From contig JAAYKA010000050.1 of NCBI GenBank assembly GCA_012522635.1, positions 1-35,307 on the forward strand: a DNA stretch of 35,307 nt, in the 5' to 3' direction. This document shows, one piece after another, positions 1-35,307 of the stretch. The notes under the pieces were generated by a model that was not told the DNA's origin, made no database searches, and worked only from the letters and a program-made list of their open reading frames with translations. The stretch comes from Candidatus Cloacimonadota bacterium (GTDB lineage: Bacteria; Cloacimonadota; Cloacimonadia; Cloacimonadales; Cloacimonadaceae). Numbering within the stretch: the first letter of the stretch is position 1; each line of letters starts with the position of its first letter. The position numbers and the translations under genes were made by a program.

Positions 1-123
1 ACAGCCCGATTCTGGGACGGGGGACTCACAAATGTCTATGAACGAACTCTCTTTTTGGAATCAAGAGTGAAGCTGAGGGCGGATTATCCTGCACCCTCCA
101 AATATGAACTTCTGGAAAAATAA
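1..123 (+). CDS. C-terminal end of an unrecognised protein (partial)
   Basis: Frame 1 is open from the window edge to a TAA at 121-123, giving the last 40 residues, which end in SKYELLEK. The start lies outside the window. The segment is hydrophilic with mixed charge and has no membrane segment or motif I recognise. It ends 64 bases before the efflux operon on the same strand. Reading as coding rests only on the open frame and the good placement of the stop, so it may be a chance frame. Confidence 0.5.
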   Translation, partial: TARFWDGGLTNVYERTLFLESRVKLRADYPAPSKYELLEK

Positions 124-124
124 C

Positions 125-130
125 TTGACA
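125..130 (+). promoter_or_regulatory. TTGACA, possible -35 element of the efflux operon
   Basis: A perfect TTGACA hexamer lies 57 bases before the ATG at 188, followed by an AAAT run. No good TATAAT-like hexamer sits 16-18 bases downstream, so the promoter call is tentative. The same hexamer, usually followed by A-rich sequence, recurs before several other transcription units of this window. Confidence 0.3.
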
Positions 131-187
131 AAATAGCCGCTATCAGAAACGTGAACAAACTTAACACTGAATATTATGGATTTTAAT

Positions 188-1552
188 ATGCAAATAAATG
201 GATTTAAACGCCTTTTCTTCATCCTGATTCTGATCCTGATGGCCCCGCTTTGGGCACAGAAACTCAGCCTGGAAGAGGCGCTGCAACTGGCTTTGGAGAA
301 CAACCCTTCCTGGCAGGCGAAGCTCGCAGAAGCTGAAATCACCCACGAAACGGCAAACGTGGCACTGAGCAGCTTTTTGCCCTCTCTAAAGCTTGACGGA
401 GCATGGATTTACATGGACCCGGCGCAAAGCGTGCAAACCAGCTTTGGCCCCGTCGTCCTGAATAAGGATATGCGCCAGTTTGGCCTCACGCTCACCCAGC
501 CAATTTTTATGGGTGGCAGAGCTTGGCAGGCATATCAGATGGCAAAACTGGGAGAACAACTGTCCCAAATCGGCCTCGAATCAGAACGTTTGAGCCTGAT
601 GACCAATGTCAACACCCTCTTTTTGACCCTGCTCCAGGCGCAGGACCTGCAAAAAATAGCGGAACTGGACAGACAATCCGCCTCTCTGAATCTTGAAATC
701 GCCCAGATAAAGTATGACAACGGCCTGCTTTCAAATGCCGATTTTCTGCTTTTCAAAAGCCAGCTCGCCTCCAAGGAAGTGAAGATTCTCCAATCTGCAA
801 CAGCTCTACAGCTTTCCCGTCTTCAGCTTAAAAACATGCTGGACTTGGACTATCTTCCTCTGGCACAGGAGCTTCCTGAAATCGACAACGACCCAATTCT
901 GATGATTTTGGACGGCTATGGAGCCGATGAAGTGGCAAACCTCAGCCAAAACGCGCTGAACCAGAGCAAACAAACCAGCAGCGCGTTGAAAGCCTTGGAA
1001 GGCAGTCTGGAGCTTTCCCGCCGCGGCATGCAGATTGCCAAAGGCTCGTTTTTGCCCACCATAATGCTTGTTGGCAGCAGCAATTTCAATGAAAATGGAC
1101 TCGACCGCTATAAGTTCAATAATTCCAACCAGATAATGCTGACAGCCTCCCTGCCTCTGCTTCCCCAGCTTGGCAGCGTGGCTGAACATAAAAAAGCCCA
1201 ATTAACCCACCGCAAAGCACTTCTGGAAACCAAAGCCGCCACCGACGCCATCTTGCTGGGCACAGAAGCCGCGGTTTTAAACTTGGTGGGAGCCGCGAAG
1301 CAATTCCGGGCAAGTTCTGTCGCTCTGGACTATACCAGACAGAGCTATCTGCAACTGCAGGAACGCTTTCGTCTGGAGCTCATCTCTTCCAAAGACCTGC
1401 TGGACGCGGAACTGATGCTTTCCGCAGCGAGGATTTCCCATTCCAACGCGGTGTTTGATTACCACAAGGCTCGCATCGCTCTGATGCAGGTTCTGGCTTT
1501 TGAAACCCCACAACAGCTTGATGCAATAATAATTTCGGGAGCAAACCCATGA
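188..1552 (+). CDS. TolC-family outer membrane efflux channel
   Basis: This is the outer-membrane exit duct of a tripartite pump. The first 24 residues from ATG 188 form a signal peptide (KRLFFILILILMAPLWAQ), followed by LSLEEALQLALENNPSWQA, the usual N-terminal signature of OEP/TolC proteins, and then two long alpha-helical repeat halves typical of Pfam OEP. At 454 residues it has normal family length. An in-frame ATG exists at 176, but 188 is preferred because a GGA lies 7 bases before it and the signal peptide then starts cleanly. The stop overlaps the adaptor start as ATGA, so the genes are translationally coupled with the adaptor and the RND permease. The substrate cannot be told from sequence. 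Confidence 0.93.
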   Translation: MQINGFKRLFFILILILMAPLWAQKLSLEEALQLALENNPSWQAKLAEAEITHETANVALSSFLPSLKLDGAWIYMDPAQSVQTSFGPVVLNKDMRQFGLTLTQPIFMGGRAWQAYQMAKLGEQLSQIGLESERLSLMTNVNTLFLTLLQAQDLQKIAELDRQSASLNLEIAQIKYDNGLLSNADFLLFKSQLASKEVKILQSATALQLSRLQLKNMLDLDYLPLAQELPEIDNDPILMILDGYGADEVANLSQNALNQSKQTSSALKALEGSLELSRRGMQIAKGSFLPTIMLVGSSNFNENGLDRYKFNNSNQIMLTASLPLLPQLGSVAEHKKAQLTHRKALLETKAATDAILLGTEAAVLNLVGAAKQFRASSVALDYTRQSYLQLQERFRLELISSKDLLDAELMLSAARISHSNAVFDYHKARIALMQVLAFETPQQLDAIIISGANP

Positions 1553-2619
1553 AAAAAAGATACATTTTAATCATCCTGGTCATCGCATTGCTCGGATTAT
1601 CCTCCTGCAAACGCGGCAAAAACAGCGACCAAAAAACCGATGATGAAACGCAACCCGTTACGGTGGAAACTCTTAGCCTGAGACCGCTGGACGATTTTAT
1701 CACCGTTCACGGCAAACTTGAAGGCATCTCCAACGTCACCATGAGCAGCATCGCCTCCGGGCGCGTCCTGCAACTTTATAAAAAACTGGGCGACCACGTG
1801 AATATCGGAGAGCGCATCGGCAAAATGGAAAATGAAGGCTATCAATATCGACTGGATCAAGCCAGAGCCGGGCTTTCCTCTGCCCAAGCGACCTTCGACA
1901 CGGCTCAACGAAACAAAAATTACGCCGAGGAATCGCGCGCCAAAAACCTCATTTCCCAAGCCGAATACAACAACGCCATCAGTGCCTACGAGGGCGCGAA
2001 AGCTTCGCTGGACGGCGCGAAAGCGGGTCTGGAAGCAGCTCGCAGCAGCATGGATGGCTCATATTTCACAGCTCCGGAAGCAGGCACCATCACAAACCTT
2101 TATATCGCGACGGGACAGTTTGTTGCGCAGGGACAGCCAGTTGTAACCATCACCAACGCCAGCAGCCTCGTCCTCAGAACCGGAGTGGGAGAAAGCCAGA
2201 TTTCCAAGCTGCGCCGGGGGCAAAAAGCAACCATTATCTACCCCGGCAAGGAACCCATTTCAGCCACCGTATCAGGCTTTGGCATCACACCTTTACCCGG
2301 CTCCGCGAGCTATCCTCTCGAAATCGACCTTGCCAACCCCAGCGGACTTTTGCCCGGCATGGTGGTAACCGCCAAAATTCTCACCGAAACCCACTCGGAA
2401 ATGCTTTATTCCACCATCACAAATTTCAAGGCGGAGTTTGGCAAATACTATGTCTATGTGATTGATAAAAAGAACGTTGCGCACAAACGTGAAGTGACGC
2501 TGGGCAAGATAATCGGAGAATTCGCCATCATCGAAAGCGGTTTGAAACCGGGAGACCGCATCGTCACCAGCGGCGCGGACAACCTTGAGGATGGAGCTAA
2601 AGTTCAGGTTAGGAACTAA
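1549..2619 (+). CDS. RND efflux periplasmic adaptor (membrane fusion) lipoprotein
   Basis: This is the HlyD/AcrA-type adaptor joining the RND permease to the TolC-like channel. It has a lipoprotein signal peptide with lipobox LSSC (Cys20), so it should be lipid-anchored. After that come a barrel-sandwich half (GRVLQLYKKLGDHVNIGERIGKM, about residues 70-92), an alpha-hairpin rich in Ala/Gln (about 100-170), the second barrel-sandwich half (FTAPEAGTITNLYIATGQFV, about 173-193) and a C-terminal beta-barrel and membrane-proximal part. At 356 aa it is normal for AcrA-type proteins. GGGAG lies 7 bases before the ATG, the start overlaps the upstream stop, and the RND gene follows after 3 bases. Confidence 0.94.
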   Translation: MKKRYILIILVIALLGLSSCKRGKNSDQKTDDETQPVTVETLSLRPLDDFITVHGKLEGISNVTMSSIASGRVLQLYKKLGDHVNIGERIGKMENEGYQYRLDQARAGLSSAQATFDTAQRNKNYAEESRAKNLISQAEYNNAISAYEGAKASLDGAKAGLEAARSSMDGSYFTAPEAGTITNLYIATGQFVAQGQPVVTITNASSLVLRTGVGESQISKLRRGQKATIIYPGKEPISATVSGFGITPLPGSASYPLEIDLANPSGLLPGMVVTAKILTETHSEMLYSTITNFKAEFGKYYVYVIDKKNVAHKREVTLGKIIGEFAIIESGLKPGDRIVTSGADNLEDGAKVQVRN

Positions 2620-2622
2620 ACC

Positions 2623-5600
2623 ATGAAAATTGCTGACCTTTCAATCAGATACTCCGTTTTGATTAACATGCTGGTGATTGCCATTGTGATTATGGGCGTG
2701 ATTTCCATGGTTCGCATGCCCCGGGAAGAGTTTCCCGCTGTGGAATTTGGCCGCGTCATCGTTGTGGTGGTCTATCCCGGCGCTTCGCCTCAGGAGATGG
2801 AAGAACTTGTTACAAACAAGGTGGAAACAGGCCTCAACAATCTTCCCAAGCTGGACAGCATCGAAAGCATAACCGAAGAAAGCAGCTCCACGGTTATCGT
2901 TTCCTTCGAAACAGGTGTGGATTCTGAAGAAGCCTACGACCTGGTGACCCGCGAAATGAGCAAGATAAACGATTTGCCCAGCGAAGCGATGGACCCCGTC
3001 ATCATCAGGCTCAGCATGCGCGAACTCAACCCCATCTCCCAACTCGTTGTGAGTGGGGATTTTACACCTCTCGCTCTGCGTGAGCTGGCAAATGAGCTGC
3101 GCGATGGTATCTTGAAATTGCCGGATATTTCCAAAGCAGAATTGATTGGCGCCCGTGACCACCAAATCTGGGTGGATGTGGACCAAGCCAGGATAGATGC
3201 ATACGGGTTAAGTCTTTCCGATGTTTCCGCCGTTTTGCAGGGACGCAATCTGAACATTCCCGGCGGCACCGCAAAATATGGCAACACCGAATTTTTGGTG
3301 CGCGCTTTGGGGCAATTCAACTCCATGGACGAGATTGGCAGGATGATTTTAACTTCCGACGCATCAGGGCGTTCCATCGTTGTCAACGACATTGCCACCG
3401 TGCGCGATACCCTTTCAAAATCCCAAACCATTGCCAAGCTTAACGGCCAGGAAGGCATCAGCGTTTTCTTATATAAAAAAGGCGATAGCAACATCATCAA
3501 AGTGATGGAACGGGTTCGGGAATACATCACAGAATTTGAAGCATCCCATCCCGGAGCCAAAATTAGCGTGCGCAATGACGGCTCCATCGACGTCAAAAAT
3601 GGCATCGGCGCTCTCAGCAACAGCGCTCTGATGGGCATCCTGCTGGTTTTTGGCGCCTTGCTGCTCTTTTTGGGCTGGCGCAATGCCGCATTTGCCTCAA
3701 CCGGCATCCCTCTTTCCCTGCTGATTACTTTCATAATAGTGCCGCTTTTTGGCGTAACCCTCAATAATTTCACCATCTTCGCTCTCATCATCGTGGTGGG
3801 CATGGTGGTGGATAATTCCATCGTGGTGTTGGAAAACATCCAACGGCACAAGGAAATGGGCTTGGATCATCGCGCTTCCATCGTGTCCGGAGTAGACCAA
3901 ATCATCTCCCCCGTTTTTGCATCCACTTTGACCACAGTGGCGGCTTTTATGCCCATGCTGCTCACAGGCGGCATCATGGGTCAATTTCTATCGGTTTTTC
4001 CCATCGTGGTCAGCGTCGCGCTGTTGGCTTCGTGGTTCCAATCCATGGTGATTTTGCCCACAAACGTATATCAGTTCGGACGCGGCATTTCTGGAGGTGA
4101 AGACCGTACCACCCGCATGATTCGGCCTATTAACAGATTTTATCGCAAGGTGATAACCCGTGCCCTGAAACACCGCGGCTGGGTTTTGGGCGGAACGCTT
4201 TTACTTCTTTTTATTTCTATTCTGGTGTTGTTCAGTGGCGCCATCCGGTTCGAGTTTTTCCCCGGCTCGCTCTCTCAAACCATTAGCCTGGAATTATATA
4301 CGCCGCTGGGCACATCGCTGGAAGAAACAAACCGCGTGGTGAGCCTCGTGGAACAAAAGATTCTTTCGCTGAAACACAAGGATGATATCGAATTCGTGGT
4401 CTCAAACGTTGGTTCCCTCAGCAGCCAGGGCATACGGGAAAACAAAACCTCCAACGCGGGCCTCAGAATCGATCTTGTCCCGCTTAAAAAGATGAAATCC
4501 ACCCACGAAGAAATCAAAAATGAAATCCGCGAATATCTGGACACGCTCCCCGGGCTATACAATTATAAATTCAGCACTTCCCAAGCCGGTCCGCCCTTGG
4601 GCAAGGATGTGGATATCCGCATTAAAGGCAAAGACTTGGAGCGCCTGGTCTATATCAGTGATGTGGTGAAATCCAGCCTGAAAAAGATACCCGGTGTCAA
4701 AGATATTGACGACAGCAACGACCCCGGCAAGATGGAAGCCCGCATCGTGATGAACCAGGAAAGGCTCTCCATGTATGGGCTCAGCGTTGCCCAGGTTGCC
4801 TCTGCCATCCGCTTGGCAAGCGCGGGCAGTGAAGTAACCCGTTTTCGCGGAAACGGCGTGGACGAAATTCCCATTGTGGTGAAATTGGACGACCGCTATA
4901 CCCAGGATTTTGAAACCCTGAAAGACCTCAAAGTGAGAAGCCGCACAGGAATGCTGGTTCCCATCCGCGAACTGGCGGATTTTGACATCGGCAGCAGCAT
5001 CTCCCGCATTACTCACGACAATGGAGACCGCGTTCTTTCCGTAACCGCTTCCGTGGGCGAGTATTACGAAGGCAAAACCCGCAAAAAACGCAGCACTCAG
5101 GAAGTGGTGAATATCCTGAGCGGAAGCAAACTCCGCTCCACACAGGGCACGCTGGCAAACTTTGAACAGCGCTTCCCAGGCTACACCATGGAATTCGGCG
5201 GTGTTCAAAAACATCAAAACGAATCCTACAGCTCTCTGGGAATCGGTTTCCTGATTGCTTTACTGGCGATTTTCACCATCCTTGCCTCACAGTTCCGCAG
5301 CTATGTGCAGCCGCTGATCGTGATGGCAACCATCCCGCTTGCTTTCATCGGCGTGGTGATTGGGCTACTAATCACCCGGCTTTCCTTTTCGCTGAACACT
5401 ATGCTTTCACTGGTGGCACTGGCTGGTGTGGTGGTAAACAATGCCATTCTGCTGATTGATTTTATCAACCAGGAAAGAGAGCAGGGCGCCGATCGCTGGC
5501 ACGCAATCATCAACAGCGGTTCAGCCAGGCTGCGTCCCATCATTTTGACCACCGCCACCACCGTGGCTGGAATGCTGCCCCTGGTTTTTTCCACCGATCC

Positions 5601-5778
5601 TTCCTCTCAGGTGTGGCGTCCTCTGGCTGTGACTTTTGCCTTTGGGCTCAGCTTTGCCACTCTCATCACATTGTTCGTGATACCAGTTCTTTACAGCGCA
5701 GTGGATTCCTTTTTCGGCCTCCTGAAAATGACTCGCTTCAAGGAACACACAAAGTTCGAAGATGCCGGTGTGGAATAA
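2623..5778 (+). CDS. RND-family efflux permease (AcrB/HAE1-like)
   Basis: This is a 1051-aa inner-membrane RND permease driven by ion motive force. The AcrB architecture is visible: a first membrane helix at the N-terminus (IRYSVLINMLVIAIVIMGVISMV), a large periplasmic porter domain, a helix block around residues 335-480, a second porter domain, and a terminal helix block around 865-1035. TM4 carries GMVVDNSIVVLEN, so the first AcrB relay Asp is kept (D397) but the second is Asn (N398). TM10 carries VVNNAILLIDF, with Asn939 where AcrB has Lys940. These changes occur in other divergent HAE-type pumps. AGGA lies 7 bases before the ATG. It is the third gene of the operon. Substrates are unknown; drugs, bile-like compounds or lipids are all possible. 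Confidence 0.94.
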   Translation: MKIADLSIRYSVLINMLVIAIVIMGVISMVRMPREEFPAVEFGRVIVVVVYPGASPQEMEELVTNKVETGLNNLPKLDSIESITEESSSTVIVSFETGVDSEEAYDLVTREMSKINDLPSEAMDPVIIRLSMRELNPISQLVVSGDFTPLALRELANELRDGILKLPDISKAELIGARDHQIWVDVDQARIDAYGLSLSDVSAVLQGRNLNIPGGTAKYGNTEFLVRALGQFNSMDEIGRMILTSDASGRSIVVNDIATVRDTLSKSQTIAKLNGQEGISVFLYKKGDSNIIKVMERVREYITEFEASHPGAKISVRNDGSIDVKNGIGALSNSALMGILLVFGALLLFLGWRNAAFASTGIPLSLLITFIIVPLFGVTLNNFTIFALIIVVGMVVDNSIVVLENIQRHKEMGLDHRASIVSGVDQIISPVFASTLTTVAAFMPMLLTGGIMGQFLSVFPIVVSVALLASWFQSMVILPTNVYQFGRGISGGEDRTTRMIRPINRFYRKVITRALKHRGWVLGGTLLLLFISILVLFSGAIRFEFFPGSLSQTISLELYTPLGTSLEETNRVVSLVEQKILSLKHKDDIEFVVSNVGSLSSQGIRENKTSNAGLRIDLVPLKKMKSTHEEIKNEIREYLDTLPGLYNYKFSTSQAGPPLGKDVDIRIKGKDLERLVYISDVVKSSLKKIPGVKDIDDSNDPGKMEARIVMNQERLSMYGLSVAQVASAIRLASAGSEVTRFRGNGVDEIPIVVKLDDRYTQDFETLKDLKVRSRTGMLVPIRELADFDIGSSISRITHDNGDRVLSVTASVGEYYEGKTRKKRSTQEVVNILSGSKLRSTQGTLANFEQRFPGYTMEFGGVQKHQNESYSSLGIGFLIALLAIFTILASQFRSYVQPLIVMATIPLAFIGVVIGLLITRLSFSLNTMLSLVALAGVVVNNAILLIDFINQEREQGADRWHAIINSGSARLRPIILTTATTVAGMLPLVFSTDPSSQVWRPLAVTFAFGLSFATLITLFVIPVLYSAVDSFFGLLKMTRFKEHTKFEDAGVE

Positions 5779-5828
5779 TTCCTGGATGTCTTTTTGATTT
5801 TCCAAACATAGAGTTACCTCGCATCAAT

Positions 5829-6142
5829 ATATGAACGAGCCTCTTGATTTCAGGCGCCCAGTGCCCTAAACCTTTGTATCGCCAATGTTTGGCTTTTGAA
5901 ACATAAGGGAGACATAAGGCGGCAAGCAGGAAGCACCAGGTTTCCCCAACATAGACGGCCTTCTAAAGCCTGCCCTCAAGCCTGTTCCGCTCTTGCTTCT
6001 GGCTCAGCAGTAACTGCATTTCATCCCCTGAGCATCCCATTTTTTTGGCGGGATGATAATGAGGCATGAATGTGGCACACATGGGCCAGGGTCAAGGGCG
6101 GATTAAGGTTGCATCCTACTTCACGATACAGGTGAACATATC
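5829..6142 (+). repeat. Dispersed intergenic element, copy A (314 bp)
   Basis: This matches the reverse complement of 16715-17028 over its full length without gaps. I count about 34 mismatches, or about 89% identity. Similarity stops abruptly at both ends. Both ends carry short related termini (ATATG at the left end, GATATG on the opposite strand at the right end). It lies between the convergent efflux permease and DUF4249 genes and covers the last 27 bases of the DUF4249 reading frame, including its stop. Inside, ACATAAGG occurs twice at 11-bp spacing (5901-5908 and 5912-5919). No transposase is encoded. It fills nearly all of the 337-base gap between the genes; the remaining 5779-5828 shows nothing. 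Confidence 0.9.
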
Positions 6143-7042
6143 TATGGAACTGGCGGAACCGAAATAGCCCAGGGCGTTGTTCACACCGCCGTGTAAATAG
6201 CCTTCCTCCATGAAGTTATAGTTGTAATAATTTTCGTCCACGATTCTGAGACGGAGACGATAGCGGCCATAGAAAAAGAAGGCAACGGAATAGTTGTTTA
6301 AAACAATGTAGTTGTCGGGCAGGTCGGGCAACGGGGCGGAGTTGAATCGATACATCATGTTGATGCGGCGTGGGGGGCGTCCGGCATTGTAGGCAGCTTC
6401 AATTTCGGCTGAGGGTTGCGTATCTTCCAAAAGTGGTGAGGTATATTCCAGCTCGGTGCTAAAATCTTCCAAACAGTATGTTTCCACCGCCATATACATG
6501 GTGCCGGAATGGATGCCGGTATTGACAATGGCGGGAAAATCGCTGTCGATGCGGCTTAATTGAATCTCGTTTTGGGTGTTGGCGTCCAAGGACCAGCCGA
6601 TTCCGGGCGGATTTGTGTTCCAGGGATTTGGTTCGGCATGGATGCAGGGTGGGACTGTGGTTTCTGCGCTGATGAGTTTATCGAAGCCGGGGATTCTGAC
6701 TTCGATGCGATAGCGGTGTTCAGGCTGGATGATGTTTTCCGCCGTGTCGATATATTTGAATTTAAAATCGTGAAGAGCGGGGCTGAGTTCAAATTCGAGC
6801 CCGGTATCCAAGTCCCGGACAGTGATTTCGGCGTCCCAAACGAAAAGCTCCAAAGGATTAAAGTTTTCGATGGTGGAACTGCGGGTCACATAGACCGGGT
6901 ATTCCAGACCAATGGGTTTGCCTGCCACGAGCAAGCCGGCAAGAGTGTGGACTTCGCCTTCAAAGCGCGGTCCGCTGGTATTTTGGCAGGCCGTGAGGGC
7001 AAAAAGCAACAGGAAAAGCGCGAAGGAAAGCTTTTTCACCAT
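6116..7042 (-). CDS. DUF4249-like lipoprotein, partner of the TonB receptor
   Basis: A 308-aa lipoprotein with signal peptide and lipobox LTAC (Cys19), so it is membrane-anchored on the periplasmic side or at the surface. The beta-rich body with LVAGKPIGLEYPVYVTRS near the N-terminus, the pattern EITVRDLDTG around residue 76 and the closing YFGSASSIDMF resemble DUF4249 proteins, which commonly sit beside TonB-dependent receptors with a CarboxypepD_reg-like domain. The assignment comes from pattern and context. Its ATG overlaps the stop of the receptor gene by 7 bases, so the two are coupled. The last codons and the TAG stop lie inside intergenic element copy A. The inverted copy has CAG at the matching codon, so one C-to-T change makes this stop. 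Function is unknown; a role in nutrient uptake is likely. Confidence 0.75.
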   Translation of the reverse strand: MVKKLSFALFLLLFALTACQNTSGPRFEGEVHTLAGLLVAGKPIGLEYPVYVTRSSTIENFNPLELFVWDAEITVRDLDTGLEFELSPALHDFKFKYIDTAENIIQPEHRYRIEVRIPGFDKLISAETTVPPCIHAEPNPWNTNPPGIGWSLDANTQNEIQLSRIDSDFPAIVNTGIHSGTMYMAVETYCLEDFSTELEYTSPLLEDTQPSAEIEAAYNAGRPPRRINMMYRFNSAPLPDLPDNYIVLNNYSVAFFFYGRYRLRLRIVDENYYNYNFMEEGYLHGGVNNALGYFGSASSIDMFTCIVK

Positions 7043-9363
7043 GTGATGTTCACTCCCAGAAAAGGCAGGATGGGAAACTGGTTGCCATCCTGAGCTTGCA
7101 GACTTAAGGTCATATCTTCTTGAGCTTCAAGGCTGTAGCTGCGGAAGCTGACGTTTTTGCGGTTAAAGATGTTAATCACGTCAAAATAGGGTTCAATGGT
7201 TCCCCAGCGATTGTGCCACTGCAGTTTGGCGCTCATATCCAGACGTAAATAGTTGGGCAGGCGTTGACCATCTTTATAGCTATAGATGATGCTGAAGTTT
7301 TCGCCATCGAAATAGATTCTTTCCGGAATTTCCACAGGCTGACCGGAATTGAAGCTTAAATTCAGCCCCAGTTTGAAATCCGCCCCAAAAGGTTGCCAGC
7401 CGGTGTTTTCGCTGATGTTATAGTTTTCCACCACGGTGAGGCTGTGGCTGCGGTCGAAACGGGGGAAAAAAGGAAGCGGTTCCCCGGTGAGGGGATCAAG
7501 ATTCATGCCATCGATTTTGCGGCGGGCGCGGCTGAAGGTGTAGCCCGCGAAGCCTTCCAGGCCGTTCCAATCGTTGCGCAGAAGCACTTCGAAGCCCAGG
7601 GCATGTCCGGTTCCGGAACGCATGGCGTCAGAAAGGGTGCCGGTTTCGTTGTTCCAGTTGAAAAACGTGTTATAGTCGAGCTGGAGCAAGTTTTTATAGT
7701 CCTTGTAATAGACTTCGGTTTCCAGGGCGAGATGCCTGCCCAAACGTCTGTTGTAGCCAATAATATAATGTAGCGCCTTGGCTGGGGGCATGGTTCCTTC
7801 CACTGGAATCCAAACGTCGAAGGGCGTGCTTATATCCATGGACAGCAATGCCAAATATTGGTTAAAGGTGCCAAAATTCAGGTAGATGGCTTCGCCGGCG
7901 TCCAGAGTCCATTTGAAGGAAAGCCGCGGCTCCAGATTGAAGTAGGAAGCGGCGGGAACCTGGGGCGGATGGATTTTCAGGGTTTGATACCAGTTTGCCC
8001 TCAAGCCTGGTTGCAGAGTCCACAAGGGGTTTATCACCCAGCTATCCTGCAGGAAAACCGAGGAGGTGAGCGAAGAGATTTTGGCGTCTGGAAGTCCGCT
8101 GGGGTCAACCTGATAGGAGGTTTCCACTTTCAGGGAAGTATCGTTGTATTTCAGTTCGAAACCGCCTTCCAGTTCGTGGCTATTGTTGGGTTTAAAATTG
8201 AATATGCCGCGGGTGGTGAGGTCTTTGATGAAGTTGTCGCTGCCAAAGATGGTTTCTTCGCCATCCGCGGAAATCTGGCCCATGCTGCTGTTGAACTGGC
8301 TTCCTGCCACCACAAAGTTTGAATAGAGCCGGGGTGAAAACAGGTGCATCCAGCGGGCGGAGACAGTTTTGTTTCCCCAATCGACATCCAGGACGCTGCC
8401 CAAATCGTAGATCATGTCGTCACGTCCCAGATAGGCGCTGAAGCTGAGCTTGTTTGCGGGGTTGATATCCCAATTCACTTTCGCGTGGCCATCGTAGAAA
8501 TAATAATTTGGCAATGCATCGTAAATGGCTTTGAGCAATTCCAGATAGGTGCGGCGGAAGGATGCCATGTAGGAGCCGCTTTGGCTGCCAAGTTTCCAGG
8601 GTCCTTCCAGGGTGGCGGAACTGGAAATCAGGCTTAGGCGTCCCACGCCGTGGTGTTCAACCCTGTTTCCCTGGCGGTTTGTGACGTCCAGAACCGAGGA
8701 AAGCCGTCCGCCATATTTTGCGGGATAGCCGCCTTTAATCAGTTCCACGTTTTCCACGGCGTCGGTGTTGAAAGTGCTGAAAAGCCCGCCCAGATGGCTG
8801 GGGTTGTAAACATCGATATCGTCAAGCAGGATGAGGTTTTCATCTGGTGAACCGCCCCGGATGTAGAGCCCGGAAAAGAAATCCGAAATGGGCATCACGC
8901 CCGGGAGGGTGAGCACGGCTCGGAAAACGTCCGCTTCCGCGGTGGAGACAACGTTTTGGATTTCCTCCCTGCCACGGTTGATGGAGCTGGCCCTAATCAC
9001 GGGACCATCCATGCCTTTTTCGCTTTCCGCGGTCACCACAATTTTGCCCAGTTCCACAGAGCTTTTTGTGAGCTGGACGTTCAGGGTTATCTCATCCGAA
9101 AGCGCGCGGACGGTGATGTTTTGGCTTTCGCGTTGATGGGAGACAAGGGAAAAATTCAGTTGAAAAGTGCCGGTTTGGTTCAGCGAGATGACATAGTAAC
9201 CCTGTTTATTTGTTTGAGTGCCAATCTTTGTGCCGCTTACGGAAACGTTCACAAATTGGATGGGTTCGCCGCTGTCGGCACGGGTCACAAAACCGCTCAC
9301 GGTGGCGGCATACAGGTTTGTAAGCAGCAGGATGAGCAGGGTGAAAGTCAGGCGTTTTTGCAC
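7036..9363 (-). CDS. TonB-dependent outer membrane receptor with CarboxypepD_reg-like domain
   Basis: A 775-aa outer-membrane receptor that should import a substrate using TonB energy. It has a signal peptide (residues 1-20), a CarboxypepD_reg-like domain (about 20-100: SGFVTRADSGEPIQFVNVSV, then GYYVISL), a plug (about 105-230, with LPGVMPISDFFSGLYIRGGS, ILLDDIDVYNPSHLGGLFS and VELIKGGYPAKYGGRLSSVLD) and a C-terminal 22-strand-type barrel ending in Trp775, as usual for outer-membrane barrels. The start is GTG: AGGAGA lies 5 bases before it and the signal peptide begins there. It overlaps the DUF4249 gene downstream. The substrate is unknown. Confidence 0.9.
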   Translation of the reverse strand: MQKRLTFTLLILLLTNLYAATVSGFVTRADSGEPIQFVNVSVSGTKIGTQTNKQGYYVISLNQTGTFQLNFSLVSHQRESQNITVRALSDEITLNVQLTKSSVELGKIVVTAESEKGMDGPVIRASSINRGREEIQNVVSTAEADVFRAVLTLPGVMPISDFFSGLYIRGGSPDENLILLDDIDVYNPSHLGGLFSTFNTDAVENVELIKGGYPAKYGGRLSSVLDVTNRQGNRVEHHGVGRLSLISSSATLEGPWKLGSQSGSYMASFRRTYLELLKAIYDALPNYYFYDGHAKVNWDINPANKLSFSAYLGRDDMIYDLGSVLDVDWGNKTVSARWMHLFSPRLYSNFVVAGSQFNSSMGQISADGEETIFGSDNFIKDLTTRGIFNFKPNNSHELEGGFELKYNDTSLKVETSYQVDPSGLPDAKISSLTSSVFLQDSWVINPLWTLQPGLRANWYQTLKIHPPQVPAASYFNLEPRLSFKWTLDAGEAIYLNFGTFNQYLALLSMDISTPFDVWIPVEGTMPPAKALHYIIGYNRRLGRHLALETEVYYKDYKNLLQLDYNTFFNWNNETGTLSDAMRSGTGHALGFEVLLRNDWNGLEGFAGYTFSRARRKIDGMNLDPLTGEPLPFFPRFDRSHSLTVVENYNISENTGWQPFGADFKLGLNLSFNSGQPVEIPERIYFDGENFSIIYSYKDGQRLPNYLRLDMSAKLQWHNRWGTIEPYFDVINIFNRKNVSFRSYSLEAQEDMTLSLQAQDGNQFPILPFLGVNITW

Positions 9364-9417
9364 TCAATCTCCTATCGTGTTCTTTGAAGGTTCAATCATT
9401 TGGAGGGGGCATGGATT

Positions 9418-9423
9418 TGTCAA
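9418..9423 (-). promoter_or_regulatory. TTGACA, possible -35 element of the TonB receptor operon
   Basis: On the minus strand a perfect TTGACA lies 55 bases before the GTG at 9363. AATGAT follows after 17 bases and is a four-of-six match to TATAAT. It sits just past the terminator of the preceding gene, where a new promoter would be expected. Confidence 0.4.
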
Positions 9424-9440
9424 CCCCGATTTTTTCATAT

Positions 9441-9473
9441 TAAAAAAGAGGAGCGACCGGGTTGGCCGCTCCC
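9441..9473 (-). terminator. Rho-independent terminator after the secreted-protein gene
   Basis: On the minus strand a GGAGCG/CGCTCC stem (9450-9455 with 9467-9472) is followed by a run of six T at 9447-9442. It lies 35 bases after the stop of the 932-aa gene and separates it from the TonB receptor operon. Confidence 0.75.
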
Positions 9474-9507
9474 CGTATTGATTGGCTTTGAAGCCGTTGA
9501 TTTTTAG

Positions 9508-12306
9508 TTATTTGGCAAGCAGCATCTTGCGGGTGACAGTGTTGCCATCGCTGCTGAGGCGATAGAAATACAGTCCGCTGGAGACGCTTCTGCCTTCATT
9601 GTCACATCCGTTCCACACAACGCTGTGATTTCCGGAATCGCGCACATCGTCCACCAAGGTGCGGACAAGCTGGCCTTTGGTGTTGTAGATTTTCAGGCTG
9701 GCATTTCCGGCTTTGGGAATGCTGTAGGCGATGGTGGTTTCAGGGTTGAAGGGGTTGGGATAGTTCACGGCGTCGAGCACGTAAACGGGAGTCACGTTGT
9801 CGTCGTTGGCGGTTGAATATTCCACAATGGCGCGGAGCATGATTTCGCCGGTCGTGACAGGATCCCAGTCGGTGCCGATCTTCTTGAAGCTATAGCCATT
9901 TGAAGAGGTGTCCAATCCAATGGCGGAAGCGTTCGCGGTTTCGAGAATTGTCAGATAGAAGCTGCCGTCGGTTTCGGTTGGGGGAATTTGAATCCAGTTC
10001 CAGCCTTCCACAACGGAGGAGGCGGGGAACTGATATTGAGCCAATTGCGTGCCAGGCATGCCATCGGCGCCGTCGTCGTCATTCACACGAACGATGATTC
10101 CAGCTGAGCCGAGAGTGTGGACAAAGACTTTGGCATACTTCACTGTTGCAGCGCGGTCATAATTGTGTTTCACAGCCATCTGCTTGGTGGAGCCAACGTT
10201 GATGCCTTCTTCGGCAGTTCCATCGTCATGATAGAGCTCAGCGTGCATTTCGGGCAACACGAAAGCGCTCACCGCGTTGGAGGCGGTGGATTCATTCGCG
10301 CCATACATGGCGGTGACATAATAGGTGTGCAAGCCACCTTCCACGTTCATGTCGGTGTAGGTGAGAACGGTTCCGCCAACTTCGTCGATTTCGATGTTGT
10401 TGCGATAGATTTTGAATCCGGAGGCTCTGTTTCTGTTTTCATTGTGGCTCAAAACCAAGGGGTCGTTGCAAATCGGATTGTCTTCATATTCCACGGGGCC
10501 ATAGCCAAGGACATATTCTTTGCCATCGGCGTCTGCCACGTAAATGCGGACGTTCCAGTTGTAGGTGAGAGAAGAGCTTACGTTTGCCAGGGTGGTCCAG
10601 CTTCCCTGCCAATACATCATGTTTCCATATCCGGGAACGTGTGGACCGTCATCACAGCCAGCGGGATGTCCGGTCTGGGTGTTGACGTTGTAGCCAGCCA
10701 TAATCTGGGTTTGGCTGGGAATGGTCCAGGGTGTGGTGAGGGTGATTTCGTTCCACTGGTTGATGGCGGGGTTTGGCACAGCCTGTTCGTAGGCGATTGC
10801 GCCAGCGGCGCCAGTCCAGATGCGGAGGGTGTAGTTGCAGTTTACTTCCGCAGGATAGAATTTGATTTTGGTGATGTTCATGCCAACGTAGTCGTTGATG
10901 CCATATTCACCAATCGGATCCCATTTCGCTGCCACTGCGAATTCAACCGCGCCGCTTGTGCCGATGGCGTTACCGGAGTTTTCGACGTCGTAGTGCAGCC
11001 AGCCTTCTTCGCCACCGCCACCACCGGAACCGGGCTGTTCCCAATTCAGGGTGACGTCGTTGCCTTCAACAGAGGCTGCCAGGTTGTCTGGAGGAGCGAT
11101 GAAGATATCGTTGTAGATGGTCACGTCGTCAATCATGATGCCAGTGCCGATGGGCGCGTTGTCGTTGGATTGGAAATACCAACGGAACTGCACTGTGTAG
11201 CCGGCATAGTCGGAGATGAGGCCATCGAGGGAATAGGCGCCCACCATGGACATCCAGGTGTCCGGAGCGTCGGAATAGACATAGTTTGTGCCAGTGGCAC
11301 TGCCATAGGGGTTGCTCATCGCGTTCCAGGAAACACCGCCATCAGCGGAGATTTCCCAGCCCCAATAGTCGATGTTCGGGAAGGTGCCCGGGTCGTCAAA
11401 TTCACCACGAATCATGAAGTCGGCACGGATGTCGCCTTCGGTGGGAAGTTCGATGGGAGGGCTCACCAGGTAGTTATACATATTGATGTTGTAGGTTCCC
11501 TGAGCATTTTGACAATTCATCACGTGGGTGGGGGAAGGAGCAGCGGCATGGGTATCCAGATGCCAAATATCTCCACCAACGGGGACCATGCTGGCCCAGG
11601 TCATTTGGCCATCATCCACACCACTGTTGGTGTAGCCGCCAAAAGAAATGTCGTCCACCATCGCGCCAAAAAGGTGCGGGGCGTTGGCAGTGCAATACGC
11701 CGGGTCAGAAGCGAAGGCGAAGCGGATTTTCACGCTTTGGCCAACGAAAGCAGAAAGGTCTGCGGTGACCGTTTCCCAAGGACCGTGGATGCCACCCCAG
11801 CCGGGGATGCCTTCGCCTTCACCGTGTTCGGAACCGAAGGCGTAGGAGTTTGTAAAGTCGTAGGCGGGGGTTACGGTTGTGAGCACGCTCCAGGTGGCAC
11901 CGTTATTTGTGGAAATGCGGAGATTGAATGAATCCCAGCCATCCCACTGGTCGCTGACGCCTGGATCTTCAACAGCGAGGGCCATTTTGAAAGTGAGGGT
12001 GGCGTTGGCCGCAGTGATGTTGCGAGCCGGAGTGTCCAGAACCAGGTATTGGTGGTTGTCATAACCGCCAATGTTGCTGCCTTGAGCAAGATCGGGGTCA
12101 CCCATCCACCAGACGTTGCCCTGGGCACCGCCATAGTTGTAAATGTGCCAGTTGTTTGGCGGGACGCTTCCATCGAAGTGAGTCCAGCCATCGGCACCGT
12201 TTTCAAAGGTTTCCTGCCATGCGATTACCTCATAACGGCCTGCGCCGGCGGCAAACACGGCTGTGACCAAGGTAAGGGCCAGAATTAACAGCCAGTTCTT
12301 TTTCAT
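9508..12306 (-). CDS. Large secreted protein with type IX-like C-terminal sorting domain
   Basis: A 932-aa exported protein with signal peptide ([20 protein letters not shown]). An N-terminal jelly-roll-like region (about 28-225: [15 protein letters not shown] ... VDDISFGGY) and a second similar region (about 235-405, ending [12 protein letters not shown]) resemble the MAM/immune-inhibitor-A-like modules of FCB surface proteins. A fibronectin type III-like segment starts at [21 protein letters not shown], includes a Gly-rich linker, and continues near 630-690. The last 86 residues are a por-secretion/T9SS type A domain with [30 protein letters not shown] and [11 protein letters not shown]. 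No catalytic motif was seen, so a structural or adhesive role is possible. AAGGAGG lies 4-5 bases before the ATG, a strong site suggesting high expression. It has its own terminator. Confidence 0.88.
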
Positions 12307-12370
12307 TGATCCTCCTTATGAATCAAGAGAGTTAATACTTTTTTTCCTTCATGACTATGTATGTCTTTTT

Positions 12371-12376
12371 TGTCAA
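12371..12376 (-). promoter_or_regulatory. TTGACA, possible -35 element of the secreted-protein gene
   Basis: On the minus strand a perfect TTGACA followed by A-rich sequence lies 64 bases before the ATG at 12306. No convincing -10 hexamer is seen at 16-18 bases. The gene needs its own promoter, because the ABC genes upstream end at 12473 and 166 bases separate the two. Confidence 0.35.
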
Positions 12377-12472
12377 TCTGTTTTTTCATCCAAGAAAGTT
12401 TGAAGCAATTTTCATTCCACGCCAACATTGAAAACAAGGCGGGTTAAATCATGCTGGACATAAAGTTAGCCA

Positions 12473-14635
12473 TCATGTATATTGAAGACGATAAAGATCG
12501 TAATAAAGGCCTTTATGGTCCAAAAGCTCGAAATGAGAGCCTTCTTCAACAATCTTGCCTTTGTGCAAAACGATGATTCTGTCCACATGCTGGATGGTGG
12601 AAAGCCTGTGGGCGATGATGATGGAACTGCGATTTTGGATGAGTTTCGCCAGGGCATCCTGAATCAGGAGTTCCGTTTCTGTGTCGATGTTTGAGGTGGC
12701 TTCATCCAGGATAAAAATGGATGGGTCATAAGCCAAAACCCGGGCGAAAGCAATGAGCTGTCTCTGACCGGTGGAAAGCGTGGCGCCGCGTTCCATAACA
12801 GGCTCGTCATAGCCTTGGGGCAGTTTACAGATGAATTTATCGGCGTTCACATACTTGGAAACCTGCACGATTTGCTTGCGGCTCATTTCGTGGTTGTTCA
12901 GGGCAATATTGTCGTGGATATTACCGCTGAAGATGAAAACGTCCTGCTGCACGATGCCCACGTTTTTGCGGATGTCTTCCAAAGCGTAGTCTGAAAGCGG
13001 CTTGTCATCCAAAAGGATTTCACCTTTTTGATAGGGATACATTCCCAGGATGAGGTTCACGATGGAGGTTTTGCCGCTGCCTGTGTGGCCAACCAGGGCA
13101 ATCTTTTCTCCGGGCTGAACCTTGAAGCTCACATCTTTGAGCACCCATTCGCCGGGATTGTAGGCCAGCCAAACATTTTTGAATTCAATCCCACCCTGCA
13201 GTTTCACGTCGCTGACCAATTCACCTCGATAGTCTTCAGGCTCGAGGTCCATCAGGTCGAAGATGCGTTCGGCTCCAGCCAGCGCACCTTGGAGGATGTT
13301 GAATTTTTCGCTGAAATCGTTGATGGGCTGGAACAGCTTGGAAATATACTGTGTGAAGGCCATTAAAAGCCCGATTGTAATCACATTTCGCAGGATTTGG
13401 CCGCCTCCATACCAGATGATAAGTGCCACGGCAAATTGTGAACTCACGTGGATGATCGGGCGGAAAAAGGCAAACAGTTTCATCTGCTTCAGCGAGGTGA
13501 GATAATATTCCTGGTTGATGCGCGAAAATTCATCCCGCTTGTGGAAATATTGGTTGAAAAGCTGGATGATTTTTTGGCCACCGATATGCTCTGCCAGGGT
13601 GGCGTTCAGCGCCGCAAGGTGTTTGCGCACTTCACGATAGAGAACCCTGGTGCGTTTGCGGAATTCCCGGATAACCCAGATTACCAACGGCAAAATGGCA
13701 AAACTAATCAACGCCAATTGCCAATCCAAAACCAACATCAAAACCACGATGGCAATAATCAGCACCACGTCTTGAAACAGTGTGATTACACCTGAGGAAA
13801 GCATTTCATCGATGGCGCGAATATCGTTTGTGACTCTGGTGACCAGCCTGCCCACGGGGTTTTTATCAAAATATTGCACCGGCATGCGCTGGAGATGGGC
13901 AAAGACGTCGTGGCGCATGTCGTTCATCGCTTTTTGGGAGAAAGTGGTGGTAATCACCATCTGGAAATAACCTGCCAAAAAACGCAGGATGCTGATGCTC
14001 AAAAACGCCAACGCCAGCCAAATGAGGCTGTGGGCTGCTTCCGCTCGGGTTTGGATGCGTTCGGTTGAGGGTATTTTGTCCAGTTCTTCCCTGGCCAGCG
14101 CGATTTGTTTATCCCCGACCCTGAACCAGCCGGTCAGCTTTTCCCCGCCTCCTTGTGGTTGCTTGTTTTCCTTGATATATTTGTTCAAGATGGTGATGTT
14201 CGAAGCTTTGTCTTTGATGAGGAAAACTTTTGAATCCGCGATTATTCCCTTTTGTCTCAGCTCCTGCAAATCCACACGGTTTATCTTGTTCATCTCTTTG
14301 CTGGGAATAACCACAAAAAACTTATCTTCGCTTGCCATCTTCTTCAGTTTCAAGAGCTTGTATTTATCCAAGAAAGCATCAACGCGCGCTTCATCGGTGA
14401 AGATGGCGATGGTTTTGTCCGAAACTATGTAGTCATCGATGGCACGTTGCTGGATGAGGGGCTGAACCAGTTCCGCTCCAGCCACCACCATCAGAATCAC
14501 AAAGGAGATGATTACCCATTTTAGGTAGGGCATCAGATAACGCAACATTTTGCCATAGAGGCGTTTATCGTAAATTCTGTTCTTCAGATCGTCTTCCGCG
14601 AAGCCGCCACCGCGCCCGTGTCCGCCGCCCATCAT
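12473..14635 (-). CDS. ABC exporter half-transporter, TM288-like (canonical ATP-site partner)
   Basis: A 720-aa membrane-NBD fusion. A Gly/His-rich N-terminus comes first, then TM1 (about 40-60) and a soluble insert of about 130 residues (about 70-198), then TM2 onwards (from about 203), and the NBD from about 484. The NBD has Walker A GHTGSGKT (516-523), a variant signature STGQRQ (621-626), Walker B FILDE with catalytic Glu645, and His676 in the switch loop. A variant signature with a canonical Glu matches TM288-type subunits of heterodimeric exporters. The gene overlaps its partner as ATGA, with AAGGAG 7 bases upstream. The insert makes it about 120-140 aa longer than usual family members and should lie outside the inner membrane. 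The substrate is unknown. Confidence 0.92.
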   Translation of the reverse strand: MMGGGHGRGGGFAEDDLKNRIYDKRLYGKMLRYLMPYLKWVIISFVILMVVAGAELVQPLIQQRAIDDYIVSDKTIAIFTDEARVDAFLDKYKLLKLKKMASEDKFFVVIPSKEMNKINRVDLQELRQKGIIADSKVFLIKDKASNITILNKYIKENKQPQGGGEKLTGWFRVGDKQIALAREELDKIPSTERIQTRAEAAHSLIWLALAFLSISILRFLAGYFQMVITTTFSQKAMNDMRHDVFAHLQRMPVQYFDKNPVGRLVTRVTNDIRAIDEMLSSGVITLFQDVVLIIAIVVLMLVLDWQLALISFAILPLVIWVIREFRKRTRVLYREVRKHLAALNATLAEHIGGQKIIQLFNQYFHKRDEFSRINQEYYLTSLKQMKLFAFFRPIIHVSSQFAVALIIWYGGGQILRNVITIGLLMAFTQYISKLFQPINDFSEKFNILQGALAGAERIFDLMDLEPEDYRGELVSDVKLQGGIEFKNVWLAYNPGEWVLKDVSFKVQPGEKIALVGHTGSGKTSIVNLILGMYPYQKGEILLDDKPLSDYALEDIRKNVGIVQQDVFIFSGNIHDNIALNNHEMSRKQIVQVSKYVNADKFICKLPQGYDEPVMERGATLSTGQRQLIAFARVLAYDPSIFILDEATSNIDTETELLIQDALAKLIQNRSSIIIAHRLSTIQHVDRIIVLHKGKIVEEGSHFELLDHKGLYYDLYRLQYT

Positions 14636-16383
14636 AACTCTTCTCCTTCCAGGCGGGCCCGGATGCGTTGTTTTTCATAGAGATCGTGATACAATCCACC
14701 CTGGGCAACCAGTTCGTTATGGGTTCCGCGTTCGGTTATTTTGCCATCGCCCAAAACGATGATGTGGTCAGCATGTTGGATGCTGGAAATGCGGTGGGCG
14801 ATGATGATGGTGGTTTTCCCCTTGCGTGTTTCAATCAGTTTTTGCAGGATAAAACGTTCAGTTTTGGTGTCCACTGCGGAAAGCGCGTCGTCCAAAATCA
14901 ATATCTGCGGGTCTGTGAGCAGGGCACGGGCAATCGCCAAACGCTGTTTTTGCCCACCGGAAAGGGTGACGCCGCGTTCGCCGATGACGGTATCGAATTT
15001 GTGGTCAAACTCCATCACTTCATCATAGATTTGGGCAAGCTTTGCCGCTTCATAAACTTTCTCATCACTGGTTTGCGGGCTGCCGAGGCGGATATTATCG
15101 GAAATGGAATCTGAAAACAGGAAAATATCCTGCGGCACCAGAACCACATCGCGCCTTAAAACATTCAGCGGAATACGATGCAGCGGGTGTCCATCAATGA
15201 GGATGCTGCCTTTGGGAGGATTGTAGATGCGGATTAAAAGCTCGATCAGTGTGGTTTTTCCGCAACCAGTGGGTCCAACCACCGCCATGGTTTTTCCTTC
15301 CTCCAGGGAAGTGCTCACATCGTCGAAAATGAGCGGCAGATTTTCACCATAACGGAAGCTGAGGTCGCGAATTTCAATCTCGCCCCGCAGCGTCTTGATG
15401 CTGTGATCTGCCTCGTCGTCATTGATTTCCGGCTGGGTTTCAAAAATCTCGTTCAAACGCTTCAGGGACGCGGTTCCGCGCTGATACATGTCCACAATCC
15501 AGCCGATGGCAATCATCGGCCAAACCAGCATGCCCAGATAGGAGAAAAATGCCACGAACTGTCCGATGCTGATATCACCGCGAATGGCGGCTCGTCCACC
15601 AAAAAATAGCGTGATAATCATGGAAAGGCTGATGATGAGGTTTTGGAAGGGGTGGAAAAACCCGGCGATTTTCGCCATGCGGATGTTTTCGCGCACATAG
15701 TCCCAGGAAACATCATCCACTTTTTCCAATTCCGGCTTTTCCTGGCCAAAGGCTTTCACGATGCGGATTCCGGAAATGCTTTCCTGGATGGTGCCCGTGA
15801 GAGTGGCAAAGCTTTTTTGCACCCGGAAAAAGCTCTTGTGCATTCTTTTCCCAAACACCGTGATGGTGATGGTTAAAATGGGCATTGGAATCACCGCCAA
15901 AGCTGTGAGGCGCCAGTCGATTGAACCCATGAAAGCAAAGGATGCCACCGACATCAGAATAATGTCCATGGCGGCAATCAGTCCCATGCCAAACAGCATT
16001 CGCACCGCGTTCAGGTCGTTTGTGGCATACGCCATCAAATCTCCTGTTTTGCTGCGGTTGAAAAAGTTTTGCGAGAGCCTCAGCAGGTGGTTGTAGAAAT
16101 CTTGGCGCAGATTTTTTTCAATCATATACGAATTTCCAATGATTAAAACGCGCCAAAAATATCGCAGAACCATCACCGCCACAGCCAATCCAACGATTAT
16201 CAGAGCAACCCAGATTAAACCGGTTTGGGTAACCGTGCGCTGTTGGATTCCGTCGATGGCCTTCTGCATGACACGTGGCGTGATGAGCTGGACCACGTCC
16301 ACCAAAATCAGCAACACTATCCCGCCCAGTATTTTGCCATAGCTCTTCTTCAAATATGGAAGGATGGCGTCAAATGTCCGCAT
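14632..16383 (-). CDS. ABC exporter half-transporter, TM287-like (degenerate ATP-site partner)
   Basis: A 583-aa membrane-NBD half exporter with six TM helices (about 15-330) and an NBD with Walker A GPTGCGKTT, signature LSGGQKQR and Walker B LILDD. The catalytic Glu is replaced by Asp. A canonical signature with Asp in Walker B is the hallmark of the degenerate-site subunit (TM287-like), which pairs with the overlapping downstream gene to give one hydrolytic and one degenerate site. I chose the ATG at 16383 because AGGGAG lies 5 bases before it and the protein then begins at the usual place before TM1. An upstream in-frame ATG at 16533 would add 50 residues unlike the family. It starts the operon. 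Confidence 0.92.
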   Translation of the reverse strand: MRTFDAILPYLKKSYGKILGGIVLLILVDVVQLITPRVMQKAIDGIQQRTVTQTGLIWVALIIVGLAVAVMVLRYFWRVLIIGNSYMIEKNLRQDFYNHLLRLSQNFFNRSKTGDLMAYATNDLNAVRMLFGMGLIAAMDIILMSVASFAFMGSIDWRLTALAVIPMPILTITITVFGKRMHKSFFRVQKSFATLTGTIQESISGIRIVKAFGQEKPELEKVDDVSWDYVRENIRMAKIAGFFHPFQNLIISLSMIITLFFGGRAAIRGDISIGQFVAFFSYLGMLVWPMIAIGWIVDMYQRGTASLKRLNEIFETQPEINDDEADHSIKTLRGEIEIRDLSFRYGENLPLIFDDVSTSLEEGKTMAVVGPTGCGKTTLIELLIRIYNPPKGSILIDGHPLHRIPLNVLRRDVVLVPQDIFLFSDSISDNIRLGSPQTSDEKVYEAAKLAQIYDEVMEFDHKFDTVIGERGVTLSGGQKQRLAIARALLTDPQILILDDALSAVDTKTERFILQKLIETRKGKTTIIIAHRISSIQHADHIIVLGDGKITERGTHNELVAQGGLYHDLYEKQRIRARLEGEEL

Positions 16384-16714
16384 TGAGACTCCCTTTGATA
16401 TTTTTGGATTTTTCACGGATAATGCTTTTTTGACAGGCACAGAAATGTTCCCGCCGGGATGCAAGCAAAACCCGCTCAATCTGCGCCAAACTCCACCAAA
16501 GGCAGATTTTGTCAAATGAAAAGTAGTTTTCATGGCTGCTAACAGACTTTTATCCGCGTTTTGACGTCTCGTAAACTGGAAAAATTACGGGGATGCAGAT
16601 TGGTAACGCCCTCAAATAAGGGAACTTAACAGCTAAATCTGGCTGGGGGATTTCCCCGATTCCATTTCGGGAACTGGATTATTTATCTTTCCGCTCTTTT
16701 ATCATTCAACCCTT
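16384..16714 (-). other. Non-coding leader/upstream region of the ABC exporter operon
   Basis: No supported gene lies between the ABC start and intergenic element copy B. On the minus strand a TTGACA followed by AAAT lies at 16510-16515, 127 bases before the start, without a clear -10 hexamer. A small G-rich/C-rich dyad lies near 16645-16656. The promoter of the exporter operon must lie here or in the repeat, but I cannot place it with confidence. Confidence 0.4.
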
Positions 16715-17028
16715 GATATGTTCACCCATATCGTGAAACAGGATGCACCCTTAATCCGCCCTTGGCTTTGGCTCATTTGTGCCTCGTTCATGCCTCATTA
16801 TCAACTCGCCAAAAAGATGGGATGCTCAGGGGATGAAATGCGGTTACTGTTGAGCCAGAAGCAAGAGCGGAGCAGGTTTGGGGGCAGGCTTTAGAAGTCC
16901 GTCTATATTGGGAAAACCTGGTGCTTCCTTCTTGCCGCCTTATGTCTCCCTTATGTTTCAAAGGCTAATCATTGGCGATACAAAGTGTTAGGGCACTGCG
17001 CGCCTAAAAACAACAGGCTCGCTCATAT
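16715..17028 (-). repeat. Dispersed intergenic element, copy B (314 bp, inverted)
   Basis: This is an inverted full-length copy of 5829-6142, about 89% identical and gap-free by hand alignment, with sharp loss of similarity at both ends. The tandem motif CCTTATGT (the reverse complement of ACATAAGG) lies at 16938-16945 and 16949-16956, again 11 bp apart. The ends read GATATG on both strands, a possible 6-bp terminal inverted repeat. I see no target-site duplication. It lies between the start of the ABC operon and the terminator of the GlmL operon. A 58-codon frame (16718-16894, plus) runs through it but is not kept in copy A. Confidence 0.9.
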
Positions 17029-17049
17029 CAGAAATTGTCATGAGTAAAG

Positions 17050-17078
17050 AGAAAGCCCGGAGGCTTTCCGGGCTTTCA
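17050..17078 (-). terminator. Strong Rho-independent terminator of the comF-GlmL operon
   Basis: A 10-bp perfect stem, AAAGCCCGGA with TCCGGGCTTT (17052-17061 with 17067-17076), and a 5-base loop lie 23 bases after the stop of the 376-aa gene. A T-rich tail (TTTCTCTTT) follows on the minus strand. Confidence 0.85.
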
Positions 17079-17098
17079 GATTATCAATTGGAGATGGT

Positions 17099-18229
17099 TC
17101 AGGTTTCAATCACTTCCACATTGGCACGGGGAAGCACCATCTTTGTTCCATCCTCAAACTGGGCTTCCAGGATGCGGACCAAGGTTTCGGATTCCACCTT
17201 GGTGAGTTCTTCAGGCAGGGCGGTCACTTTGGCGATGCGCCCAAAATTTGGTTGGCGAATCACACGAATCAAGGTTCCGATTTCCAGCGTGGGCATTGCC
17301 GCTTCATCCACCACCAGTTCTTTTTCATCGAACTTGAGCGGGATGATTATTTCTGGGCGAATGACGCCGGCGCGAATTTGGGTTTTGCCATGAATGGAAC
17401 ATTTGTGGCCATCGAATTGTTTGAGCAGGTCGAAGGTTTTGCGCGCCATATTGATTTTGCCAAAGCCTTCCGTCACCAGGATGGTGAGCCCAATGTTTTC
17501 ATGGCCGGTGATGGCAACGCCGATATCGTGACCCAGGATTTGTTTGATATCCTGGTCATCAATGCCCCCGGTGATGATGGCTTTAACGCCGTTGGCGCGG
17601 GCGGCTTCAATCACCTCAAGCGAGGCAAAGGCTCCGGTCACAATCACCTTTCCGGCACAGTTTTCCCCGATGTCGGAAGCGGAAATAACCGCTTCGGGCG
17701 CGGGAGCCAGGGTTTTGATTTCGCCAACGGTTTCGCCGCCGATGCCAAAGATGCCCTGGATGTAGGCGCTTTTATTTTCGATGACGACGCCCTCGTCTTC
17801 AATAACTTCGGTCACGATGCCATCGATGAAGGCTTTCACCTGGATGGGAACGCGGGGCTCGCGCAAAAGAACCTGTCCGGTGACGGCGGAGATGCTTTCC
17901 ACCTCGCCTTCAACGGGAGAGCGCACTTCATTTTTGAAAAGACCGGTTCCCAAAAAACCTTTGGTTTCAGCAAGGATGGTGGTTTTGTCAATCTGCTGTC
18001 CGGGCTCAATCTTGATGAAGTTTTCCAATTGGGCAGGGGTCACGCCCAGCTTGTTTGCCAGGTTGAAGGGCAAAACCTTGCCTGGAAGCAGGGTTTCCGC
18101 AACGACGTCCTCGGCTTTCACGTGGTCGCCTTTTTTGACCAAGACCTTGCCTTTGAGGGGGAGAATTCGCTCTTTTCTGAGGATGATGTTTTCGGTAACG
18201 GTTAATCCGGCTGAGTATGCTTGTGCCAT
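17099..18229 (-). CDS. Conserved protein with lipoyl-like segments, GlmL partner, function unknown
   Basis: A 376-aa soluble protein without signal peptide. Two glycine-bearing beta segments resemble halves of a barrel-sandwich hybrid (biotinyl/lipoyl-like) fold: GKVLVKKGDHVKAEDVVAE at about 27-45, and VRSPVEGEVESISAVTGQVL with IDGIVTEVIEDEGVVI at about 102-150. There is no conserved Lys for lipoylation. A central alpha/beta part follows (about 193-300: GKVIVTGAFASLEVIEAARANGVKAIITGG). The C-terminal 60 residues look like a small KOW/SH3-type barrel (GTLIRVIRQPNFGRIAKV). Strong SD AGGAGG lies 5 bases before the ATG, 9 bases after the GlmL stop, so both are co-expressed. Context suggests a role with the GlmL ATPase, perhaps in enzyme reactivation. 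I do not recognise the family by name. Confidence 0.85.
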   Translation of the reverse strand: MAQAYSAGLTVTENIILRKERILPLKGKVLVKKGDHVKAEDVVAETLLPGKVLPFNLANKLGVTPAQLENFIKIEPGQQIDKTTILAETKGFLGTGLFKNEVRSPVEGEVESISAVTGQVLLREPRVPIQVKAFIDGIVTEVIEDEGVVIENKSAYIQGIFGIGGETVGEIKTLAPAPEAVISASDIGENCAGKVIVTGAFASLEVIEAARANGVKAIITGGIDDQDIKQILGHDIGVAITGHENIGLTILVTEGFGKINMARKTFDLLKQFDGHKCSIHGKTQIRAGVIRPEIIIPLKFDEKELVVDEAAMPTLEIGTLIRVIRQPNFGRIAKVTALPEELTKVESETLVRILEAQFEDGTKMVLPRANVEVIET

Positions 18230-18238
18230 TTTTTCCTC

Positions 18239-20101
18239 CTATTGCAATATCTTGTCTGGATAAACTTCGAATGCGCGCATCCACTTTTTCAGGGTCGCGA
18301 TGCGTTCAGCGCGCTCGGTTGGGATAACCAGAGGCCTTCTGCCACGGGTGTCAATAACAATGCCGACGATGCCGCCGTGCAAATCAACCTGCAATTCCTT
18401 GCTCTTGTTTTCGTCCAAAATGAGGCCGCCATGGGTTTTGAGGCTGGCTTTGGCAACTTCGCCAACTCCGCAGGGAACCAGGCGCACTTCGCCAAAGGGG
18501 ATTTCCTCTTCCCAGATGCTGCCGTCAGGAAGCTCCAGCTTGGCATGCAAAGCGGGTTTGCCAACCTTCATCTTGCCAACCGGGGCAACGCAACTGCCCA
18601 TATAGACCATGCAGTCTTTTTTGAAAACTTCGGTGGCAGCCTTGGTGCTGATTTCGGAAAGCACGCCGAGATGGGGCATCATGAAAATGCTGTCCACAGC
18701 GAGACGGGTGACGCCTTCAGGCAAGAAAGCGTTGATGAGCAGCATCACGGTCTGGTGTCTGCGGGGAGCGTGGGAAAGCACACCGCCACTGCCAACCAGA
18801 AGGTCGAGGCTCATCATGTCCACAATCGTGTCGCCGGAAGTGGACTGGCTGAAAGCTTCGGAAATGTCGCGCTGGCGCTGCATTCCCTTCAGGCTGCTGG
18901 CAAATTCCTTGTGCTGTTCAAAAGCCAGACGCAGAGCCTCGATGGCGATGGCCTGTTCCAAAACCAGCTCTTCCAAAAGGGAAGGAATGGTGGTAGGACG
19001 AATCATTTTGTTTTTAATCATGTTGCGCAGATAGCTTTCGTCGATGTCCAGCGGCACCCAGCGCATGATGTTTTCCAAGCCGGCGGATGCCAAAACGTTG
19101 GAGATGCTATAGCTCATGCCGAGGTTCGCGCTCACGGTGCGGTTGAAGATATGCTCTTCGGTGAAAACTGAAAAGACGTCAGTGGTGGCGCCGCCGATGT
19201 CCACGCCAAGAACCTCGATATTTTCTTCTCTGGCAATGGTTTGCATGATGTTTCCAACGGCAGCGGGTGTGGGCATGATGGGCACGCTTTGATGATCTGG
19301 ACCCTGACACCATTCCATGAGTTTGTTATAGCCAGGGGCTTGTTTCATCACGTGTTCCATGAAAAGGTCGTGAATTTTGTCACGGGCGGGGCCGAGGTTT
19401 TCTTTTTCCAGCTTGGGGCGGATGTTGTCGGTCACGATGAGGTCAACCTTTTCTGCCAGTGAATCTTTGATGTGCTGTTGGGCTTCCTTGTTTCCAGCGT
19501 AAATCACGGGAAGCTTGTAGCCCGCTCCCAGCCTCGGTCTGGGGTCGGCACCGCTGACGAGTTCCGCCATTTCCACCACGTGTTTCACGGTTCCGCCATC
19601 CTCGCCGCCTGCCATCAGAATCATGTCTGGGCGCAGCTCGCGGATGCGTTCAATCTTTTCGTGGTTCATGCGTTTGTCGTTGCTGGCAATGAGGTCCATC
19701 ACGATGGCTCCAGCGCCCAAAGCCGCGCGTTCGGCACTTTCTCCGGTCATGGAAGCCACCACACCGGTGACCATCATCTGCAAACCTCCACCAGCGGAAG
19801 AGGTGGAAACGTAGGCATCAACGCCAACATCGCCATCACGGGGAATCACAAACCTGCCGTTTTCCATGAACCGAATATTGGGGTTGTCATACTTGAGCCG
19901 CGCCAGTTCCTCCAGCTCTTGAGTGGCGTTTATCACACCCTTGGTAACGTCGTTCAGCGGGGCTTCCACCGTTGTGGGCGCCTCGCCGCGGATGGTTTGG
20001 CGATATTCGCCATCCACCCATTCGATCAAAATTGCCTTTGTGGTCGTGCTGCCGCAGTCCGTGGCAACGATCCGGGTCAGGCGTTTTTCGTCGTATTGCA
20101 T
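18239..20101 (-). CDS. GlmL/MutL-family ASKHA ATPase (B12-dependent mutase activation type)
   Basis: A 620-aa actin-like ATPase of the GlmL family (glutamate mutase activation; Pfam MutL, unrelated to mismatch repair). Phosphate-1 motif DCGSTTTKA lies at 15-23 and phosphate-2 GVDIGGATTD at 299-308. Conserved family blocks include SSAGGGLQMMVTG at 101-113 and an adenosine-side GSGGVLSHAP near 443. Family members adjoin coenzyme-B12 mutases (glutamate mutase, ornithine and lysine aminomutases) and are thought to swap damaged cofactor using ATP. At 620 aa it is longer than the roughly 460 aa of classical GlmL. GGAGG lies 4 bases before the ATG. The 133-aa gene is 11 bases upstream and the 376-aa gene 9 bases downstream. 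No mutase is in the window, so the client enzyme is unknown. Confidence 0.88.
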   Translation of the reverse strand: MQYDEKRLTRIVATDCGSTTTKAILIEWVDGEYRQTIRGEAPTTVEAPLNDVTKGVINATQELEELARLKYDNPNIRFMENGRFVIPRDGDVGVDAYVSTSSAGGGLQMMVTGVVASMTGESAERAALGAGAIVMDLIASNDKRMNHEKIERIRELRPDMILMAGGEDGGTVKHVVEMAELVSGADPRPRLGAGYKLPVIYAGNKEAQQHIKDSLAEKVDLIVTDNIRPKLEKENLGPARDKIHDLFMEHVMKQAPGYNKLMEWCQGPDHQSVPIMPTPAAVGNIMQTIAREENIEVLGVDIGGATTDVFSVFTEEHIFNRTVSANLGMSYSISNVLASAGLENIMRWVPLDIDESYLRNMIKNKMIRPTTIPSLLEELVLEQAIAIEALRLAFEQHKEFASSLKGMQRQRDISEAFSQSTSGDTIVDMMSLDLLVGSGGVLSHAPRRHQTVMLLINAFLPEGVTRLAVDSIFMMPHLGVLSEISTKAATEVFKKDCMVYMGSCVAPVGKMKVGKPALHAKLELPDGSIWEEEIPFGEVRLVPCGVGEVAKASLKTHGGLILDENKSKELQVDLHGGIVGIVIDTRGRRPLVIPTERAERIATLKKWMRAFEVYPDKILQ

Positions 20102-20112
20102 TATACCTCCGC

Positions 20113-20514
20113 TTATTCAGCTGATCTATCTTTTTTTGAAAATAACTTTTTGAAAAAGGCGCGGCGTTTATTTTTGCGTCTTTTGGTGCGAAGCCTTGAC
20201 TGGGCGCGGCGTTCGCGGTTTATTTCTTCGTCCAGTTCATCGATGCGTTTGATGAGGCGTTTGAGGTTGTCGCCTTCCTGGAGCATGAGGGCAAATGTTT
20301 GATATTTTTGGGAATCGAAAACCATTTCCGCAAAGGGCAGAATGAAATACATCGCCTGGCTGGCAATGCCATGCAGGGGATGCAGCGATTCCAAAAGCAG
20401 GATTCCCGCGGAGCCGAGCTGTCTTTCAGCGATGAAGCGCGCCACCTTTTCAATCATGTTGTTGGCTTCATCCGGGCTGATGGAACCGAGGATTTCCTGA
20501 TGTTGCTTTTTCAT
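20113..20514 (-). CDS. Small conserved basic coiled-coil protein, function unknown
   Basis: A 133-aa protein. The N-terminal half is helical and partly hydrophobic (FIAERQLGSAGILLLESLHPLHGIASQAMYFILPFAEMVF, about 28-66), with no clear signal peptide. The C-terminal half is a charged coiled coil (LKRLIKRIDELDEEINRERR, about 83-102) ending in a strongly basic tail rich in Lys and Arg. I chose ATG 20514 because it starts 1 base after the comF stop; the longer frame from 20565 would overlap comF. It lies between comF and GlmL in a tight operon. The basic tail could bind nucleic acid or membrane lipid. I do not recognise it. Confidence 0.75.
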   Translation of the reverse strand: MKKQHQEILGSISPDEANNMIEKVARFIAERQLGSAGILLLESLHPLHGIASQAMYFILPFAEMVFDSQKYQTFALMLQEGDNLKRLIKRIDELDEEINRERRAQSRLRTKRRKNKRRAFFKKLFSKKDRSAE

Positions 20515-20515
20515 T

Positions 20516-21262
20516 TTAAACCGCCCTGGTTGCTGTGAGCACCGCAACCCTGGCGGCGCCGGCATCTTTCAGAAGCTTGGAGGCTTCATTCACGGTGGAG
20601 CCAGTGGTAAAAACATCGTCCACCAAAATTACCCGCTTGCCCGCGATATCCGATTTTCGACGCAGCGCAAAGGCTCCGGCAAGGTTTTCCAGCCTGGCTT
20701 GGCGGCTCAGGTTTGTCTGGCTGCGGGTGTAAACGCGCCGATAAATGGGCTGGACATAAGGCAAACCCAGCATTGATGCCAGTTTGCGTGCCAGAAGCTC
20801 GGCTTGGTTGAAGCCGCGTTCACGCTTGCGAACCCGGTGCAGCGGAATGGCACACACGCAATCAAAGCGTGCGCCAAAACGATTTGCGGCGGGGATTTCC
20901 ATCAAAGCACGGCTGAAAAAGGCGGCTGGGGAGTTCAGAGAGTCATATTTCAGGCTGTGGACAAGCTCCCGGGTGGGAGATTGATAGACAAAAGCCGCGC
21001 GAGCGAAATCAAAAACAAAATCCAGATGGGAACAGGCTTCGCAATTATAATTTTCCAAAGGCGAGCCACATTTCAGGCAATAATTTTCCAAGATGGGAAC
21101 AAGACGCTCCTGACACTGCTCGCACAAGACCTGGGACGCGGAATCAATCCGGCAGCCGCAGGCAAGGCAAAGCGGTGGGAACAAAAGTTTATCCACTGCG
21201 CTCAAAATGCCGCCATTGCGGGTTTTGGGCTTGTTGGATGTGGTTTTTTTGTCCGGATTCAT
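20516..21262 (-). CDS. comF: ComF-family phosphoribosyltransferase-like protein
   Basis: A 248-aa ComF-type protein, a family linked to DNA uptake and recombination in competence, with a PRTase fold. N-terminal zinc-ribbon Cys pairs are visible (C32/C35, C47/C50, C62/C65, C74/C77). CAIPLHRVRKRERGFNQAELLA at about 137-158 is the ComF signature, and the PRPP loop VILVDDVFTTGST lies at 211-223. The family has usual length about 220-250. The ATG is preceded by AAGG at 8 bases. It is first of the comF, 133-aa, GlmL, 376-aa operon. A role in natural transformation is inferred from the family only. Confidence 0.9.
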   Translation of the reverse strand: MNPDKKTTSNKPKTRNGGILSAVDKLLFPPLCLACGCRIDSASQVLCEQCQERLVPILENYCLKCGSPLENYNCEACSHLDFVFDFARAAFVYQSPTRELVHSLKYDSLNSPAAFFSRALMEIPAANRFGARFDCVCAIPLHRVRKRERGFNQAELLARKLASMLGLPYVQPIYRRVYTRSQTNLSRQARLENLAGAFALRRKSDIAGKRVILVDDVFTTGSTVNEASKLLKDAGAARVAVLTATRAV

Positions 21263-21294
21263 CTTGTTAACCTTTGCATTTTATGTTAGTTCCG

Positions 21295-21323
21295 CATAAA
21301 TCTGGCAGGGCGGTTTTCGTCAA
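21295..21323 (-). promoter_or_regulatory. Predicted sigma70-type promoter of the comF operon
   Basis: On the minus strand TTGACG (21323-21318) and TTTATG (21300-21295) are separated by exactly 17 bases. The -10 ends 32 bases before the comF ATG. It lies in the 86-base gap after the dehydrogenase gene, which has no clear terminator. Confidence 0.45.
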
Positions 21324-21348
21324 TGCTTTTTTTATTTTTACCCTGGTT

Positions 21349-22305
21349 TCAATTCAATCTGGCGGGCGGGTTCTTGCCCAGAATCACGGCGATGGCGTTT
21401 TCCGCCGCCATGAGAGCCATCTTGTTGCGGGTCTCGATGCTGGCTGAACCGATGTGGGGTAAAAGCACCACGTTGGGCAAATCCATCAAGGCTTGAGGCA
21501 CCTTGGGTTCACGCTCGAAAACATCCAAACCGGCGGCAGCTATTTCCTTTGTTTGCAGTGCGTTAATGAGGGCTGCCTCTTCCACGATGGCACCCCTGGC
21601 GGTGTTGATTAGAATGGCGCTGGGCTTCATCCAAGCGAGTTCATTGGCTCCCAAAAGATGGTGGTTTTCGGAAGTTTGCGGCGCGTGGATGCTGATAAAA
21701 TCGGATTCCTTGCAAAGGGTTTCCAAATCCGTCCATTGGTATTCTGGCGGCAAATCTTCCCGCTGGGGGCGCGGACCATGCCACAAAACTTTCATGCCAA
21801 AACCCTGCGCGCGTCGCGCCACGGCTTGGCCAATCCGACCCATGCCGATGATGCCCAAAGTTTTGCCAAAGACGTCATTTCCCAGAAAAAGCAGCGGTTC
21901 CCAGCCGGTGAAAAGACCGTCACGAAGGTATCTGTCGGCTTCCACAACCCTGCGCGCGCAAGCCATCAGCAAGGCCCAAGCCAAATCAGCAGTGCTTTCT
22001 GTGAGTACACCGGGAGTGTTGCAAACCGCGATATTTTTGGAAGTCGCATAGTCCACATCAATGTTGTTGTAGCCCACGGCATAGTTTGAAACGCATTTCA
22101 AGCGAGGAGCGGCGTCCATGAGCTCTTTATCGATGGTATCGGTCAAAAGACAAAGCAGGGCATCCACATCCCGCACGGCGGCAAGCAGTTCGCTTCTTTC
22201 AATGGCTTTATCGGAGGCGTGGACGCGTAGCTGAAACACTGTTTCCAGCTTGTCCAATCCGGGTTTGGGTATGTTTCGGGTCACAAAAACAATTGGTTTG
22301 GGCAT
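21349..22305 (-). CDS. D-2-hydroxyacid dehydrogenase (glyoxylate/hydroxypyruvate reductase-like)
   Basis: A 318-aa NAD(P)-dependent D-isomer-specific 2-hydroxyacid dehydrogenase. The Rossmann motif is GMGRIG (154-159). The substrate loop NYAVGYNNIDVDYA (74-87) is typical of the glyoxylate reductase branch. Catalytic residues are visible as Arg237 (NTARG), Glu266 (FEREP) and His284 (LLPHIGSA). Length is normal. AAGGAG lies 7 bases before the ATG, and the batE stop is only 12 bases upstream, so it is probably the last gene of the Bat operon. Glyoxylate, hydroxypyruvate or 2-oxoacids are possible substrates; sequence alone does not decide between them. Confidence 0.9.
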   Translation of the reverse strand: MPKPIVFVTRNIPKPGLDKLETVFQLRVHASDKAIERSELLAAVRDVDALLCLLTDTIDKELMDAAPRLKCVSNYAVGYNNIDVDYATSKNIAVCNTPGVLTESTADLAWALLMACARRVVEADRYLRDGLFTGWEPLLFLGNDVFGKTLGIIGMGRIGQAVARRAQGFGMKVLWHGPRPQREDLPPEYQWTDLETLCKESDFISIHAPQTSENHHLLGANELAWMKPSAILINTARGAIVEEAALINALQTKEIAAAGLDVFEREPKVPQALMDLPNVVLLPHIGSASIETRNKMALMAAENAIAVILGKNPPARLN

Positions 22306-22317
22306 TTCATAACTCCT

Positions 22318-23088
22318 TTATCGAATCTTTTGGGGGACAACCAGTTCGACATCTTTTTTGTCAAGCCAGCCGCCCACGCCATCGGGCAGAATCACCTGCA
22401 TGGTGGCACTGCCGTTTTGTTTGGTTTCCACCACGGTTCCGGGCGAAAGAACTCGGAAGGCTTTCCCGTTTTTGGCCTGGGTTTTCAGTTCCGCTTCGCG
22501 TAACACAACCGCTTTGGAATTATGACGATGGCGATGGTTTTTGACTCCCAACGCGATGCCGGAAACAAGAAGCAAAATCACGCAAATCATCACCGCCAAA
22601 ACCGGGAGACCGCGTTCTTTTTGGGGCGGATAAAAGAAAAGCAACTGCAGGCTGAGCGTGGTGAGCACCGCCAGAATCAGTACCACAATCGCCAAACGGT
22701 TCAAGGAAAAGAAGTTCCAGATTCCCAAAAAGAGCTGAACCAGATAAGGCTCATGGGTTTCCTCCTGCTCGGAAGGCAGGCTGGAACTGATATATTCCAG
22801 GTTTTGACGGGAAGGTTTGTGAGCAGAATCAAGGTTCAACGCTCGCAAAAACCAAAGCACAGCCTCGCCCTGTTCTCCCAAATGGAAGTGGCAAACACCG
22901 ATATCGTGGAAGAGGTCGGCATTGCGAACCCCTTGTGCCGCAATCTTATCCAGCTTTTCAAGCGTTTGGAAATACTCCGCATTTACAGCCGGAGTTTGAG
23001 AAAGCGAATCATCCAAGGCGGTGATGGTCTGCGCTGGTAGAAAAAGCGATGCGCAAAGAAGAGCCAAGACAAATAATAGCTTTTTCAC
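22318..23088 (-). CDS. batE: BatE-like TPR and SH3-domain membrane protein
   Basis: A 256-aa protein with signal peptide (1-19), a TPR region (about 36-95: LFHDIGVCHFHLGEQGEAVLWFLRALNLD), two membrane helices (about 118-175: NRLAIVVLILAVLTTLSLQLLFF and VLAVMICVILLLVSGIAL), and a C-terminal bacterial SH3-like domain (about 190-252: VLSPGTVVETKQNGSATMQVILPDGVGGWLDKKDVEL). This layout matches BatE of Bacteroidota and spirochaetes. The start is GTG, overlapping the batD stop as GTGA, with GGAGG 4 bases upstream. It ends the Bat block and is followed by the dehydrogenase gene. Confidence 0.85.
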   Translation of the reverse strand: MKKLLFVLALLCASLFLPAQTITALDDSLSQTPAVNAEYFQTLEKLDKIAAQGVRNADLFHDIGVCHFHLGEQGEAVLWFLRALNLDSAHKPSRQNLEYISSSLPSEQEETHEPYLVQLFLGIWNFFSLNRLAIVVLILAVLTTLSLQLLFFYPPQKERGLPVLAVMICVILLLVSGIALGVKNHRHRHNSKAVVLREAELKTQAKNGKAFRVLSPGTVVETKQNGSATMQVILPDGVGGWLDKKDVELVVPQKIR

Positions 23089-24887
23089 GATTCCTCCACC
23101 ACTATGCTGTTTTTACCGTTGTTTTCAGGACGATGGCGGCTGAAAGCCTGAACCAGAGAGCGTAATTTGAGCAAGCCATCCTCCAGGTTTGCGGCTTCGG
23201 CGCCACCCGGCATATAGCGTGCTTTTTGGCAAAGCAGGAAAAAAGCCTCCAGGGATTCAATCAAGTGGGAGGGCAAATCCTGTAGCTGCAAGAGCTCGAT
23301 AACTTCACTCGTGCTCAAGCTGCGGGAAACACCATATTTATTTGCCAGATATTGCGTTAGCCCGCTTTCTGCCAGAGGATAGAAATCCAGCGAAAGCCTG
23401 TCCGCAGCGTCTGTGGCTTGGCGCAGATATTTATTGAGTACACGGTTGGCTGTTTTTTGGGCGTAAAGGCTTGGGTCTTCCCGGCGCAGACGCTGTTCAT
23501 GGGCAAAATACCCCGCCAAAATCAAGGACAGCAGACAAAGCGCGATGACCAGCCAAAACCAGGTGCTGTTTGCATAAACCTTGAAATTGGGATGAGTTTC
23601 GCGCTCCAGCAAGGGGTTGAGGGTTCGGGGCTGATGCCTTTCCAAAAGCCCGGAAAAATAGGACAACACGTTGCCTTGTTTAACTTTAAGGACGATGCTC
23701 TGTCCCCGGAAAACCTGGTAGGAACCAGTTGAGCTGTCGAACCAACTGAAGACAGCGCCAGGAATCTCATAATCGCCAGTCTCTCTGGGGATTAGCGTAT
23801 AAACAATGCGCCGGGTTCCAGCGATGGCATTTTTCAGATTGTCTTCGACACCCGGCTCTGAAATCTGGAAATTATCAATTTTGGGGAATTGTTGCGGGAT
23901 GAATTGGCCAAAATTGCCCCTGCCGGAAATGGTTATGGTGCAGGTCAAGGCTTCTCCCAGACTGATTTTGGAGCTTGAAAAACTTTGGCTGACCTTAAAA
24001 CTTCCCACCGCACCGGAAAAATCCGCTGGTTTCCCCGCCGGCAAAGGCTTCACATCCAGCCAGGTATCCTCGGAATCCACATTTCTATTCAGATGGCTTT
24101 GCCAGCCGGAAAACTTCACCCTTCCCGAAAGTGTGGGCAGCTTAATTCTGCCATTTTGCTGAGGATAGATAATGGAACGTTTAATCAGGGCACGCTGAAA
24201 ACGCCTGTCCTTATGCTTAACCTCTTCATAATTCAAGCTTCGCGGCTGTTCGTGAATGGTTTTTCCGTAGCCCGGATGGTCTTTTTCCATCAAAGTTTCA
24301 AAGGAATCGACCCGATTTTCGGTGTAGAGATACCAGGAAACCACAACCGGCTCGCCCTGCCAAACGCTATGACTGCCAGGAATGCAGAGCAACATGGTTT
24401 CGCCACCGCTGGAATTGCGCTCTGGATAGAGCCCGGAATAGGGGTCGAACCAAGGGTCAAAGCTATGCTGTTGCTGCGAAGAAGGGGGCGGCGCATCCTC
24501 CACCCTAATCCGCTGTTCGCCTGTGGCATAGTTTCTTCCATTGTGGCTGAAACTGAAGCCTGGTATGGAAAAAGTCCCCTTTCTTTGCGGCATGTAAAAA
24601 TAGGTGAAAATTTTGGTGAAGGAGCTGGATTTCACACCGTTAACCCAGGAAACTTGGCTGGAACTGCTGCTGACCACATTGCGGAAGCTGAAACCGCTGA
24701 CCATCGGTGCTTCGGGCGCTCTGAGATTAAAATCCGCAGTGCTACGGACATGAAGGATGAGCTCAAGCTGGTCGTTCATGGTGATGCTGTTTTGCTTCAG
24801 CGAAGAGGAAACTCTCAAATCCTGGGCTGTCAAAACCTGCATGCCAAACAAAATCAGCAGCAGGGGAAGAATTCGTTTTACCACCAT
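23085..24887 (-). CDS. batD: BatD, membrane-anchored oxygen-tolerance family protein
   Basis: A 600-aa BatD family protein. Signal peptide 1-21, then a long beta-rich periplasmic part with Ig-like modules (residues 22-440, including SFSHNGRNYATGEQRIRVEDAPPP and LIPRETGDYEIPGAVFSWFD), one membrane helix (about 443-461), and a cytoplasmic C-terminal helical domain of about 135 residues. Length agrees with the family. GGAGG lies 4 bases before the ATG, which overlaps batC by 10 bases; batE overlaps its end. Bat proteins are thought to form an inner-membrane complex with the VWA proteins and MoxR. The first link to oxygen tolerance comes from Bacteroides work; the molecular role is still unclear. 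Confidence 0.88.
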   Translation of the reverse strand: MVVKRILPLLLILFGMQVLTAQDLRVSSSLKQNSITMNDQLELILHVRSTADFNLRAPEAPMVSGFSFRNVVSSSSSQVSWVNGVKSSSFTKIFTYFYMPQRKGTFSIPGFSFSHNGRNYATGEQRIRVEDAPPPSSQQQHSFDPWFDPYSGLYPERNSSGGETMLLCIPGSHSVWQGEPVVVSWYLYTENRVDSFETLMEKDHPGYGKTIHEQPRSLNYEEVKHKDRRFQRALIKRSIIYPQQNGRIKLPTLSGRVKFSGWQSHLNRNVDSEDTWLDVKPLPAGKPADFSGAVGSFKVSQSFSSSKISLGEALTCTITISGRGNFGQFIPQQFPKIDNFQISEPGVEDNLKNAIAGTRRIVYTLIPRETGDYEIPGAVFSWFDSSTGSYQVFRGQSIVLKVKQGNVLSYFSGLLERHQPRTLNPLLERETHPNFKVYANSTWFWLVIALCLLSLILAGYFAHEQRLRREDPSLYAQKTANRVLNKYLRQATDAADRLSLDFYPLAESGLTQYLANKYGVSRSLSTSEVIELLQLQDLPSHLIESLEAFFLLCQKARYMPGGAEAANLEDGLLKLRSLVQAFSRHRPENNGKNSIVVEES

Positions 24888-25519
24888 TTTCCTCCATCTT
24901 TAAAGCGTTTGTTTGAGCTTTGATTTTGCCTGTCACGCGCTTCCTGCTGGTCAAGTGCGTCCAGTTGATTGCTATATTTGTTCTGCTCATCCGTGTTTTC
25001 TGGCGAACTTTTTTCAGGCTCGGGGGTCTTTTGAGGCTTGTCCTGTTTGCCGTTCGAAGCCTCAGGCGGTTCATATTTTTGACGGTAAAGCACCAATTCA
25101 TAATTTGACTTGGCGTCGTGGTCATCAGGGTCCAGCAACATCGCTTCGCGATAGGCTTCCAGCGCTGCATCCATATCGTCCTGCCGATAAAGAGCATTTC
25201 CCCGGTCAAAATGGCAGCGGGAGGATTCCTTGTTTTTCTTTATGGCTTCCGCCTGGCTTTTTGAGCTTTCCTGATATTTTCCGAGGCGATATTGCGCCTT
25301 CCCCAAGCTATTTTCAGGAATTGGGTCTTTGGAGCCGCCACGCGCTTTTTCCCAAATCTTTTCCGCAGTGGAATAATCCTCTTTTTGATAGCTGGAAGAT
25401 GCTTTGGCATGACGATAGACCTTGTTTTTGAAAAGAAGTTCAAAAGCGAGAAAAGCCAGAATCAGCAGGCATAAAATGATTACCGAAAGCTGGATGGGAT
25501 TGAGTTTGCGCAGCTTCAT
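24878..25519 (-). CDS. batC: BatC-like TPR protein
   Basis: A 213-aa protein with one N-terminal membrane helix (about 10-30), TPR motifs (about 33-150, best seen in HFDRGNALYRQDDMDAALEAYREAMLLDPDDHDAKSNYELV), and a Pro/Lys/Glu-rich low-complexity tail with Gln and Asn near the end, closing in KWW. This is the usual BatC layout. It starts as ATGA on the batB stop and overlaps batD by 10 bases. Confidence 0.85.
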   Translation of the reverse strand: MKLRKLNPIQLSVIILCLLILAFLAFELLFKNKVYRHAKASSSYQKEDYSTAEKIWEKARGGSKDPIPENSLGKAQYRLGKYQESSKSQAEAIKKNKESSRCHFDRGNALYRQDDMDAALEAYREAMLLDPDDHDAKSNYELVLYRQKYEPPEASNGKQDKPQKTPEPEKSSPENTDEQNKYSNQLDALDQQEARDRQNQSSNKRFKDGGKWW

Positions 25520-26487
25520 GAGCGCTTCTCCCTGGGACGCAGAGGCAGAATCAGGCTTTCCGCCAAAAGCAGGAGCAAGGCTGCCACAACCCCGAAGGCA
25601 AATTGGTCTTTCATGGCGGTTTCGGTTCTTTTTCGATATTTTCCCGCTTTTTGAGACATGTGCTCGAAAGCGGCATGCAATTCAGTTTGGGCGGGTGAAA
25701 CCATGAAAAACTCACCATTCCCCACTGCCGCAATCTTTTTTAAGGTTTCCACATCCAGTTTGCTCAAAACTTTCTCACCTGTGGCGGGGTTTTTCACCCA
25801 AGCGCCTTCCTCTGTGCCAATTCCCATCACAAAAACGCGTCTTCCCTGCGCGCCCAAACGCCGAGCCTGAGCCACACCCTGGCGTTGAAGGTCCTCCCCA
25901 TCCGTGATGAGCAACACAATTTCGTTGCCTCCGGAAGTCACAAAGCTATTCTCCGCCATGTTTAAAGCGGCGCCGATGTCCGTGCCGGGACGCACAGCAC
26001 TGGAGGTGCCAAGCCCGCTCAAAACCATTGTCAAAGCTTCATGGTCGTCTGTGAGAGGACATTCCATCAAAGCGTTTCCAGCAAAGGAAATCAAGCCCAC
26101 CCGGTCGTCTTTCAGTTTTTGGATAAAAGCGGCAGTTTGGAGTTTTGCCCATTGCAGGCGGGAAGGCATCATATCTGTGGCGTCCATGCTGAGCGAAATA
26201 TCCAGACAAATAATGGCGTCCATGCCGCTGCTTTCATGTTCCCGGTCTTCAAAATCCCACTGCGGGCGCAAGAGCGCGAAAACGATGAAAACCAATGCCA
26301 GCATCAGTAAAACGTATTTCAGGGTTTGGAAAAAGGGGGAATGTTGGCTCAGCCATTGCTGGCTGTAATGCTGGTCTGCAAAGCGTTCGAAGCGTTTACT
26401 ACGCCGCCTTTTTTGCCAAATCAACAACAAAATCAGGGGAATCAGGATTAGGAGCAGCCAAAGATGTTCAGGATAATATATATTCAC
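25516..26487 (-). CDS. batB: BatB, VWA-domain inner-membrane protein
   Basis: A 323-aa membrane protein. An N-terminal Aerotolerance-type membrane region is followed by a VWA domain and a C-terminal helix (FAFGVVAALLLLLAESLILPL). The helices are at about 9-24 and 57-73. The MIDAS motif DISLS lies at 96-100 and its late Asp in LITDGED. I chose GTG at 26487 because GGAG lies 7 bases before it, the start follows the batA stop by 4 bases, and the protein then opens with YYPEHLWLLLILIPL as other Bat VWA proteins do. An ATG at 26529 would overlap batA by 38 bases. Confidence 0.88.
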   Translation of the reverse strand: MNIYYPEHLWLLLILIPLILLLIWQKRRRSKRFERFADQHYSQQWLSQHSPFFQTLKYVLLMLALVFIVFALLRPQWDFEDREHESSGMDAIICLDISLSMDATDMMPSRLQWAKLQTAAFIQKLKDDRVGLISFAGNALMECPLTDDHEALTMVLSGLGTSSAVRPGTDIGAALNMAENSFVTSGGNEIVLLITDGEDLQRQGVAQARRLGAQGRRVFVMGIGTEEGAWVKNPATGEKVLSKLDVETLKKIAAVGNGEFFMVSPAQTELHAAFEHMSQKAGKYRKRTETAMKDQFAFGVVAALLLLLAESLILPLRPREKRS

Positions 26488-26491
26488 GGGA

Positions 26492-27487
26492 CTACTCCGG
26501 TAAAATAGGCATAACAAGCAGGCGCGCAATCAGTTCCACCAGCAGCAGAGCGAACGCAGCCCAAAGCAGAGGCATGAATTGTTCCGCCCAAATATAGCGC
26601 AAAGTGGCGGCCATCGGGGTGGTTTCCATGTCGTCAATCTGGTCCATTATCTGCTTCAACTGCTGGGAGTTACCAACCTTGGCTGCCTCGCCGGTTCCGG
26701 TGATTTCAGCCACGTGGTGCAGGGTTTCCATATCCAATTCCACAAAAGCCATTCCATAGGAAGAGCGGTCGAAAGGGTCGCCCATGGGATAGCGAACCAG
26801 CCCGTCGCTGCCCACTCCAATGGGATAAACCCTGATGTCGAAAGCTTTTGCCATGCGAGCCGCCGTCTCTGGGTCAATCTCGCCGGTGTTGTTCACGCCG
26901 TCTGTAATCAGGATTATCACCTTGCTTTGCGCCTGGCTGTTTTTCAGGCGCGCGACAGCTTTGGCAAGCCCAAGCCCAATCGCTGTGCCGGACGCCTCCA
27001 GATTCACAGAAATCTGCTGAAGCTGCTCTCGCACAGCCTGGTGGTCAAAAGTGAGCGGGCTTTGCGTGATGGCATATTCCGAAAAAGCCACCAATCCAAA
27101 GCGATCGTTGGGGCGTTTTGAAATGAAGTCCAAAGCCACATCTGCCGCGGCTTCCAAACGATTTTTGGGCAGGAAATCCAGCGCCAGCATGGAGCCGCTC
27201 ACGTCAAGCGCCAAAACTATATCCACTCCGCTTTTATTGATGTCACGCGTGCCTGTTCCCCACTGCGGCTGAGCCAGTGCCAAAATAAGGCAAAGCAGCA
27301 CCAACACGCGCAACACCGGGAAAAAATATCTCCAAAACCGGTTTTCCCCCGCAATCTGGCGCAAAATTCCCAAACGGGTGAAGGGAAGGCGCAGTTTTCG
27401 CGAGTGTTGCCAGCGTGTTTGCCAAAGCCAAAAAAGTGGTAGCAACACCAAAGCCAGCAGCCAAAGAGGATGGGCAAACCTAAACAT
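26492..27487 (-). CDS. batA: BatA, VWA-domain inner-membrane protein
   Basis: A 331-aa membrane-anchored VWA protein. It opens with FRFAHPLWLLALVLLPLFWLW, the typical Bat/Aerotolerance N-terminus, has a second helix (about 57-72), a VWA domain with MIDAS DVSGS (95-99) and LITDGVNN, and a C-terminal helix. ATG 27487 is chosen over 27529 because GGGAGG lies 5 bases before it and the family N-terminus starts there. It overlaps the end of the upstream anchor-protein gene by 8 bases. Confidence 0.88.
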   Translation of the reverse strand: MFRFAHPLWLLALVLLPLFWLWQTRWQHSRKLRLPFTRLGILRQIAGENRFWRYFFPVLRVLVLLCLILALAQPQWGTGTRDINKSGVDIVLALDVSGSMLALDFLPKNRLEAAADVALDFISKRPNDRFGLVAFSEYAITQSPLTFDHQAVREQLQQISVNLEASGTAIGLGLAKAVARLKNSQAQSKVIILITDGVNNTGEIDPETAARMAKAFDIRVYPIGVGSDGLVRYPMGDPFDRSSYGMAFVELDMETLHHVAEITGTGEAAKVGNSQQLKQIMDQIDDMETTPMAATLRYIWAEQFMPLLWAAFALLLVELIARLLVMPILPE

Positions 27488-28397
27488 CACCGCCTCCCGC
27501 TGTGGAAAGCTTTTCCCGCGCTTCATCAACTTCGAAAGCCATCAGCCAGTTCCGCAGCCAGTTTTGAGCGGCATCCGCCTGTTCCCATTCAGGCTGATAT
27601 TTGGCAAATTTAACCTGATCGCAATATTTCAGGAATCCGATTACCTCATAGCTTGATGCCACATGAATCCGGCTGGTTTTCCACTGGATTTCTGAAGTGG
27701 ACATCTCCATCGCCGCGAAACGGTATTTGCGTTGTAAAAACTGTCGCAGGATTTCTGAAAGCCGGAAGTGGTGCTGCTTTTGCTCTCCCCGCAACATCAA
27801 TTCCTCCGCGATGAGTGCGTCCAGCTTCGTCAGCGCAATCTTCCACGCCGGTTCCGGAATCGCGGTCTCTGGAACATCCTGCTGCTCAGGTTTTTCGATT
27901 GGGGCGGTTTTAGGTTTAATCAAAAAAGCCAGCGCAATCCCCAGCAGAGCCAAGCCAGCCAAACCCCAATACAACCACCAGGGAAGCTGTAAAGGATACT
28001 TTTCCAAAGGTTTAAGGTCCACCAACAGGGTGTCAGCCGGATCGCGAACTGCAACAATATTAAGGCGAAAACGGTCTGTCTGCATCGTTGGCGTGGTCAG
28101 ATTTACGGGAAAAACCTCCAAACTGGGAAAGCTTTGTGACCCCGGAAGCAGGGGCACGATTGTCATATTTATCCAGTCTGGCTGATTGGTTTCTTTCTTC
28201 AGCTCCCATTTCAAAACCCGAAAATTCTGCATTGTGTCAGGCACAGCCACGCTTCTGAGGTCTTCGGAAGCACGCAGTTCCAGCTTAAAACGGTCTCCAA
28301 CACTCAAATCATCCGCCCCCACCAGGGTCTGGCTGAGGCTCTGCGCGCTCAAAACCGTGATCCAGCAAAGAATCAGCGCTAAAAACACCCTTTTCAC
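27480..28397 (-). CDS. Bat-operon membrane-anchored protein of unknown function
   Basis: A 305-aa protein with signal peptide (1-18), a beta-rich periplasmic domain (about 20-130), one membrane helix (141-160) and a cytoplasmic helical domain (about 185-290: HHFRLSEILRQFLQRKYRF, MEMSTSEIQ). Genes of this layout often stand between DUF58 and batA; it resembles a short BatD and may fill a comparable scaffold role. It starts with GTG overlapping the DUF58 stop as GTGA. I do not assign a named family with confidence. Confidence 0.8.
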   Translation of the reverse strand: MKRVFLALILCWITVLSAQSLSQTLVGADDLSVGDRFKLELRASEDLRSVAVPDTMQNFRVLKWELKKETNQPDWINMTIVPLLPGSQSFPSLEVFPVNLTTPTMQTDRFRLNIVAVRDPADTLLVDLKPLEKYPLQLPWWLYWGLAGLALLGIALAFLIKPKTAPIEKPEQQDVPETAIPEPAWKIALTKLDALIAEELMLRGEQKQHHFRLSEILRQFLQRKYRFAAMEMSTSEIQWKTSRIHVASSYEVIGFLKYCDQVKFAKYQPEWEQADAAQNWLRNWLMAFEVDEAREKLSTAGGGDV

Positions 28398-29290
28398 GCG
28401 CGCAATCTCCGCTCCCTTTTACGGGCTTCAAAAAAGTTTCGCAAAGCACGCACCTGGGAATCCTTGTTTCGGATGAGTATATGCTCTGCTTTCAAGGACT
28501 TAAGTTCCTTCTCCAAATCCTGTTGCACCTTTTTAACCCGGGCTTCATAAGCTTTGCGGATGGTTGGGTTGGAGCTGTTCAAATATAAGCTTTCCCCGGT
28601 TTCGGGGTCACCGAGATGCAACACACCTGCCTGGGGTAATTCCAACTCCACGTCGTCAAGGTTTTGAATCACAACCACATCATGCTTTTGAGCCAATAGG
28701 CGCAGGGATTTTTGCCAGCCGGAATCCATCATATCTGACAGCACAAAAACCACCGAACGTTTTTTCAGAATGCGATTGGCAAAATTGAACGCCTCATGCA
28801 AGGAAGTCCCGCGGCCACGGGGTTCATGATAGAGCACGTCTCTGAGGATTTGAAGCGCCTTGTTGCGGCCTTTGCGCGCGGGCAGATATTTTTCCAACCG
28901 GTCTGAAAACAGGATGAGACCAACTTTGTCCCCGGTTGTGAGCGCTGAAAACGAAAGCAGGGCAATCACTTCCGCCACCCGCTCTTTTTTTGATTCGCCT
29001 CTGGTGCCAAAATCTTGACTGGCGGAGACATCGACAATGAAAAAGACGTTCAGTTCGCGGGTTTCCTGATATTTTTTGATGTAGGGAACGCCCAGCCTCG
29101 CGCTCACATTCCAATCGATGTCCCGATAGTTGTCCCCACTTTGATATTCCCGCACCTCCGCAAATTCCAAGCCCTGACCTTTGAAGCTGGACCTGTATTC
29201 TCCACTGAAAGCTTCGCTCACCTTTGCCTTTGCCAGGATCTCGATGCGCTGGACCCTGGCCAGAATCTCCGCTGGAGTGCGGGCTGGCAT
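28394..29290 (-). CDS. DUF58 domain protein (VWA-like, MoxR partner)
   Basis: A 298-aa soluble protein. The DUF58 core is EFAEVREYQSGDNYRDIDWNVSAR (about 42-65), followed by a VWA-like Rossmann part with FIVDVSASQDFG (about 83-94) and FVLSDMMDSG. DUF58 genes almost always follow moxR, and here the gap to MoxR is only 12 bases. ATG 29290 is chosen because GGAG lies 5 bases before it; a TTG one codon earlier is too close to the SD. Thought to act with MoxR and Bat proteins at the inner membrane. Confidence 0.9.
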   Translation of the reverse strand: MPARTPAEILARVQRIEILAKAKVSEAFSGEYRSSFKGQGLEFAEVREYQSGDNYRDIDWNVSARLGVPYIKKYQETRELNVFFIVDVSASQDFGTRGESKKERVAEVIALLSFSALTTGDKVGLILFSDRLEKYLPARKGRNKALQILRDVLYHEPRGRGTSLHEAFNFANRILKKRSVVFVLSDMMDSGWQKSLRLLAQKHDVVVIQNLDDVELELPQAGVLHLGDPETGESLYLNSSNPTIRKAYEARVKKVQQDLEKELKSLKAEHILIRNKDSQVRALRNFFEARKRERRLRA

Positions 29291-29302
29291 CAATTCTCCT
29301 TT

Positions 29303-30289
29303 TTAAGGAACTTCAATCTCTTCAAAAATCCGGGTCACGATTTCCTCAGGGCTCACCTGTTCGGCCTCGGCTTCATAGGAAAGGATGATGCGATGCCTCA
29401 AAACGTCGCGGCCAACGGCTTTGATGTCATCCGGAATCACGTAACCACGTCCCTGCAAATAGGCATGAGCCTTGGCGGTGCGAGCCAGATAAATCGTCGC
29501 GCGCGGAGAAGCGCCATAGCGGATGAGACCGTGCATGGCGGAAACACGCGGATAGCGCTGTGGATGCCTGGTGGCTTGGATTAGATGCAGAATATAATCC
29601 GCCAGCTTTTCCTCCATATAGAGGTCGGCAATCACATCTCGCATGGCATCCAAATCCTGCGGTTTTAAAACTGGATCGACCCTCAGCTCGCGTTCCACCG
29701 TCATGCGGTCCAAAATCTGCCGCTCTTCCTCAAAACTGGGATATTTAATCCTCAATTTCATCAGAAAACGGTCAATCTGAGCCTCGGGAAGCGGATAGGT
29801 TCCTTCTTGTTCGATCGGGTTTTGCGTCGCCATCACAAAAAACGGGCGCGGCAATGGCCAACTGGTGTCGCCAATCGTAACCTGACGCTCCTGCATCGCT
29901 TCCAAAAGCGCGGATTGCACCTTTGAGGGAGCGCGGTTAATCTCGTCCGCCAGGATGAAATTCGCGAAAACGGGCCCTTTTTTAGGAACGAATTCCCCCG
30001 TTTTCTGGTTGTATATCAAAGTACCGGTGATATCCGCGGGTAGCAGGTCCGGCGTGAATTGGATGCGCTTGTAGCTGGCGTCAAAAGTTTGGGCTAAAGT
30101 GCTGAGAATAAGAGTCTTGGCAAGCCCCGGCACGCCTTCAATGAGCACGTGTCCGTTTGCCAAAAGGCCAATCAAAAGCCGGTCTATAATGGCTTCCTGA
30201 CCGACAATGACTCTGCCGATTTGCTCGCGCAAGGCGCCCAAAACCGCCGAACTCTCTGCCACGCGGCTGTTTAGGATATCTATGTCCAT
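29303..30289 (-). CDS. MoxR-family AAA+ ATPase
   Basis: A 328-aa MoxR chaperone-like ATPase. Walker A GVPGLAKT lies at 52-59, Walker B ILADEINR at 112-119, sensor-1 region ATQNPIEQEGTYPLPEAQIDRF (arginine-finger helix), and a C-terminal lid domain ending EEIEVP. ATG 30289 is chosen because GGAG lies 5 bases upstream and the family starts near there; the frame extends to 30340 through a terminator-like hairpin, which argues against the longer form. It leads the DUF58-Bat operon. Confidence 0.92.
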   Translation of the reverse strand: MDIDILNSRVAESSAVLGALREQIGRVIVGQEAIIDRLLIGLLANGHVLIEGVPGLAKTLILSTLAQTFDASYKRIQFTPDLLPADITGTLIYNQKTGEFVPKKGPVFANFILADEINRAPSKVQSALLEAMQERQVTIGDTSWPLPRPFFVMATQNPIEQEGTYPLPEAQIDRFLMKLRIKYPSFEEERQILDRMTVERELRVDPVLKPQDLDAMRDVIADLYMEEKLADYILHLIQATRHPQRYPRVSAMHGLIRYGASPRATIYLARTAKAHAYLQGRGYVIPDDIKAVGRDVLRHRIILSYEAEAEQVSPEEIVTRIFEEIEVP

Positions 30290-30310
30290 CTTTTCTCCGT
30301 TTAAAGTCCC

Positions 30311-30346
30311 AAAAGAAAAAAGGGAACAGGCTGGCGCCATATTCCC
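30311..30346 (-). terminator. Rho-independent terminator after rpmB (possible attenuator before moxR)
   Basis: On the minus strand GGGAA/TTCCC (30346-30342 with 30326-30322) is followed by TTTTTTCTTTT. The stem is short (5 bp) and the loop holds the palindrome TGGCGCCA, so it is weaker than the others. It lies 22 bases before the moxR ATG, too close to fit a promoter between them. Confidence 0.5.
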
Positions 30347-30402
30347 GAATTTGTTTCAAACGCCCGCCCGGCTAAACCGCTCAGGCTCAGACGTTTTTGG
30401 GT

Positions 30403-30594
30403 TCAAACAACCTTGCGAACTTTATTCGCTTTAAGGCAGGAAGTGCAGACTCTAACTCGTTTGATATCGTTGCCAACGTAGGCACGGATTTGCTGCAAAT
30501 TCGGATAAAAACGCCTCTTCGTGGCATTCAACGCGTGGCTGCGATGATTGCCAACCTGGGCTTGTTTTCCACATATATCGCATATTCTTGACAT
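30403..30594 (-). CDS. rpmB: 50S ribosomal protein bL28
   Basis: A 63-aa bL28. The text [35 protein letters not shown] is diagnostic, with zinc-ribbon Cys pairs near the N-terminus (CDIC) and C-terminus (CTSC). The frame is open further upstream, but ATG 30594 is the family start. The SD is weak (GGTGA). A monocistronic gene between the terminator before moxR and a long structured gap. Confidence 0.95.
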
Positions 30595-30748
30595 TTTTTC
30601 ACCGTCCAAAATCTTTCTTTCAAACCAGTAAAAACAAACCCCTCTTTTTGACAAGGCTTTTTTTGCAACAGCTCATAATTTCTTGCTCTCGGCTTGTTCA
30701 AATAAATGGTTTATTGATGTTGCTTATTGGATTCCACCCCGCTTCACT

Positions 30749-30853
30749 CTTGATTCCAGCCCAAGCGTTGTTCGTCTTCCCCTTTGCGGATGCCCGTTGC
30801 CGAATCGGGAGGGTGGGGAAGAACCATCAACTGGATCTGCGGCTGGAATCAAG
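30749..30853. repeat. Structured non-coding stretch with 13-bp perfect inverted arms
   Basis: CTTGATTCCAGCC at 30749-30761 is the exact inverse of 30841-30853. A nested pair CTTCCCC/GGGGAAG (30776-30782 with 30815-30821) and a small CCCG/CGGG pair (30793-30796 with 30806-30809) lie inside, so a branched or long hairpin of about 105 nt can form on either strand. No T-tract follows directly. It lies in the 327-base gap between rpmB and the histidine kinase gene, which shows no supported gene. It could be a transcript structure, a small RNA or a decayed element. Confidence 0.6.
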
Positions 30854-30921
30854 ATGGAAGCAGATGGGAGATGGGTTTTCAGCTTTTTTGAGCCAAAAAG
30901 GGCATAAAATTACAGTAAACA

Positions 30922-32031
30922 TCATGCCATCACCTGCGGGATACGGATGTCGAACCTGGCGCCATGTGGCTCAATGGGGCTATATTCGATGCGGCCGCCA
31001 TGCTCTTTTATCAATTTTTGACAGATGGGCAGGCCTAAACCGGTTCCATTGGATTTATTATAGGTGAAAAAGGGGCTAAAGAGCTGGTCGGCAATGCTTT
31101 CCGGGATGCCGGGGCCGTTGTCTGTAATTCGAATCTGGAGCCAGTTTGAGGACAAGGAAGCGCAGATGTGGATTTCCCCGGAATCCTCAATCGCCTCCGA
31201 GCTGTTTCGCAGCAGATTCATCAGCACCCGGCGCACGCGTTCGACGTCAAAATAAACAGTCTGGTCGCAGCGATTTTCCAGCTTTAAGCTGATGTTGCGC
31301 CCTTTGAGCGAGGCGCCGTAAGCCTCTGCTATATCATGAAGAAAAGAGTGCATATCCACTTGGCGGGGGATAATTTCGTTTGGCGAACCCTTCACATAGT
31401 CCATCAATTCACGCACCAGGGCATCTATCAGCTTGGTTTGCTGCACGATGCTTTTGGCAAATTCCGAAGAATCCGGAAACAACGATTCCACCAACTGCGC
31501 CGTGAGCGAGATTACCGTGAGCGGAGTTTTGATATCGTGGATAATCTTGCTGGCAGTCATGCCAATGGCGCTGAGCCGGCTGTTTTGAATCATGTCGCCC
31601 ATGAGGTCTGAAAACTCGTGATTACCCTCCTGTGGCTTGCCTTGCAGGATGCGAATCACGTTTATCAGCGCCAAGGGATGTGAAAAACTGAATTGAATGA
31701 ATTTATCCCGGGGAATCTCAATCAGTTCCGTCTTTTCCAATGCTTTAACGCTGGCGGAACCGGTGCTGATATTACGCAGGATGCTTTCTCCAAAAAACTC
31801 ACCCGCCTGAACGGTATGCGGCGCTTCAGGTTCTGAGCCTGGATCAGGTGTAAGCGTCACGCTGCCATTGGCGATGTAATAAATCTTCTCCTCGGTGGCA
31901 TAATCGATATTTTTAACCCCATCTTTTCTGAGCGCCAGCGTGTTAAGATCGCTGATGAAACTTTCGACCACAAGCTTGTCCAAACCTTGAAACAAGCCTG
32001 CTGATGGACCTTTATCTTGTTTGTGACTCAT
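30922..32031 (-). CDS. Soluble sensor histidine kinase with cNMP-binding-like domain
   Basis: A 369-aa cytosolic histidine kinase without membrane helix. Residues about 12-130 form a CRP-like cyclic-nucleotide-binding fold (YIANGSVTL, then GEFFGESILRNISTGSASVKAL). The phosphate-binding Arg of the usual RSA/RTA motif is Gly here (GSAS), so ligand binding is doubtful. HisKA has the phospho-acceptor His165 in KIIHDIKTPLT. HATPase_c has an N box (MNLLRNSSEAI), G1 DNGPGIP and G2 GTGLGL. ATG 32031 is chosen with GGAGG 5 bases before it; a TTG one codon earlier is less likely. No response regulator is adjacent. The patatin gene ends 56 bases upstream. TTGACA at 32091-32086 may be a -35. Confidence 0.9.
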   Translation of the reverse strand: MSHKQDKGPSAGLFQGLDKLVVESFISDLNTLALRKDGVKNIDYATEEKIYYIANGSVTLTPDPGSEPEAPHTVQAGEFFGESILRNISTGSASVKALEKTELIEIPRDKFIQFSFSHPLALINVIRILQGKPQEGNHEFSDLMGDMIQNSRLSAIGMTASKIIHDIKTPLTVISLTAQLVESLFPDSSEFAKSIVQQTKLIDALVRELMDYVKGSPNEIIPRQVDMHSFLHDIAEAYGASLKGRNISLKLENRCDQTVYFDVERVRRVLMNLLRNSSEAIEDSGEIHICASLSSNWLQIRITDNGPGIPESIADQLFSPFFTYNKSNGTGLGLPICQKLIKEHGGRIEYSPIEPHGARFDIRIPQVMA

Positions 32032-32085
32032 CAATCCTCCCGATGAACTTTTACTGGAATACTTTTAATTTAGGTTTGTGTTTAC

Positions 32086-32091
32086 TGTCAA
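32086..32091 (-). promoter_or_regulatory. TTGACA, possible -35 element of the histidine kinase gene
   Basis: A perfect TTGACA on the minus strand lies 55 bases before the ATG at 32031 and overlaps the last codons of the patatin gene. TTAAAA lies about 18-19 bases downstream as a weak -10. Confidence 0.35.
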
Positions 32092-32999
32092 TCTTTTTTT
32101 TGATCCGGGCGCCTTGATTTTTTAAAGTGGGAAAAGAAGCTTAGATATTTGGCTGCGCCCTTGCGGTTTAGCCTATGCTGAGCAAAAGCTTCCAGGCTCG
32201 CCCGCGCGGCTTTCTGACCATGCTCAAAAAACTCTTCAACATCCAAAAGGTCAAACATGTTTTTGCCTGGAAGATACGCGTCAATCAGTAAATCAGGCGG
32301 ATATTGCAGCGATGCTTGGATGGCCAAAAAACCCTGGTTTTGCATCAGGGATTGGATTGCCACCTCGGGAGCCCGCATTTCCTCAACTTCCGTGTCCAGA
32401 TTGGTGAAACGCCGTGCTTGGGGTGAAACCGGAGTAAGCACGTTCACCGCGATGGTGAGATTTCCCGGCACAGCATCCGCAAAAGCAAGCGGGAGAGGAT
32501 GTTCCACGCCTCCATCCACAAAAAGATGACCGCCCATATCATGCGGTGCAAACAGCAGCGGCAAAGAGGATGAAGCCCTCATCGCACCTGCAAGGGAACC
32601 TTTGTCAATCAAGACAGTCTGGCTGGAGACAAGATCGTAGGCAACAGCCACAAATGGAAGCGGCAATTCTTCCACCTGCGCCGGACCAATCAGGCCGCCC
32701 AGTAGCTCCATCACTTTCTTCTTGTTGTGCATGCCCTTAATCAAATCCAGCGAAAGCTTAAGAGGACGATTGAGAATCTGCTTCGGATTGAAAATGAGAC
32801 TGGAGCCACTTTCCCGCGCCAGTTCCAAAATCTCCTGCGGAGTCTTTCCCTGCGCATAGAGACCGCCAATAATCGCGCCCATGGAGGTTCCAACTATGCC
32901 CGTAATCTCAAATTCGCTTTGCAGGACATCGAGAACGCCAATGTGGGCGAAGCCAAAAGCCGCGCCACCGCCCAGAACAAGTCTTGCTTTTTGTTTCAT
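32088..32999 (-). CDS. Patatin-like phospholipase / RssA-type protein
   Basis: A 303-aa patatin-family protein. The catalytic dyad is visible as Ser39 in GTSMG and Asp162 in VDGG. The oxyanion-hole loop reads GGGAAFG, where most members have Arg or Lys before the last Gly; here it is Phe. Length is normal for bacterial RssA-like proteins. No signal peptide, so cytosolic. The SD is weak (GGAG about 13 bases before the ATG). The gene lies after the ferritin terminator and before the kinase. Lipid hydrolase activity is expected from the dyad, but the altered loop makes it uncertain. Confidence 0.88.
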   Translation of the reverse strand: MKQKARLVLGGGAAFGFAHIGVLDVLQSEFEITGIVGTSMGAIIGGLYAQGKTPQEILELARESGSSLIFNPKQILNRPLKLSLDLIKGMHNKKKVMELLGGLIGPAQVEELPLPFVAVAYDLVSSQTVLIDKGSLAGAMRASSSLPLLFAPHDMGGHLFVDGGVEHPLPLAFADAVPGNLTIAVNVLTPVSPQARRFTNLDTEVEEMRAPEVAIQSLMQNQGFLAIQASLQYPPDLLIDAYLPGKNMFDLLDVEEFFEHGQKAARASLEAFAQHRLNRKGAAKYLSFFSHFKKSRRPDQKKD

Positions 33000-33028
33000 A
33001 AAACCACTTTGTCTCCGCTGGAGTTATT

Positions 33029-33034
33029 TGTCAA
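33029..33034 (-). promoter_or_regulatory. TTGACA close to the patatin start, possible -35
   Basis: A perfect TTGACA followed by AATAA on the minus strand lies only 30 bases before the ATG at 32999. If used, transcription would begin near the start codon, giving a leaderless or nearly leaderless message. That agrees with the poor SD, but no clear -10 is seen. Confidence 0.3.
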
Positions 33035-33055
33035 TTCATTCTGTTGCCGTTGGAT

Positions 33056-33091
33056 GAAAAAGCGGGACCATCATAATCGGAGGGTCCCGCT
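33056..33091 (-). terminator. Rho-independent terminator after the ferritin gene
   Basis: A 9-bp perfect stem AGCGGGACC with GGTCCCGCT (33061-33069 with 33083-33091) is followed on the minus strand by a short T run. It lies about 30 bases after the ferritin stop and closes that gene. Confidence 0.8.
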
Positions 33092-33120
33092 CAAGGGGTT
33101 TTTTTAAGCTGATTTACAGT

Positions 33121-33633
33121 TTAATCTTCTTCTTCCGGCCATTCAAAAGTGCGGCTGGAAAGTTCGCGATCCAACATAAAAAGACCGTGCATGTGGTCTC
33201 CCAACATGGCGAGACGCTGCACAATGCCGTCCACGCTGTCTTCTTCCTCAACCTGCTCTTCCACATACCACTGCAGGAAGATTTTGCTGGCGTGGTCGTT
33301 TTCGGCAATCGCCAAATCCATCATGTCGTTGATGCACTTGGTGATATGGCGTTCGTGTTCCAAGGCGGCTTGGAAAGCTTTGAGAGGATTGTCAAAATCA
33401 ATTTCCGGCTTGGCGATGGCTTCCAATTCCACTTTCCCACCGCGTTCGATGAGATAGTTAAAGAATTTCATGGCATGATAGTGTTCTTCCTGGCTTTGGG
33501 ATTTCATCCAGTTTGCCATGCCGTCCAGGTTCTCATCTGCGAACCAAGCCTGCATTGAGGTATAGAGATAGGCGGAAAACAGTTCTTCGTTAATCTGTTT
33601 ATTGATAGCCTTTTCAAGTGTTTTGCTTATCAT
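33121..33633 (-). CDS. ftnA: Ferritin (FtnA-type iron storage protein)
   Basis: A 170-aa non-haem ferritin that stores iron as a 24-mer cage. Ferroxidase ligands line up with E. coli FtnA numbering: Glu17, Glu50, His53, Glu94, Gln127 and Glu130. No haem-binding Met typical of bacterioferritin is evident. I chose ATG 33633 because AGGAGA lies 7 bases before it and the protein starts MISKTLEKAINKQ as the family does; an ATG at 33654 lacks a SD. A monocistronic gene with its own promoter and terminator. A stress or anaerobic iron role is likely in an oxygen-sensitive host. Confidence 0.94.
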   Translation of the reverse strand: MISKTLEKAINKQINEELFSAYLYTSMQAWFADENLDGMANWMKSQSQEEHYHAMKFFNYLIERGGKVELEAIAKPEIDFDNPLKAFQAALEHERHITKCINDMMDLAIAENDHASKIFLQWYVEEQVEEEDSVDGIVQRLAMLGDHMHGLFMLDRELSSRTFEWPEEED

Positions 33634-33677
33634 TTTTTCGTCTCCTAAATTCATGGTTAAGTTTATTCTACGTTAAC

Positions 33678-33706
33678 ATTATAAAGCTTTTTGCGGTGAA
33701 AGACAA
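33678..33706 (-). promoter_or_regulatory. Predicted sigma70-type promoter of ferritin
   Basis: On the minus strand TTGTCT (33706-33701) and a perfect TATAAT (33683-33678) are separated by exactly 17 bases. The -10 ends 44 bases before the ATG at 33633. This is the clearest promoter in the window. Confidence 0.75.
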
Positions 33707-33730
33707 GCGGAACTTGCGATATTCAGACTT

Positions 33731-33846
33731 TATCTGAACGAGTTTGCTGAACAAACATCAGCAAAAGCCCTAACTCTTTGTGTGGCTTATAATTGTCTTT
33801 ACAAACATAAGGGACACATAAGGCGGCAAGGCAGGAAGAACCAAAT
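33731..33846 (+). repeat. Dispersed intergenic element, copy C (truncated, diverged)
   Basis: This matches the left third of copy A: CTGAACGAG at the start, AGCCCTAACTCTTTGT, then AAACATAAGGGACACATAAG and on through CGGCAAGGCAGGAAG. It keeps the two ACATAAGG motifs at 11-bp spacing (33805-33812 and 33816-33823). The remaining two thirds of the element are missing. It sits between the ferritin promoter and the 3' end of fpg, in the same orientation as copy A. Confidence 0.8.
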
Positions 33847-33891
33847 TTTAGCCAAAAAATACGGAAGCAATCTGCGAAAAATCGCGGAAAT

Positions 33892-34695
33892 TCACCCCTG
33901 GCAAACGGGACAATAATATGTGCTGCGCCCCGCTTGTTTGATTTTGGCAACCTTGTGAGCCTTGGGGCATGCTTCTTTTTGATAGACGCGCAGGAAGTTC
34001 TGAAATTCGCCTGTTTTATCATCCACATTGCGGAAATCAGAGATGGAAGTGCCATTCTTTGCAATGGCTTCCTTGAGCACCAGCTTGGTTTGTTTGGCAA
34101 GGGTTTTTAATTCTGAAAGGGAAAGCTGTCCACCAGGAACAGTTGGATTTATCTTTGCCCGATAGAGGATTTCGCAAACATAGATATTGCCCAACCCGGC
34201 GATAAGTTTTTGATCCAACATAAGAGTTTTGATGGGTGCCCGGCGTCCTTTTAGAATCTGCTGCAGATATTGACCATCAAACTCGTTTGCCAAGGGTTCC
34301 ATCCCTAATCCGGGCATGAAGTTATCCACGTTTTTGGTTTTGCAAAGCACGATTTTGCCAAAGGTGCGGATGTCTATAAAACGAAGTTTTTGGGTTCCGG
34401 AAAGCATGAAGCAGGCGCGTTCATGCTGCGCTGGACCTTCCTGAGAATCGGCAACAACCAGTTTTCCCGTCATGCGCAGATGCACAATCACACTCAGGCC
34501 TCCACTCAAATTCAGAATAATGTATTTACCCCGGCGTCGGGATGAAATAAAACGAGCGGGAAAAACCTCTTCAGGCAGTTCGGGATCCTTGATCACGGTG
34601 CCGGGATAAAAGCAGTCCAATCCGTTTATCTGTTTACCTTTTAACTCGCTGGTGACTCCATCTATAATCGTTTGCACTTCTGGCAATTCTGGCAT
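33892..34695 (-). CDS. mutM: Formamidopyrimidine-DNA glycosylase (Fpg/MutM)
   Basis: A 267-aa DNA glycosylase/AP lyase that removes oxidised purines such as 8-oxoguanine. The N-terminal PELPEV gives the catalytic Pro and Glu, Lys57 lies in RRRGKYI, and the helix-two-turn-helix region contains LIAGLGNIYVCEILYRAKINP. The C-terminal zinc finger is altered: Cys243, then CPKAH instead of CPxC, then Cys262 and Cys265, so one of the four Cys is Ala246, with His247 next to it. Arg257 of the finger tip is kept. SD AGGAAGGAAG precedes the ATG. Close to ferritin, both fitting oxidative-stress defence. Confidence 0.93.
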   Translation of the reverse strand: MPELPEVQTIIDGVTSELKGKQINGLDCFYPGTVIKDPELPEEVFPARFISSRRRGKYIILNLSGGLSVIVHLRMTGKLVVADSQEGPAQHERACFMLSGTQKLRFIDIRTFGKIVLCKTKNVDNFMPGLGMEPLANEFDGQYLQQILKGRRAPIKTLMLDQKLIAGLGNIYVCEILYRAKINPTVPGGQLSLSELKTLAKQTKLVLKEAIAKNGTSISDFRNVDDKTGEFQNFLRVYQKEACPKAHKVAKIKQAGRSTYYCPVCQG

Positions 34696-34936
34696 TTGTC
34701 TTCCTTCCTAAATCATGTTTTGGTGTTCTAATAATAGCTTAAACCAACTTCAACCTGGGGCAAGCCAAGATTGGCTTCTATTTTTTAACGTCGTATTACC
34801 ATTCATTACAATATGTTATGCCTTTATCGCGTATCAGGTTACCGGGATTATGCAAGAAATATTCACATTTTATTTGTCTTGTTCTTAATCCGCATTATTG
34901 TGTCCATAGCATAGTAAAAAGATAGGAGTTGATAAA

Positions 34937-35307
34937 ATGAACGCAATAAAACTGACTCTGCTGGCGGTCTGGCTTCTGATAACACTGAGCGCATGTCAAG
35001 ACGGCTCAAAAATAACCGGACCAAGAGTTCGCCTATCGGATCGAATCAAGCCCGTGCAAGATGCGGACTTGAGAAATAACTGGACAGGAAATCAAACACA
35101 TTCGGAAGAATTTGATCAAGCTGCGGTCAATCCTGGCTATATCATAATGACCAACGACGCCCGCAATCTATATATTTCATATTATCTTACAGACAATTGG
35201 CAGCTTTCCGGAGGAGAAGTCAACTTCACGAAAATGCTCAAATCAACGTCAGAAAATGATTTTCAGCTTGTCTCGCACAGTCATTTAATTTTGGGACAGT
35301 GCGAAAC
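34937..35307 (+). CDS. Unrecognised lipoprotein (5' part, cut by window edge)
   Basis: An open frame from ATG 34937 with AGGAG 8 bases upstream runs to the window edge (123 codons, no stop). The first 20 residues are a lipoprotein signal peptide with lipobox LSAC (Cys20). The mature part is polar with many Asn, Asp, Thr and Ser and short aromatic strands (YIIMTNDARNLYISYYLTDNWQL), suggesting a beta-rich secreted domain. I do not recognise the family. It is divergent from mutM; the 241-base gap before it is A+T-rich and shows no clear promoter or repeat. Confidence 0.85.
   Translation, partial: MNAIKLTLLAVWLLITLSACQDGSKITGPRVRLSDRIKPVQDADLRNNWTGNQTHSEEFDQAAVNPGYIIMTNDARNLYISYYLTDNWQLSGGEVNFTKMLKSTSENDFQLVSHSHLILGQCE

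What the first reader, a model, noticed from the sequence alone, without database searches (positions are those of the whole stretch)
5829..17028. Two 314-bp inverted copies of an unknown element flank a 10.6-kb gene block
Positions 5829-6142 and the reverse complement of 16715-17028 align without gaps over 314 bp, at about 89% identity counted by hand, and similarity stops sharply on both sides. The block between them holds only minus-strand genes: TonB receptor, DUF4249 lipoprotein, T9SS-type secreted protein and ABC exporter. Inverted copies of this length could recombine and invert the block, or the pair could mark two ends of a mobile segment. No transposase is present. It may be a MITE-like or REP-like family of this lineage.
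Basis: partly seen in the sequence, partly recalled or inferred. Interest (0 to 1): 0.8.

Follow-up and report, generated by a model that had tools for sequence, protein, structure and literature searches.

The report
Gene-block inversion scarred by inverted repeats
A 10.6-kb block of genes in a Cloacimonadota bacterium is flipped compared with its relatives, and the two matching 319-bp sequences at its ends are mirror-image copies of one original junction, most likely left by that rearrangement; no sign of an active on/off switch was found.

Summary
In detail: 5829-6147 and the reverse complement of 16710-17028 match without gaps (283/319, 89%), and similarity ends sharply. The 'unknown element' is composite: (A) a ~110-nt dispersed repeat with 78 model hits in this genome, 4 in the nearest relative and none in 11 other congeners; (B) a ~115-nt imperfect palindrome found across the genus; and (tail) the 3' end of the DUF4249 gene. 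The block between the copies is inverted relative to relatives. G001 and G003 keep RND-ABC1-ABC2-secreted-TonB-DUF4249 in one direction, facing gene m, each on one contig; the window has the same flanks with the block flipped, breakpoints at the two copies. In G001 the DUF4249|m junction holds a B element and the orthologous DUF4249 3' end; the RND|ABC1 junction has neither. So the pair derives from one ancestral junction, duplicated in inverted orientation at or before the inversion. [quoted passage not shown] Nothing suggests an active switch: the arms have diverged 11%, the operon's conserved upstream region flips with it, and no serine recombinase was found in the genome. A and B appear undescribed; A shows no target-site duplications, covariation or transposase.

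The parts
5829..6147 (+). copy 1 of the 319-nt breakpoint duplication (RND side; its tail is continuous with the intact DUF4249 gene)
   Evidence: tail orthologous to the G001 DUF4249 3' end
16710..17028 (-). copy 2 of the duplication (m side; its tail is a detached remnant of the DUF4249 3' end whose stop codon TAG reads CAG)
6148..16709 (.). inverted block: DUF4249, TonB, secreted protein, ABC2, ABC1 genes; opposite orientation in relatives
5826..5936 (+). repeat A copy inside copy 1
   Evidence: model R1, E 4.8e-27
16921..17031 (-). repeat A copy inside copy 2
   Evidence: model R1, E 3.1e-25
33729..33841 (+). third repeat A copy of the window, outside the inversion; absent from the orthologous G001 gap
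5988..6100 (.). palindromic element B inside copy 1
16757..16869 (.). palindromic element B inside copy 2
6101..6147 (-). native 3' end of the DUF4249 gene (...DMFTCIVK, stop) and the few bases after it; source of the copy 2 tail
   Evidence: aligns with the G001 DUF4249 3' end, shuffles never as good
16710..16756 (+). duplicated, non-functional DUF4249 3'-end remnant next to ABC1
2623..5778 (+). RND transporter gene, left flank of the inversion; next to ABC1 in relatives
17099..18229 (-). gene m (376 aa, no Pfam match), right flank of the inversion; faces DUF4249 in relatives
16450..16620 (-). region upstream of and into the start of ABC1, conserved with G001 (contains ACTTTTCATTTGACAAAATCTGCC); lies inside the block and flips with the operon
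   Evidence: score 115, best of 300 shuffles 38

Best explanation
The pair is the scar of a lineage-specific inversion of the ABC1-to-DUF4249 block. In the ancestor, repeat A and element B lay between the convergent genes DUF4249 and m. During the inversion a 319-nt stretch of that junction, from the left end of A through B into the last codons of DUF4249, was copied, so that one copy stayed with DUF4249 (now next to RND) and one stayed with m (now next to ABC1), in inverted orientation. This is the geometry of 'DNA duplication associated with inversion': staggered breaks with fill-in, or replicative strand transfer. Shown: the inversion, its polarity, the single ancestral location of B and the tail, the two new and two native junctions, and the absence of repeat A from these junctions in G001. 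Inferred: that duplication and inversion were one event, that A lay at the DUF4249|m junction beforehand, that the left end of A was a break site, and that the state is fixed rather than switching.
For: G001 and G003 carry RND-ABC1-ABC2-SEC-TonB-DUF4249 in one orientation, facing m-MutL, each on one contig. G001's record (L183, JAAYEF010000014.1) is the window with the block flipped. DUF4249 also faces m in G004, G009, G010 and G012, and RND is in line with ABC1 in G010 and G012. In G001 the m|DUF4249 junction contains B (C9:31376-31488) and the DUF4249 3' end orthologous to the tail; the m flank of copy 2 and the DUF4249 flank of copy 1 both align with it (scores 59 and 93, never reached in 300 shuffles). 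B is not found at the G001 RND|ABC1 junction. The copy 2 tail is a DUF4249 remnant with its stop codon lost. Copies differ at 11.3% of sites against 32% at four-fold sites between G000 and G001, so the duplication is younger than the split.
Against: A two-step history (copying first, homologous inversion later) leaves the same end product and is not excluded. The intergenic DNA right at the two new junctions cannot be aligned with the G001 RND|ABC1 gap (p about 0.27-0.29), so the empty target site is not resolved to the base. Synteny breaks are not significantly more frequent at A-containing gaps (7/37) than at A-free gaps of 100 nt or more (2/27, Fisher p = 0.28), so repeat A is not shown to cause rearrangements. 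The assembly is a metagenome bin.
Confidence: 0.65

Rival explanations
1. Two steps: the A-led segment was first copied into the RND|ABC1 gap in inverted orientation, and later RecA-type homologous recombination between the two then identical 319-nt copies inverted the block.
For: Another pair of A-led segments (C3/C99, 85% over 248 nt, starting exactly at the left end of A) was copied between two places whose flanks are each in ancestral order in G001, so copying without rearrangement happens in this genome. It gives the same flanks as observed.
Against: Needs two events where one suffices; no genome with the intermediate state was found.
Confidence: 0.27
2. Active invertible switch: the arms still recombine and both orientations coexist.
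For: Inverted arms of 319 nt flanking an operon; the longest identical run is 32 nt.
Against: Arms diverged 11% with no sign of homogenisation; the conserved region upstream of ABC1 lies inside the block, so flipping would not separate the operon from it; no serine recombinase (PF00239: 0 hits) and only two tyrosine recombinases, on other contigs; six related species show the DUF4249-m arrangement of the other orientation.
Confidence: 0.04
3. Assembly artefact: the contig was joined wrongly through the repeat.
For: It is a metagenome bin, and contigs often end in these repeats; the window's own contig starts inside a B copy.
Against: The copies share no identical run over 32 nt, and the copy 2 tail has diverged as an unconstrained remnant, which a join error would not produce.
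Confidence: 0.03
4. The pair marks the two ends of a mobile (transposon-like) segment that moved into this place.
For: Inverted copies flank a gene block.
Against: The same genes occupy the same place between RND and m in relatives, only reversed; no transposase in the block.
Confidence: 0.01

Closest known systems
[quoted passage not shown] 2011, as cited in PMC4671568 and PMC8963470) and Thermus tengchongensis (PMC8963470)
   Same: A segment of one breakpoint is present in inverted orientation at both ends of an inverted block; the other ancestral junction lacks it; a gene-end remnant is created.
   Different: Short block and short duplication in an uncultured phylum; one edge of the duplicated segment is the left end of a genome-specific dispersed repeat. 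The 2011 paper itself was not read here; its definition is from the citing papers and memory.
Staggered-break inversions with inverted duplications at breakpoints (Drosophila, for example PMC3355041; only the search listing was seen)
   Same: Inverted duplication of breakpoint sequence as a by-product of inversion.
   Different: Eukaryotic; repair route in this bacterium unknown.
MITE, REP/REPIN and ERIC-type intergenic repeats
   Same: A and B are short, non-coding, intergenic and dispersed; B is an imperfect palindrome of about the length of ERIC (127 bp, from memory).
   Different: A has no detectable target-site duplication, no matching ends seen and no RAYT in the genome; B was not aligned with any named family, and the window has no Rfam hit.

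Membership tests
[quoted passage not shown]
   G001 and G003 on single contigs; partial contigs of G004, G009, G010, G012 agree
[quoted passage not shown]
[quoted passage not shown] the other lacked it | tested here: met
   B and the DUF4249 3' end at G001 m|DUF4249, absent at RND|ABC1; part A is absent from G001 at both, so its ancestral place is inferred
[quoted passage not shown]
   no intermediate genome available
MITE (repeat A) | Target-site duplication | tested here: not met
   no excess of left-flank words downstream of 61 copies against shuffled partners; right end not well defined, so the test is limited
MITE (repeat A) | Terminal inverted repeats matching a transposase-bearing element | tested here: inconclusive
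   no terminal inverted repeat seen by eye; only PF01797 and PF01609 were searched as transposase families, both with 0 hits
REP/REPIN with RAYT | RAYT (Y1 transposase) in the genome | tested here: not met
   PF01797: 0 hits in own genome, bin 96% complete
ERIC-like palindrome (element B) | About 115-127 bp imperfect palindrome, dispersed | tested here: met
   27 copies align over 115 columns with one gap; dyad pairs 63% of cells against 37-44% when slid; 118 strand hits in own genome, mostly + and - at the same places
ERIC-like palindrome (element B) | Homology to enterobacterial ERIC | not tested
   no alignment with ERIC was made; resemblance in length and symmetry only
Invertible switch (invertase-type) | Linked site-specific recombinase | tested here: not met
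   no serine recombinase in genome; two tyrosine recombinases, on other contigs
Invertible switch (invertase-type) | Both orientations present in the population | not testable with these tools
   no reads available

The most novel reading that the evidence does not exclude
Repeat A is a non-autonomous mobile element of a new type with one sharply defined end (C-rich, then eight A/T bases, then GAACGAGTC) and a variable other end. It copies itself together with differing downstream sequence, without target-site duplication, and can cause duplicative inversions such as this one.
Probability: 0.13. Interest if true: 0.7.

Novelty: new member of a known kind. Interest (0 to 1): 0.42.

Why it matters
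It turns a hand-spotted inverted repeat into a polarised inversion with a breakpoint scar in an uncultured phylum, and shows how such a scar can look like a mobile or switching element. It also brings to light two apparently undescribed intergenic repeat families, one of which (A, about 75 copies) expanded in a single species among those compared. If A proves mobile, the mechanism would be of general interest.

Tried and rejected
Consensus RNA structure for A: RNAalifold found no base pair. B as a structured RNA: dyad clear, but covariation only slightly above shuffles. Rfam: no hit in the window. RAYT/Y1 transposase, serine recombinase and DDE_Tnp_1 in own genome: none. Exact core of A in genome contigs and viral contigs: none (near records may be left out by the tool). 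Target-site duplications of A: no excess. Strand bias of A against GC skew: none (34/72, p = 0.72); against neighbouring genes: none (38/66, p = 0.27). A as a rearrangement hot spot: not significant. A by-eye alignment of the RND|A and tail|ABC1 junction flanks with the G001 gap, which suggested an ATAT target, was dropped because shuffled sequences score as well (my note that called it clean is withdrawn). Shared B positions between G000 and G001: 2 of 9 B-bearing gaps against 2 of 44 others, not significant.

Full report
OBSERVATION. The inverted pair is real: 5829-6147 against the reverse complement of 16710-17028, 319 nt without gaps, 283 identical. The adjoining 40 nt on either side match at 7/40, so the ends are sharp. 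The block between holds only minus-strand genes: DUF4249 lipoprotein, TonB receptor, a secreted protein with a T9SS-type tail, and two ABC exporters.

WHAT THE 319 nt ARE. A search of the window's own genome (G000, 1.84 Mb, 152 contigs) gave 41 matches; apart from the pair itself, 37 lie within the first ~130 nt of the unit and 2 in its later part. The first part, repeat A, reads: eight A/T bases, GAACGAGTCTGTTG, about 19 variable bases, then GCCCTAAACCTTTGTGTCGCTTATGTTTGGCTTTTGAAACATAAGGGAGACATAAGGCGGCAAGCAAGAA. A sequence model (R1) finds 78 matches in G000, 4 in G001 and none in 11 other genomes of the genus. The 72 copies fetched lie between genes in all orientations (of 58 with both neighbours called: convergent 17, tandem 17 and 12, divergent 12; one further copy overlaps a crudely called ORF). 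In 19 gaps with syntenic flanks in G001, repeat A is absent from G001 every time. Left of the GAACGAG box there is an A/T stretch preceded by C, and no signal beyond about -13.

The next part, element B (5988-6100; 16757-16869), is a ~115-nt imperfect palindrome; 27 copies align with one gap over 115 columns. Position i tends to pair with 116-i (63% of cells, 37-44% when slid), but covariation beyond column composition is slight. Model R2 gives 118 strand hits in G000, 66 in G001 and 3-18 in seven other congeners.

The last part (about 6101-6147) is the 3' end of the DUF4249 gene and the few bases after it; the protein ends ...SSIDMFTCIVK, stop at 6116. It aligns with the DUF4249 3' end of G001. 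In copy 2 the same stretch stands alone next to ABC1, and its stop codon TAG reads CAG.

THE INVERSION. A chimeric protein query (RND, DUF4249, TonB, ABC1, m) located the genes in 30 relatives, and regions were fetched and annotated by tblastn. G001 (C9) and G003 (C3) have, on single contigs, RND-ABC1-ABC2-SEC-TonB-DUF4249 in one direction facing m-MutL. The convergent DUF4249-m arrangement is also seen in G004, G009, G010 and G012, and RND in line with ABC1 in G010 and G012. G001 corresponds to record JAAYEF010000014.1 (Candidatus Cloacimonadota bacterium AS06rmzACSIP_72), where the order continues into MutL, n1 and n2 exactly as in the window. The window has the same flanks but the block between the two copies reversed. 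The window's arrangement is therefore derived, and both breakpoints fall at the 319-nt copies.

WHERE THE COPIES CAME FROM. In G001 the m|DUF4249 junction contains a B element (C9:31376-31488) and the orthologous DUF4249 3' end. The window's m flank up to copy 2 and the DUF4249 flank of copy 1 both align with that junction (scores 59 and 93 against shuffled maxima of 24 and 32). The G001 RND|ABC1 junction, about 90 nt, has no B or A. So B and the tail had one ancestral location, between DUF4249 and m. In the window, copy 1 keeps its native link to DUF4249 and copy 2 its native link to m; the joints RND|copy 1 and copy 2|ABC1 are new. A itself is not at either junction in G001, so its place before the event is inferred. 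The exact target at RND|ABC1 is not resolved: flank alignments there are no better than shuffles.

AGE AND ACTIVITY. The copies differ at 11.3% of sites; four-fold degenerate sites between G000 and G001 differ at 32%. If the copies evolve neutrally, the event is younger than the species split, at roughly 0.3 of its age. The copies have not been homogenised. The conserved region upstream of ABC1 is inside the block, so flipping would not disconnect the operon from it. The genome shows no serine recombinase and only two tyrosine recombinases on other contigs. I judge this a fixed, probably near-neutral rearrangement; only reads could prove it.

MECHANISM. The end product equals what has been called DNA duplication associated with inversion in Helicobacter and Thermus (PMC8963470, PMC4671568, citing Furuta et al. 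2011). It may arise by staggered breaks with fill-in or by replicative strand transfer (established knowledge, not tested here). A two-step route, copying first and homologous inversion later, gives the same product. It cannot be dismissed, because another A-led pair, C3/C99, shares 248 nt at 85% from the left end of A onward, while both places are collinear with G001. A third pair, C134/C87, includes the end of the upstream gene. That two of three extended pairs begin exactly at the left end of A hints that this end is a break or transfer point. But a direct test found no significant excess of synteny breaks at A-containing gaps (7/37 against 2/27 and 2/16).

COMPARISON AND NOVELTY. The rearrangement is a new example of a known kind. 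A and B look like undescribed intergenic repeat families; the paper searches made found nothing on them, but they were few. A fails the tests tried for MITE and REP/RAYT membership. B resembles ERIC in length and symmetry only.

LIMITS. The genome is a metagenome bin; one genome per species was available; no reads. Gene calls in the context tests are simple open reading frames, and about 1.46 Mb of G001 was used.

Noticed in passing
window 5988-6100, 16757-16869, 30744-30857, and 2-69 at the contig start: Element B, a ~115-nt imperfect palindrome of almost constant length found across the genus, much diverged in sequence; the window's contig begins inside a copy.
   Followed up: partly
G000 contigs C3:14281 (L121) and C99:6072 (L130): A second A-led pair, 85% over 248 nt, starting exactly at the left end of A; both sites are collinear with G001, so the segment was copied without rearrangement.
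   Followed up: partly
G000 contigs C134:5523 (L113) and C87:8076 (L118): A third extended pair (355 nt, 85%) that includes the end of a T9SS-type gene, its terminator, A and B; the piece between A and B differs.
   Followed up: partly
about 21 of the 72 fetched A copies, for example C89, C9, C30, C106: A and B lie within 200 nt of each other, on either side and at varying distance; this may only reflect permissive long intergenic gaps.
   Followed up: partly
L181, L178, L175 (G001 intergenic gaps): G001 gaps hold another repeat with the motif CTTAATCAAGC...TTATGGCTTGAT, not present at the orthologous G000 sites shown.
   Followed up: no
L158 (G006:C54): In G006 RND is followed directly by TonB and DUF4249, with no ABC1, ABC2 or SEC match in between, so this locus is rearranged there too.
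   Followed up: no

Follow-up and report, generated by a model that had tools for sequence, protein, structure and literature searches.

The window analysed here is a whole contig (C50; 35,307 bp) of genome G000, an assembly of 1.84 Mb in 152 contigs. This and the other genomes we compared are metagenome-assembled, and gene positions come from a home-made codon-usage gene caller. The window carries three copies of one element between its genes, with the following features:

5826..5936, plus strand: element copy 1 as matched by the model; its neighbors are convergent genes, an RND transporter gene on the plus strand that ends at 5778 and a minus-strand gene that ends at 6116
5833..5843, plus strand: left block A of copy 1, GAACGAGCCTC, preceded by AT-rich AATATAT (5827-5832)
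5871..5877, plus strand: left outer inverted unit of copy 1, CCTTTGT
5882..5890, plus strand: left inner inverted unit of copy 1, CCAATGTTT, 11 bp from the outer unit
5901..5908, plus strand: right unit 1 of copy 1, ACATAAGG
5912..5919, plus strand: right unit 2 of copy 1, ACATAAGG, 11 bp after unit 1
5920..5933, plus strand: right end of copy 1, CGGCAAGCAGGAAG, resembling the AAGCARGGAGGA end of a palindrome in genome G013
16921..17030, minus strand: element copy 2, between tandem minus-strand genes
17014..17024, minus strand: block A of copy 2, GAGCGAGCCTG
16949..16956, minus strand: unit 1 of copy 2
16938..16945, minus strand: unit 2 of copy 2
33730..33842, plus strand: element copy 3, between a minus-strand ferritin-like gene and minus-strand fpg (mutM)
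33736..33746, plus strand: block A of copy 3, GAACGAGTTTG
33805..33812, plus strand: unit 1 of copy 3
33816..33823, plus strand: unit 2 of copy 3

A first-pass annotation had noted a motif that occurs twice, 11 bp apart, in each of the three window copies and is followed by CGGCAAG. Both observations are exact in all three (motif starts 5901/5912 on the plus strand, 16949/16938 on the minus strand and 33805/33816 on the plus strand), so that ACATAAGG-N3-ACATAAGG spans 5901-5919 (+), 16938-16956 (-) and 33805-33823 (+). With up to three mismatches allowed, 0.18 matches to this pattern were expected per shuffle of the window, and four matches were reached in none of 100 shuffles; ACATAAGG alone occurs seven times in the window versus 0.53 expected. 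The genome-wide scan that the annotation had proposed returned 41 exact matches in 1.84 Mb, and a control with the pattern read backwards returned none. At two places (C36:35198 and C129:5563) three ACATAAGG units stand in a row, and the number of units therefore varies.

The pair is the right half of an intergenic, non-coding element of ∼110 bp with about 77 copies in the genome. From left to right, the element consists of an AT-rich stretch, block A (GAACGAGTCTGTTGAAAA), ∼15 variable bases, CCCTAAACCTATGTGTCGCTTATGTTTGCTTTTGAA and then ACATAAGGGAG ACATAAGG CGGCAAGCAAGAA; its left half holds inverted copies of the right-half units, also spaced by 11 bp. Neither the inverted array of which the pair forms one half, nor the size of the family, nor the drift of unit 2 (33 of 76 copies) had been seen in the annotation. 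A sequence-only profile (R1) matched the genome 78 times, and the counts below rest on 77 of these places. At its threshold one congener (G001) had four matches and 11 others had none, a result with which a search of 50 genomes of the family agrees. Nine copies (L001, L015, L021, L024, L032, L036, L037, L106 and L108) keep the array and have no block A, and the element seems modular. We rejected a hammerhead-like core, to which CTGATGA in block A had pointed: the sequence is CTGTTGA or CTGCTGA in the majority of copies, incompatible with such a core, and an Rfam search over the window gave no match. Copies 1 and 2 have 319 bp in common at 89% identity in inverted orientation (5829-6147 and 16710-17028), that is, ∼200 bp downstream beyond the element; the other copies compared have ∼130 bp or less in common.

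The 41 exact copies were chosen by the motif itself, and conservation among them alone would mislead; a set of 76 genomic copies corrects for this. Across that set, 67 copies have an exact unit 1 and 43 an exact unit 2 (39 have both), with unit 2 most often replaced by ACTAAAGG (12 copies), ACTAAGGG (nine) or ACCAAGGG (five), among other variants. The 11-bp register is constant in every copy. Positions A6, A7, G8, A13, G19 and G20 are invariant and A17 and G23 are conserved at 99%, versus 53%–61% at the intervening positions 10, 12, 15 and 16, an unevenness that uniform decay would not give. The earlier proposal that motif and phase are conserved while neighboring bases drift therefore stands for the three window copies, for unit 1 and for the register, and fails in part for unit 2: had further copies shown spacing and motif drifting like the rest, the proposal would have fallen, and only unit 2 partly does so. 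The self-similarity of the weight matrix peaks at a lag of 11 in both halves (0.267 on the right, where the next best lag scores 0.118, and 0.131 on the left), inverted symmetry of the matrix with itself appears at two shifts that differ by 11 bp, and the element model, run against its own reverse strand, finds a match across the dyad (positions 49-95). These properties describe two facing rows of phased units, of which the right row is far better kept. A repeat period of one helical turn is thus kept under sequence change, as expected of a phased protein-binding array.

A permissive search of the 12 congeners revealed the same design built from different units. In G011, G005 and G009 it takes the form AGCTTATGTCC-loop-(GGACATAAGCT)n, n being 2–8, at about 15–25 places per genome; in G011 there are up to eight right units versus about two left units. 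G011 and G005 have at least seven orthologous array sites in common; the flanking DNA there is 80%–93% identical, and the unit number differs at nearly every site, although these counts need care because arrays containing a variant unit were split. The form in G007 is CTTAGGTCATC-CTTATAAATTA-TAAGGTTGACC-TAAG, and a CTTAATCAAGC class is common to several genera and occurs three times in G000 as well. A generic pattern, CTTA-N7-CTTA-N6..20-TAAG-N7-TAAG, which presupposes a CTTA core and would miss other cores, was found in 18 of 50 genomes of the family versus none of 57 from the order's other families, with at most one match per genome for the reversed control.

Beyond the family, two Bacteroidales matches to the motif have none of the other parts of the element around them and appear to be coincidental. 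No array of the ACATAAGG unit was found in viral contigs; one viral contig (IMGVR_UViG_3300033143_006887; L309, 359-385) has a tandem CTTAATC-type array of CTTAATCNNNN units with an 11-bp period and AAGCAAGG nearby. Intergenic DNA of the congeners is too divergent for empty and filled sites to be paired, with one partial exception between G000 (L065, C121:805) and G001 (L114, C31:44874). These apparently orthologous loci have the right half and downstream DNA in common, and block A is missing in G001. At another place, G001 does have a nearly identical block A stretch (L154, C18:526), which would fit a splitting or rearrangement of the element.

The annotation had suggested relating the motif to gene ends. 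Eight large G000 contigs, 370 kb in total, hold 21 elements, all intergenic; they take up eight of the 15 regions between convergent genes, 11 of the 66 between tandem genes and two of the 21 between divergent genes. The enrichment in convergent regions is significant (Fisher P = 0.002). Orientation relative to neighboring genes is mixed and shows no bias, and we therefore rejected a cis-regulator with fixed gene orientation or distance. The arrays of G011, G005 and G009, on the other hand, lie between divergent gene pairs in 18 of about 30 cases, and no single regulatory role fits both contexts. One such role would be a regulon operator. OmpR/PhoB-type factors bind 11-bp direct repeats, and the ∼7-bp site in 11-bp direct phasing and the mostly upstream position of the G011-group arrays are what an operator would predict. 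Yet the genes flanking those arrays are assorted housekeeping genes with no common theme, and the G000 copies are not promoter-facing. Together with the spacing described below, which an operator would not lead one to expect, this makes it the least probable of the readings we weighed.

Genome G013 holds a 94-bp palindromic form of the element, TCCTCCYTGCTTSATHAC-(CTTAGTATAAC)2-CTTAC-NNNN-GTAAG-(GTTATACTAAG)2-GTDATSAAGCARGGAGGA. In the 27 copies that we read, arm positions 2-42 from the center are complementary in 1107 of 1107 cells. Seven arm positions vary, giving 12 arm haplotypes, with every variant mirrored in the opposite arm, and the symmetry ends sharply at position 47. The right end, AAGCARGGAGGA, resembles that of the G000 element, GGCAAGCAAGAAGG; the G013 ends TCCTCCTTGCTT...AAGCAAGGAGGA may be terminal inverted repeats. 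In G000 the right end alone is kept, and block A stands on the left. Judged by eye, no target-site duplication is apparent beside the 27 copies.

The annotation had named RNA pairing as an alternative to protein binding, and an RNA-level hairpin could act as an mRNA 3'-end stabilizer, terminator or processing site. The perfect G013 palindromes predict stems of ∼45 bp, individual G000 cores fold more stably than their shuffled versions (mean z = -1.85), and a role at 3' ends would agree with the enrichment between convergent genes. Against this, RNAalifold found no consensus structure among the G000 copies, their left-arm changes are mostly uncompensated, and no T-run terminator was found at the motif. 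A covarying outer stem in the flanks of the G000 copies, suggested by a few pairs seen by eye, was rejected, as left and right flanks gained nothing in pairing from belonging to the same copy (permutation P = 0.96). The unequal numbers of left and right units in G011 and the mostly divergent position of its sites also disagree with a hairpin in the transcript. Finally, RNA would tolerate G-U pairs, yet there are none among the 1107 G013 cells. We consider a function at the RNA level improbable; the mirrored arms suggest instead either copying from one arm to the other, by way of a hairpin intermediate or of repair templated by a hairpin, or selection for strict symmetry of the DNA.

The elements keep a distance from one another. 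The closest two of the 77 G000 copies are 7,710 bp apart, whereas random placement would give ∼14.5 gaps below 7.5 kb. When simulated copies were allowed only between genes, each contig keeping its own number, the deficit persisted (P = 0.0002–0.007 in five of six definitions, and none of 5000 simulations in the sixth). This effect was noticed post hoc in the same data, and G013 served as an independent check, which replicates it: 28 loci on the first 60 contigs, whose lengths were partly interpolated, have gaps of 8.8–13.6 kb, with 4.6 shorter gaps expected and none seen (P = 0.004). A minimum spacing could reflect a chromosome-organizing role or the exclusion of new insertions near old ones. 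Contig ends show a slight excess of copies, with ∼20 of the 77 within 1 kb of an end versus 12.7 expected, and the CTTAATCAAGC-class copies of G064 lie 13–49 bp from contig ends; this may mark longer repeats or strain rearrangements.

The copies within a genome are homogeneous, which points to amplification, as in REP or MITE elements. We searched for a Y1 (RAYT-type) transposase domain (PF01797) and found no match in the element-rich genomes G000, G011, G009 and G064; it is present in G013 and other genomes. Its absence from these four led us to reject RAYT/Y1 as a universal mobilizer. One G013 Y1 gene has an element ∼1.2 kb downstream, which chance can explain, and there was none at the other Y1 loci that we read. 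In G013 (L280, C77, 2519-2830), a second tandem palindromic repeat, unlike the present element, lies close to a gene for a Y1 transposase and gives rise to a spurious ORF with an IPAQAG-type repeat. No G000 copies flank a transposase, and we found no binding protein or mobilizing enzyme for the element.

The elements might nonetheless be purely selfish mobile palindromes, moving through a hairpin intermediate by an enzyme supplied in trans, with the phased units as its recognition site only and no gain to the host. In favor of this are the near-identical, lineage-specific copies of G013, which end abruptly and have fully mirrored arms, the random orientation that the G000 copies show relative to genes, the patchy presence in the family (18 of 50 genomes) and the related CTTAATC array in a viral contig. 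Selfish spread sits less easily with the retention of orthologous G011/G005 sites, with the motif-specific conservation that old G000 copies keep, with the minimum spacing of 7.7 kb and with the transposase results above. It is the strongest competitor, though we judge it clearly less likely than the phased array that we favor.

Known dispersed repeats share parts of this description. REPs are palindromes of 20–40 bp that bear an unpaired GTAG- or CGTC-type tag at one end; they often stand close together as inverted pairs, and RAYTs mobilize part of them (PMC3733652). REPINs are REP doublets that form hairpins (PMC3116915). Our elements resemble them in being dispersed, intergenic, palindromic, high in copy number and lineage-specific in sequence, and G000 favors convergent and tandem gene ends as REPs do. 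They differ in length (94–118 bp, with 11-bp phased internal units), in lacking a GTAG or CGTC tag in the copies read (the G013 ends are paired TCCTCC/GGAGGA), in the lack of a Y1 transposase match in G000, and in lying at least 7.7 kb apart where REPs often cluster in pairs.

MITEs, ERIC, BOX and RUP are intergenic non-coding repeats of ∼100 bp, sometimes with inverted-repeat ends, and BOX has an internal unit that varies in number. The present elements match them in size, non-coding sequence and location, and match BOX in the variable unit number; they stand apart in an internal unit of one helical turn and in mirrored changes of the G013 arms, and in that we found no transposase partner and saw by eye no target duplication in G013. 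Short head-to-tail and inverted sites at helical spacing recall the Pho box, with its 11-bp direct repeats, and the subterminal repeats of Ac/Ds and En/Spm, all phased sites for transcription factors or transposases, but our elements are tied to neither one regulon nor a transposon body, and their protein is putative. Tens of spread-out, widely spaced copies are also typical of matS and gyrase-binding BIMEs, which are chromosome-organizing sites; here, unlike there, the sequence turns over between species and a chromosomal role is a proposal. A literature search for papers combining Cloacimonas and palindromic found none.

Taken together, we read the element as a dispersed intergenic REP/MITE-like repeat of one bacterial family whose core is a phased array for a putative DNA-binding protein, an interpretation to which we give about an even chance. 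It draws on the period, the inversion, the tolerance of changes in unit sequence and number but not in phase, and the motif-specific conservation. Against it count the failure to find a binding protein or mobilizing enzyme, the gene contexts that vary with the species and the target-site duplications looked for by eye in G013 and not seen. The annotation's protein-binding site is in this respect the best fit, with the 11-bp repeat in both halves, their inversion, a phase kept across species and conserved motif positions behind it; naming a nucleoid or transposition protein is a proposal. The functional core would be half-sites (core CTTA/TAAG; here ACATAAGG), one per helical turn of 11 bp, in two rows facing each other across a dyad. 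A candidate protein would bind head-to-tail along one DNA face of each row and might join the two rows as a dimer. We infer that the elements spread as REP/MITE-like non-autonomous repeats and that each lineage amplified and homogenized its own unit, probably by unit gain and loss and by the copying of one palindrome arm onto the other.

A more specific and more speculative extension, which we hold only tentatively and rate slightly below selfish spread, is that the elements are chromosome-organizing sites. A fast-evolving protein of the family would dock on phased CTTA/TAAG arrays at least about 8 kb apart, with protein and lineage-specific 11-bp unit co-evolving while site positions are kept. 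If the phased-array interpretation holds, the family would possess an intergenic repeat with a unit of exactly one helical turn, whose sequence is replaced between species while its architecture is kept, whose palindrome arms change in perfect step and whose copies stay clear of one another by about 8 kb. Such a system would make it possible to test directly whether palindromic repeats of this dispersed kind are selfish or serve as chromosome-domain or DNA-binding sites, and its natural series of unit variants would offer a route to the cognate protein by co-variation.
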